This document shows, piece by piece, positions 1-64,000 of a stretch of DNA of 64,000 bases; positions within the stretch are counted from its first letter, which is position 1, and each line of letters opens with the position of its first letter. The notes below the pieces were generated by a model. The model ran no database searches, was not told where the DNA came from, and saw only the letters and a program-made list of their open reading frames with translations. The position numbers were made by a program, and so were the translations under genes. Source of the stretch: Russula earlei (Eukaryota; Basidiomycota; Agaricomycetes; Russulales; Russulaceae); contig JAGFNK010000007.1 of the NCBI GenBank assembly GCA_025769875.1, positions 186,001-250,000 of the forward strand, given 5' to 3'.

Positions 1-2568
1 CCACGGGCGCGAGCGTCACCCCGAGGATGGCATCGTGCAGGTTAGTGAACCGTTTGGGGAGCGCGGTGCACAACGCGCGGGACCACGGCGGAAACTGGCG
101 CGCCTCGACGTCGTAGAGCTCGAGGGTGTTGTTGGCGAAGCCGAGAATGAGCAGCGAGGGCGAGCTCGGCGCGAAGGCGAGGGCGTGCGCGCGTTGCGGG
201 AAGGAGGGGAGGGTGGTGTGGTGCTGCACCGCGTCGAGGTTGAAGATGTGCGTGCGCATGTGATCGTCGGTCGTGGCGAGCCATTGCCCGTCGGGACTTG
301 TGGCCATCCGCGTGATCGTGGCTGGCACGGCCTCGGCGTGGGTTGTGTATCGGGGCTGGGGATCGACTTGGGCGCTTTTTGCGTCGGACGCGTCCGTTGC
401 GGGGTCGTCATCGTTGTTGTCTCGTCGTCTCCCAGTCAGGACGCGGCCTTCAATCATCAAGCCCCTGTTTCTGTGCTGATCGAACCTCCGAAGTACCCTC
501 GCGGAGGTTGGGTCAGACACGAGTTCGAGCACTAGGACGACGGCAGCTGTAGAGGCTACGACGAGTTTTGAAGAGTCGGGAGAAAAAGTCAGGGCGGAAG
601 CTCCGCAATGCGTCGGAGTATTAGGGTGGTCTCCTTGAAGCAGTGTTTGGAAGTTGCGCACTCGCTTGGGTTTCAAATCGCCTCCAGAAGACTTTGCAAT
701 GTGAATAATTGACTTGTAACACCATGTGGAAAACGACACGTACATCTGTTTGCAGCCAGAAAAGCTTTACTTCGAAGGTGTCGGAGACAGCGAGCCAGTG
801 TCCGTCATCTGATATTGCACTAGCTACAAGATTCGTTTTCACACGCAGACTCATCTCGAGAACTTTATTCCAGCCAGGGGCTTCCCCTGGCATTGCAAAT
901 GGTGATTCTTCCTCAAGCACAGGTTTCTCTGGAAGACGCCAGACCGCCAGGCTAGTGTCGCCGGTACTCAAGACAAGCCGTGCCCTCTTGGCTAGATGTA
1001 GGCCAACCGTCCCGTGTGCACCGGAAGTATAGGCAATTCTTCTGTGGTAAGCGTCCTCGAATGTGGCAATTACGCTCGTCATCAGAGGGTTAAAGATATG
1101 TGCGGTGGAGTTTTGAGGGAGAGCAGCCGGTGCCACGACGATAGACATATCCAGTCCACCGGAGACAAGGAGAGGAGCAACATTGGTCGGAAAGGGCAGC
1201 TGGTGAGATGAAGGGAAAGGGGCATACGGCGGCCATATAGACAAGCCGCGCACGTCATGGGAATGCATCCGCTTCGATGCTGTTCGTACCCAATTAGCGG
1301 GGTATGGTAAAGTCGAATTACCTTTTGACGACGAGGACTCGATCCGGGAGAATTGCGTCACTTTCTGGTCGATTCCAGAGGTATACACTGAGGTCCCGTC
1401 CTACACAGAATGAGACAACGAATATACGCAGGATATGCCAAAATTGCATACAGATCCGATCGCCAGGCAGAGCACGTCTGCGCCATGGGCCTCGAAGCTT
1501 TGCAGTTGGGTGCATGTCTGCGAATCCCAAAACTTGACCATGCCGAGAGAATCACCAGAGATAATGACCCCATCGCTGAGCGGTATGAGCAGCGATCTCA
1601 GGTGACGAGCAAATGACTACGCACTCACCCGAGAACGGCAACCGTCCAAACAAGTGTTCTCTCCCCCCTGATCTTATCCGTTCCCATCCTATTGAGCACT
1701 CTCCCAGAAGAGACGTCCCACTTCCTCAAGCTGCTGTCTGAGCACCCTGCTACAATCCAAGAATCTTGCCACTCATCCTCGTCTTCATCGCTACTGTCAC
1801 CGTCCTCACCGCCGTTCAAGGTGCGTCCTCCCTTCCACCGAGGCAATGGTGGTCCCCAAGCGAGAGATAAAATGCGGCTCTTTGAACGGTCGAGACGGCG
1901 AAGATGTTGAAGAGTGTCATATTCCAAGGATAGAAGGTGTATTGAACCATCCTCACAGCCCATTGCGAGGATAGTCGAAGCGGGGTTGGCTGCGATGGAC
2001 CAAATTGAGCCACCATTGGAGAGCAATGATCGCTAAACAGAGCGATCATTAAGAGAGAACGCGAGGATGGCATTGTCAACATACTCGTATAGTCCCGTTG
2101 ATCATATCCCACTCGGTCAATTGGCTACCTCCACCGGTGGTAAATAAGCGAAGGTCTGCGAGGGAGGGAATATCATCTTTAGGCAACTCGTCCGGATATT
2201 TGAGAGTAATCGCAAGGGAATCGACTTTGGATGGGTTTACGCCTGAAAGTGTCTGAAAGATCATTGGTCTAGTATAACGCCCCAGAAGTGAACGACTGGA
2301 CGCGCACTTTCCTCACCACCCAAGCTTGAGGTGCCTCGACGGACTCGGTTGAACCAGTCCACTCAGAGATCTCAACGTTACCATTTGCATGGCCGACGAT
2401 TAAAGGGCCAAACTTTGGTATGCCATCCACCGCAACAGCCTTCTTTTTGCCCTTGATGGAAGGTAGGGGTAATGGCGGAAACGCGAGAGCCGTGATGGAA
2501 GAGGGGGTAAAATCCACGAAGCGACATCTGTGAACGGACAAAGTCGTCCTTTCTCCCATAGATTCCAC
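1..2568 (-). CDS. UTP4: UTP4/cirhin-like U3 snoRNP WD40 protein (3' end off the window)
   Basis: WD40-repeat subunit of the t-UTP/UtpA part of the small-subunit processome, needed in the nucleolus for early 35S pre-rRNA transcription and processing. The first exon starts at 2568 and holds the characteristic N-terminus (VHRCRFVDFTPSSITALAF). Further exons carry SKVDSLAITLKYPDELP, then GSIWSIAANPASTILAMGCEDG (about 2026-1960), an acidic insert, and SLRKWDVSSGRVLNRMGTDK followed by VYTSGIDQKVTQF near 1385. These are in the order expected for Utp4. Intron 1 runs from a GTGCGC donor near 2307 to a TTTCAG acceptor near 2257. The C-terminal part runs off the left edge, so the gene is incomplete. Family assignment is from remembered motif similarity; exon borders toward position 1 are approximate. 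Confidence 0.85.
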
Positions 2569-2730
2569 AGAGAGCGTTTAAAATTCTGCCTCTCGCGTGG
2601 TGGTCGCCTTTGGTTTGACGCGAGCGACAGTTTTCTGCTCGCACGTGGACCTGACCCGCTTCCTCCGTGATCGAACTCTGATTCACAACACTCACCACCC
2701 GACGACAACACCTGCCTGTCCCTCAAAATC

Positions 2731-3125
2731 ATGTCAATGTTTGGGCGAGGTCCTAGTCAGCCATCTGGTGCGGTCAACCCAGAACGTATGGAGATGGCGA
2801 TACAAGAGTCCGTTTTTATCCCTTCACGGTTCCACGGCCTCTGATCCTCTCGCCGCCCAGGTTGGACATGGTCACCGACATTTTCAACCGTCTTGTCTCG
2901 TGAGTTCTTTTCCTGGACCGAACCCCCACTTCATACCTTCATTTTAGGACATGCCATGCCAAGTGTATCAGCACACGGTATACAGAGGGTGACCTCAACA
3001 AGGGCGAGAGCGTTTGCATCGACCGATGCGTGGCCAAATTTTTTGAAGCAAACAAGAAGGTCGGGGAGCGGTTACAGAGCGTTGGCGCAAACGCAAGTGC
3101 AGCTACAGGTGCATTTGGTTTGTAG
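2731..3125 (+). CDS. TIM10: Mitochondrial intermembrane-space chaperone Tim10
   Basis: Small TIM chaperone that, with Tim9, escorts hydrophobic precursors across the mitochondrial intermembrane space to the TIM22 complex. Three exons, 2731-2807, 2861-2899 and 2948-3125, joined by introns 2808-2860 (GTCCGT..CCCAG) and 2900-2947 (GTGAGT..TTTAG). The spliced protein is about 97 residues and contains the twin CX3C motif: CHAKC and CIDRC, separated by [15 protein letters not shown], which is near-invariant in Tim10. Start ATG at 2731 gives MSMFGRG. It lies divergent from UTP4 (start 2568), with about 160 bp between the two start codons, and converges on the zinc-binding gene downstream. Confidence 0.93.
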
Positions 3126-3302
3126 AGACACTGCTACAAGCCACACCGCATATGTTCCATTGTGCTTTCGATATGGAAGACGCAGATTCACCTCTCCACT
3201 TAGGATGCCACACAATCTGGCGAGAACAGTATATACATCCATACGACCCAAATATCCCACCTATTGATATTATTTGACTTGCCAGGGTCCCTAGAAAATC
3301 GG

Positions 3303-3708
3303 TTATTTCGAGACATCCCGGAAGCACTCTGCCATTGTCTTGGAGTGTCTATTCTGCGAATGCTCCTCGAGGCTGGAATGATCCGTGAAGGTGTGAATGC
3401 GTCATGCCGAGTGAAAGGACAATACAACGTACGCGGGCGCCCTGGTTGTCAGGAGCTGTGGCAGGATTACGCCTTAGAGCTAACACGGGAGAAAGAAAAA
3501 GTTTAGAAGAAGCTCACGAAAGGCTGTTTACAAACTGAGCAGACGATGTTTTTTGCCTGTTCATTCGTTTTGGACTGGCTCTTCGCAACCTTTGGCGCGC
3601 ACTTGTCAACCTTGCGCTTGCGTTTGTCTGCGGCTTTAGCGCCCTGGATGTCGTCAGCGCCGCCTCGCGACGCGTAGAAAACTGGAAATAATGTCTTACG
3701 TTGGTCAT
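3303..3708 (-). CDS. Small zinc-binding protein (At2g23090/zf-met2-like)
   Basis: Four exons encode a 75-residue protein: 3708-3700, 3643-3518, 3455-3433 and 3372-3303, all with GT..AG introns. The spliced product starts MTNGAKAADKRKRK, a basic stretch, then AKSQSKTNEQAKNIVCSVCK, then QPFLLTTRAPALEEHSQNRH and ends SKTMAECFRDVSK. The C-x2-C followed by H-x4-H spacing and the KSQ-K-NE-AK-I-C core match the small eukaryotic zinc-binding family typified by Arabidopsis At2g23090. The exact role of that family is poorly known. The tiny first exon (MTN) means automatic annotation could easily miss or mis-start the gene. The 3' end is 177 bp from the TIM10 stop, in convergent orientation. Confidence 0.85.
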
Positions 3709-4061
3709 CGCACGACAGTGTACAAACCAAAGAGCACAATAAAACCGGAAGAGCAAAGAACAACAACACTGTGCTCGGGATCGGCCCGGCCCGGCGTGGT
3801 CCCGTTGTCGCCGAGCCGAGAATAGAAAAAATGCCTTGGGGGGCTCCTTGAACCGCGACCACCACCAGGTCCGGATTTTCCCACGGCAAAGCCGGGGCAA
3901 GGATAGGCAGTGAGGATGACAGTGAGCTCTGCAAGGCCAGAGCCACCTGTCCGAGCCTTCGTAAAACTACAACCCCCTCACCAACTAAACCACCATCCAC
4001 CAGGCTGACTGGCCAAACCAATACATAACACAATCACTATGTATGCTAGCAGTAATCTGCA
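3709..4061. other. Upstream region of the zinc-binding gene; possible LINE 5' junction
   Basis: No supported coding sequence. It should include the promoter of the minus-strand zinc-binding gene. Base composition changes to C/A-rich near 4040, where the retrotransposon-derived sequence appears to begin. No clear target-site duplication was found. Confidence 0.4.
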
Positions 4062-5333
4062 ATGAGAACTCCCACATTAACACACAACCCATACCATACA
4101 ACTACCCAGCTCCCCAACAACGAACAAGCAACACCAGCACCCTCCATGAACACCCTACCCAACTCCCACCTCCCTCCCCTCCAACTGTCACTACCAATAC
4201 TATGCCACCACAACCACGTGGAGACCACACATGACCCAAACCCCCCACCACCAGCCCGCCTTTCACCACCCGAAACAACAGTCCTTTGTCCCCAAGAACA
4301 TAAACCAACCATTAGCAACTATTTCGCAGAAAATAGCGTACCTAGGCATCAAAGAACACCAACCCCCTATCCCACGCCTGTCTACCACAAAAACCTACAA
4401 ACTGCGAGATTAGCCATAGCAGACTTTAACGACGCCCTTGAAACTGATAACACAATATGGATGGGAATACAAAAAAGACCATCCGTACCTGTGTCCAACA
4501 ATTCCTGTATAAATCAATGCACTCAACACACAGAATAGGCCCCCAATGGAGACACATACCAAACTACGAGGATCATGAATTCTGCTCCACATGCAACGTC
4601 CCTGAATCAATGGATCACATACTTATCTACTGTGAAGCCATGCCCATAACACCATCTGGTCCCTAGCGAAAGAGACCTGGCCACATGCACCACATCTATG
4701 GCCCGACATCAATTTAGGCACCATACTAGGCTGTGGATGCCTCACCTTCCCTAACCAAGATGTCGAACAACACCATGACCAAAACCGCCATAGACGCATC
4801 CCAAAAGGAGCCACTCGCCTCCTCCAAATATTAATTTCAGAGGCTGCTCACCTAATCTGGGTCATAAGGTGCGAACGAGTTATCCAAGACCGCACTCACC
4901 AAGAAAGTGAAACCCATACAAGGTGGTTTTGTGCCATCAACACGAGACTCACCAATGACAAAATAATCGCAACACTAATCAAACGAGATAAAAGGGCTTT
5001 CAAGTTAGTGAGGGACACCTGGGAACCTGTTTTTAGGAAAACAATGGACCTCCCAAATGATTGGATCTTTAACCGTGAGGTTTTAGTGGGTAGGAGGCTA
5101 TGGTAAGTTCGGCCACACGTATTTCTGAGTCCCACACTGCCCCCATACCGGCAACCCCTGGGGGGCGTGCATAAATGCATTTCACCCTCACATCCGGTCT
5201 CCGCACTGGCTACAGCGCGTAAGATAGGGCTGAATTAATATTCTCCTGCTATCACACCCTTATTGAGGTAGCCTGTACCCGTAACTACCTAATAAAGCGC
5301 TATCCAAAAAAAAAAAAAAAAAAAAAAAAAAAA
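4062..5333 (+). mobile_element. 5'-truncated LINE (Tad1-like) ORF2 3' end, 3' UTR and poly(A)
   Basis: The extreme 3' part of a non-LTR retrotransposon. Several frames, broken by small indels, read the familiar fungal LINE ORF2 C-terminus: TQKIAYLGIK near 4328, a zinc-knuckle-like CSTCNVPESMDHILIYCE near 4588-4632, GTILGCGCLTFPN near 4718, then GATRLLQILISEAAHLIWVIRCERVIQD near 4808-4890 and LPNDWIFNREVLVGRRLW ending near 5105. About 200 bp of 3' UTR follow, with an AATAAA at 5291-5296 and an uninterrupted run of 28 A at 5306-5333. The poly(A) is the hallmark of target-primed reverse transcription. The copy is dead (no RT or endonuclease). It sits between two host genes and touches no identifiable exon. 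Confidence 0.85.
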
Positions 5334-5356
5334 GCCTTGACGTCGAGTCGGCCAAC

Positions 5357-5780
5357 ATGGGACAGGAACGGGAAACATATTGGGACAACGAAGCCACCCT
5401 GCGACTCAATTCCGAGCCGGATATCAAGCTGGCAAGGCAATGTCTCCCATCCGAAGTTGGACAGATGCTTTATGAGGTGATGTCAGCCCTCTTGTACAAT
5501 CAATGGATTGGGAGGGTTTTGTTGTATTGGTTGGTTGAAGAATCTCATACAGTTGTTGGAGAGATGGAGTCTCCCATCTAGCGACGAGATCCTCAAAGTA
5601 CTTGCTTACTTGGTGAGAGCGGGAAGGATTATATAGAGGAAATTGAGGGCGGACGTGTGCACAGAGAATTGGCCAGAGTGCAGGCGAAGGAACATGTATT
5701 TGGGGTAAGCACACTGGCAGAGCCCAGCACCCTATACCCAAACGCTGCAATGCCGCACCACGACCCAACCACCTACATTT
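5357..5780 (+). CDS. Possible hypothetical gene or gene fragment
   Basis: Not recognised. An ATG at 5357 opens MGQERETYWDNEATLRLNSE and continues to a possible GT donor in GAG|GTGATG near 5478. A CAG acceptor near 5550 leads into LLERWSLPSSDEILKVLAYL, which reads like real coding sequence. A further open stretch (DYIEEIEGGRVHRELARVQA) follows in a third frame to about 5780. No splice combination that I could find joins all three cleanly, so it may be a decayed gene or need an unusual intron. It starts only 23 bp after the LINE poly(A), so the LINE may have landed in its promoter or removed its 5' exons. Confidence 0.3.
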
Positions 5781-5943
5781 AAGCCTGAGCATAATACGTA
5801 GATCAGATTAGTATGTGACCACCTCTGTACCAAGTAGCACGCGCCGCGGCATAAAAATTCGGAAAAAAAAAAACCCCCGCGAAAACGAAAACGTCCCCTT
5901 GGACAGACGCGTGCGAGAAGCAAGCAGTCCCCCCCTCACGATG

Positions 5944-8900
5944 TCAACCCTTCCCCGTGTATCTCTGCTTTTCGTACTCTCTCCACAACACCTTCATAGC
6001 GGCCTTCCCACCAGCGTCGAGGGCAGAGACCATGAGGGAATCTCGCGTGTGCTCGTTGAGCATGTCACACAGGACGAACAGCCCGGGTTGCAATTCCCGT
6101 CGCGTCTCCGCAGGCAGAACGCACAACGGGTCGTTCAGGGCCTCGAGATAAGCTTGGAGGACGCACGGAACGTGCTTGGATAGCGGGCGCGCGAGCGACT
6201 CGGGCTTCCGCAGCTCTGCGGAGGGACCGTGCACCCGAACCGACGTTTTCGCAGCGAGCGAGGTGAGCAGACGGGAGAGGCTCTTGCTCTCTTCGGCCCC
6301 AAGTGGGCGGGATGGGTTAACCCAGACGGGAAGTGAGTCCGCGACGATGGAAAACTGCTTCGCACCGAGGAGTGGCCGCGGGCCACGCAAGGCGGATAGC
6401 AAGTGACAAATGATGTTGCTCAGATGTGGAAGTGTGGTGACGACGAGATCTCTCCGCAGCCGAACGAGGGAGCTGAGGATGGCGACGATTTCGTGAAATA
6501 CGGCGACATTCGTTTCCGAATCGTGCGCCTTCGAACCGGCAAGGTGTCTTGAAAGGACGACCCAGATGGAGATTACATTCTGCGGACGGATAGAAGCCGG
6601 CTGTCAAGGATTAAAGTTTTGAATGGTATGATAAGACTGGAAACGCACTCGCTTTGAACAGAGGTCGCTTATGAAAGTCAAGACCGGCAAGCGAAGAATG
6701 CTGGCATCGGAGAGCTTCGCGTCGTTCACAAAGAGATCTAAGCATTCCTTGACATATGTCTGGACAATCCTCAACGTATCTGTATTTCTTTTGTGAGCAC
6801 CCCTTTTCAAGTCATCATAGGAGACGTGACGTACTTTCTAGAGCATTGTGCAGCGCAAGCGAGATGAGGCGAATAAGATGAGCGATACCATCCGACGCAA
6901 TCCCGTTTGAAATCAGCGCCTCAATTACGAATTGCAGACACGAAGAAAACTCAGACAAAGACAGCGTCCTGAATAACTTTGCCAGATTCTCGCCAAGATC
7001 ACATCGCTCTGTACAGGACGCCAATGTCAAATACGGTAACAGACTACTCCGTTTCGAATGACGCACCGGCGGACATTGACAAATGTGCAAAGGTCATATA
7101 TGTTGTGATGATGCATTGTAGATGAGACTCTCGATCTTCTCGGTCTTCCATAGAAAATAGTGGAAGCTCTGATATCAGGACTGCATGCATGGCACCACCG
7201 AATCTCGAGACTCTTGGGTCTCTTGAACTCCCGGAGAGGAGCGATGGACCAACAGCCTGCATGATGAGTGTGCCAAGACCAGGAGATGGATTTTCTGTGT
7301 AAAATGGTGGCCGTCAGATAATGCGGGTAAACCGTGGAGAACAAATCGCACTTGGGTGATCGAGATACCTCCCAAAGGCGATAACTCGACTCCAAAAGAG
7401 CAAGACGTCCGAATAATCTAACAACTCGTCCTGCTCAGTCACGTCGCGTGAGGCCAAGCGACGGATAAAAGGATGTAGCTGATCAAGGACACATTCGAAT
7501 AAGGAAGACAGATGGTCCGCGAGATCCGGCAGAAATCTGACGTGGATTAACACGTCAACTCTACGCAACAAAAGGGTAGGTTCTCACGATGACAACGAAA
7601 AATCAGCCATGGCAATGTCCATCAGTAGCTGTGTGGAACTCCTGAGTGGGATTTCTGGTGCTTTTGACGAATACCAGTCTCCGAGTGGATGCGTTCTACA
7701 AACTTGAACAGCGTCGAACACCACATTTGTTCTACCCTGGACAGCTGCTTGGAATGCAGCACTACGATATCGATTAGCATCAACGGGAATACCAAACGAG
7801 AATACGTGCTCACCGGAGATGACCCTGGACTAGGTCCATAGTGATCTGCTCCGTAGACGTTGGGACTGGAGAAGTCATCAGATAGTGGAGGTACCGGCCA
7901 CCCGCTTCATGTTCCCATGAGCCTAAGAAGCTAAGCGTTCTCAATAGGAACGTCCTGGCGACTTGAAAAGCTCGAGGCGTCGAAGCCTTAGCATCGAAAC
8001 CAAGGAGAATATCGAGGACAACCGCTCTCCTGATGAAATCATTCCGAGAAGACTTTGGGATGCACTCGGGAGACGGATAGAGGAGAAACGAATAAGCTTT
8101 CACAGCTTCTCGAATCTGAGTCTCTGAGCGATGGCCAGATGCACGCCTCTTCTGTGATTTCGCGAAATCGACTGTGTCCAGGAAGGTAGTTCTGGCGTGT
8201 TGAATAGAAAAAAAGGACGCTGTTGGAGTCAGTAATGTCTGAATGACTGCCGGGGATGTGTGGCCTTACATCGGAGGTTGTCTTGCTCCCAAAAGTTTGC
8301 CGAATGTAGACATTCGTGGACAATTGTTACCAGAGACAAGCCTCGTTTTGCATCCTCATAACCGGTTTCGAGATTGGCGGAATGAAGCAAGCCTACGAGG
8401 AGTTCTTGTTGCGTCGGAGACGCAAATGTGCTAAAGGTCATGGTTCATCTCATGCTAAATCCATTTCCGGGGTACAACGTACTTGACGACCTCTAGATTT
8501 CTGTCCAAGAGGAGTTTGAAAAGGGCGACAGCAGCAAGTGCAGGGCCATCTTCGTCAAATGATAGCTGAGAGGACCGTCCCAACCATGTTTTAGATGCAG
8601 GGCTATGCGACAGGAGACGAGTCTCTAAAAAGTTCAAAACGACATCTAGAAGAACCTGTAGTTGCTGGAAGTCACGATAGGATCTATGTTGCAACAGGTA
8701 ACGGAACTTCCCTTTTCGTGAGTAAGCCGAGCATTATCACCACTTAGTCGAACTCACAATTTCGACACCGTACTCTGGTAGGCAATCATCAACTTTAAGG
8801 GCTGCGGCGGTCAGTTCACCCAAATCATTCTGATCGTCAAGATCGTACTGAGTATGGCCAGACATTTCCAACATATACCGGAGCCGTAGAGCGGCCGCAG

Positions 8901-10927
8901 CCACGACTTGTTTGGCCCAAACATCGCGCCCCTTGTCGCCATTCCCGTTCCCGGAGATAGCTTCATCTGAACCTGCGAGTATCGCGTCTCGAATGAAGCC
9001 TATGAGCGACTCCCCTACAGTGGTTTTGGTCTTCGCTTGTTCTGCCTCCGTAGTGGTGTGTAGAGGTAGTGAGGTCAACACAGCTGTGGCAATCCGTGCT
9101 GCGAGCATGAAAGTTACAGCTCCAGCGGTTGAACCTTCTCTAGACCCTTCATATGTTCGTCTCTTTTTGCGTGGTCGTTGTCCATGATCAGCTGTATCCT
9201 TCTTTTCCACGTCACGGAAGCGTTCCCAGATCTCCCGCAATACAACAAGCACTTGTCTCGCTGTGTCGAGAGTTTGTCCTGGCGTGATATAAGTTCTCAC
9301 AGCCATAGATAACTTGTTTAGATGGATTATAGTAAGGGCCGGAGACGCCACAAGTCCATCATATGACGTCCGTATGGAGAGCGAGGAATAGTACGGGTGT
9401 CGTAGGGAGCATGAATCCATCAAGCGCGATATATGGGTAGGAAGGGTACGCGTCTTCATATGAAAGGAAAGAGCGAGAGAGAGGAACTCGTTTGCGGGAA
9501 TGACGAGAGCTTCCCCGCACGGTGACCGAAAGAGTGTGAGAAATTTCGAGAGGATGTGGCCCGTCGATACTTCCACAAGGTCATGATCTATTCGGGAGAG
9601 AACGCAGATACACTGAACTGCTATCGGAACGTTCCCATCTGATGACCGGGTGACATTCAAGAATATGCACGTTGCCGAAGGGAACTTACCATCTTCTGAG
9701 GATAAGCATTCTACGCAGGCATTCACTTGTTTCTTGAGGAGTACGACTGTGCTTTCATTCCTTGGGCTGAACAGCGACTCGTCCTCAACTACCTTTAACA
9801 ACCCCAATCTCGAATTCCACACTTGATTCTTATGGTAGTCCCCAATGCTCCGCAGTATCTCTTCACAGGTGTAGAAGAACAACATGGCAAACGAAGGGGC
9901 GTCCGTGGTGGAGGTGCTTCCTGACGGGAGAAGGGAGCGTCGTTTCTTCACCGCATCGGTAAATGCGGCCATTAGGAACGGGAGCGTGGAGAGCAAACGA
10001 GGTTGGGATGAGGATATATGGGTTCCTAGAACATCAAAGAGAGGGTTGGCTCCAGGTCCCTCAGCCATTTGTCTGAGACTATCGGCATTAAAGAGTAACT
10101 CGACCCCCAGGTCACGAATTTCTTTGTGTATTGGCGAACAAGCGGCTCTTTCATTTGAAATAAAGACGAGCCAGGCATTGATGTGACTCGTCATAAAGGC
10201 GTGGCTAAACTGTGAGAGGTCGTCAATAAGGATCATAAGGACAAGAAATACGCTGTAGGAGACGAACCTTCTTTTTGTTTGAGGAGTGAGACAGAGCATT
10301 CCGCAAGGAAGAAGTTACCAACGTGCATATCGCGACCAATCCTGAGTTCTCGCAAGGACCCGCAGCCTCCGTTTCTAAGACTCGCAACACGACTCCTAAG
10401 CATTCTAGCAAATTATCAAGCGAGAATTTTGGAGCGGAAAGAGACCAGACGAGCTGAAGACTTTTCGAAGACAGGAGATATATCTCACCCCGCTTTTGCG
10501 CGGGCAGATTCAAGGAGTTGGACAGCAAAGAGGAAACTATAGGTAGCAGAGGCATGCGGTTTAAGAGGGATATTAACCATGTATGTTGGACAACGCCCTT
10601 GTTGGCGCTTTCAGAGCTCAAAGTCGAAAGTACGCCCTGCAGAAGCGCCCAAAAGCGCAAGTCGAGGACCGGGTTAGACTCGCTGTGGCCTCGATGAGAA
10701 AAAGCGGCAGAAGGAAAGTGAGACACTCGCCGGTGTTGCGTTCCATCCTTCAAGAGGCGCGTCAAGGACCACTCGAGGATGATCTCTGCCTTTCTCGGGA
10801 CGTGGAAAGACGTTTGACCCCATGCTGCAGTCGCTATTTCAATTTTTGAGGGGTCACCTAGCTTTGGAGGATCTGTCGGCGCTCTCAGAGCGCGGACGAA
10901 ACTCTGGGCCGACTCCTGATAAGCCAT
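5944..10927 (-). CDS. URB2: Urb2/Npa2 ribosome biogenesis protein
   Basis: Large nucleolar protein required for early assembly of 60S pre-ribosomes (27S pre-rRNA processing). The N-terminal exon starts at 10927 (MAYQESAQSFVRALRA) and continues DPSKIEIATAAWG..SFHVPRKAEIILEWSLTRLL. The centre is a long helical region on many exons; the longest open stretch is 10,299-8,737. The C-terminal exon (6402-5944) contains the diagnostic Urb2/Npa2 C-terminal domain: KPESLARPLSKHVPCVLQAY, then LQPGLFVLCDMLNEHTRDSL and ending LWREYEKQRYTGKG, stop at 5944-5946. At least ten exons are needed; several internal borders are approximate. An upstream in-frame ATG at about 11,074 is possible, but the start at 10,927 matches the family N-terminus. 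It is divergent from the ITT1-like gene, with about 210 bp between starts. Confidence 0.85.
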
Positions 10928-11140
10928 CTGAGCACGCGTCAGGATTCTACTGAGGAGGAGGCATGAGGAGGGAGGGAACCATACTCCTAACCCCGATTCG
11001 GGGTTTACCGGCGGGCCAGATAAAGTCACTCCTATGTGGTCCATGGCTCGTTGAAAAGAGCACCCCATCGACATCGCTGCAGTCGATAGTTGCTAAAAGG
11101 TCAGGGAACATTGCTATGCTCCTGAAACATTATCCTTCAT

Positions 11141-12762
11141 ATGCCTACTATTAACCAACGGGAGCTGGAGATATGCGCAGGGCAGCAGAGCGAGGAGTGG
11201 GAGGTACTTTCGGTAAGGCTCTTCTCAGATGGTCCATGCGGTATCGGTCGGGCGTTTACAATGCAGTAGTCTATCTACCCTGACTGTGTCTCCAGAAATG
11301 CCTCAAGTGGTATCTTGAAGTTCGAGATTCCTGTCGAGCTCGAATACCCGATGGACGTCTTCGTCACAGGAAATGGAAGCGCCAAACAGCAGGAGCACCA
11401 TTTGTCCATGTCATCGCTCCCTCCCATCCTCTTAGAGATCGTTCTTCCACCTGGGTACCCTTTACGTGCAGCCCCTGAAATCACCTCTTTTCATGTATCG
11501 GGTTCTTGGATTCCGCGGAGTGGACGTCTTTTGGAGACTCTCCAGGTAATGTGGCAGCCAGGCGACGTCATCCTATACACCTGGGTGGAGTGGATACGCA
11601 GCGCCGACTTTCTGAACGCGATGAACATTATACAGGATGGTGTGTTGAGGTATGTCATAAAGTGAGATTCTGCCCCATAAATCTGATTATCATGCTAGGA
11701 TCTCACATTCCACACCGCAAATGTTACTCCCTTTTTTGATCGCATATGAGAACAAGTCACAGTCATCGAAGTTTAATTTGGCATCACATTCCTGTAATGT
11801 ATGCTTCGAGACACTGAAAGGGTCACGGTGTCTGCAGTTATTCTGTGGTCACGTCTTTTGCCGAGCGTGCCTCAGAGATGGCTGGGGACTGTATATCACT
11901 GAAGGGGATATATCACATGTGGGGTGCCTTGAACCCCAATGCGTCAAAGACGGACAAGAGGCTACCGAAGATGAAGTACGGAGAGTGGTAACGGAGGAGG
12001 AAGTCCGTCGATGGAAGTGGCTAAGAGAGAAAAAGGCAGCGGAGAGAGGTGAGTCCATCGGCCGAAAGCATTGCAATGCTCAACTCATCGCATGCAGACC
12101 CTTCCATAGTACTGTGTCCGATGTTTCTCTGTCAAACGCCTGTTTCGAAACCATCTGGGGCAGATGCTCAAGACGGGACTGGATGGGAAAGGCTGCGAAC
12201 ATGTCCGTCATGCAACTACGCATTCTGTTCGTTTTGCAAAAGAACCTGGTGAGGATGTAAATTGATCGTGGAGGCCTTTCACTGAATTGGGATTGTGACA
12301 GGCATGGTCCATTGTCTGATTGCCCGATCCAGATTGCAGAGAGGCTGGTGATTGAGTACAAGGAAACGACGGTGGGATCACCCGTACGAAAAAGGATGGA
12401 GCAACGGCATGGGAAGAGGAATCTAGAAAGGCTGGTAAGAAAGTATGAGGAAGATCGGGCGAACCGAGAATGGCTGGAGAAGAGCACGATGGCTTGCCCG
12501 CGTTGCCACGTTCATGTCGAGAAGTCGATGGGATGCAATCACGTAAGCGGATCATGCGTCGCATGTGAGCTGAGCTGAGCTGAGCTGACGTGGGGGGTAG
12601 ATGACTTGCTCAAAGTGCAAGCAACACTTTTGTTATCGCTGTGGATCGAAGCTTCTGGCGGACAACCCGTATGAACACTTCTCGAGACTCGGAGGGGGAT
12701 GCTACCGCCAGCTGTTTGACGTCGTGGGGGAGGAGCCAATGGAAGGGTTTGTTTGGGTTTGA
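11141..12762 (+). CDS. ITT1: RWD-RBR E3 ubiquitin ligase (ITT1/RNF14 type)
   Basis: RING-between-RING ligase; members of this family transfer ubiquitin through a cysteine in RING2, and Itt1/RNF14 are linked to translation-termination and stalled-ribosome control. Exon 1 is 11141-11212, intron 11213-11269, then SIYPDCVSRNASSGILKFEI opens the RWD domain (about residues 10-150). RING1 follows: CNVCFETLKGSRCLQLFCGH, then VFCRACLRDGW. An IBR segment (CPSCNYAFCSFCKRTWHG) is next. RING2 is CPRCHVHVEKSMGCNH|MTCSKC..FCYRCGSKL, with the likely catalytic Cys in MTC. An intron near 12,544-12,600 splits RING2 between NH and MTC and contains a short GAGCT tandem run. Stop at 12760-12762 after a short tail (EGFVWV). 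Confidence 0.88.
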
Positions 12763-13021
12763 GAAATGGAATGGATAGGGGTGTTTGGAGTTATCAATTA
12801 AAAAAAAAAAAGAAAAAGAAAAGGAATTCGTTGCACACGCCTCTCGTCTTGTTGCTCGTCAGTCTGTCATTAGATTCCGCGTTTCTCCTCCTTTTCCTCT
12901 CCTCTTCATCCCCACCACCTCCCATTTCATTCAAATCCAGCACCCAGGACTCCCCGATACCAGCCCATCCTTCAATACCCACCCCAATTCTCCCTCGCAA
13001 TCCACGACACCTTTTTCCCCC

Positions 13022-16000
13022 ATGGACATGTATACGACCGCCTTCTCCTATCCCCGCAGACCTCGTCATGCTCGCAATACTACCCCTCCTCTTGACTTCC
13101 CCTCACACTCCCAACCCGATCCTTACCAACAGACACAATTTCAGCCACCCCACCATAACGGCCATCCCGAACCTCACGTCACTCCTACCGCCCTCGACAC
13201 GGAGGCCGTCCAAAAGCTTGCTGTCCTTGCCATGACCACTCAGGGTTGTCATGTCTCTTTTTCCATCGCAGACCACGGTGCCGGGTGGAACTTTCTCCTT
13301 TCTGGCGCTTACCAACAAGTGCTGTTTGCGCGAGGAACAATCCTGAAGGATTGTCCCATCCAGGTGTGTTTCTTTTTCTGTTCGAAACGCTTTTGGGCCT
13401 CTACTACCACTGCCTTCGCTCCTCAGAACAGAGCTTCTATCAGAGTGCTTCGCTCTGAGCTACTGGACTTCCCCTCATCGAAGCCTGCTTTGAAGCCAGA
13501 AGTTCGCCGCCGTCTGGATGACATTGCCTCTCAGACTCTCGCCCATATCGCCGTCGTCAATAGCCCTTTGTCTCTTTCAACACGCACACCGCCGGATGGG
13601 ATCAGCAACAGTGCTGGATGGTCGGGTTTGGAGACTGAACGCGTCTGTGAACTCGTCATTACAGGTCATGGCGATTCGGTGGAGATCGCGCGCGTGCGGC
13701 TATTGGTGATGTTGGATGAGTTGGTGCGTTTTTGGCCATTCTCAACCTTGACTGCGACCTCAACCACACCGAACAGAGCGGTTTGCATACCGAGGTTTGC
13801 GAAATTGACCAAAAGCTTCAAGCTATCGTCGCCGGTCGCAAGCGCCACGTCCTACAGTCCATTCAAGAAGAGACTGCCACAAATATTTACCTTCCTTCTC
13901 CCTTGCAAGGCCTCGTTGGTCCAGACGCCTCCTCCCCAGTAACCATTGCGCCTGCCAGCTCCCTTCGACCGAGCAAAAGCACAGTTTGGATCTCAGGCGA
14001 ATTTTTCGGAGTCCAGCGTGCGCGGGACATGCTCTTGCAACTTTCCCTGAATAAGGCATGTCATTGTCATGATCCATTTCAAATCCCTAACATCATGGAT
14101 ACTATCAGAGTAAGGGTATCATCTCACGGGACAGTGCGATTCTCCCGAGGAAGCTGGACTGGTTGTTGACCGACCGCGCCGAAGACCTCAGGGCCATCAT
14201 GAGCGATAACGCAACGTTCATACAATTCCCCCCCATTGGTAGTTCCACTAGTCTAATTACGGTCTTTGGCGACCACCGAGTTAACATCCAGCGCACCATC
14301 CGCTCCGTAATGCAACTGGTTCGTTGCACCGTGTATCCCGCTGTTGGACGGGACCTGACGCTCCCTTACTAGGCCTGCCAGTTCTACGTCGCTTCTTTTT
14401 GGTTGCTTCCTGCGCAGTTCAATGTCCTCCTCCCACCCCCCACATTGAACGCCACTCAGGTTACTACCATCATTAAACAGGTTTCCAACGCGACTGGCGC
14501 CGAAGTCGTATTCAAAAGCATGTGCTTTGAGATTCATGGCCTCGAACATGAGGTCCGCAATGCCGTCACTTTGATCATGGAATTGGATATTGTCAAGGTC
14601 TGTGCATTTCCGGGACGACGAGTCATGCCTGACTTGGGACCTATCCTATTCAGGCCTTTCATCACGAGATTCGCTTCCAGATTGAGCTCGCCAACGAGCA
14701 CCGCGAGTTTATCAGTGGTAAAAAGAATGGCAAGATGAACAAGATCATGCAGACCACTAATGTTAAAATCAAGTTCGACACGTTTAATGATTACAACTTC
14801 CTCATTGATATTGCCAGCAACGATGCCTCCATTCTCCAAGGGCTTACTTTACTTCAAGAGGAATTACCTGCGGAGATATCATTTCATGTACCAGAGTCAT
14901 ACCATAAACGCATCATCGGTGTTGGTGGCAGAAGCATTCAGCGAATCATGAAGAAATACGGCGTGTACGTCAAGTTTTCCAACGCAGAGGAATTTGCCGC
15001 TATGGGAGGGTATAACGACAATGACGACAATGTCGTGGCACGCACACCCGCCAAAAACGCCATTAATCTCGATAACTTGAAACAATCTGTCCTGGAGCTT
15101 GTCAATCCAAAGGTTCGTCTCTCCAGAAGATTCTCGATCTAGTCTGACGTCTACGGCGTAGGATAAGGACTATCTAAACGAATCTGTGGTCATTCCCCGC
15201 CGGTATCATCGAACCTTACTCGGGGATAAAAGTATCTTCATTCACGATATTGAAAATAAAACCAACTGCCGGATTCGATTCCCCGACAAGGAAACCGCAT
15301 CCGATGTCATCATTATCTTTGGACCAGAAAGTCAGATTCAGATCGCGGCGACCATGCTCTTGGTTGGTCCCACGTCTATGACTCTACCCCGTGACTGAAC
15401 ATCAGCCAGGATCACGTTCCCTTCGAAGCCGATATGGCTGTGCCACCACAAGCAGAATTACCCCGTATCTGCTCATCTCCTGAGTTTGCCTCGTTCGTGG
15501 AACAAATCAACCGCGAACTTCAAATTTCGGTTGTCCCCAACATCAAAACGGCAGTCGGTGGCTCCGGGGCGGACACGCCGACCGAGTGTTCATTTAAATT
15601 CCGCTGCCAGCGTAGCAACAGTGACTTGCTCGTATCCGCACGCGAGATGCTCGAACAGTATCTGCTTAATCACAACATCCATGTGTATCCGTCACCAACA
15701 GCGAACGCACACAAGCGCGGTGATTCATTTGCGGATGCATTTCCTCATTTCGATAGCAAAGTGTTGTCGACGATGCCTCGAACTCGTGGTAAGGATCCCC
15801 CTCAGTACCTCAAACTTATCCATTAGTTCACATCATCTGTTGTAGGCTCCGCTGATTTCTCGCGTCCCGAGCCCATGATGGATCGGAGGCTGCGCTTGGC
15901 CAACTCATCACCAGACGTCAAAGCTTTATTCAATAACCCCCCCTACATCTACCACTTGGAAGAAGCGCAGGAGAGTCTTGACAGCCAGCCGAGCTATGCG

Positions 16001-16484
16001 CCTCCGCCAGTCAGTGATTACTGGGCGCCTCAACCTCCTATCGGGCGACACGGCCGCTTCCTCTCAATGTCACACGCAAATGATGACCCAACGTTGAGCA
16101 ACATCCCAGGCCGTCTGCGAGGCGACGACAGTCGCTCAGCGGATCCACTGTTGGAAGCAAAATTGAAGGATCAGGTCGGAAAAACCCGTTCTTTGACAAA
16201 TCGTGCCCAGTCGCTCGACTTGACACTTTCATTATCACGTATCGTGGAAGGCTCTTCGCGCTACCCCCCCTCCCGACTCTCCTACAAACTCAGTTGGTGA
16301 CACAGGTCCCAGTTCGAGCCCAACTTCTGCCACTGCCCCATCGTTTCCTAATGTGTATGCATCGGGTCGACCTCCCATCGTGCCTGGCCCTGGAACTCCT
16401 CAGTCTATGCGCCGTGGAGGCCAGCTCCTTGATGACGAAGATGTTAACGAGGTGTCACGGGTAATCTCCACCCTGGGATTATGA
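13022..16484 (+). CDS. Multi-KH-domain RNA-binding protein
   Basis: Long fungal KH-repeat protein, resembling bicaudal-C/vigilin-like RNA binders; target RNAs unknown. ATG at 13022 gives MDMYTTAFSYP. The Pro/Gln-rich N-terminus is followed by several KH-like units. They include IVAGRKRHVLQSIQEETATN (near 13820), a canonical IIGVGGRSIQRIMKKYGVYV loop (near 14912) and a degenerate HRTLLGDKSIFIHDIENKTN (near 15207). The first intron is GTGTGT..CTCAG, 13363-13426. A low-complexity Ser/Pro tail ends GGQLLDDEDVNEVSRVISTL and stops at 16482-16484. The last exons need a frame change near 16,170-16,255. A GTCGGA..GGAAG intron would restore the frame, but that donor is weak, so this border is uncertain. 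An upstream ATG at 12785 is in frame, but the sequence there looks like 5' UTR. Confidence 0.75.
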
Positions 16485-16864
16485 TCTAAGCAAAGGCAAC
16501 ACCGGATATCTACGCCAATTTCTCGACATGTAAAACGCAATCTTGTATTAGGAAGGACTCTGGACTGCATTTCGTGCTCTGTTGTCAAGTCACTCTCTGC
16601 ACACCTATCTCATCCACTTTTTGAATGCATCCATCCGCGTCTGTTTGTCTTCTCTGCTTTCATCTTTTTATCGCTCGCAGTGCCTCTACCTCTACCCTTT
16701 CGTTCTATAACCACATCTACTGTACCATAGTCTAGCCTCTTCGTTGTTCCTACGCCCGTAGGCTGGTCATATCTTTATCTCATTACTACTGTTACATTAG
16801 TGGTGCTAGTCTTTCAAAAATTTCACTGAATAACAAAATGGCCAGTAGACGTAGAGGGCCACAT
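16485..16864. other. Convergent 3' flanks of the KH gene and VMA5
   Basis: No coding signal on either strand. T/C-rich sequence consistent with two converging 3' UTRs. Confidence 0.6.
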
Positions 16865-18577
16865 TCAGCACACAACCCACGGGATTTCGTACAGAACGAA
16901 GGCGAAGAACTCCTGATCAAGCAGTGATTGGTATTCCCCGACGAAATCCTCGTTTGCGGATGCGCCACCACCCTTTGATTTCGTGAATCCCTGAGAACGT
17001 GTCGACAGGTAGGAAAAATGTCGTTGTAAGGCTAAGAGCGTCCGTTTTGTGGTTTTCGGCTCGGGCTTTTCATGTGTAAACGTGATTGTTAGCGAGAGAT
17101 CCGACAACGTCTACGAATGGGCGCGGCGGCTTACTTTTACCGCAATTCCAATATAATTCGCGGGAAGGCCATATCGTAAGACGCTTTCTACGTACAGCCG
17201 GATCACCTTGAGATGAACAAAAACTTGAAATGCCTCCGAAAAGTTGATCTCTGAAAGCCGAAGGAGTTCCGTCTATGGTCGAGCGATCAAAACGTGGGGT
17301 CATCGGACGATCGTTGGGGCGCGGGCGTCGAGGAAGGAACTCACCCAAAGCTCCCTTTCGGCCGTATCGGCCGTCCGCAGCGCCTCTCGCTCCGTCTCGA
17401 TCTGGTCCGAGGAATACTGGAAGTCTCTCACGATGAATCTTTTCGCAAGACGGTCAGGTGAGGGAGCGGCTAGGAGACGTGAACGCGACGGGTGGAAATC
17501 TCGCACTTGTTCTCTTTGCACTTTAGCGTGAACGTGTCGTACGCCTTGCGGAAGACGATGACGGTGAAGAGGGTATAATCTTCGTCGGACGCGAGGGAGC
17601 TGCGCCGGGGCGGACGTCAGGTGGGGCGAGACGCGCAGGGGGGGGGGGGGGGATGGGATCGACGCACACCGCAGAACGCGGCACCACCATGGGGCTCAGG
17701 CGCTCGTAAGTAGAATTCCAGATTTTTACGAGGTTTCTGGGAGAAATCGTCGTTAGATCAAGTCGGGTCGCTTCGTCGGGAGGGGGGGGGAAGCGTGCGG
17801 GCTCAACTTGGGAACTGCGACCAGGACTGATTGCATGTACTCTGAATCTTGCAGCAGGTCGTCTACCGAGACGATGTCCGCGAGGGACCTCACAGAAAGA
17901 TTGCCACTACAAAAAGCACTCAGGAGTCAGTGATGCAAAGATGGAGCAGTGCCGGTGCTAGAGAAAGTCACGTCTCCTTGCGCCGCAACTGAGCAAGAGA
18001 GCCCTTGGCGATATTATAATTGTTCAATTTGACCTTCATGACGTTATCTATGGACGTCATCTCCTGTGGTCATGGGTTGGATGGCAGCTGGCGAAACGAA
18101 AGGTTTTGGACACGCGCCTTGACGAGAGCGTCGGTCATGTCCTTGAGCCCGCGCTGAGTCCCATATCGCCCCTCGTTCCAACGCCAGTCTTTGAGAAGAT
18201 AGTCATCTAACGGTTTTTCGTTTATCAAGATGTGCTGGGCGAGCTTCGAGGTATCGTTGTTCAGAAGGTTACGGAGCGTTTCGACGATCTTGGCCACGAC
18301 GGAGGTGAAATTGCCATCGTGCTTTGGCAGTTCCTCCGAGAGGGAGATGAGCGAATCGAGCGTCCCCGTCTACGATCGCGGGTGAACACGAGGTAAGCGG
18401 CCGGTGGGCGGGGGGGGATATATATACCTTGAACGATGGAATATGGAGTTGCCCGATGCTGCTCGTGGGGAATGTTTTGGACTGCTGTGAAAGTTTCGCT
18501 GTGAGCTCTTGAAGCAATCCCTCTGAGTCACCGTCTTGTGGAGCGGTGATGAGCCAGGTTGATTGATCAGAGGGCAT
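16865..18577 (-). CDS. VMA5: V-type proton ATPase subunit C
   Basis: Peripheral-stalk subunit that reversibly joins the V1 and Vo sectors of the vacuolar proton pump. The ATG at 18575-18577 gives MPSDQSTWLITAPQDGDSEG, the conserved basidiomycete N-terminus. Later exons read IVETLRNLLNNDTSKLAQHI (near 18,290), DYLLKDWRWNEGRYGTQRGL (near 18,190), a segment with NKFIVRDFQYSSDQIETERE (reverse strand near 17,430) and FVGEYQSLLDQEFFAFVLYE, ending IPWVVC with stop at 16865-16867. The usual length (about 390 residues) and domain order are kept. At least six small introns are needed. A G-homopolymer near 17,640 lies in an intron. It is divergent from TUM1 with 141 bp between start codons. Confidence 0.88.
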
Positions 18578-18718
18578 CCTCGTCTATAGCACACAAGCAG
18601 AAGGCGTCGTCGTCGGCTACGCCACACTGTACCGATATACGGCATCACCGGACCGGCGGGGATCATCTCCGCCACGCGGGCGGGTAGTTTGGCCACCCGA
18701 CCGCAGACATCCCTCGAT

Positions 18719-19945
18719 ATGATTCATCATTCCGTGGTCGCTTTGCGCATACATCGTGCGACGAGTCTGCCGTCCCTTTCCAGATTTATGTCGTCCAAAG
18801 CGCCCTTGCTCGTCACTCCGAAAGCTCTGCAAGACCTCAGATCTTCCTCCAATGCGGTAAGCATCCTCGACGCCAGCTGGTTCATGCCAAACTCCCCGCG
18901 GAGCGCCTCCAAAGAATTCATAGAAAAGCGCATACCGGGCGCGCGCTACCTCGATCTCGACGAAGTCGCCGCGCCGAACGAGCTCGGCCTCAAACACATG
19001 ATGCCAGGCGCGCGGGTGTTCGCCGATGCTCTCGGTACGTCGATTGAGACGCCGTGGCTGCGCGACACCGAGCTGACGATCAAGCAGAAACGTTTGGAGT
19101 CACGCCGGCATCTCACGTCGTCTTGTATGACTCGCAGGGCATATTCTCGGCTCCTCGGGCACTGTTCATGTTCCGATCTTTCGGCCACGAGAAATCGAGC
19201 GTGCTCGATGGCGGCCTTCCAAGGTGGGAAACCGAGGGACTTCCAACAGAGACGGGCGCAGTGTCCGAAATACCGAGGAGCACCTACCCGGCGCCCTCGC
19301 TGGCATCGGAAAACATCAGGAGTGAGTCTTGAAATCAGAGCCGTCCCCAGATTTGCTTTTTTTGCTCAGTCCGCGCAAGGTTACGAGCAGATGGTAAACA
19401 ACGCAACGAAGGGACTCTCAGACCCCGTCGCAGAGATAGTGCTGGACGCCCGCTCTCGTGGGAGGTATGAGCCACGTCACCTCTCCTTCCGTTCCGAATC
19501 AGGGATCTGATCGAGCGTGCAAGATACACTGGCTCAGACCCAGAACCCCGACCGGGGCTCTCGTCGGGTCACATGCCGCATTCATTCTCTCTCCCCTTCA
19601 ACGCATTCCTGCAGACGAATGCCGTCCCCAACTCGGGAACGACCTTCGCGACATTCCTTGATCCGAACGACCTCCACCGGAAGTTAGCGGAAGCCGTCGG
19701 CGCCGAATACGCGCAGCTGATCGTGGAGGGGAGGCGCAGCGTGACCACCACCTGCGGAAGCGGCATGACTGCGGGCATTCTCTGGTTGGGGCTGAAGTTG
19801 ATCAAAGAATCGACGCCCGTGGCTCTGTACGACGAAGTACGTTTGTTCTCGGCGCTCGGCTGGACACTGTACTGATGCTTCCACGCAGTCCTGGACCGGA
19901 TATGCCTTGCGCCCGCAGAGCAGGATTGATAAAGCCACATCATAG
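18719..19945 (+). CDS. TUM1: Mercaptopyruvate/thiosulfate sulfurtransferase (tandem rhodanese)
   Basis: Two-rhodanese-domain sulfurtransferase; the yeast Tum1 relative relays sulfur for tRNA thiolation and cysteine catabolism. Exon 1 begins at ATG 18719 with a basic, hydroxylated leader (RIHRATSLPSLSRF) that looks like a mitochondrial presequence. A second in-frame ATG at 18788 (MSSKAP) could give a cytosolic form, as in other eukaryotes. Domain 1 contains ILDASWFMPNSPRSASKEFI and IPGARYLDLDEVA. Domain 2 ends in the active-site loop TTCGSGMTAG, with catalytic Cys near 19,754, matching the CGSGVT loop of mercaptopyruvate sulfurtransferases. Introns begin at 19035, near 19,322, near 19,463 and near 19,840. 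The last exon reads SWTGYALRPQSRIDKATS with stop at 19943-19945. Confidence 0.88.
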
Positions 19946-20338
19946 TTCCTTCCCATTATCAGCAATTCAATATAACCAATCATTGCACATCCACTGGCAC
20001 CGGCCGCCATCAATGGATCCAACCCAGTCAAGAGTCACTTACTCGCCTGAACTCTTCAAAGGTACCCCAATTTCTCCACCACCACATCCAGTCCATTGTG
20101 AAATAAGAAACTTTATTATGATTCCGATTACAAGTATCTCGAGTGATCTGGGTAGGCGTGAGCATGATTACAACCTATGGTCACAGGGTGATCGCCTACA
20201 TGAGGAACAGTGGCCAAAGCAGTTGGCATACAATAGTGAGATTTTATTGAGTACAGGGGGGTATGCTGCGCCGATTACAAAGCGATGGGGTCTAAGATAT
20301 ACAAGGGCAAGGGTAACCGCTCAAAAACCATTTGATTC
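19946..20338. other. Intergenic, convergent 3' flanks
   Basis: AT-richer sequence between the TUM1 stop and the minus-strand stop at 20339. It has a long plus-strand open frame without family signal, which I treat as chance. Confidence 0.5.
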
Positions 20339-20879
20339 CTACACAGCGCTAGCCAGTCTCAACTCTGCCAGAACGGCAAGGAATGGTGGTGGTGGATGAG
20401 ATTGCACAGGTTTGCCAGTGAGACAAGCTGGTTGACCTATGTACTCGATTTCAACACGATGTCGTTTTGCTTTCCGTAGGAGGGTCAACTGCCACCTGCG
20501 ATGAGAGGTAAGTTATAAGCGCGGCAGCAACACGTGCGGCACGCACCCCTCGCTCCAAAAGGTGTTATAACCCTTTCTTTGGATCTCCTCCAAGAACTGC
20601 TGCTGAGCGAACTGCAGGGAGTTCTCCAGATCCTTGTCCTTCCGCACATCAAACACGAAAGTGCGGGCGACCCGCGTCTCGTGTACATAGATAACGTCGA
20701 TGTCTGGAGGGGAGGGGTGGTGGGATGAGCGAGACGCCGAACATCGGATGGCCGACGCCACACGCACCATCGTCCTCATCAAAAAGGGGGACAGGCTCGA
20801 CGGCCTTGCTGTCGACCACTTCCCATGGCTTCTCGTGTCTCTTTACGACGAAAACGGAGAGTACGCCTGCCAAGCCCAT
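20339..20879 (-). CDS. Uncharacterised small fungal protein
   Basis: Three exons. ATG at 20879-20877 gives MGLAGVLSVFVVKRHEKPWE and exon 1 ends at GAT G|GTGCGT near 20,767. Exon 2 (near 20,704-20,560) reads DIDVIYVHETRVARTFVFDV, then LENSLQFAQQQFLEEIQRKG and YNTFWSEG. Exon 3 (near 20,492-20,339) reads WQLTLLRKAKRHRVEIEYIG, then QPACLTGKPVQSH, with stop at 20341-20339. Phases agree at both introns (GTGCGT..CTCCAG and GTGCGT..ATCGCAG). An upstream ATG at 20938 opens a hydrophobic leader in another frame (MPRAQFHQAVIFTLAFLGIS). A frame-restoring splice there was not found, so the true N-terminus may be longer. I know of no function. Confidence 0.6.
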
Positions 20880-20938
20880 GATATCCCAAGGAAGGCGAGG
20901 GTGAAGATGACGGCCTGGTGGAATTGAGCTCTGGGCAT

Positions 20939-22579
20939 GCCGCACGCAGCCGTGTATTAATAAAGGGGCGCAGACGGATTAGACGCCGAAATGACACTGC
21001 CTCGAGACCATCATTAATCGGAATTGCCAAGCATGCGGAGTTCCGGGTGGCTTTCTAGATTCGTTCGATTTGAGGTTGAGGGATGACTGTCGCTGTCGTG
21101 TATGATGCCGAACCGATTACGAATCCCCTACACGCCGATTCCTTATTCAGCCGCCCGCCTAGCGACTGTCACTAACGAAGATAAGGCCCTTTCCTGTGTT
21201 GCCCTCGCAATCGCACGCATGGGCCCCTCTACTGAGCAAGGGCCCATCTCGGAATTGAAACTGAAACCCCAACTTACTTGTTATCAATGTGACCCGGTAC
21301 TGTAGCGACGGCACACAGCCGGCCAGACGCGCAACGATAACAATTGGGCAATACCGCCGACGGATACGTCATGGGCGCAAACGTCGCAGATGATATGCAC
21401 TTCTTCAGAAGGTTCATGTGGTCGAAAACTTTCTTTTGGGATATGTAGGAGAGATAGGGCTTCTCGGCGCCAGACGCCCGGGTTGGCCCAGTGGGCTTGC
21501 GACCCGTGGCCGACCCGTGGCCTGAGCCTGGATCCCCTCATCAGCTCAGTTCGTTGGCGCTTTTGGCAGTGTACGAAACGCACGCCAAGGGTCCCGGTTT
21601 CATCCTATCCTGAAACCATCCCCCCCTTGCTCATGATGCGACTTGAACAGCATCTTTGTCCCAATAGGGTGTGCGACAACGCGCGGACCAGTTGGTCCAT
21701 CTTGTCTAGACCCCAAACAAACAGTCAACTACCTTTGTTTTGTTTGTTTGGGACTCAGGGGTGTGCCTTGAACCCGCAACCAACCGATATCCGGCCCACC
21801 GCTGGTTCCTGTCCTCACCACCGAGCCGAGTCATCACACTGAGCCGAGTCACCACCAAACCGTAAATATCAAAAACGAATGCCCTTTCCCTAACGTGATA
21901 TACGACTGAAAAGACGACTTGTTTCCGAACATGCGGTGTGGCTGCAAAAGAAGACATCGTCAAGCTGGCATCTGATTAGCCGCGTGCATCCGCACCTCCA
22001 TGCGCTTCGGTCATGCATGCGCTGGCTCCTGCACCCGCGCCCGCGTGCGTGCGCTTCGGCCATCCATCCCTGCTTGCGTTTGCTTTTGGATCCGAATGCC
22101 ACCACTCCACCACTCCATCAGTCACGTGTCGTTGTGTCCTTGGGTGGGCCCACCAATGCCTTATTAAGGCGTCCGCTGTGTGCTCGACCTTGAATACATG
22201 TAGCCTTGCACCGACTTATTCATCCAATGCTGCCTGATGGCCATGCGCTTGGGTCGTTTATGGGAAATGTGGGTTGCGCGCCACCGCTCTTATTGCGCCT
22301 CAGCAACGTGGGAGGGCTCAAGGGTATGCCCAGTTCCCCATAAATGTTCCCCCCCCCCGACCAGTGGGCTTCTCTCCCAGCCTTTCATAGGGCCACGTAT
22401 TCCGCTTTTGTAGAGCAACCGTGGTGCGTCTCTTCACCCTCCACGTTACTCCATTTGCTAGGAATATGTTGCCCGTACTGTGTCGCCTGCCTTCCTATAT
22501 GCTGCGCTCCACCTCTCCTGAGAAATCTCAGCGGGTGATGCCGGATGTTCTCGTTCGACCGCAGCACTCTTAATGCACT
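20939..22579. other. Non-coding transition zone
   Basis: No convincing gene. Short frames exist on both strands but none shows family signal. It contains the candidate tRNA-derived SINE near 21,735-21,865 and marks the boundary between the gene-dense left part and the transposon nest. Confidence 0.5.
21735..21865 (-). repeat. Candidate tRNA-derived SINE
   Basis: Read on the minus strand, it has an A-box-like CGGCTCGGTGGTGAG followed about 45 bp later by a B-box-like GCGGGTTCAAGGC, then a CAAACAAACAAAAC tail. The order and spacing resemble a pol III promoter from a tRNA and a simple-repeat SINE tail. A duplicated GAGCCGAGTCA-like unit lies at its head. No second copy is visible in the window, so this is tentative. 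Confidence 0.35.
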
Positions 22580-22587
22580 GACGCGTC

Positions 22588-25500
22588 TAGGGCTGTGCAC
22601 CGTACCCGTGTATGTACGGGTGTATGGGACCCGTATTACGGGACCCGTACCCGTCCTGTTTGCTGACTGCTGCAGAGTTTATACGGTACGGGTACGGGAC
22701 GGGTATTACCCATTGAGACCTGTTAGTTGATGGCCGTTTACGGCCGTCATATGGGTACTTCGTAGTCTAGATGTGGAATATATTATTTCTCTGGACAACA
22801 TGTATCGCCAATGTCCCTCGCTGATGAGATAAACAGCTTTCACTGTCCAGCGTCCAACGCTCAACGTTCAGCCATCTATTGCAAACAATTTGTATGCTTC
22901 TCTCTCTTAGTTGTATTATTTTGTGAGTTCTCCTGAGTTTTAGGCTGGACATCCTGATTGTTGCTGGATTGTTTGTGGATCCTCAGGTGCTGTTTAAAAT
23001 GACAGGTGATTTTCTGCTGTGACCGACGTTTCCTCTAAACCAACTATCGTTCCTCTACTCTCTTCTCCCACTCAATTGCTCCTGTCAAACAAAAAATGAC
23101 TGTTGATACGATCGAGCTCTGCAAAATGCAATATGCCCAGGAGCTTGCGGCACACACCATGCACCAGTGGATGCTCATGTGGTGAAGCGCTCGAGCGCAA
23201 GCATGGCTTCCCACTGGCACCCCCCTTCGGCGGATGTTGCTACCATCTTGCGCACACTCAAAGTTCACGCCCAAGATCTACCTGCCAGATGTGAGACAGC
23301 AGCAGCATTAGCAGTAAGTTTGTTTGTTGGGGTCTGCGTGCTGACCCCAGGTTGACTTTTTTTTTGCTTCCAGCAGCACCGCAGTGCTAGTGCGCCTCCA
23401 TCAATGCTGAGTCCTAGCACTGCCCCCAAGCAACCACAATTGTACCACCCAAATTTCTTCAGGCATCACTGTATTTTGTGGTTGTGCATCCGTCACAAGC
23501 TCCATTGGTCACACTGGACATTCACGTCTCAGTGGTGAATGCAGGTGGTCTGTAAGGCTGAGGGTTTCACCACATTCATCATGGGTGCCCAGCAATCCTC
23601 TATTCCGATGGGTCAGTTCGCTATCAACTGCTTTGAATGGTTGGATAGCTCAAACTCAAATGCTTACTTGATAGTTGTCTCATGAATGACGACTGCCCAT
23701 GGTATCTTCAAGAGATCAAGGTGCGTCCATCAAAGGATGATCCAGCCTCCATTCAACTCTGCACAATGCTGTAAGGTGACTTGCTGGCTCAGACGTGGAA
23801 CAGGCCAGACTGACAAAGTGCCACCCACCATGAGAATCCAGCCAGCAGTCGAATGACAGGCACGCGCATGCACAACTCCCTCTCTCCCACTGCCACAACA
23901 CACGCAAGCACACCACGCCCTCCGCCTCTTGCCTTCAACGCACACTCCCTCTCCTCTGCCTCCGACGATGTTACCACCGAATGCCCAACACGTGCACCCA
24001 ACACCCTCCTTTCTTCCACCACCACGTCACACGCAAATGCCTCCCCACCCTCTGCCTCTCGCCTCCAACATACACACCCACTCCTCCTCCGACGCTACCA
24101 TGCACCCGCACGCTTGCCTGCCACTGCCTCATCAGTCAGGCAAAAGCCACCAACGCTTGAGAGCTGACCGACCACCCCTGCGCGGCATTTCAGCCATGCC
24201 AACTAGTGCCCACTCGTTGCTACCACCTACCATACCCTTTCGAAGTTTAGTTTCATTTCATTTCATTTCCCATGTTGCCTCAACACCGCGATCACACACA
24301 TCCATACCCAATCTGTCAAGACTCACTGTTGAACTATCCAGTTCAAGAGCGAGGGATAAGCTCGAAGACGAGTCGATAGATGTCCAAGACCGCGTGGGCA
24401 AGGAGTAGAATCCAGAGTAGTAACAAATACCAGAGAGGTATTGTTACTGTGAGAGTAGAACAGTCACGCAGGGAAGAGGCCAGGATAGTCACAAGGGGAT
24501 GGTCCTTAAAGGAGTATCCCAGGGATGGAGAGTGCCGTAAACAAATGGACAGTCTGAGGACTGTCCGCTACTTTATTGAGCGCTTATATACTACAAGAGA
24601 ACTGCTAAATAGGGAACAAGTCATAACCTTGTTATCAAGCACAATAGAGTGATGAGTAAGAAGTCGGGGGATGCTTACTGAGCATGCTCAGTCATGCTCA
24701 GTAAGCTGCTGAGTAAGAAGACTCTTCTTGATGAGTAAGAGCTTCCATTGTCCACATGTTCACTGCTTTAGTGCACGTGCAAGCACCTGATTTATTTCCT
24801 GTTAGTTAGTTTAGGGCCGGTCGTTTGAGGACTTGTAGTTTGGTTAGGGAATAGTGACATCTTATAAGGCCCTTATATAGTTCTATTAGGGTCCTTAGAG
24901 TCGACCCTAATACTTCTATTAAGGTCCTTAGTGTTGCCTTATAGTTCGTTCTATAGTTATTAGAGTTGGTCTAATAATGCGTTGTAGGGCCTTTGATACC
25001 AGGTTAGTACCTATTGTAGAGTTCCTAGGGTCATTCCAAAGGGTCCTTAGGAAGGCCCTAATGCTGTCTTTTGTTGCTAGAAGGGTTGCCTTTAAGTGGG
25101 GCTTGCTGTATGTCGATTGTACCGAGAATCGCTCGCACAACAATGCGTGCGCGATATTGTGGACACCTCTACTCACCCCTTTTGCTCGCGTGAATAGGGT
25201 GACACCATAGAGGCTGGGTTTCCTTCTATAAGGAAGGGTCCTTCAAGGGCCCTCTCCGGAGAATGGTTCATGACACAATCCTCTCAGAATACATCTACCC
25301 TTGTTTCCTCTCTGTTCTCTTCTGCAGTGGCTGTAGAGAGGGTTTTCTCTGGTGGCCAAGACACAATCTCTCTCCATCACGCTAGCTTGAAGGTGGAGAC
25401 CATCAGGACCCTTATACTAGTCAAAAAGAAATTGCACTTGCAACAAGAACATGTTGTATCAGTAGTTTAGTTCCTAATATATAACCTGTTACCCGTAATA

Positions 25501-25637
25501 TGGCTGTTCAATCCCCCGTACCATCCCGTTTGAGTTCACAGTAAGTTGATATATGGTACGGGGTCAGGACAGGTAGACCCGTTTGGACCCATCACATATA
25601 TGGCCATACCTGTAATATGGTACGGTGAACAGCCCTA
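22588..25637 (+). mobile_element. hAT transposon relic
   Basis: Bounded by inverted repeats TAGGGCTGTGCACCGTACC (22588) and GGTACGGTGAACAGCCCTA (ending 25637), and flanked by a perfect 8-bp target duplication GACGCGTC (22580-22587 and 25638-25645), the hAT length. Both ends carry subterminal copies of an ACGGGTACGGG-type motif, typical transposase-binding arrays. Inside, a frame near 25,330-25,440 reads VAVERVFSGGQDTISLHHAS, then LKVETIRTLILVKK, the C-terminal hAT dimerisation region. LAAHTMHQW near 23,145 fits an hAT N-terminal region. Stops, frameshifts and low-complexity sequence between them show it is dead. A solo LTR is inserted at 24,314. Confidence 0.85.
24314..25275 (-). repeat. Solo LTR, family A, inside the hAT
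   Basis: A 962-bp TG..CA unit (TGTCAAGACTCAC .. GGTTCATGACA) flanked by the perfect 5-bp duplication CAATC (24309-24313, 25276-25280). No internal retroelement sequence. Orientation is inferred: read in reverse it starts TGTCATGAACC and has TATATAAG and AATAAA before the final third, as expected for U3-R-U5. Confidence 0.9.
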
Positions 25638-25645
25638 GACGCGTC

Positions 25646-26318
25646 AAGGGCATGGGTTTGCGGTATACGACGCCAGTCTACCCACAATATGCACCATGTC
25701 GCCAAAAGTCTAGTATTCATAGCACAATGGCATGTGAATGTACGAGTATTTGATGAACGGTGACATCTTTTTCTTTTTCAAGGTGTGTGGGAGAACTGTA
25801 CACTGCATGTGACGAAAATCTCTCCTTCCGTCCAGCTCAACCAATCTGACATAAGCCGTTGCTGAGCCGAACCGAGGCAGACTGGACCGGAAATTATGCA
25901 ACCTACGTCGAAAATGAAGACTCGGCGGCATTCAGGCTGGCAACTTTGCTTTTCCAGACAACAAAGGAGTTTGTCCTGCTTACCAACGGCAAGTCCACTC
26001 GCTGCTCCCAAGGGTGCAAGCCAGGAAATCTAAAATGAAATAAATCAAAGTACGATCAAGTGCGACCACAGGCAATCGTGACGTGTGATGCGATCAGCAA
26101 GGTTTCCATCACACAGCGTCACCTGATAATTGTGCAATCATCTGAGAGGGCACTCGCTAACGAATATAAAGGCAAATGCATTTCTGTGCTCCTATTCGCT
26201 TCGTTACTTGGTACTGGTTACCAAACATTCTTTCTAAAGATTTCGCCCGCCATCTTGCTCTTATCTCACGGACTTCCACCACTTCCATTTTAAATCGACG
26301 CCCCCGCTCATACCAACA
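25646..26318. other. Spacer, no supported gene
   Basis: No family signal in either strand until the signal-peptide gene at 26,319; its last part should hold that gene's promoter. A poly-T run at 25,768 is present. Confidence 0.4.
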
Positions 26319-26679
26319 ATGCGTACTCACACTATCCTTGCTTTTGTCTGCCTCGCTGCCGGCATCGTTCCGTCCTTCGCGGTTCCCTTGATGCCCCCTA
26401 GGTGAGCCCGCCTCTGCAGGTGCTGTTGCATCCCTCGGGTTTACATCACATTGTAGGGGTGATGATATCGATGATACGCCGCCTCACCAGTTGAGTGACA
26501 ACGATCAACCTGGGCAACCGTCTGGATCGAACAGGGAGGGTCGAAAATTAAAATTGATGGAGAGACTAGCCAGGCTCGCGAGTGTTCCCCATCGCTTACC
26601 GCCACTCGACGATGGCAAACGCACATGCATGAGGAAAAGCGATCGGGTCCATAGACTGTCACGAGTTCCCACTGACTAG
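26319..26679 (+). CDS. Small secreted basic protein (candidate)
   Basis: Two exons, 26319-26401 and 26457-26679, with a canonical 55-bp intron (GTGAGC..TTGTAG), give 101 residues. The N-terminus is a clear signal peptide (MRTHTILAFVCLAAGIVPSF, then AVPLMPPR), with a plausible cleavage after SFA. The mature part is acidic at first (GDDIDDTPPHQLSDND) and then strongly basic (REGRKLKLMERLARLA, GKRTCMRKSDRVHRLSR). It has one Cys in the mature part. No homologue is recognised. Its position between an hAT relic and a Copia nest is unusual for a host gene. It could be an effector-like or lineage-specific gene; splice phase and signal peptide make chance less likely, but no expression evidence exists here. 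Confidence 0.5.
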
Positions 26680-26978
26680 TAAAGGTGACTGAGGGATTGC
26701 CCTGATATGATGGTCTGATCACAGTAGCATAGTTATGTTGAAGCTAAAAGGAACATTGCTCATCAGGCCCCTTTTACCTGTTGGACGTGCAGCCGCTAAG
26801 TGCCGCGCGAACGGACAATCCGGACCGTACGTGTAAATAATTAGAATAATTTAGTTATCGCGTTCGTTTCCTCAGTCAAGACTGAGCTATCATCCCTATA
26901 GCTTCAACAGATTATGAGACCTGGCCATCCCTGACTTCATGAACTCCCAGCAGTTTCCAAACCACGTAACAAAACACC

Positions 26979-28199
26979 ATGAGTGCCCCCACAGCAACCG
27001 CAAATGTCGCGCCCTTGAGAGGCAGCCATGCTCCCACCATAGGAGCTGTGGGAAAACATTACATGGGTGGCCAACACGGCTACAACGGACCACTCTTCAA
27101 AGGTGGTACAGTCGCATACGCACAATGGAAAGCAAATATAGAGGCAGTATTCAAAGCAAACAGTTTAATGAAAATCATAAAAGGGACATACTCAAAACCA
27201 GACCTCAGCAGTGACCTGAGTGGCTTCACCAACCGGGAGCAGAAAGATTGTGAAGTGCATGCCCACATTTTACTCACATTAAAAGGGCATGCTCTCAACA
27301 CTGCCCTAGGCATTGCTGGAGCCAAAAATACTTGGGACAAGCTTGCAAAACATTTTGCAGGGAAGGGCGAGCAACACATTGCATGCTTATTGATGGACCT
27401 ATACCAGGTCACTTTCTCCAAAAGTGAACCCATGGCTCCTCAAATCATTCAACTGCTGCATGCTGCCTGAACCCTCAAGAGACTCAGTTACCCAATAGAC
27501 GAGAAAGTCCTCATCTGGATGCTAATCCTCACACTACCGGAAAAGATGGCCAATCTCAAGGCCACCCTCCACTTGATGCCACCCAGCCATCTAACAGCTG
27601 AGCATGTCACGGACCAAATCCTCCATGAGGAGTGTTGGATCTGATTGACCCGTGACATGGCCACATCTCACATTGCAAAGGTGCCCCAAAAGGGAAAGGA
27701 CCAGAAAGTGCAGAGCGAAAAAAGCACAACCAAGTGCACTCACTGCAGACACAGGGGGCACAACACAACTGAATGCTGGAAAATTCATGGGAAACCGCAG
27801 GACAAAGCAGCAGCAGCAGCAGCAGCAGCAATGACTGGCACAAGTGTGCACAATGCAGTGATGCCCATGCCCGCTAGGACTGGCACAAGTGCACCTGACA
27901 TACCAGCAATGCATGCAGACCAGCCAGCAGCCAGCACCACCATTGCATACGTCCCAATTCCACATAACAGCACTTTATTATATCAGGCAGTCATAGACGA
28001 GCCAATCCACACGATCATGACTCAGGTGCAACTCCTCACCACCGATCTCAGAGATGGCTGGCTCCTCAACTCTGGAGCCTCGTGCATCATGACATCCCAT
28101 CATGATTGGTTCATACACCTCACCCCACTCGCATCACCCATTCTAGTTGCCTTAGGCAACAATAGTGCCATAACCACCACCGGAACCAGGCAAATATGA
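26979..28199 (+). pseudogene. Copia-1 gag-protease region
   Basis: The gag frame 26979-27470 ends in a TGA at HAA*TLKRLSY; coding similarity resumes immediately after in the same sense. The nucleocapsid knuckle lies in a frame starting near 27,645, followed by a (GCA)n run that codes poly-Ala near 27,807-27,832. The protease motif is LNSGAS instead of LDSGAS, a GAC to AAC change in a former CpG context. Both lesions would stop polyprotein maturation. Confidence 0.7.
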
Positions 28200-28399
28200 G
28201 TCCAGATGCATGCAAACAGTGCGCGGAGTATCACATTACTCTGTGATGTCCTGTACATCCTGGACCTCAAAGGGAACCTCTTATCGATCTCCCATTTTGT
28301 CCAATGCAGGGTGGCAGTGCAATTCCAGGGAGAGACATGTGGAATATACAATAAAAATCAACTGATATGTGAGGGAACACTACACAACAACCTATACAT

Positions 28400-29362
28400 T
28401 GTCAAGACTCACTGTTGAACTATCCAGTTCAAGAGCGAGGGATAAGCTCGAAGACGAGTCGATAGACGTCCAAGACGGCGTGGGCAAGAAGTAAAGTCCA
28501 GAGTAGTAACAAATACCAGAGAGGCACTGTTACCGTGAGAGTAGAGCAATCACGCAGAGAGGAGGCCAGGATAGTCACAAGGGGACGGTCCTTAAAGGAG
28601 TATCCCAGGGATGGAGAGTGCTGTAAACAAATGGACAGTCTGAGGACTGTCCGTTACTTTATTGAGCGCTTATATACTACAGGGGAACTGCTAAATAGAG
28701 AACAAGTCATAACCTTGTTATCAAGCACAATCAAAAGATGAGTAAGAAGTCAGAGTGCGCTTACTGAGCATGCTCAGTCATGCTCAGTAATCTGCTGAGT
28801 AAGAAGGCTTCTCCTGATGAGTAAGAGCTTTCATTGTCCACGTGTTTTACTGTTCTAGTGCACGTGCAAGCCCCTGATTCATTTTCTGTTAGTTAGTTTA
28901 GGGCCGGTCATTTGAGGACTTGTAGTTTGGTCAGGGAATAGTGTCATCTTATAAGGCCCTTATATAGTCCTATTAGGGTCCTTAGAATCGACCCCAATAC
29001 TTCTACTAAGGTCCTTAGTATTGCCTTATAGGTCGTTCTATAGTTATTAGAGTCAGTCTAATAACGTGTTGTAGGGTCTTTGATACTAGGTTATTACCTA
29101 TTGTAGGGCACCTAGAGTCGTCCTAAAGGGTCCCTAGGAGGGCCCTAATACTGTCCTTTATTGCTAGAAGGGTTGCCATTAAGTGGGGCTTGCTGTATGT
29201 TGATTGTGCCAAGAATCGCTCATGCAACAATGCGCGTGCGATATTGTGGACACCTCTACTCACCCCTTTTGCCCGTGTGAACAGGGTGACACCATAGAGG
29301 CTGGGTTTCCTCCTATAAGGAAGGGTCCTTCAAGGGCCCTCTCTGGAGAATGGTTCATGACA
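28400..29362 (-). repeat. Solo LTR, family A, in Copia-1
   Basis: 963 bp, TGTCAAGACTC..GGTTCATGACA, perfect TSD TACAT at 28395-28399 and 29363-29367. It splits the Copia-1 gag-pre-integrase sequence: LHNNLYI before and MAIQMAKPES after rejoin when the LTR is removed. Confidence 0.93.
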
Positions 29363-31361
29363 TACATCATGGCCATCCAAATGGCCAAACCTGAGTCAGC
29401 TCGCACAGTGACGCTAGACCAATTCCTCGTGGAAGGCAGCCCCAAAGTTGAAACTGCCCTCACCACACGCACAATGGCCTCTAAGGCTTCCCTCAATACA
29501 TGGCGCCAACACTTCACACATTCAGATACTGAAAATACAATGTGGATGCTAAAAGGGGAAACAGTTAGGAAACTCCCTGAGATATTAGATCCCTCCATCA
29601 AAGGGATGCAAACTTGGAGTGAAAACTTGAAGACACTGGAAATGCATACTGACATTGCATTAGACCAGGCATCCTCAGACACATGTGGGACATCACCCAC
29701 CAGCACACCCCAGCTTTCTGACTGGGCAAAACCTGAACCGTGGGAACATGCCGGTGGGCTGAAGCACAAATTGGAAGTGCCCCAGCACCACCAACCGCAC
29801 ACCGTGCACATTGAGCCCATGACTGGCCAACACTTGAAGACCCTCCGATTGGATGGAGGGGGTGAACACACCAGGCAAGAGGTGCAAACATCAAATGGAA
29901 TTGAGCACCAGACTACCCTGGGTATGCCACAACAAGCCAACGTCGCAGAACGCACAACCCAGACACCTCTTGATAGGGTCCGGGCAATGCATACAGATGT
30001 GAATCCATCAATGCATGCCTTGGACAACTTGATGCCCAAAGAGGCAAGGTGCAGGAACAATCCCAACCTCTCTTGGTCACATGTCCTCAGAACGCGCACA
30101 TCCGCGCACGCCCTGCGGAAGAGGCTCACCAAGTTGACCTGAAGGTCACTCGTGTGCACAGTCCTGGGCTACACAACTAAACAACAGGCACACAAGCCTG
30201 TCCATCTCACCACTCTCAGCATCCTTAAACCCTGCAACATCATATTCAATGAAGGGGGCCCCATATGGCACATCAAGCACACAATCCTTGAATACAACAT
30301 CACAGCTGAAAGTGCCAAAAATGGAGAAATGAAAGTGAAGTTGAGGGGGCAGAGAAGGCAAAACCGGCGGACAGCGTGGAACAGCCGCCACATGCAAAGC
30401 TGCAAGGCATCAGAGCAGACAGGGTTCTACCCACCCAGCCTGAAACAGGCAGACAATGTGGAGCAGGTGCCATGCACAAAACCGCAAGGCGTTGGAGCAG
30501 ACAGTGCTCTGCCCATTCAGCCTGAAACACCACATAGTCAGCCCACAGTTCACAAAGCAAAAAACTTATCTGCACAGTCCACTGCCGGACAACCAAAGTG
30601 CTCCACATGTGCCCCCATCCATAACATGGATGCTCAACATTCTGCCATCCCACATGAGCAACGAATGAAATGTACCAAGCAGGGAAAAGTGGTACATAAA
30701 AAGGTAGCCACAAACCCCAAGTCCTATGCCGGGGCAACAGCTCATGCAGATACTGCCGAATGGGAAAAGGCGCACAAAGTTGAGAAACGCATGTTCGAAA
30801 ACACCAGCATTCTCGAAAGTGTGCCGCACATGCAGAATGGAAATGCAGTGGGGATGCAAGTAGACCTTCCAAATGAAAAGGTCAAATCACAAAATTCGAA
30901 AATGCAAGGCCCATGTTATCACACAGGGACTCACCTAAGTTGAGGGCAACAACCCTGACAAAGTCATGCCATCAAAAGACTGGCACTCCCTTGCACCCTG
31001 GCCCTAGCTGCAGAATGAAGCCTAGAAGTCCATCACATGGACATTGAGTCCACCCACCTAAACAGAGACTTGATGGACAAGATCTTCACAGAAGCATGCC
31101 AAGGGAATTACCACCGATGCACACGCAAACAGGTGACCCAGTATGCCTGAGGTACGAGCGATCACCACCCAACCTTCCAGCATGACTCCAGCACCCAGCC
31201 AATCCTGGTCAGATATGTCGACCCTGACTGGACCAGCAAAGTCCACTTTGGACTTCATCTAAATGCTGACAGGTGGGGCCATAAACTGGAGCCGAAAGGA
31301 GCAAGCCCCAGTTGCACCCTTGAGTGCTGAGGTGGAGCACACCATGGATGCATGTGCTGCC
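29363..31361 (+). pseudogene. Copia-1 integrase/RT/RNase H relic
   Basis: Highly decayed pol. The frame to 30,142 holds the integrase core remnant (GQHLKTLRLDGGGEHTRQEV, then NVAERTTQTPLDRVRAMH). The frame 30,152-30,943 is rich in Lys/Gln/Pro and does not resemble a normal Copia RT, so RT may be deleted or scrambled. RNase H motif residues reappear near 31,265-31,350. Confidence 0.6.
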
Positions 31362-32331
31362 TGTTGAAACTCACTGTTGAACAATCCAGTTCAAGAGCGA
31401 GGAAGGAGTTTAAAGACAAGTCAATAGACGTCCAAGACAGCATGAGCAAGGAGTAGGGTCCAAAGCAGTACCAAGTACCAGAGGGGTATGGTTACTGGTA
31501 GTATCGAGAAGTTACACAGGGAAGAGGCCAGAATAAACACAAGGGGACGGTCCTTAAAGGAGTATCCTAGGGGTAGAGAGTGCCGTAAACAAATGGACAG
31601 TCTGGAGACTGTCTGGTACTTTATTGGATGCTTATATACTACAAGAAAGCTACTAAATAAAGGATGCATTGTAACCTTGTTATCAATCACAATAGCTGGA
31701 TGAGTAAGGCACCCAGGGGTGCTTGGTAAGCATGCTCAGTCATGCTTAGTAACCTGCTGAGTAAGGAGGCCTTCAGTGATGAGTAATAGTTCTTGGAGTT
31801 CATGTGATCATTGTGTGAACTTCAAGGTCCGTTTGCTGTACTTCCAGCTTACTAATACAGTTAGTAAACCTCGTCAACTCTTCTCTGGAGACCAGGGCAC
31901 ATGGGTCTCCTTTTTAGGAGTCTTCAGGTTGAGTTTTCATTTCATGTGTTGAGTGGTTATATGGGTTGAACCACTTTACTGCAGTAAAGACTGGGTAGCT
32001 CAATGGCTATGAGCATCTGGTCTGGTCTATTATAGGTCTTGGGTTCAATCCTGGCAGTGGGCAATCTTCTGAGGTGACTTGGAGCTGAACTTGGCACTGT
32101 TGTCTTGTAAGTGTACAATGCTTGTTGTTTAATCCCCTTTTAACAGAAGGTTGTAGCTGACTTCTGTAACAAGGGTCTTGGGTTCAATCCTGTGTAATGG
32201 ACTATTATGTGAGATATAACTGGAGTCAATCTTGGCACTGTTGTCTTGCTTGTCAATAGTTGTATGTGTTCCTCATTAAGTCCCTTTGAAGTCCCTTTAA
32301 TAGAATGGACTCTTTGAGAGCGTTCACAACA
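31362..32331 (-). repeat. Solo LTR, family B, in Copia-1
   Basis: 970 bp, TGTTGAAACTCACTG..GCGTTCACAACA, perfect TSD CTGCC (31357-31361, 32332-32336). It shares roughly 400 bp (inferred R-U5 and core promoter) with family A, but the other half is unrelated. That half holds two tRNA-like segments, one near 31,986-32,060 (TAGCTCAATGGCTATGAGC .. GGTTCAATCC). Confidence 0.9.
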
Positions 32332-32406
32332 CTGCCAAAGAAGCTGCAAGGCTGAGGCAATTACTCACCAGATTGGGTCAAGACACTCATCTCCTCATGA
32401 TCTCCT

Positions 32407-32587
32407 CTAGTCTCGGTTCCAGACATTCTATCTCGGACGGGAGAATCCGAGGGAGGTTGAATCGGAGTGCGAAAAATAGATGAAACTGGTCGAGATAGAA
32501 CGTCTGGTGACTTTCGTATGGGTGGGTGTGGGTAACTGATCATGTGACCTTGTCGCGTACTATCTACTGTGGTATATCGACGCGTAC
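32407..32587 (+). repeat. Left 181-bp terminal inverted repeat
   Basis: Inverse of 37750-37930 with about three mismatches (near 32,423, near 32,510 and near 32,583). Its inner edge lies 25 bp before the DUF6589 start codon, so it probably supplies that gene's promoter. Confidence 0.9.
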
Positions 32588-32612
32588 CTGTGCATACAGC
32601 CTGCCGCTTGCA

Positions 32613-35304
32613 ATGTCCACTGTCCCTTCTGATGGTGACACTTCAGATTCTGACCCCAAAGCGCATGAGGATGCTGCACCTGAACGAGCCCCAAAATCTG
32701 ACCCGCACATCCGACAAACTGACCGATGTCGATAATTTCTGGAGGATACTGGAGACATTTCTGACCGCGTGCTACAGGTTCTAATTCCTGGATGGCTCTA
32801 GCAACTGTTTCTAATCTGTGTGCTACAGGTTCTTGATCTGATGGATAAGCTACACCTCAATCTTCCTTTGTTCCTTTGGGCAATCAGTTGGAATGTCCCA
32901 AAGCTCACCTCTGATAACCGTGTCCGCTTTGCAAGGACAGCACTAATGGTTAGCGATGAGCTTCCAGGAATATTAACACACTGGAGTAGGCCTCCTCGTT
33001 CTCATGGTCAAGGGATACGTACAAATGCTGCTAGGAAAGCACTGAATGCCTGGGCTCTGGAAACTATCTGCGAGACCGTGGATGATGAACTGTCTATACT
33101 CAAGCCGACAATGTCCCTCCCGCAACAAGATCTATCTGAAGATGTTCTGCTTTCCATCAGCTGGAAAGAAATGATACCAGAGGTAAAATCCAAAGCACCA
33201 ATATTGTGGAAACTTTTCCGGTATACATTGTACACGCTGAGGCAACAACAGCGAAATCAACTGAGGGACCCCGACATGGTGCAGTTCAATGACGTCTGCT
33301 TCTGGTGCTTCTAACACTTCTCATTGTCTAGGCGACCCTTACCATGATATCAATGGCATCGTTCTCACGTTCACACCATCGTTGCAAGCTTCCCAAACTA
33401 TTAACAGTATACTTCAAGAGTTGTGGGCTGGCGACAAAAGCATTTGACACTCTGCATGCTCTCGGGATTACAATGAGTCAAAAGTGGGCTTACCGTGCCA
33501 TCAAGACTCTCTCTGAAAAGGTCCATGTCATGCTATTGGACGACATCCAGCACTATCCCTGGTTTGGCTGTCACGACAACATCAACCTGCCATTCAAGGT
33601 CTACGAGCAGCGACTTGGAAACCAATCTCACTTCGACAGTGGAACTGCGGCAACTATCTTGATTATCAAGGATCCCAATGCCGTTCAGCCAAACAATCGG
33701 GCATTCCAGGAACGGAGAGCATCAGGCGCTGCCAACCCAATCACGTACAAGGACATTGTCAAACTTGAATGTGACGCCAGCCCCCGCCTTAAGGCTTATG
33801 CCGTTCACCAAGTTCTCATGTATTTGACTGCTGCACCGGGTTTCAGCTTCGAAACATATGCTGGCAACAAGCACCCGTTCTTCAATTCCCTGCCTCTCGC
33901 CGAGGAATTACCCATCGGTCTGGAACACGTAACCTGCCAGTACATGCTCAATACTGTGCACATCGAGGAAGCGTCCTATGAAGGAAATGACTGTGTACTC
34001 AGCGAATGGTGGCATCAACTCAAACTCGATACAGCTGACAAGCAGAAGCAGACCGGCGAGGAGAAAGTGATTGTCTGGGTTGGTGACCAACTTACAGTTT
34101 CTCAACTTCGAGGTCTGCAAAAGTTTCGGTGCAACGACCTCAATTCATTTGAACGCCTTGTATTCCTCAAGGAAGTTTTTGGGTGGTTCCATGCTCAAAT
34201 TGCTTTTGAACACTCACTCCACTCTCAATATTATGGCACTCAGCTGGGCTTTGGACTCGTTCACGCGTTTGATCTTCTCAAGCGTAAAGGCCTTCATTCA
34301 CCTATGGTAGAGGGAACATTTCACCACCACCTGAAAGAAGGCCTCCTCCACATATCAGAGGCTCGCTTTCGTGACCTCTGGAGCATGGTTGGCAAAGTCG
34401 ACAAACTGGCTGACCTGCGCTGTCATACTCCGGAACAACTTCGTGCTCTAGCAATCAAGATTGTGGACGATCATGCATCGACTGCTGCACTACAAAAAAT
34501 GGCTGCAAACAAATTGAGGAAAGACGATCTATTATACCAGTCAACACAGATGGCGCGTGATCTCTTGGACTACGTGAACCTTGATGCAGCAATCAAAGGT
34601 GGTAATGTAGGATGTTTACAGGACCTTTTGCCACGTTTACTCTTCCGATTCATTGGTGGGAAGAACAAGAACTATGCAATTGAGATGCTTGAGTTATTGC
34701 AAGGTTTACACCGGGAATGGCCTCCCGACCTCAAGTGAGCACGCTTTCTCATGTTCTGATGCGCAGCCTGAGCATGCTGTGCAGAGCTTATATTATCAAA
34801 TATTGCTGGTTAGCGAACATGACAGGAAGGCGGGATGGATTTCTCCCAATCGACCTGCTACAAGAACACAATGTCCGGGACATCAAGGTCAGTTCCAGTT
34901 CATATGTGATCCGAGTTGCGACTCATCTGTGCATATAATATGAATAGCACACTTTTTCCGCGAAGGGTCCTTATGCAGACTGGGACTACATTGGTGAAAC
35001 ATCTGCGTCGATCCCTTGTCAGCGAAAAGTCAAGGATCATGTTGAGAGTGACCTCAATCATTTCCTCCGTGGAAAATCACATTCATCACCTGAAAAGGAA
35101 GAAGATATAACGCGTTTATGCATGTCATACAGAGCATCAAATATTCACAGCAACCAACCCGGACGACGACTTGACTCAAAGGATAAGGTCTTGGATACGA
35201 TTTTAATTGGTGCGGAAAGTGGCAAGTTGTTAAAAACAATGAACAAATGGGTTGCAAGTAGAGTCTCAGAGTGGTCGCGCGACGAGGACTGGAAAGATTA
35301 TTGA
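32613..35304 (+). CDS. DUF6589 protein of the TIR element
   Basis: Basidiomycete-specific domain of unknown function. ATG 32613 opens an acidic leader (MSTVPSDGDTSDSDPKAHED). VLDLMDKLHLNLPLFLWAIS and RFARTALMVSDELPGILTHW follow from about 32,826. The main exon begins near 33,337 (SFSRSHHRCKLPKLLTVYF) and contains GCHDNINLPFKVYEQRLGNQ, VWVGDQLTVSQLRGLQKFR, GWFHAQIAFEHSLH, FHHHLKEGLLHISEARFRDL and LLFRFIGGKNKNYAIEMLEL. C-terminal exons read FLPIDLLQEHNVRDIK and GPYADWDYIGETSASIPCQR, stop at 35302-35304. A TAA at about 32,728 between the leader and the domain must be spliced out, or else the true start is downstream. Otherwise the gene looks intact. The Asp residues in HDN (33575) and GDQ (34085) and a Glu in HLKEG (34337) are candidate metal ligands (inference). 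Confidence 0.8.
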
Positions 35305-35340
35305 AAGCATGTAATGATTTTTAACCATGTGAACATGTTT

Positions 35341-37731
35341 CTAACTACTGGGAGGATGATATGGATTAAAAGAGAGAGGGGGATATCCTGGTACTGGATA
35401 TGCTGCAGCATATTGCACAGGATGAGGGTAATATTGAATAGAATAGGTTGTCGGCTGAGGTGCAGTTTGACGACTGGGACTCAGAGCTGGATATACCTGG
35501 CGGAGCGCCGGATGAGATGATGAAGCCACCCTACGTTGTGCTGTCGACGCCCGGGCTTTTGCAAGACGCTCTTCATCGCGAATAGATTTCCTTTCTGCCG
35601 AAACTTTTGATCGTTTGGCTTTGTTCTCCGCTTTCTTTTGCTCATTCTCTTTGCACCACGATCGGTCAATTGGCTCCAGAAGTTTGAGGACAGCTTCACC
35701 ATATTCATCAGCCCAGATCCACTCCGGTATCCCCTCCTTGATGTCGCAAAGTGTCCGGATTTGTGTGCGAGTGGCAATTTTTGTAAGGATGGGGTCTGGC
35801 AACAAGACGTTCGGGCCCCAAATGCAGTCCTTATAACCAGCTTGCCAAGTTTTCTGTCGCCAGTTCATGAGTGCATTTCGACATGCCTCCAAACGCTCCT
35901 TCCGGCGAGCACCTGGATGGCGGGCTCGTTTGGTGGCTTGTAGGTCGGTGGCGCCAGTTGCATGGCCATCGTCACCGCTCTCTTCGGCCTGTTGTGCCAG
36001 CCCATTGGTTGCTGGAGCAGCTAGGACCTCACGAGAGCGGATGTGGTCATAGAGCATCATAAGGTTGGCCTCCGCTGGTGTCAATTCAACATGGCCATTG
36101 GCGACCTTCTTGAGCACGCAAAGGTCGCAACACGGGACAATTAAGTCTAAAAATCATAAGGTATTATAGAATTTATACGAGGGAGGACTCACCAGTCGTA
36201 TGTAGTGGGTTGTCAAAGTATGCATCTGAAACGTCACGACGACACTCGGTCGCCTCAATCCATTTTCGCATCGCCTCCTCAACCTTCTTCTGGTATGTGG
36301 GATCAGCTGGCACTGTATCAGATTCTGCGTCTTCATTATTCTCCTCATCTTTGTCTTTGTCATCTGGATCCTCAGGTCCCACAACACCCCTCGACTTTCA
36401 TAACTTGTACACCGAAGGTTCAACCAAAAGGATGACGATGGCAGGCTCTCCGGATCTCCCGGCACAGCCAAGGCGCTGTGTCCAGACAGAAAGCGTAGGC
36501 GGGACCATGAACTGGATAACACGGGGAACATCTTGGATATCCATCCCCTAGAGTGAAAGCAGTAAATGTCAGTGGGTGGCCTTTAAAGCTAAAAGGATTA
36601 CCTACCATACCAGCTATCTCAGTCGCACAGAGGATGTCCACCTTTCCATCCCAGAAATCATTCATGACCTTGCGTTTCGCACGCCTAGTTTGACCTGCAT
36701 GCAAAAAATCGACTCGAGACCGCATTTCTTCAGGAATGAGACCACGAAGATGCATATGTCCCTTATAGGCAAGATCGCGCGTGTTAAAATAGATGATTGT
36801 CCGTATTAATAGCTTTGCACCGGGAGCGTTGGCCTCATTGATGGCAAAGTTTAACGCATCGAGGTCGTTGGCTGCTCCGCGCATCCGACAGATGATGGGA
36901 GTGATGTTTGGTCGATCATTTCCGAGATTGACAGTGAAAGTTTGGGATTCAGAGAGGCACAGTTTCAGCCGAACGTCATTGAGGATGTGAGGTGGCATCG
37001 TTGCTGACGTCGCCAAGATAGGAACAGAGTCAGGAACAAATGACCGCAGCCTCCCGAGTTCAGCATATTTCTTCCGAAACAGATCCCCCCATTGCGAAAT
37101 GCAATGGGCCTCATCAACTACAAATGCAAAAATGTTCCGAGTGAACTCTGGGGTGCGCATGAGTTTTGAAAACGTTGGATGCTCAAGGCACATTTCTGGC
37201 GATGTTAAAAGGACCCGATGTTTACGTTCCTTTATGTCCTGTACAATAAGAATCATGTGTGAAAGAAGAGTTATTGTCATGTACCTTGTGAAGTTGTTCG
37301 TTATAAACATCACCATTGACAGCAGTTGCTGTGAGGCCGAGTTTGTGGAATCTTTCAGCCTTAGAGAAGGTAAACAACGTGAACACATCTCCGTCAATCA
37401 AAACACTTACTTGCTCAGCCTCCAATTCGTTGAGGGGAGAAATTACCACTACCATGTTGTCCTTGGCTTCGTCAAGAAGAAGGGGCATCCCGAATGGCAT
37501 GGTCTTTCCAGAACCAGTTCCAGCAATCACTACACAGTCTAATCCGAGCAGGAGAGCTTCCGTAACGTCTACCTGCCAGGAGTAAGGGGGCTTTCCACCA
37601 AACACAGCACGAAATTTGTTTTCAATAGACTGTCGAGTTGTGGTATAGTTGTAATGACAGGTTTTCATAGCAGATTCACGAGCACAGATGAGAGCATCTG
37701 GAGGAGATATGGGATGGTCCAAGTCCAACAT
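35341..37731 (-). CDS. RecQ-like ATP-dependent DNA helicase of the TIR element
   Basis: Superfamily 2 helicase. The start is ATG 37731 (MLDLDHPISPPDALICARES) or 37755, which lies just inside the right TIR edge. Motif I is AGTGSGKT near 37,501-37,524. Other motifs are SPLNELEAEQ, LLTSPEMCLEH and DEAHCISQWG (motif II near 37,090-37,117, RecQ-like DEAH plus CISQWG), then ATSATMPPHI (motif III), RSRVDFLHAGQTRR, ILCATEIAGMG (V) and a motif VI region (VIQFMVPPTLSVWTQRLGCA, then GRSGEPA). The last exon (36117-35341) is a charged tail with NEQKKAENKAKRSKVSAERK and a Pro/Tyr-rich end, stop at 35341-35343. No RQC or HRDC domain is evident. At least four introns. The gene looks intact. Confidence 0.8.
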
Positions 37732-37749
37732 GACCCTATGAGTAGAAAT

Positions 37750-37930
37750 GTACACGTCGATATACCACAGTAGATAGTACGCGACAAGGTCACATGATCA
37801 GTTACCCACACCCACCCATACGAAAGTCACCAGACATTCTATCTCGACCAGTTTCATCTATTTTTCGCACTCCGATTCAACCTCCCTCGGATTCTCCCGT
37901 CCGAGATAGAACGTCTGGAACCGAGACTAG
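37750..37930 (-). repeat. Right 181-bp terminal inverted repeat
   Basis: Inverse of 32407-32587. Its inner edge is 18 bp upstream of the helicase ATG at 37731, mirroring the arrangement at the left end. Confidence 0.9.
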
Positions 37931-39903
37931 ATCTCCTCACATTGACAACCAGTCGACCATTGCCATTGCCAGGAACCTCGAGTTCCATGACCACACCAAA
38001 TGCGGTGAGGTGCAACACCACTTCTTGCAGCAAAGAGTCAACTTGCAGGGGATCAATCTTACTTACACTCCATCAGAAGGGGAAATATCTGGTGTATTGA
38101 CAAAAGGTCCCAGCCGTGAGAAGTACAAACGTCTTTGCGATGGAGATGGGAGGGAATGTGCACCACTTGGGCTGAGGGGGCATGTTGGATGTGCAGCTGC
38201 TAAGTGCCATGCAAATGGACAATCTGGACCGTACATGTAAATAATTAGAATAATTTAGTTATTGCGTTCGTTTCCTCAGTCTTTTACACACAAGACTGAG
38301 CTATCATCCCTATAGCTTCAACATTACCAACCAAGAGTTCTTGAATCTTGAACTTGAACTTGGATATTGGGATTTTCCAGGAGTGACAGAAGTGACAGGT
38401 GTGATGCAAGTGATATGATGTATATAATAAAAATTTTCTGTTGTGATTTGTGTATTTGCATACATGGGGTTACACATGATGTGTCAGCATCAAACTTGGA
38501 GTTGAGCTCCAGAGTTGAGCTCAATGACCTGAGTGCTTGCAGCCCCACTTTCACCAGAGCTGCACATATAAATTTTGCACAAGAAGGTGCACCCACACAT
38601 TGGTGACACATCTGTTGCTTTGATAACATGCTTGCCATACCCCACTTGGAAGGATTGGAAGGAAGGAGGTAAAAAAATATATTTTACATATCACATGTAA
38701 CCCCACACATGAAGGAAAATCACACTGAAAAATAACTCATATTTGAAATAGACTCATATTAGTTTATTATGTCACTTACATCACACCTGTCATTCCTGTC
38801 ACTCTTGGAAAATCCCAAAATCCAAGTTCAAGTTCAAGATTCAAGAATTCTTGGTTGGTAAAAGGGGCCTCAGTCTTGTGAAGGAAAGACTGAGGGAAAA
38901 AACAAATGACAAGTATTCAAATATTAACATGTATGGTCTGGCTTTGTCTGTACACATGCCACTAGGTGGCTGCACATCCAACATGCCCCCTCAGCGCTGG
39001 TGGAGTGTGTTCACTCCCATTTCCTTTGTGAAATGCTCATGTTTCTCCCTGCTGAGTCCCTTTGTCAAGACATCAGTGACCTGATCCTCAGTTGGAGTGT
39101 ATGCAAGAATGATCTCTCGCATGTTGACCTTTCAGCACAGGAAGTGGTGTCACACCTCAATATGCTTGGTGTGATCATGGAACTCTGGGTTCTTGGTGAT
39201 GGCTATGGCAGATTGATTATTGATGTGGAGTGTGGAGGGCCTTGGCCCAGGTCAGTGAGTGACTGTCTCAGCCATATGGCTTCTTTTGCCACATGTGTGG
39301 CCATGATGTACTCCACCTCCATGCTTGAAAGGGCCACTGACATTTGTTTCCTAGAGCTCCAGCTTATGGCCCCTTCTGCCAACATGAAGACAAAACCAGA
39401 GGTCAACTTCCTGTCATTCATGTCACTGGCCCAGTCCTTGTCAACTGGGTATTGTGTCTGTGTTGGAAAATGAGGCAGTGGTTGCTTGTTCCCCAGATAT
39501 ACTGGATTGCATGCTCAAGTGCATGATGGTGCTCATTACCTTGGCAGGCATGTTGTCCAAGTGTGGCAACAGTGTACATGAGGTCAGGTTGTGTTTCCAG
39601 CATGAGGTACATTACTGCACCAATCATGCATTGATAGGACTTGATGTCCACCTTGGGTGAGTGCGCCTTTAATAGGTGTTTGTTTGCAAGGGTTGGGGTG
39701 CTGATGGGTTTGGTACATGCTTTCTCAAAGCACTCCAAGATCTCCTCAATGTATTTTTCTTGGGAGAGCATGATCCAGCCTTCCTGGCAATCATGTGTGA
39801 TATGGATGCCTAGGATCCATGTGATGTTTCCTAGGTCCATCATCTCATAGTGTTTTTTCAGTTCTTTTTTGTCTGACTCAATTACAGTTAGGCTTTCAGA
39901 TGC

Positions 39904-40871
39904 TGTCATGAACATTCTCAAAGAGTCCATTCTATTAGAGGGACTTTAATGGGACTTAAACAAGGAACATATATGACTATTAACAAGCAAGACAACAGTG
40001 CCAAGATTGACACCAGTTATATCTCACATAATAGTCCATTACACAGGATTGAACCCAAGACCCTTAGTACAGAAGCTGGCTACAGCCTTCTGTTGAAAGG
40101 GGACTAAGCAACAAGCATTATACACTTACAAGATGATGGTGCCAAGTTTGGCTCCAAGTCACCTCATAAGATAGCCCACTGCCAGGATTGAACCCAGGAC
40201 CTCTAACCAACAGAACCAAGCACTCTCAGCCACTGAGCTACTTGGTCTTTACTACAGTAAAGTGGTTCAACCCTTATAACCACTCAACAAGAAATGAAAA
40301 CTTGACCCAGAGACTCCCAAAAGGGAAATTCACATGCCTGGACCTTGGGAGAAGAGTCAGCAAGATTTACTAACCATATTAGTAAATCAAAAGTGCAGCA
40401 AATGAACCATGTGCTCCGCATGAGCACTACACAGTGATCACATGGGCTTCAAAGACCATTACTCATCACTGAAGACCTCCTTACTCAGCAGGTTACTAAG
40501 CATGACTGAGCATGCGTACTGAGCACCCCCTGGTGTCTTACTCATCCAGCTATTGTGCTTGATAACAAGGTTTTGACTTGTTCCTTATTTAGTAGTATAT
40601 AAGCACTCAAGAAAGTATTGGACAGTCTCCAGACTGTCCATTTGATTTGCGGCACTCTATCCTCCAGGGGTACTCCTTCAGGACCACCCCTTCTTGCTCC
40701 ACTGGCTTCCTCTCTGCATAACTTCTCTGTACTACTGGTAACCATACTGCTTTGGTATTTGTTACTGCTCTGGACCCTCCTACTTGCCCATGCCATCTTA
40801 GACATCTACTGACTTGTCTCTGAGCTTTCCCCTCACTCTTGAACTGGATTGTTCAACAGTGAGTCTTGACA
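39904..40871 (+). repeat. Solo LTR, family B, in Copia-2
   Basis: 968 bp, TGTCATGAACATTC..GAGTCTTGACA, perfect TSD GATGC (39899-39903, 40872-40876). It carries TATATAAG near 40,597. The minus strand of 40,180-40,250 contains a well-formed tRNA-like pair of boxes: TAGCTCAGTGGCTGAGAG and GGTTCAATCC. Confidence 0.92.
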
Positions 40872-40921
40872 GATGCCATAGTGATGTCATCAACATAGAG
40901 AGCTATAAATGATAAGTTCCT

Positions 40922-43900
40922 GGGGGTTTTTCAGATGAAGACTATGGGAACCCTAGAAATGGCCAAATTATTCTTACGACATGCCTTCCCTTGGACTGGG
41001 GTCCCTTCCAAAATCATCTCCAATTGTGACTCTCGTTTTACCTCTGACCTATTCAAAGAAGTCTCTAGGATCCTGGGGATTAACCAGAATCTAAGTACCA
41101 CCTATCACCCTCAAACCGATGGACAATCTGAGAGGACCAATCAAACTCTAGAGATGTACCTTGGCATCTACACAGGAGAAAAACAAGAAGAATGGGTACA
41201 CTGGCTCCCCATAGCTCAATACCACTTTAACGCTCATAAATCCACAACCACCAAACAAACCCCCTACGAATTGCTCATTGGCTTCAACCCACAAGGGCTT
41301 AGCACCCAACTAAAATTGAAGTTCCCAGGGATTCAAGAATGACTCCAGGCCCTGAAGGACATGCGGGAATCGGCTCAAGAAGCAATGAAAAGGGCACAGA
41401 CAAGCTGGGTAAAAGAAACTAAATTCAAAGGGTTTGAAGAAGGACAAAAGGTCTGGTTGGAGGGAACTAACCTAAAAACCCCCCATCAGTTTCAGAAGTT
41501 CTGCCCCAAACGGTTCGGACCTTTTGTCATCACCAAAAACATTTCCCATGTTGTCTACCAACTTTGCCTTCCCCCCCAATGGAGTATCCATGACGTGTTT
41601 CATGCCTCCCTTCTATCTCCAGTCACGGAAACAGCTGAACATGGACCGAATTTCCCTGAACCACCACCTGACCTTCTCTCAGGAGAATATGAAGTTGAAA
41701 AAATCACTGCTCAACATACCCACAGGGGTCGCCTCCAGTACAGAGTCCAATGGAAAGGGTACTCTGCAGCAGAAGACATGTGGGAACCCCTCTCAAATCT
41801 TAAGAACGCCCAAGACGCTATCACCATGTTTCACCTACAACGACCCACCAAACTCCGTACTATGACTACCACTAACTCTGATTCTACAGAATCCTATCAC
41901 TCAGACGAAAGCCTGGACAACCTGGAACATCAGTTTCAAGGACTTACAATACAACAACGTACCTTACTCCCCCGAGTTAATTCACGTAACCCTCCTTCCT
42001 ACTCAGTCAATGATCCTACTATCCCCAACTGTGGGCACACCATTTTTAATATAGCCGCCAGGGAACAACTTTTTTCTGGAATTCTCTCCCCTGGTGACTT
42101 CCGCGGCTTTCAACTCCTTATGATGGACCCCCATTTTTCAGAGTTTCATCTGTCCATATGAAGGGCAGTACTTACAGACTTAATATGGAATCACATTGTA
42201 CGGTCAGTGCCCATAAATACCCCCACTCCCTCCAAGTGGTCAGCTTGGCATCACAAACACGCTACCTCCACTTACAATACTCCCATGTTGTCCCCTGCTT
42301 CTAACTCGTCCCCTCTACCCATTCTCACCCCTTCCCCCACCATTAAACAAGAACCCCTCTCACCTGAAGTCATACGACATATCATCGACCAATGCACCTT
42401 CATCATCCCAGATGAAGCCGAACTTCAGGACCTCACTGCCACCCTCAATCCACTTGCCATTCACGAGGGAACCCCCCTCACCTACCCCAACTGAAGTGGA
42501 CCCTACTCACCCTGGCCCCCCCTGGTTTGTTTACAAACCATATACACACGTTCCCCCCTTTTACATTAATGTTCATGGACAGAAACGTCTATTACCATAC
42601 TTACGAGTCGCTTTATATAATGACGAACCTATGATCCTAGGAACTATGGGTCGAGGAGAACCCACTTACGGAGAAAAACTCCTTGCTCAACCTGTTGTCT
42701 CTGCCCCTCACCCTTCTGTCATTGCCTCTGAGCTTCGCCTCCTAATCGAGGACCACCCATTCCACTTTGATGTTGCTCAGGCTCTTGAAAATCTCCATGA
42801 CCCTGGTGCTCTTGCTGATGTCTACCATCTCTGTATCAGTTTGTTTCAACTGAAGGTTTTAGAGGGTAAACGTGTCTCCATCCAAGGAGCCCTGAATGTC
42901 CTTCAAGGGCAACTCGCTGCGCTGACCAACTCCATGAGATCCAATCTCACACCAAAGAGACCACCACCATCCATAGCCACCTTTGAGCCAACAACACTTC
43001 TGTCCAAGTCCGTCATCAACTTGATAACTTGATGACTGATGGAGGCCTCACCTGCGACACTGGACCATATTACTCACTAGCAGGGAGCTACGACAGAATC
43101 AAAGAGTCAAAAGAACTGCCCACTTCTCCAGCGCTCGCTCGTCCTCCTCTCTCTCTGACTCCCCCCCTTGAGTACCCTCCTTGCGTTATCGACCAGTCCC
43201 AGAATGATGCTCCCATGGGGTCACCCTCCCACTTCCCTCAAATGTTCTCTGACGATGCTAGCACCCCCAACACCCCTCTCACCCTTGCACATATGACTAA
43301 AGTGCAGCATCATCAACTTCAGAAGCAACAACACATTTGCAAACACTGTAATACCAAGGGGCACTGGAACAAGGACTGTAACAGACCTCACACCAACTGT
43401 AGCAGTCAAGTGGACTGTATCCTCAGGAGAACTCACCGAAGCTACAGAGGCTTCTGCCCCAGAGCAACAGGACCCCAGAGCACGTGGCCAGAAGTCAAAG
43501 GCAATGAACTCTGTGAGTCGGGCCCTGAGACTGATTAGTTCAGAGAACTAAGCATGAGGGGGGCATGATGTTGTGATCTACCCCCTTGTCGGTTCATCCA
43601 TGACCTCTTTTGTTATCTTTCTCTTTTGTCACCCTTGTCTCCTTGGTTACCGTCTCATCCCTTGATGCTGATGGTCCCTTATTGTTTCATCTGTTGTGTT
43701 TCACTTATTGTGTTTCACTTATTGTCAAGTTACTTTTGCTATTGGTTTACCTTTATCTATTGTTCTGCTTATGGTACTGTACAGCCTCACTACATACAGT
43801 ATTTAAGTGCCTGTAGAAGCTGGGGAATGCCCCAAGCTTAGCTTTGTCCCATTACTTGTCGCATCCCTTGCCCTGTATACTCTCTCAAATCACAACTTGC

Positions 43901-44174
43901 TTGTGCTGGCCTACACTCTGCTTGACCTAAGCACACCTCAAGGAACTCTTGTGTTCCTTTTCCTCCTCTGCCTCTCTCTCATCATCCTCCTCTTCTGTGA
44001 AACCAGAAGATCGACTCTGTCTGTGGACTGAGTCATTGTTTGACTCAGCCTTGAGATGCTAAACCTTGATCTGGTCTCTTTGAGCCAGCCCCCACTGAAC
44101 CCTTGAACCAAGTCACAGGGACTTGGCCCCACTGAATCTTGAGCTAACGCTCTTATGGCCACGACACCATAACA
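40922..44174 (+). mobile_element. Ty3/Gypsy chromovirus fragment with 3' LTR
   Basis: 5'-truncated at the Copia-2 junction. Integrase core from 40,935 (WTGVPSKIISNCDSRFTSDL, YHPQTDGQSERTNQTLEMYL), one TGA at about 41,341, then LPPQWSIHDVFHASLLSPV and a chromodomain (YEVEKITAQHTHRGRLQYRV, then QWKGYSAAEDMWEPLSNL) at 41,689-41,850, stop at 42,161. Extra open frames follow. A purine tract near 43,555 precedes a 606-bp LTR (43569-44174, TGTTGTGATC..CCATAACA) with TATTTAAG near 43,798. No 5' LTR is present. Confidence 0.82.
42207..43538 (+). pseudogene. Gypsy downstream ORF with a CCHC knuckle
   Basis: Three overlapping frames downstream of the chromodomain appear to be one former ORF: SPEVIRHIIDQCTFIIPDEA, then PPFYINVHGQKRLLPYLRVA and LNVLQGQLAALTNSM, then ICKHCNTKGHWNKDC at 43,336-43,383. 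The knuckle is a perfect CX2CX4HX4C. Its position 3' of integrase is unlike the usual gag position. It may be an accessory protein or a second gag-like module. Frameshifts suggest it is now broken. Confidence 0.6.
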
Positions 44175-44656
44175 GCCATGCCACCTCACTGCTTTGCCGC
44201 AACATGCCCACTACTCTGGCATGGTGACAAGGCCACATGCACAAGGCTGAAGCTCACTCAAGAAGGTTTGACTGGGGATGGTCAAAATTTCAACCCCACA
44301 GGAGGTGTCAGGTCTGAAACCCTGATGGCATGCAATGCATCTTTTCCCACATGCACAATTTTCACCCATTGAGATGTGCATTTTTTTTTCTGTGTGCAGC
44401 ATAGACAATCTTTATGCTCCCTTGTTTTTCAATCTCCTATTTTCCTTTGTACTCCCCTGTATTCTGTACTTACTTACCCTCTAGAATGACAAGCAAGCTT
44501 TGGTGTCCCCTTCTCCTCTGACTGGCTTGAGAACTCCTCTTTGTGCCTGTGTCCAACTTCTCATGGGGGCTCTCTCTCTCCTTGGGTACTCACTAGGTAC
44601 AAGGTCAGGTAACCAGCCTTACAATCTCACACACATGTTCCCAGTCATGCTTTACT
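44175..44656 (+). repeat. Fragment and LTR of an element related to the 58-62 kb retroelement
   Basis: GACTGGGGATGGTCAAAATT and a purine tract precede TGTCAGGTCTG at 44,306. The far end (AGCCTTACAATCTCACACAC near 44,612) matches the LTR ends at 59,101 and 61,936. The right border is uncertain (about 44,650). Short CTTGACCAGT repeats follow at 44,730-44,760. Confidence 0.5.
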
Positions 44657-44889
44657 TATGACTAGTTATGACCATAATCCTCAAACCCATGAAATCTTGA
44701 CAGAAATCCCAGGCACACCAGGCACACCAGTCTTGACCAGTCTTGACCAGTTTTTATCAGTCTTGAAAGTTGATGTGACTGTGACTGGACATTCTACAAT
44801 CCAGTTTGACCTTGACTGAAAGTTCACTCATGATCAGTCAGGTCAGGTTCAGTCAAGCAGTTCAATGTGACCTGACCTGAAAGCACTAG

Positions 44890-45150
44890 CCCTAGGGGCC
44901 ATTCTCTATCAGTATGATGAAGATCAAATAAGAAGGGAGGTGGGATATTATTCGAGAACCTTGAATTCAGCAGAATGAAACTATGCAGTATGGGATAGAG
45001 AGTTCCTAGCATTGGTTGCTGCTCTCAAAAACTGGAGGCATCTCTTACTCGGTTCACCTCACAAAGTGGTGGTTTTCACAGATCACAAGAACTTGATGTA
45101 TTATCGAGAACCTCAGAAACTAAGGGACCAGGTGGCAAGATATCTCCATC
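44890..45150 (+). pseudogene. Gypsy RNase H fragment
   Basis: Reads GAILYQYDEDQIRREVGYYS, NYAVWDREFLALVAALKNWR, then HLLLGSPHKVVVFTDHKNLM, with one stop. This is Ty3/Gypsy RNase H. It ends abruptly at the start of Copia RT. Confidence 0.8.
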
Positions 45151-46381
45151 ATTGCATTATACATTGATGATATCACTATGGTGTCAAAGTCCACAAACAG
45201 CATCAACCACAACAAGTCAGTCTTGAAGCAACACTATGAGATGATGGGTTTAGGTGAAATATCCTGGATTCTTGGTATGCACATCACATGGGATCATGAC
45301 ACAGGATGGATTGCTCTCTCCCAAGAGAAATATAAAAATGAAATTCTAGAGAGATATGGGCAATCTAACATGCACCCAATCAGCACACCAACCCTTGCAA
45401 ATGAGTATCTCAATAAACTCACCTTACCCAAAATTGACATAAAGTTGTATCAGAGTGCCATCAGTGCACTGATGTACCCAATGCTTGGCATGTGTCCTGA
45501 CCTTGCATACACAGTCACAGCCCTTGGGCAACACACCATGAACCCAGGCCCCAAGCCCCAATGCACACTCAATTGCACACTCCAATACCTCCAAACCACC
45601 AGTGGCACCCAACTCGTCTTCCAACATGGAACCCCTGGTGGTACCATACTGCATGGCTTTGCAGACATAGACTGGGCAAGCAATGTTAATGATCACAAGT
45701 CCACATCCAGCTTTATGTTCATGCTTGGAGGGGGCACGATCAGCTGGAGCTCCAAGAAACAGACCTCTGTTGCTCTCTCAAGCCTTGAGGCTGAATACAT
45801 CACCACCACCCATGCTACAAAGGAGTAAGTCTGGCTCAGACACCTGTTGAGTGAGCTAGGAATGGACACTCACCCCCCAACCATCCTCCATGTGGACAAT
45901 CAGTCTGCAATTACCATCATGTGCAACCCATAATTTCATGATCAGACCAAGCACATTGAGGTCTGGCATCACTTCTTGCAGCACAAAGTCAAGAGTGAAG
46001 AGATCTGCCTTCAATACATCCCAACTGAGGACCAGGTGGCTGACATTTTGACAAAAGGCCTCGCATGTGAGAAGCACAACAAGTTTTCATAAGAAATGGG
46101 ATTGCACCACGCAGGCTGAGGGGGCATATTGGAGTTGCAGCCTCAGTGTCATGGGTTAGTCATGCACTCATGAGGCCCATGATGAACATGAATGTATATA
46201 GTTCATTTTGTATCTTTTTCCTGTCCCTCAGTCTTCTACAATAAGACTGAGGTTAGTCACACTTTCATTATCAATGTACATATCTAATTACTCCTTTTAG
46301 CACTCATTACAGGTTAGAATACCCACCTAGTTCAGTCTTCTACAATAAGACTGAGCACTCATTACAGAGACACTTTCAACA
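45151..46381 (+). mobile_element. Copia-3: RT/RNase H and 3' LTR fragment
   Basis: Begins at the RT catalytic box (IALYIDDITMVSK). It continues LKQHYEMMGLGEISWILGMH, SQEKYKNEILERYG and RNase H SWSSKKQTSVALSSLEAEYI, then TILHVDNQSAITIMCNP and KHIEVWHHFLQHKV. It has a few stops, for example a TAA at about 45,827 and another near 45,932. A purine tract at 46,118-46,124 leads into the LTR 46127-46381, which begins TATTGG rather than TGTTGG and contains a duplicated CAGTCTTCTACAATAAGACT. Confidence 0.8.
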
Positions 46382-46688
46382 ATGGCTTCAACCCTTGCCA
46401 CATTATACCTTTTGCTATTCTAAGTCCTGAAAACTATAGAAAGGATGCCTATAAAAAGGTCTCTGAGCACACTTTCTGCAATATACATTTGAAGGAATAA
46501 TAAGAGTGACAATTTTGAAGTTGGAAACTTGTTTCTAAACACTTTATCTATCCATTTCAATGCATTTGTGACAAGGTCAAAAAATTGTGTTGACACAATT
46601 TGGCCACATCATGTGACCAAACATGTGACCTTTCCAACCTAGAGACCAGGAAAAGTAGAGGATTGAAGCTCTCCCCACACAGTATACT

Positions 46689-47180
46689 ATGGCACAGAAG
46701 TCTAAAGCCACTAGGTCTCACATTCAGAACCTTTCCAAGGTATCCAGGAAGGCCACTGTTGAAGAAGTTGATGATGATGATGAATCTCCAACTCTTGCAT
46801 GTGATGCACAGGTCCTGGTTACTGAATCAGATCTTGAGCTCATTGACATCATAATTCAACTCAATATCAAAGTATTTCCAGATCTGGATGATGGTGATGG
46901 TGATGATGGCTTGAATGAGGAAGATGATACCAAAATCAAGGAACTCTCTGCCCTAGAAGCCTTCATGGCAGCCCTGCAGCAAGCACAGGCCATTGCAACA
47001 GCCACAGAGGAGGAGAGAGAGAAAGAAAGTAAGAGACCAAAAAGATATGCAGGTAATTCAGCCAAAATAAAAAGGCAGCATGTCCAAAAAGCCAGGGAAT
47101 ATGAGATGATGTCACTGACTGGGGGCAGTGTTGCTGACAAATTGGCTCACATGCAAGATGTGTGCACAGAGTTGAGCTAG
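46689..47180 (+). CDS. Transposon-associated hypothetical protein
   Basis: 163 residues: MAQKSKATRSHIQNLSKVSR, then an acidic Asp-rich middle (PDLDDGDGDDGLNEEDD), an Ala/Gln helix and a basic tail (KRPKRYAGNSAKIKRQHVQK). The RY-GNSA-K-R signature resembles short proteins found beside transposases in agaricomycetes, from memory only. It ends before the Harbinger terminus at 47,268. Function unknown. Confidence 0.45.
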   Translation: MAQKSKATRSHIQNLSKVSRKATVEEVDDDDESPTLACDAQVLVTESDLELIDIIIQLNIKVFPDLDDGDGDDGLNEEDDTKIKELSALEAFMAALQQAQAIATATEEEREKESKRPKRYAGNSAKIKRQHVQKAREYEMMSLTGGSVADKLAHMQDVCTELS

Positions 47181-47267
47181 AACAACAAGTTCTCACAAGA
47201 TTTGGGGATCTTGGTGATGACAATGCCAAAGCAATAGCATACTGCAGAAGAGGGAAAAGGACTATAA

Positions 47268-49683
47268 GGCCCCATTTACCAACTGAGAATTCTTGAATCT
47301 TGAACTTGAACTCGGATTTTGGTATTTTCCAGGTGTGACAGGAGTCACAGGCGTGATGAATGATAACTTGATTAACTAATACGAGTTTCTTTAATTATAA
47401 TTTCTTTAATTATAATTATGAGCCATTTCCCACCAGATTTGCAAATTTGCTTGTTGTGATTGCATATTCGTGTGTGTGCATATTCATGTGAGGTAACACA
47501 TGATTTGTAAAGAAAATATTTCTACATCATGTCAGCCAGATGGTGATGTGGTGATGTGGAGGGCGGTTTGTACATACATGAAATTCTATGCTAGTCAACA
47601 TGTGCCCTTTGAATTCTCATTCTCACATATTGCTCCCACATGTCACCAGCAATTCTGTCTTGCCTGCAATTCGCTCACTCCCTCTCACACTGTGTCACTG
47701 GGCCTTCAGCAAGTTCACCAGCCTCCTCCTCATCTTGAGAGCCCATGTGGAGCTCAGCCACATCATTGAAGGTGGAAATCTCCCTAGGATCATACTCACA
47801 AATAAAATTGTGCAGTGCTGCAAGTGCAGCTGGTGTCACGGTAACTAGCCATGTCAGTTCACAAGCGTAAAGACAAGTCGGTGATAGAGATGTGTTTGTT
47901 AAGATCTGACAGATCTTAGTACCGACTCTTCTGGTGAAAGAGTTGCTTGATATAGTTCAAGCACTAGACTTCGAACCCTTTGATATTATCTCAGGAAGAG
48001 TAAATGGAGAGAAGAGAGGGGCCTCTTTCAGTTAGAGTCTGCACTATAGTTTTGTTTAGATCGCGTGGCAAGATAGTTATCTTGGCAAAAAGTGTAAGTC
48101 GAGCGTAAGGCTCAACTTCTTGGTACTACAGACTATTTATACGTTATCTCAATAACTACTGATCCGATTCGTACGAAACTCGGGGTGCACGTAGCTGGGA
48201 ACCAGTAGTATCCAAATACATAGGGCGCAATTCAAGAATGTTAGAAATGACTCACGCGTGAGTCATTCTTTCCTAGTATCAGTCATGAATCAGTTAAGCA
48301 ATCAGTCATCGATCAGTAAGCAATCAGTAAGCAATCAGTAAGCAATCAGTAAGCCAGACATATGAGTAATCACAGATGAGTCAGCAAAGCAGATGGCAGT
48401 CGGAGAACAAGAGAATCTTAACAGTGTTCAAGAAATGGGCTGGTTCCCATGTATAAAGAGTAAGGATCCCTGCAGTGGTCAAAGTGTTTTATGCTAAACA
48501 GGTTATGGCCAATAGACCCTTCCAAGTACAACTTGGTCCGTTGAGAAGCTAGGGTAAGTTTGTAATGGGATAGACTAGGGCTGGTTCCACTAGCTATATG
48601 CGTTCAAGTCCCTCGGGGACCTTGAACAACACAAAGAGAGTAGAGGAAGGTAGGTCTTAAAGGAGGAGAGGTCTTCTCAGGGGAGTGAAGAGAGACTCTT
48701 AGGGAAGGAAGGGAAGGGCGAAGAGTAGATGGTGGATGGTGTGTTGAGAGTTGATGAAATGGAGAGGTAGTTGTGGTTTGAGGGTTAAGAGCGAAGTGGG
48801 TTGCAGGAGAATATGTTTGGACAAGAGTAGGTTGGATTCTACAAGAGACCAAGCTTAGGGCTTTGGTCACAAAGTACTGAGCTTATATATACAGGAGAAG
48901 CGCAGCAATAGCTGTGCTTTGACTGTGCTACTAGTATAGTAGGAGTCATAATAAGTAGGAGTCATAGGAATGAGGCCACGAATGAGTCAGAACCAAGTAA
49001 CTGTGCTGCACAGTAGGTGCGCAGCATTGCACAGTCGAAACTAAGAAGTGAATACAAATGGAAAGAGAACCAAACAAAGGGAAAGTAACAGCAATCCAGT
49101 GTTACCTGGATGTGTATGGATCACATGATAACACAGAAAGGATCACAAGACATAAGAGATCATGAGACCAGTAAGCAAAGGGACATACAAAAGCAAGCAG
49201 TCCATAGCAAAAGGTAAGAGGTGAACGTAAAAGGAAAATGGTGTAACAGCTGGGATGCGCACCTGAATTGACATGTTATAGTTAAGGGGATGATTGAGTA
49301 ATTGGAACTGTCACTTAAGGATTCCAAAGATGTGTTCTATGACATTGCAAGCTTGAGCATGATGCAGATTGAACAACTCCTCATGTGTGTGTGGCCTGGG
49401 ACAAATGTCAGTGAGAAAACTCAGGAGACAAGAAACATTACCTTGTGTTAGTGCAACCCCATTTGGTGAGATGGTACTGCATGCCTCGATAAGGGGTGAG
49501 AAGTACATCTGATGAGGCAAAGCCTCCATCGCCAAGATAATACTTTCCACTTGGGATAAAAAAATCAGAAAGTTGTGCGTCAAGGAAGAGTGTTGCATCA
49601 GCAGTGGAACCCTCCCAACCAGTCAGGAGATAGGTGAAGCGGAGGTCGAAAGAACATGCCACAAGGCAGTTCTGTGTGATTAC
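47268..49683 (-). mobile_element. Harbinger transposon, truncated, with solo LTR insertion
   Basis: Left terminus GGCCCCATTTACCAAC at 47268 is preceded by TAA. The minus-strand transposase (DDE_Tnp_4 type) reads NCLVACSFDLRFTYLLTGWE, DATLFLDAQLSDFFIPSGKY, YLGDGGFASSDVLLTPYRGM and FNLHHAQACNVIEHIFGILK in 49,690-49,310. Across the solo LTR it continues QVRIPAALAALHNFICEYDP and GDMWEQYVRMRIQRAHVD, stop near 47,590. Internal stops include TGA after FGILK and after VTQCERE, where CGA (Arg) is expected. The N-terminal part is gone at the 49,684 LTR junction. Confidence 0.82.
47834..49248 (+). repeat. Solo LTR, separate family, in the Harbinger transposase
   Basis: 1,415 bp, TGTCACGGTAAC..GGTGTAACA, perfect TSD GCTGG (47829-47833, 49249-49253). 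TATATATA near 48,890 is in plus sense. It contains AAGCAATCAGT tandem repeats at about 48,299-48,350. Removing it rejoins the transposase reading frame. Confidence 0.9.
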
Positions 49684-50645
49684 TGTCAAGACTCACTGTT
49701 GAACTATCCAGTTCAAGAGCGAGGGATAAGCTCGAAGACAAGTCGATAGACGTCTAAGACCGCATGGGCAAGGAGTAGAGTCCAGAGTAGTAACAAATAC
49801 CAGAGAGGTACTGTTACTGTGAGAGTAGAGCAATCACGCAGGGAAGAGGCCAGGGTAGTCACAAGGGGACGGTCCTTAAAGGAGTATCCCAGGGATGGAG
49901 AGTGCCGTAAACAAATGGACAGTCTGAGGACTGTCCGTTACTTTATTGAGCACTTATATACTACAAGAGAACTGCTAAATAGGGAACAAGTCATAACCTT
50001 GTTATCAAGCACAGTAGAGTGATGAGTAAGAAGTCAGAGGACGCTTACTGAGCATGCTCAGTCATGCTCAGTAAGCTGCTGAGTAAGAAGGCTTCTCTTG
50101 ATGAGTAAGAGCTTCCATTGTCCACGTGTTCACTGCTTTAGTGCACGTGTGAGCACCTGATTCATTTCCTGTTAGTTAGTTTAGGGCCGGTCATTTGAGG
50201 ACTTGTAGTTTGGTTAGGAATAGTGTTAACTTATAAGGCCCTTATATAGTTCTTATTAGGGTCCCTAGAGTTGACCCTAATACTTCTATTAAGGTCCTTA
50301 GTATTGCCTTATAGTTCGTTCTATAGTTATTAGAGTTGGTCTAATAACGTGTTGTAGGGCCTTTGATACTAGGTTAGTGCCTATTGTAGAGCTCCTAGGG
50401 TCGTTCCAAAGGGTCCTTAGAAAGGCCCTAATACTGTCTTTTGTTGCTAGAAGGGTTGTCTTTAAGTGAGGCTTGCTGTATGTAGATTGTGCCGAGAATC
50501 GCTCGCACAACAATGCGCACGTGATATTGTGGACACCTCTACTCACCCCTTTTGCTCATGTGAACAGGGTGACACCATAGAGGCTGGGTTTCCTCCTATA
50601 AGGAAGGGTCCTTCAAGGGCCCTCTCCAGAGAATGGTTCATGACA
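49684..50645 (-). repeat. LTR, family A, without a target duplication
   Basis: 962 bp, TGTCAAGACTC..GGTTCATGACA. The flanks differ (ATTAC left, GGCGT right). The left flank is Harbinger transposase, which does not resume on the right. This points to recombination between two elements or LTR copies rather than a simple solo LTR. Confidence 0.85.
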
Positions 50646-52306
50646 GGCGTTGGCAGCGAGGCATTGAGGGCGAGGTGTTGAAGGCGAGGCGTGTGATGTC
50701 GAAGGTGATCGGACTGGGGTGTTGTCACAGTTCCGGGGCGCAGAGTTGGAGATGATGTCAAAAGGCGAGTGCGCGAGAGAGAAGGAAAGGAAGGAGGATA
50801 GGAAGGAGGATGCGTGAGCGAGGGACAAATGAAGGAGACGTGCGGCACGCAAGGGGCCTGGTACAGGTCATATGAGTTTCCTGGCCAGATACCTTACAGT
50901 GGACATGGAAAGCTAGTTTTTACTTCTTTTCTTCTGAGGGGCGGAGATGAGCACCGATGCCAGGTCCTGTGTGCTCATGGGTGTCGTGACCTTGGAGCTT
51001 ATGCTGTTATCCAGACACCATTTCACTACATGGAACAATGGGTCAGCAGCTAGTGTCATGTGATAGGCAATGTTATGTACAGTTCAAACAAGGAAGGTTT
51101 TGATGAAACTCATCAGATCAGCACAGGGTAGACAGATATCACAGATTGTGTGGCGCACCAGTGCTAATAAGACAATGGGTATGTACCACAAATGCTCATA
51201 CTCATGGATCGTCTCGGTCTGCTGTACATTGTCCATAAAACACGATATTGAAACTTACCACATTGAGCGAATCAATGATGATAGTATCAATGTAGGGGGG
51301 CATGTAGCCTTATCTGTGACTTTGAGTGGATCGTGAATCACATAAGGCCTGAGTCCAAGTTCCTGTATCCAATCCACCACCGCAATGTTGTCATATAGCA
51401 TATCAACAAATAAAATAGTTCCCAAATGGCACCATCTTGGCAAGCGTCGCATTCATGGACATCTGGCCAATTTGGGACATGATAGTGAAGAACTTACTAC
51501 CCTTGCCAATCTCGCTTTCAACCCACATACTTCCAGCCATAAGAGCAACAAGGCGTTTCAAAATCGACAGCCCTATTCCGTTCCTCCGTATTCCTTCTGA
51601 GAAAAGCTGGTGTGTCAAGAAAAAAATGCAGAAAGGTAAAACAGCATGCACCCTTGTCGTAGAACCGTCCGCCTGTGCAAAAGTGTCAAAGTTAAAATTC
51701 AGCTTGTCCTTGGCAATACCAATGCCAGTGTCCAAGACGCAGAACTTGAGGGACACACTAGAATCGTCAAGGGCGAGTAGACGGCAACTGAGTGCGACAT
51801 GACCCTTCTTGGAGGTTTAGATGGTGTGAACTTGATTGCGTTGCCCACTAGGTCTGCGATAACTTGCCAGAGGTGGAGGGAATCACCAATGAGCTGGTCT
51901 AAAATGTCAGGATCTAGTAAGTGAGGTCCAAGTTGTTCTGTGATGCGTGGACGATTCCTAAAACAGTCTGCCGGAGCGAGAAGGAGACTTGCTCCATGGT
52001 CATCTGACCAGCTTTGACTGATTGTTATGTTAGTTAACGAACTTGTGCTCAATAATTAGTTCCATGGCACTCACGTTTTGAGATATCCAATCCACCAGGC
52101 CAACCTTATCTTGTGGGACATGTTGGCCAGGAACTCGGATTTACTATGGTTGGTGAGTTTGGCGGCTTCCCTAGTGGTGGTGTTCTTCTGGATGCTGTCG
52201 CGCACTTGTCAAATTCATGACCATCAAGTTTACATTGACAATCAAAACCTGGATGCCCAATGAGCGCACTGCTTGTGAGGTGGTGCACAATCATCCGACT
52301 GACCTT
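50646..52306 (-). pseudogene. Group III hybrid histidine kinase (Nik1/Os-1 type) pseudogene fragment
   Basis: The minus strand reads [12 protein letters not shown] near 52,140-52,100 (H-box; the His is kept but the usual E is K). It continues VIADLVGNAIKFTPSKPPRR near 51,870-51,810 (N-box), VLDTGIGIAKDKLNFNFDTF with FAQADGSTTR near 51,740-51,660, and LVALMAGSMWVESEIGKGSK near 51,540-51,480. The following IQELGLRPYVIHD fits the group III receiver-like region. Frameshifts and stops are frequent and the N-terminal HAMP repeats are absent. The first about 200 bp (50,646-50,860) is repetitive and unassigned. Confidence 0.75.
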
Positions 52307-53234
52307 TGTCAAGACTCACTGTTGAACTATCCAGTTCAAGAGCGAGGAATAAGCTCGAAGACGAGTCGATAGACGTCCAAGACCGTGTGGGCAAGGAGTA
52401 GAACCCAGAGGAGCAACAAATACCAGAGAGGTATTGTTACTGTGAGAGTAGAACAATCACGCAGGGAAGAGGCCAGGATAGTCACAAGGGGATGGTCCTT
52501 AAAGGAGTATCCCAGGAATGGAGAGTGCCGTAAACAAATGGACAGTCTGAGGACTGTCCGCTACTTTATTGAGCGCTTATATACTACAAGAGAGCTGCTA
52601 AATAGGGAACAAGTCATAACCTTGTTATCAAGCACAATAGAGTGATGAGTAAGAAGTCGGAGGACGCTTACTGAGCATGCTCAGTCATGCTCAGTAAGCT
52701 GCTGAGTAAGAAGCTTCTCTTGATGAGTAAGAGCTTCCATTGTCCACGTGTTCACTGCTTTAGTACACGTGCAAGCACCTGATTCATTTCCTGTTAGTTA
52801 GTTTAGGGCCGGTCATTTGAGGACTTGTAGTTTGGTTATGGAATAGTGTTATCTTATAAGGCCCTTATATAGTTCTATTAAGGTCCTTAGTGTTGCCTTA
52901 TAGTTCGTTCTATAGTTATTAGAGTTGGTCTAATAACGCGTTGTAGGGCCTTTGATACTAGGTTAGTACCTATTGTAGAGTTCCTAGGGTCGTTCCAAAT
53001 GGTCCTTAGGAAGGCTCTAATACTGTCCTTAGTTGCTAGAAGGGTTGCCTTTAAGTGGGGCTTGCTGTATGTCGATTGTGCCGAGAATCGCTCGCGCAAC
53101 AATGTGCGCGCGATATTGTGGACACCTCTACTCACCCCTTTTGCTCGTGTGAACAGGGTGGCATCATAGAGGCTGGGTTTCCTCCTATAAGGAAGGGTCC
53201 TTCAAAGGCCCTTTCCGGGGAATGGTTCATGACA
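52307..53234 (-). repeat. Solo LTR, family A (internal deletion)
   Basis: 928 bp, perfect TSD ACCTT (52302-52306, 53235-53239). It is shorter than its relatives because of about 30 bp missing near 52,875. Confidence 0.93.
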
Positions 53235-54017
53235 ACCTTCCACATGCCCTGCATGTCCGATTCTGCCTCAGGGTGCATGCTCATCACGATGGCCCACATA
53301 ATCATCTCTTCCTCTGTCAGATCTTCTTCCCTCTCATGTTCCTCGGTCATCTCGACGTTGGGCACAGTGTGACCTTTTGGAGAGTGTGAGCATCTGCAAA
53401 TCCGCCTCTTTGCCTTCATCAGTGGCAGCCACCAGGTGAGAAGGTTGCGCGGGCACACCATTGAAGTGAAGCTCCAGCATGTGGTGTGTCGAATGAGTCG
53501 TCGCATCTTGAGGTGTTGTCAAGCATTGGCCGCATTGTTGTTGCCATTGATGCAGTTGCTGCTGTCATGGCAGAGGCTGAGGCATGGTCATTTGAGGCAA
53601 TGGGGTGGCAAGAGGCAAGGGCGTAGGCAATGGCGTCGTGGAATGGGTGGGCATGGGGGTGTGACTTGTGTGTTGCTCGTGCTATCATCTTGCCGGCCTG
53701 GCAATGAGGTCTTCGCCACTGCGTGTGGTATCAGCACATGTGAACGAGGGCGTACATGTGGACGGGGATGTGATGGAAGAGGTGGTGTGGTGCAGCGTGG
53801 TGCTTGTGTCAGCAGCTTCTCCTGTGGTGATGTTGTGGTGGCGGGGCGGCATTGCTGGGCTCAGGTCCGAGGCCTTGGTCTTCTTGGGCAATGGCACTGG
53901 TGGCATGAGGTGACGATGGCACATTGTGGCTGGTGAGGATGGCCTCATATGCATCGCAGATGAGAAGTAAGGGCGTGGCGATGTCCTGAGAGATTCAATA
54001 CAGGGCGTGTCAGCGTG
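53235..54017. other. Low-complexity spacer with retroelement-derived repeats
   Basis: 53,640-53,840 resembles 62,783-63,066 (GTGTGACTTG.GTGTTGCTC.TGCTAT). It also resembles the inverse of part of the 59-61 kb internal region. A minus-strand piece at 53,350-53,240 reads EEHEREEDLTEEEMIMWAIV, apparently coding in origin but unassigned. Confidence 0.4.
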
Positions 54018-54383
54018 CTACATGCATTTAGATGTGGAGGCAAAGACCCGGACCCAGAAAAGATACGATGCAAGACTGATCGAGGCGTGTATAGGGACCA
54101 TGAGGAGCAGGCAGATGATATCTGTGAAGAAAATCAGGCAAACTGTTGACACATGATGCATGGCCATAACAACAAACGGCACGTACAGCGCTGCTCTTAT
54201 GACGATTACAAAGATCAGAACAGACTCTGGTTTGGAGGGATCGCGCAGATGCGAATGTACATTGGTGTGCCACTGAAGATGCTTGTTGAGGAGCCAGGAG
54301 GAGGCCACAATGGCCACAATGGTGAAGAAACCGGATACGAGCCAGCCAACATCGTGCACTAATGGCACCACACACAGGGACAT
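53920..54383 (-). pseudogene. TMEM184/DUF300-like membrane protein fragment
   Basis: Reads VGWLVSGFFTIVAIVASSWL, then LNKHLQWHTN, and LLLMVPIHASISLASYLFW, with DAYEAI at about 53,945 in another frame. This is the start of the organic-solute-transporter-alpha/TMEM184 fold, with two of its membrane helices. The rest is missing. Confidence 0.6.
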
Positions 54384-54789
54384 GCTATCGATTAGACCAG
54401 GTCTGATGACACAAGACTATCGCACTGACTTTGAAATACCACGTTGCCATGCTGAAAGAGAGAAGGTCCTTTCTGGGGTGCCCTGGGAGGCTGGGCAGAA
54501 AGCAGGTTGTGTTTTGCGACATGGCTTGGTGCAAAACCAGTGTGATATGAGAATCAAAGAGATCATGAGGCCGAGTCGTTAGGTGTTGTGATAGAAAAGA
54601 TCATATGAACAGACAATACTAGGGTGTGCTCATGGTGGCCAGCCGGAAAGGGAGGCTGTAGGAGCTGTGATAGTTTAAATCGGTTGCTTCACAGACATGC
54701 AATTTAGAGTCAACCATGAGCGTACAAGAGTATTGAGACATACATGGATACACCACATCCTCCCTCTTAACGTATTTTTCTACCTTCCC
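54384..54789. other. Spacer, nothing supported
   Basis: An open frame on + to about 54,582 lacks family signal. Confidence 0.35.
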
Positions 54790-56262
54790 ACTTCACTGGT
54801 GTCCAATGTGCATCCCAGCCAGCTCGCGCTCAAGTTCAGCAATGGGATCATCAATGACTGGGCTCACAGGGTGATGACCAGCACCCTGCTGCAGTGTATG
54901 GCCACTGTAATAGCATGAAGTGGCACCATCTAATGGAGTGTCGTCGCGAATCAGAGAGGCAACGATATCGTTACGAAATGGGATCGTCAACCTGCACAAA
55001 AGGGAACCACCTTAGTGAGCAGGAAAAGTAAAGAAAGTGAAAGACAATAGATACTGCACAGGGTAACCAGAAGAGAGAGAGAAACTGAAACTGCAACATG
55101 CACTGCCGATTCTGGTTTGAACACGCCACGGTGCAGACCTCCAACCAAAAGAGGTTCACTTTCTCAACAATGAGCTTTCTTCATACCTTCGATCGAGTCT
55201 TCCTCCTCAAAGAAAAGGTCGAATTTCTAACCAAGTAGAATACACGCATTGGTTTCTAATGTGACGCTGGCTATCATGTCGACACACAGCTGGGCAGACG
55301 GCCTCGTCCGTCGGGTCATGCCAGATGGTGAGATACGGGCGCTCCAACACCTGTTCACGTGCAATGTGTTTCACAGGATCAAAGTTGAGCATCTTGGTGA
55401 GAAGATCAAGGGCGAGTGGGTTCACATGCGGAAACATTTGTGCAAACAGCACATGTGGCCTGATGGGGAGCGAGTGGATGTAATCTTGTGCCTGTTGGTT
55501 TGGGCAATCAGTTTTAGCACAGGTAACATTGGTGTGCATCGAGTTTTTAAGACAACGTACCCTAGGTGTTCCAAGGTAATGCAGGATCTGATTCAATTGA
55601 TCAACATAGCTGTCCAAACCATTAGGCATCATAAGCAAAAGTTGAGGAGCACTGCCCTCACTCTTTCCCTTTAAAGATGGGCTTGCCAGCCAAAAGCTTG
55701 TCCAAAATACACCCAACGGACCATACATTGATGGTGGAGGCCTACCAAAAAGAACACAGAAGAAAGAGGAGAAAATGAGCCTAACCTCACAAGAGGAGGG
55801 TGAAACTGGGTGCTGCCCGAGACACACATAATTTGCAAAGCTGAGCATGAGCTCCGGCGCACGGTACCACTGTGTCGCGACATACTCGATCATGAAGCCC
55901 TGCTTCTGCACCTGATTGAACCTGCGTGCGAGACCAAAGTCGCAAATCTTGAGCTCGCAGTCCACATTCACGAGCAGATTTCCCAGCTTGAGGTCACGGT
56001 GTGGCACATCAGCCGAGTTTCAGGCTGCACAGCGTCTGATAGATGAAGGATTGAAAGTGCACATCCTACAGGGGTTGGCCAGAACGGATCTGTCCAGAGG
56101 GAAAGTTCAATTTCGCCATGAAGGTGTGATCGGGTGATCAAAGCATGATGGCATGGAGGTCGGCCTCCATGAGCTCTTCGTATAGATACACTTCATCAAA
56201 GTTCCCGTCCAGGCCAAAGATGATGTCCATGTCATACAGCCAAGTGATCTACGCTGAACCAA
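54790..56262 (-). pseudogene. Slt2/Mpk1-type MAP kinase pseudogene
   Basis: Minus strand. [20 protein letters not shown] and [13 protein letters not shown] lie near 56,260-56,140. Then come HRDLKLGNLLVNVDCELKIC, DFGLARRFNQ and YVATQWYRAPELMLSF (from 56,007), YVDQLNQILHYLGTP (near 55,610) and PLALDLLTKMLNFDPVKHIA (near 55,400). The C-terminal tail ends DDPIAELERELAGMHIG near 54,800. The activation TEY is IEY here, and stops and insertions interrupt the frame. The glycine loop and N-lobe are missing upstream of 56,262. This is the cell-wall-integrity MAPK family. Confidence 0.8.
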
Positions 56263-57455
56263 CAGGACGAGGTAGGCACACCCATGAGGAAACCATTTAA
56301 GAAAAGAAAAGGCAGTTGAGCATCTCATCCAGTTACCATAGCATGAGCATAGTTGTGTCGACAGGGATAGAAAAGTCATCGTTCCAAGGCATGGTGATCG
56401 TGTCAAAGGTGAAGTCCATCAGTTCACCAGGTTGGCCTGCGACACCAAACATGAAAATTGGTGGTTGCTCCAGGACGTAGTTTGCTGGTCCTTCCGTCAA
56501 AACTGCATTCGTGAAATTTGGTGGAGCCATCACCCCACCATTCTGTGGCATGGATGTTTCTACGTCATTGTCCAGACCTTTGCCCTTGCTGCATCAGCCA
56601 TCTTCTTCAGCCTGAGATGTGTACAACAAATGGCACGCGTGTGACAGAGCAGGCACCGGGGAGCGCACTTTAGCCATGGGGCCATAACCAGGAAGCAGTG
56701 GGAGGTGATACATCTGGGAGAGGTGGTCAGCCCTGTGTGCACTGTGCAAGGGGAAAGGTTGAAGGACAAGGGGTCAGCAAGGAATGTACGACATAGAGAG
56801 CCTCATCAAACAAACGAGGGATGACATTGTGCTCGTGCTTGAGAAAGTTGGCAAGCAGCTTCATGCGAAAGCCATACATGAGCCAGTAAGCGGTGATATG
56901 GCAGCACCCAGCTTGGCGGTGCTCTGCCTTGGTCTTGCGTTCCATGGTGCTCTTATGCTTGCGCATGTGCATGCCTGTGTCTGTCTCATAGCCATGGATC
57001 TCGTCATCTTTGCCTTGTTCTGCAGGGAGGGGGCGGGTCTGGGGGTCGGATGGGAACTCAACGAGCTTGTCTTTGATGAGTCTTTGAGGTACGCTGGGTA
57101 GCGGTGGCTTTGAGAGCTCCAGTAGGGTTGGGGTGGGGGAGATGATTAACAGATCTTGGCAGGATGAAGGAAGGCTTGCAGCCTGCGAGAGCAAGGCGTG
57201 GTGGGGATTGGCAGACTCTCCAAATCGAGCTACATACCCAAATCTGGCGAAGCAGAGTGGCAGACGACTCTCCAAATCGAGCAACCATATCCAAATGTGG
57301 CACTTCAAACATCCAAATGTGGCAATCAAAACAGCTCGAAATGGCTTGTGCTGTTTCGAGCGGCTCGAAGCCGCGAGCCGTTGAACAGCTTGGCTCAGCT
57401 CAAATACAGCTCCAGCTCAGCTCGAAATGGTTTCAAGCCGAGCTGGTGACAGCAC
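56263..57455 (-). pseudogene. Unassigned decayed coding sequence
   Basis: Two minus-strand segments look coding in origin: MPQNGGVMAPPNFTNAVLTE ..LEQPPIFMFGVAGQPGEL (56,551-56,333) and KLLANFLKHEHNVIPRLFDE ..ALYVVHSLL (near 56,860-56,780). I cannot name the family. Short duplicated TCCAAATCGAGC segments lie at 57,210-57,280. Confidence 0.35.
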
Positions 57456-57763
57456 TATGAGAGTGCTTGGTCCTGTTGGTTAGAGGTCCTGGGTTCAATC
57501 CTGGCAGTGGACTATTTCTTATGAAGTGACTTGGAGCCAAACTTGGCACTGTTGTCTTGTAAGTGTTATAATGCTTGTTGCTTAGTCCCCTTTCTATGGA
57601 AGGTTGTAGCTGGCTTCCTATAGTAAGGGTCTTGGGTTCAATCCTGTGTAATGGACTATTATGTGAGATAACTTGGAGTCAATCTTGGCACCATTGTCTT
57701 GCTTGTTAATAGTCATATATGTTCCTTTTTAATGGAATGGACTCTTCAAGAGCATTTATGACA
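57456..57763 (-). repeat. Truncated family B LTR (U3 end only)
   Basis: Matches the end of the family B LTR (compare 32,010-32,331), with the tRNA-like half box (GGTCCTGGGTTCAATCCTGG near 57,485) and ending TTTATGACA. The rest is absent. Confidence 0.7.
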
Positions 57764-57764
57764 G

Positions 57765-60700
57765 TGTCATGAACCATTTTCTGGAGAGGGCCCTTGAAGG
57801 ACCCTTCCTTATTAGAGGAAACCCAGCCCCTATGATGCCACCCTGTTCAAATGGACAAAAGGGGTGAGTAGAGGTGTCCACAATATTGTGCATGCATTGT
57901 CATGCAAGCAATTCTCAACACAATCAACATACAGCAAGCCCTACTTAGTGGCAACCCTTTTAGCAATATAGGACAGCATTATAGCCTCCCTAAAGACCCT
58001 TTAGGATGACCCAAAGTGCTCTACAAGAGGCACTAACAAAGATACTAAAGGCCCTACAATGTGTTATTAGACTAACTCTAATAACCTTAGAACCAACTAT
58101 AAGGCAATACTAAGGACCTTAATAGAGGTATTAGGGTCAACTCTAAGGACCCTAATAGAACTATATAAGGGGCCTTATGGACAACTCTATTCCCTGAACC
58201 AAACTACAAGTCCTCAAATGACCGGCCCTAAACTAAATAACAGTAAATGAATCAGGTGCTTTGCACATGTACTAAGCAGTGAACATGTGGACACTAAAGG
58301 CTCTTACTCATCAATATGAGCCTTCTTACTCAGCAGCTTAGTATGACTGAGCATGCTCAGTAGGCATACTCCAACTTCTTACTCATCCATCCATTGTGCT
58401 TGATAACAAGGGTATGACTTGTTCCCTATTTAGCAGTTCTCTTGTAGTATATAAGCACTCAATGAAGTAGCAGACAGTCTTCAGACTGTCCATTTGATTT
58501 GCAGCACTCTATTACCAAGGGCACTCCTTTAGGACTGCCATATCTAGCACACTCTGGCCCTCTCTCTTTGTGATCATCTCTCACAGCCCATACCAGTGTA
58601 AGGAAGATTATGGCTGGCCTCAAAATCACATGCAAAAACACAACACAACACAACATGAGACTGACACCTCAGCTCCCTTTCATCCCTTGCCACCTCCCTC
58701 TCATTCCAGGCCATCCACCGACCACACACCACAAGCCACCTCACGTGCAACATCAAGACCTCAATCGCATCGCCCAGCCCTCACCACTGACCACACATGC
58801 ACACCACACCTCCACACACTAGACGCATTCGTGTCCCAAGTCTTTCATCATGGCCTCAACCACCTCACCCAGCCTCAATTCTCTTTCATGACCTTCTCTC
58901 TCCTTCATGCCTTTCATCTCCTAGTACCTCCTTTCTTGTATATAAACATCCTAGCTACTCTGTAGTAGAGACAGTAGAGAATAAGACCCCTCCTTGCAAC
59001 CCACTCCTCTCTGCCTGCAAAAAACAAGAAGCATCACCAGTTGTGTGGACCACCTGCTCTACTCTCTCCCCCTCTCCTCTCTCTTTCCTTGGACTGGTCA
59101 GCCTTATGATCTCACACACGCGTCCCCAGACTTGCTACAACTGGCTGCCCCAGTGAGGCTGACTGAAGATCCAAGTGTTCTCAGTTCCTTCAAATCCTTG
59201 GCTCTGGATTGCCTGTGGCAATTCCTTCAACTTACAAGCAAGTTCCCATGCTAGTTCAAGTCATCCAGGCCACCTGCCCTCATCCTTACTTCTGCCCCTT
59301 TCACCCATCATGCACACCAACTCTCCACCAACTCTGCCATGTTCTGATCACACCAGCGAGCCTGCCACTCAATTCAGCTCAGTTCATCCCTAAGCCCAGG
59401 TTTCCAGCCCTCATGTCTAGTGTGATTTCGAGTCATGGCCACCCACTCATTGCCCCTTGCCTCTCCATTCTGACCATCCTTCACCCTCATTCCCACCACG
59501 CCCGCAGTCTCAGCCGCATCAGTCACGCCCCCTTCCAACTTGCAGTCCAGCCCTCCACACCTGCAGTCACAGCCATGCCAGTTGCACTGCCTGTGTCGAC
59601 CCAGCCATCAGTCTTCATCACATGCCACACTCCGCCATCAGCATGCCAACTCCATTAGAATGCCTCAAGCTCAAGTGGGATCTGGAGGACCTTATTGCCT
59701 CCTCGTCAAGACTCCACATGCACGACTGAGAGGACATAGATGAATACTACTGGAGCTTCAGGGCAATCTGTGGTCCCCTTGTCCACGCGCATTGCCTGTC
59801 CTACAAAGATTGCAATGAGTCATTCTGGCTCAGACTCCACCTGGATGACTGCATGGATGGTCTCCCTGACGCCTCGGCCCCTGACGCACAAATGAACAGC
59901 TGAGGCAATTTGTTGAATTCTGAGAGGTGTTTGACACACTAGTCAAGATATTCTCTCAGTGTCCCTGTGACATTCAGTGGGAATGCCAACTCTGCTCTGC
60001 AGATGAAGACGAAGATGGCTACACATACCCTGCACCCATGCCCACTCCAGCCTCCATCCCTACTGTCATGCACCATCGCCTCTGCCTTGCCTGCCTTGCC
60101 CATCGTCCCTGTGGTTCCCACCTTGTCTGCTGTTCCTGTCACTTCAATTCACTGCCACCATCTTTGACTCACCAGCCATCATCGCTTTGGCCCCACCTGC
60201 CTCTGCCATCCCAGCATCACCCACATCCACCATTGTCACCACCTCGTCTGCCCCTGCTGCCATAGCCTTAGCCACAACATCACCTATTGCCACCATCCCC
60301 ATCTCTGCCCAGCCAGCTCCTGTGCCCTCAGCCTCGTCTGTCCACCTCAGTCTGTCACCTTGTCTGCCACCACAGTAGCCTCAGTCGTGCCAGCCACCAC
60401 CTTCACATCAGCCTCCATCTTAGCCTCACCCGCACTCGTCAGTTCAGCCCAGTCCGCCGTATCGCCAGCATTGCCAGTCGCCTCCTCTCTGCCAGCCACA
60501 GTTGTCTCAGTCTCAGCCACCCCCGTAGCCTCAGGCTCAGCCACCGACGTCTTAGTGCCACATGCCACCACCACCACCACCGTCTCACTAGCCACCACCG
60601 CCATGCCCTTGTCAGTCACAGCCACCATCGCCCCTGCATTGCCCTCAGTCGTCGCCTCCACTCTGTCCGCCTCTGCCATCGCACCAGCTCAGTCTGCCAC

Positions 60701-62105
60701 CACCTTCTCAGTCTCAGCCTCAGTCTTCTCAGTCTCAGCTGCTGCTTTATTAGTTTCGCGCGACACCAGCACCACCACACTGTCACAACCCCTTGCCACC
60801 AGCACCACCCCAGAAGACCAAGAAGGCCCCAGCCACAAACTTAGCCATGACATGCCACAACAGGAGCAGAAGCTGCCCCCACGCTGCCACCACAGGAGAA
60901 GCAGTCGCTGATGCCAACAGCACACCACACTGCTGCCTCCCACATCAGCCTCCCCATCCATTCATGCACTCTCACTCATGTCTGCTGCCGACACCTGCAG
61001 TGGAGACAACCCCGTCCACCGCCACTGCAAGACAACAGATTCCACCCCCGCACAAGCTGCCCCATGCATCCTCTTTCTCAAGTCCTCGCCAACTACATCT
61101 CTATCTATGAACTCACGCTCACTGCCTACACCTCCGCTCCTCAGTCCACCCCTGCTGCTGATGCCTGCAATGGAGACAACCATGCCACTGCCACCACCAC
61201 AAGACAACACCACCACCATGCAGCCGCCATCTCATCACCACCACCCTCGTCTCCATCGCCTCTGTTTCCCATTTCCCTCACCTCCTCTGCCATCGCCATT
61301 GCCAATCACCACCTTTGCATCTTCCACAGCACAAGCAGCCATGACCGCCACCTCAATTCAGATGCAAAAGACTCAAAACGCTCACATTCAGACACTTGAC
61401 TGAGGATGGTCAAAGTTTCAAGCCCCTGGGATGTGTAAGGAAGATTATGGCTGGCCTCAAAATCATGTGCGAAAACACGATGCGACACGACATGAGACTG
61501 ACACCTCAGCTCCCTTTCATCCCTTGCCACCTCCCTCTTGTTCCAGGCCGTTCACCAACTGCACACCACAAGCCACCTTGTGTGCAACATCAAGACCTCA
61601 ATCACATCGCCCAGCCCTCACCACCGACCATGCGTGCATGCCATGCCTCCGCACACTAGACGCATTCACATCCCAAGTCTTTCATCATGGCCTCAACTGC
61701 CTCACCCAGCCTCAATTCTCTCTCATGACCTTCTCTCTCCTTCATGCCTTTCATCTCTAGTACCTCCTTTCTTGTATATAAACATCCTAGCTACTTGTAG
61801 TAGAGACAGTAGAGAATAAGACCCTTCCTTGCAACCCACTCCTCTCTGCCTGCGAAAAACAAGAAGCATCACCAGTCACATGGACCACTTGCTCTACTCT
61901 CTCCCCCTCTCCTCTCTCTTTCCTTGGACCAGTCAGCCTTATGATCTCACACACATGTCCCCAGACTTGCTATACCAGTTCCCCTCTGGTACCTGCTACT
62001 TGTTTGGACTATACTCTTTGCCAACTTCATCTTGGAGCTCAGTAGACTCATCTCTGAGTTCCTACCTTGCTCTTGAACAGGTTTGTTCAACAGTAAGTCA
62101 TGACA
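57765..62105 (+). repeat. Solo LTR, family A, split by a nested LTR element
   Basis: Left part 57765-58596 (TGTCATGAACC..), right part 61975-62105 (..AGTAAGTCATGACA), perfect TSD GACAG (57760-57764, 62106-62110). Removing the inserted element rebuilds one LTR of about 960 bp. Confidence 0.88.
58597..61974 (+). mobile_element. Non-autonomous LTR retroelement (LARD-like)
   Basis: 5' LTR 58597-59139 and 3' LTR 61434-61974 (TGTAAGGAAGATTATGGCTG..CCAGACTTGCTACA/TATA), flanked by CCAG (58593-58596, 61975-61978). The internal 2.3 kb has a gag-like relic (CLKLKWDLEDLIASSSRL, DEYYWSFRAICGPL, FWLRLHLDD at 59,670-59,860). A long Ser/Pro/Thr/Ala low-complexity tract (60,000-61,380) is open in several frames. 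No RT, RNase H or integrase. TGGCTGCCCC just after the 5' LTR is a possible primer-binding site. Mobilisation would need an autonomous partner. Confidence 0.82.
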
Positions 62106-62110
62106 GACAG

Positions 62111-63066
62111 CACCTTTCTTGATATATTTGATGCTGTGCCCAACTGCTTTGGCACTGGATCTGACAGCCTGAGATAGAGAGGATGTTGAGACTGCAGACT
62201 GGAGAGCTGAACATGAAGATTTGGCTGAAGACTGTGTCTTCCAAGATGGGGGCATCAGAAAGGTGAAAAAAACTTGAAGCAATTCAATGTGTCACACTTT
62301 TAAATGGTGGAGGGGGCCATGTAATGGCTAGCATGGGCAATCTTCTCACATTGCTGATAACCAACAATTCAATGTCAATTGTAAATTCAAATATGATGGA
62401 TTTCAATGTGTAGTGTGCCACCATGGGCACAGAGTTCATGTTGCCATGATCCAAGGGCAGGTACAAGTAGTAATAATCAGAGAGCAAGATGGTATTCAAG
62501 GCACAAGGCTTGATGTCTTGGAGGCATGGGCACAAGACCAGATGTGTGTGTGCATTTACATAGGCTTTCTTGAAGAAGAGGAAGTGCTTGAGGGAGTTGA
62601 GATGTTCTCAGGTGTTCTTACTGGCAAACATAGACATTATCAAGGACACAAATACCAAAGATCTATTATTCAAGACGGTAGCTACTTGTCCTTAAATACA
62701 AAAGTGCTACTCAAGAGTCCTGTTCTTTTTACTGTGAATCTGAGAGCATGGGGTGGTGTGGTCCACAGTGAATAAGCTACAAGTGGGGGTGTGACTTGCA
62801 TGTTGCTCATGCTATTGTCTTGTGGGTGTGCCAACAAGTCATCACCACTGCAGGTGGTGGCAGCATGTGTGGATGAGGGCATACATCTGCTCAGGGATGT
62901 GATGGAAGGGGTGGTGTGGTGCAGTGTAGTGGTTGTGTTGACAACTTGCATGTTGCTCATTGTCATCTTGCAGGCATGGCAACAAGGTCTTTGTTCACTG
63001 CAGGTGGTGGCAGCATGCATGGAGGAGGGTGTATGTGTGGGCAGGGATGCAATGGAAGGGGAGGTG
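62111..63066. other. Unassigned and tandem-repeat sequence
   Basis: 62,111-62,780: a minus-strand frame (62,535-62,284) reads VPMVAHYTLKSIIFEFTIDI, coding-like but unidentified. 62,783-63,066: two imperfect tandem units of about 150 bp (ACTTGCATGTTGCTCAT..GATG.AATGGAAGGG..GGTGTG), related to 53,640-53,840. Confidence 0.4.
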
Positions 63067-64000
63067 TGTCATGAACCATTCTCCGGAGAGGGCCCTTGAA
63101 GGACCCTTCCTTATAAGAGGAAACCCAGCCTCTATGGTGTCACCCTGTTCGCACGAGCAAAAGGGGTGAGTAGAGGTGTCCACAATATTGCGCGTGCATT
63201 GTTGCACGAGCGATTCTCGGCACAATCGACATACAGTAAGCCCCACTTAATGGCAACCCTTCTAGCAATAAAGGACAGTATTAGGGCCCTTCTAGGGACC
63301 CTTTAGGACGACTCTAGGTGCTCTACAAGGGGTACTAACCCAGTATCAAAGACTCTACAACGCGTTATTAGACCAACTCTAATAACTATAGAATGAACTA
63401 TAAGGCAATACTAAGGACCTTAATAGAAGTATTGGGGTCGACTCTAAGGACCCTAATAGAGCTATATAAGGGCCTTATAAGATAACACTATCCCCTAACC
63501 AAACTCCAAGTCCTCAAATGACTGGCCCTAAACTAACTAACAGGAAATGAATCAGGTGCTCGCACATGCACTAGGACAGCAAACTTGTGGACAATGAAAG
63601 CTCTTACTCATCAGGAAAAGCCTTCTTACTCAGCAGCTTACTGAGCATGACTGAGCATGCTCAGTAAGCGCACCCCGACTTCTTACTCAGCACTCTATTG
63701 TGCTTGATAACAAGGTTATGACTTGTTCTCTATTTAGCAGTTCTCTTGTAGTATATAAGTGCTCAATAAAGTAGTGGACAGTCCTCAGACTGTCCATTTG
63801 TTTACGGCACTCTCTATCCCTGGGATACTCCTCTAAGGACCATCCCCTTTGTGACTATTCTGGCCTCCTCTCTGCGTGACTGTTCGTCTCTCACAGTGAC
63901 AGTGCCTCTCTGGTATCTGTTACTACTCTGGACCCTACTTCTTGCCCACGCCGTCTTGGATGTCTATCGACTCATCGTTGAGCTTACCCCTTGCTCTTGA
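63067..64000 (+). repeat. LTR, family A (runs off the window)
   Basis: TGTCATGAACC at 63,067, preceded by AGGTG, continues to the right edge ending ..TTGCTCTTGA. About 30 bp of the expected 3' end lie outside the window. Whether it is solo or a 5' LTR of a full element cannot be decided here. Confidence 0.85.

Follow-up and report, generated by a model that had tools for sequence, protein, structure and literature searches.

The window (the whole 64,000-nucleotide stretch of Russula earlei DNA that was analysed) contains a 5,522-bp element at positions 32408-37929, in which two convergent genes lie between terminal inverted repeats (TIRs). We read it as an AcademH-type cut-and-paste DNA transposon, in a young, apparently heterozygous, full-length copy that carries its genes, with a probability of roughly 0.84. 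It represents a new family within a type that very likely has already been described, and adds no new kind of mobile element; the fresh point is that its DUF6589 protein is very probably the transposase. Its parts, in window positions, are:

32399-32407, no strand: left target-site duplication (TSD) GATCTCCTC, 9 bp, single copy in the empty allele at C714:10300-10308
32408-32587, plus strand: left TIR, 180 bp, start TAGTCTCGG (inverted-repeat comparison)
32820-33281, plus strand: N-terminal coding stretch of the putative transposase gene, upstream of DUF6589 (tblastn with P0028, P0044 and P0114)
33344-34735, plus strand: main exon of the putative transposase gene, most of PF20231/DUF6589 (Pfam, tblastn)
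34783-34887, plus strand: exon of the same gene with the candidate catalytic E at 34864-34866, QEHN (tblastn, homologue alignment)
34960-35304, plus strand: last exon of the same gene, including the stop codon, with an approximate 5' splice limit (tblastn)
35306-35495 (element 2899-3088), no strand: junction of the convergent gene ends, ~89-91% identical in short nonautonomous copies
35341-36135, minus strand: C-terminal part of the helicase, exon limits approximate (tblastn)
36206-36547, minus strand: helicase exon with motif VI, QRLGCAGR, at 36455-36478 (tblastn)
36606-37241, minus strand: helicase exon with DEAH (37104-37115) and ATSAT (36999-37013) (Pfam, tblastn)
37285-37716, minus strand: helicase exon with Walker A, GTGSGKT, at 37501-37521 (Pfam, tblastn)
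37750-37929, minus strand: right TIR, 180 bp, end CCGAGACTA (inverted-repeat comparison)
37930-37938, no strand: right TSD GATCTCCTC, 9 bp (flank comparison)

An inverted-repeat search of the window returned arms at 32406-32587 and 37750-37931 that are 98% complementary, from which a TIR of 180 bp with three mismatches, starting with TAG, was delimited. An earlier note on this DNA had placed the element at 32407..37930 between 181-bp TIRs; the TIR pair stands, and the limits are corrected as above. The 7-bp direct flank that it had recorded, ATCTCCT, is the inner seven bases of the 9-bp TSD. To the right of the element lie two nested inverted repeat pairs (38142-38222/38944-39024, 75%; 38324-38419/38766-38861, 92%).

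Contig C714 of the same assembly carries the site without the element. Sequence left of the element is 100% identical to C714:10001-10299 and sequence right of it 98% identical to C714:10309-10630; the nine bases between these matches are one GATCTCCTC. Matches to C714 cover the window from 28566 to 42529 in pieces (28566-31968 at 98.4%, 31964-32407 at 100%, 37930-38300 at 98.1% and 38278-42529 at 98.6%), and the contig most plausibly represents the second haplotype of a dikaryon. Since the single clean GATCTCCTC shows the pre-insertion site, the insertion is recent and appears to be heterozygous, which bears out the earlier claim of a young insertion and makes the window copy a clean one. The target stretch, putatively Copia RNase H by a sequence motif, as the earlier note had labelled it, had already decayed, and stop codons are present in the empty allele too. 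Close to the element, C714 has an extra piece of ~960 bp near window 31968 (L037, C714:8903-9864), similar at 92% to window 28400-29362 when inverted and flanked by a 5-bp overlap; it is a second polymorphic insertion. C714 is also ~110 bp longer near window 38300.

When the 66.6-Mb assembly (1,374 contigs) was searched with the TIR, at least 41 matches were found, a lower bound because 40 of 51 candidates were scored. Both ends were found at 18 loci, and TSDs were counted at 17 of these, the window included; L018 (C971) was left out because it is the same insertion as L017, and L030, L031, L033 and L034, each with one recognised end missing, were not counted. A TSD of 9 bp was present in 14 of the 17 paired copies (12 exact and two with one mismatch, window included) and one of 8 bp in the other three. 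Left and right flanks mismatched between different copies were alike at ≥8 of 9 bases in none of 272 pairs. Chance is excluded because the 41 TIR matches and the 14 of 17 paired flanks that are alike stand against 0 of 272 mismatched pairs. The TIR pair, the genomic copies, their TSDs and the empty site together confirm the element as a TIR DNA transposon.

Eleven of the 17 paired copies are 1,559-1,573 bp long, and twelve copies of 1,472-1,573 bp share 93-99% mutual identity. These short copies typically retain element positions 1-481, ~2899-3088 and 5296-5522 (both ends and the convergent-gene junction) around ~670 bp of other sequence. Insertion is precise, with a 9-bp duplication, and the short copies have the same ends, TSDs of their own and almost no coding exons; lacking both genes, they must therefore move in trans. 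In their middle (L017:704-1374 and others), ~400 bp are 75-79% identical to a separate ~880-bp repeat that occurs at many places in the genome. Convincing TIRs were not found around the five loci of this repeat that were examined, and the middle looks like captured or nested sequence. L017 (C984) and L018 share one insertion and one TSD, L018 having an extra 123-bp TIR piece, and are probably two haplotypes.

In four copies the TIR is interrupted at one and the same place (~TIR position 96-109) by an A-tailed insert:

L014:1649-9423 (C158): A-tailed insert
L019:1678-2880 (C609): A-tailed insert
L026:1685-3097 (C438): A-tailed insert
L032:3324-4379 (C269): A-tailed insert

Three of the four have GAAAGTCACCAGA or GAAACTCACCAGA repeated at both sides, and endonuclease, reverse transcriptase and RNase H domains mark the 7.8-kb insert as a LINE. 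The 5' parts of the inserts are 84-86% identical and the 3' parts 97%, which hints at separate insertions. The LINE is not strictly site-specific, as the TIR site adjoined none of the 20 other LINE copies fetched; the spot is an insertion hotspot, not a strict target, and recalls Tx1L in Tx1D of Xenopus.

On the plus strand of the window element, the Pfam scan (six window frames and five homologues) matched PF20231/DUF6589 in 33332-34738 (E 6.5e-84), the tail of the domain lying in later exons. The coding stretches resemble Agaricomycete proteins of 725-790 aa. DUF6589 homologues share a conserved D, D and E, within HDN, GDQLT and QEHN in that order; the two candidate catalytic D residues are encoded at 33575-33577 (HDN) and 34085-34087 (GDQLT) in the main exon, as is an invariant H in GWFH (34181-34192). 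Structure models were predicted from two alignments, in which the window exon was joined by 81 and 67 of the 120 homologues listed; they aligned best with DDE transposases at middling Z, with the Hermes (hAT) and Drosophila P element transposases as top structural matches. In the predicted fold the E is preceded by a long, entirely helical segment, an arrangement found in the hAT/P/RAG group. IS481-, Tc1- and piggyBac-type proteins were absent from the 50 matches listed in either VIA search, which does not exclude them. Against the PDB, the DUF6589 sequence profile gave only five hits, to ribonucleases and a microtubule protein, and at E 0.33-0.79 these were taken as noise. The predicted fold and the D-D-E pattern thus support the earlier proposal for this protein, which is very probably an RNase-H-fold DDE transposase.

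MULE/MuDR elements have long TIRs and a TSD of ~9 bp, and the 180-bp TIRs and 9-bp TSD found here would suit them as well. It is nonetheless extremely unlikely that the real transposase comes from a MULE or some other element, with DUF6589 as an accessory: the predicted DDE-transposase fold and its acidic residues argue for DUF6589 itself, and the scan of six window frames and two DUF6589 homologues gave no match to a transposase Pfam model. The MULE domain PF10551 likewise had no match in the scanned frames and homologues, although sequence profiles can miss remote relatives.

At E ≤ 0.001 there were 425 DUF6589 homologues, and the named ones among the 120 listed are all Agaricomycetes. We found no mention of DUF6589 in the literature searched, and PF20231 appeared there only in an unrelated physics paper; among the papers listed on transposable elements or Academ, none contained the species name Russula earlei, a check of little power. 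The assignment of DUF6589 to the DDE transposases may be unpublished in the literature searched, though Repbase curators may know it.

The opposite gene, in the four minus-strand stretches listed above, lies inside the TIRs and has DEAD and Helicase_C domains; WRN, BLM and RECQ5 are the proteins of solved structure closest to it in sequence (PDB matches), placing it in the RecQ family. The Pfam matches confirm that the two convergent genes first reported are a DUF6589 gene and a RecQ-like helicase gene. Both had been called nearly intact: this holds for the DUF6589 main exon, which has no stop codon, and less well for the helicase, which in the reading used has one in-frame TGA (36398-36400) directly past motif VI, possibly an unrecognised intron. 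Motif VI itself reads QRLGCAGR, versus GRAGR in relatives P0173 and P0175.

DUF6589 matches occur at two genomic loci only, and the helicase exon is found at the same two, each with a TIR. The second locus, on contig C392, is collinear with element positions 1093-5522 at 93-96% and ends in the same right TIR (89% over 173 bp); its left end was not found in C392:6000-15857. This copy is split by four insertions with 4-5-bp duplications (C392:15857-31723; L031, L035, L036), one of them LTR-type and 9,537 bp long (491-bp direct end repeats, 89.6% identical) and the other three of 520-828 bp. Eight codons of the compared stretches are stops in the C392 copy, and dN/dS between it and the window copy is 0.37-0.63 over seven coding stretches. 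Beyond this genome, an alignment of DUF6589 had no relatives in IMG/VR and GTDB, so shared contig sizes were used as a linkage test instead of direct neighbourhoods. Between the 120 listed DUF6589 homologues and the 120 listed of 602 helicase homologues, 13 exact contig sizes were common, versus 0 to 3 (mean 0.65) in offset controls (n = 60). The shared contigs include ones of 4,651, 5,576, 5,675, 5,893 and 6,520 bp, and their genomes include Tricholoma matsutake, Daedaleopsis nitida, Trametes maxima, Trametes polyzona and Fomitopsis serialis. Shared sizes show that DUF6589 and the helicase are on the same contig, and close together on the short ones; orientation and TIRs are outside the scope of this test. 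Both the two loci and the 13 contigs support the pairing proposed at the outset, the helicase travelling with DUF6589.

This pairing bears on whether the helicase was captured as a passenger and plays no part in transposition, as might be suggested by its in-frame TGA, by the departure of motif VI from aligned relatives, and by nonautonomous copies that move with the same ends and no helicase in cis. Such copies could, however, be served in trans, and the sharing of contigs with DUF6589 in several Agaricomycetes and the dN/dS values given above make a passenger unlikely.

In the available parts of PMC10045372 (citing Kojima 2020), the TSD is given as 9 or 10 bp for AcademH and 3 or 4 bp for AcademX, a difference that seems tied to helicase versus nuclease. 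AcademX was rejected, the element having a 9-bp TSD and a helicase instead of a nuclease. According to the excerpts of PMC10799480, AcademH elements have DEAD and Helicase_C domains and occur at low copy number in Basidiomycota, Ascomycota and Mucoromycota. The window element is like AcademH, as far as these sources describe it, in its TIRs, in combining a transposase with a DEAD/Helicase_C helicase (RecQ by its PDB matches), in a 9-bp TSD (with an empty allele for the window copy) and in its low copy number, with two gene-carrying loci in a basidiomycete genome; the DDD/E feature is matched by the predicted fold, at its middling Z, and by the conserved D, D and E. It differs from the description in the 8-bp TSD of three copies. 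In the part available of PMC6416283 (2019), PF00270 and recQ_fam are among the domains reported for most fungal Academ copies, which frequently pass as host genes in annotations; a DEAD domain and a RecQ-type helicase are present here too, and the word DUF6589 is absent from that paper. Putative nonautonomous Academ elements are noted for Marasmius oreades in the accessible text of PMC8290104, and the window element is close in length to the 5,565-bp mean of bivalve Academ consensus sequences, whose Academ lineage is unstated in the portion available (PMC10294476). By TSD, helicase and DDE features, an assignment to AcademH is very likely, the comparison with Academ being by description only.

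Other known systems were considered. Kolobok elements target TTAA, which the variable 8-9-bp TSDs here do not fit. The P element usually makes an 8-bp TSD, and hAT and P elements are not known to carry a helicase. For hAT an 8-bp TSD is usual and expected, against 9 bp in most copies here, and variants with 5-7 bp exist in the literature; no hAT Pfam model matched the frames and homologues scanned, Hermes nevertheless being a top fold match. KolobokH, a fungal DDD/E transposon with a RecQ helicase, has that helicase downstream of the transposase domain according to the excerpts of PMC9587614, whereas in the window element it is on the opposite strand.

The earlier note had inferred an undescribed superfamily. 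This is unsupported, as a transposase, a RecQ-type helicase and a 9-bp TSD match the AcademH descriptions available in PMC10045372 and PMC10799480, and the element probably belongs to that named superfamily, Academ transposases having been compared by description only. DUF6589 transposases could still form a separate, unnamed RNase-H/DDE superfamily outside Academ that acquired a RecQ helicase and 9-bp TSDs independently of AcademH: Pfam labels the family as of unknown function, the literature searched does not mention DUF6589, and DDE transposons have captured helicases more than once (KolobokH, in the part seen of PMC9587614). We consider this very unlikely, since TIRs, a transposase with a RecQ-type helicase, a 9-10-bp TSD and low copy number in Basidiomycota are, in the sources as available, traits of AcademH and fungal Academ.

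For an AcademH-kind element, transposition might proceed as follows. Transposase protomers would bind the TIRs and excise the element, and the DDE domain of DUF6589 would transfer its 3' ends to the two target strands at positions 9 bp apart. The gaps would then be filled by host repair, giving the TSD. Repair or replication would probably be helped by the RecQ-type helicase, which would open or clear either the ends or the strand-transfer intermediate.

The analysis ties a Pfam family of unknown function, very probably, to the DDE transposase fold. Many "hypothetical proteins", and some "RecQ helicases", that are annotated as host genes could consequently be transposon genes.
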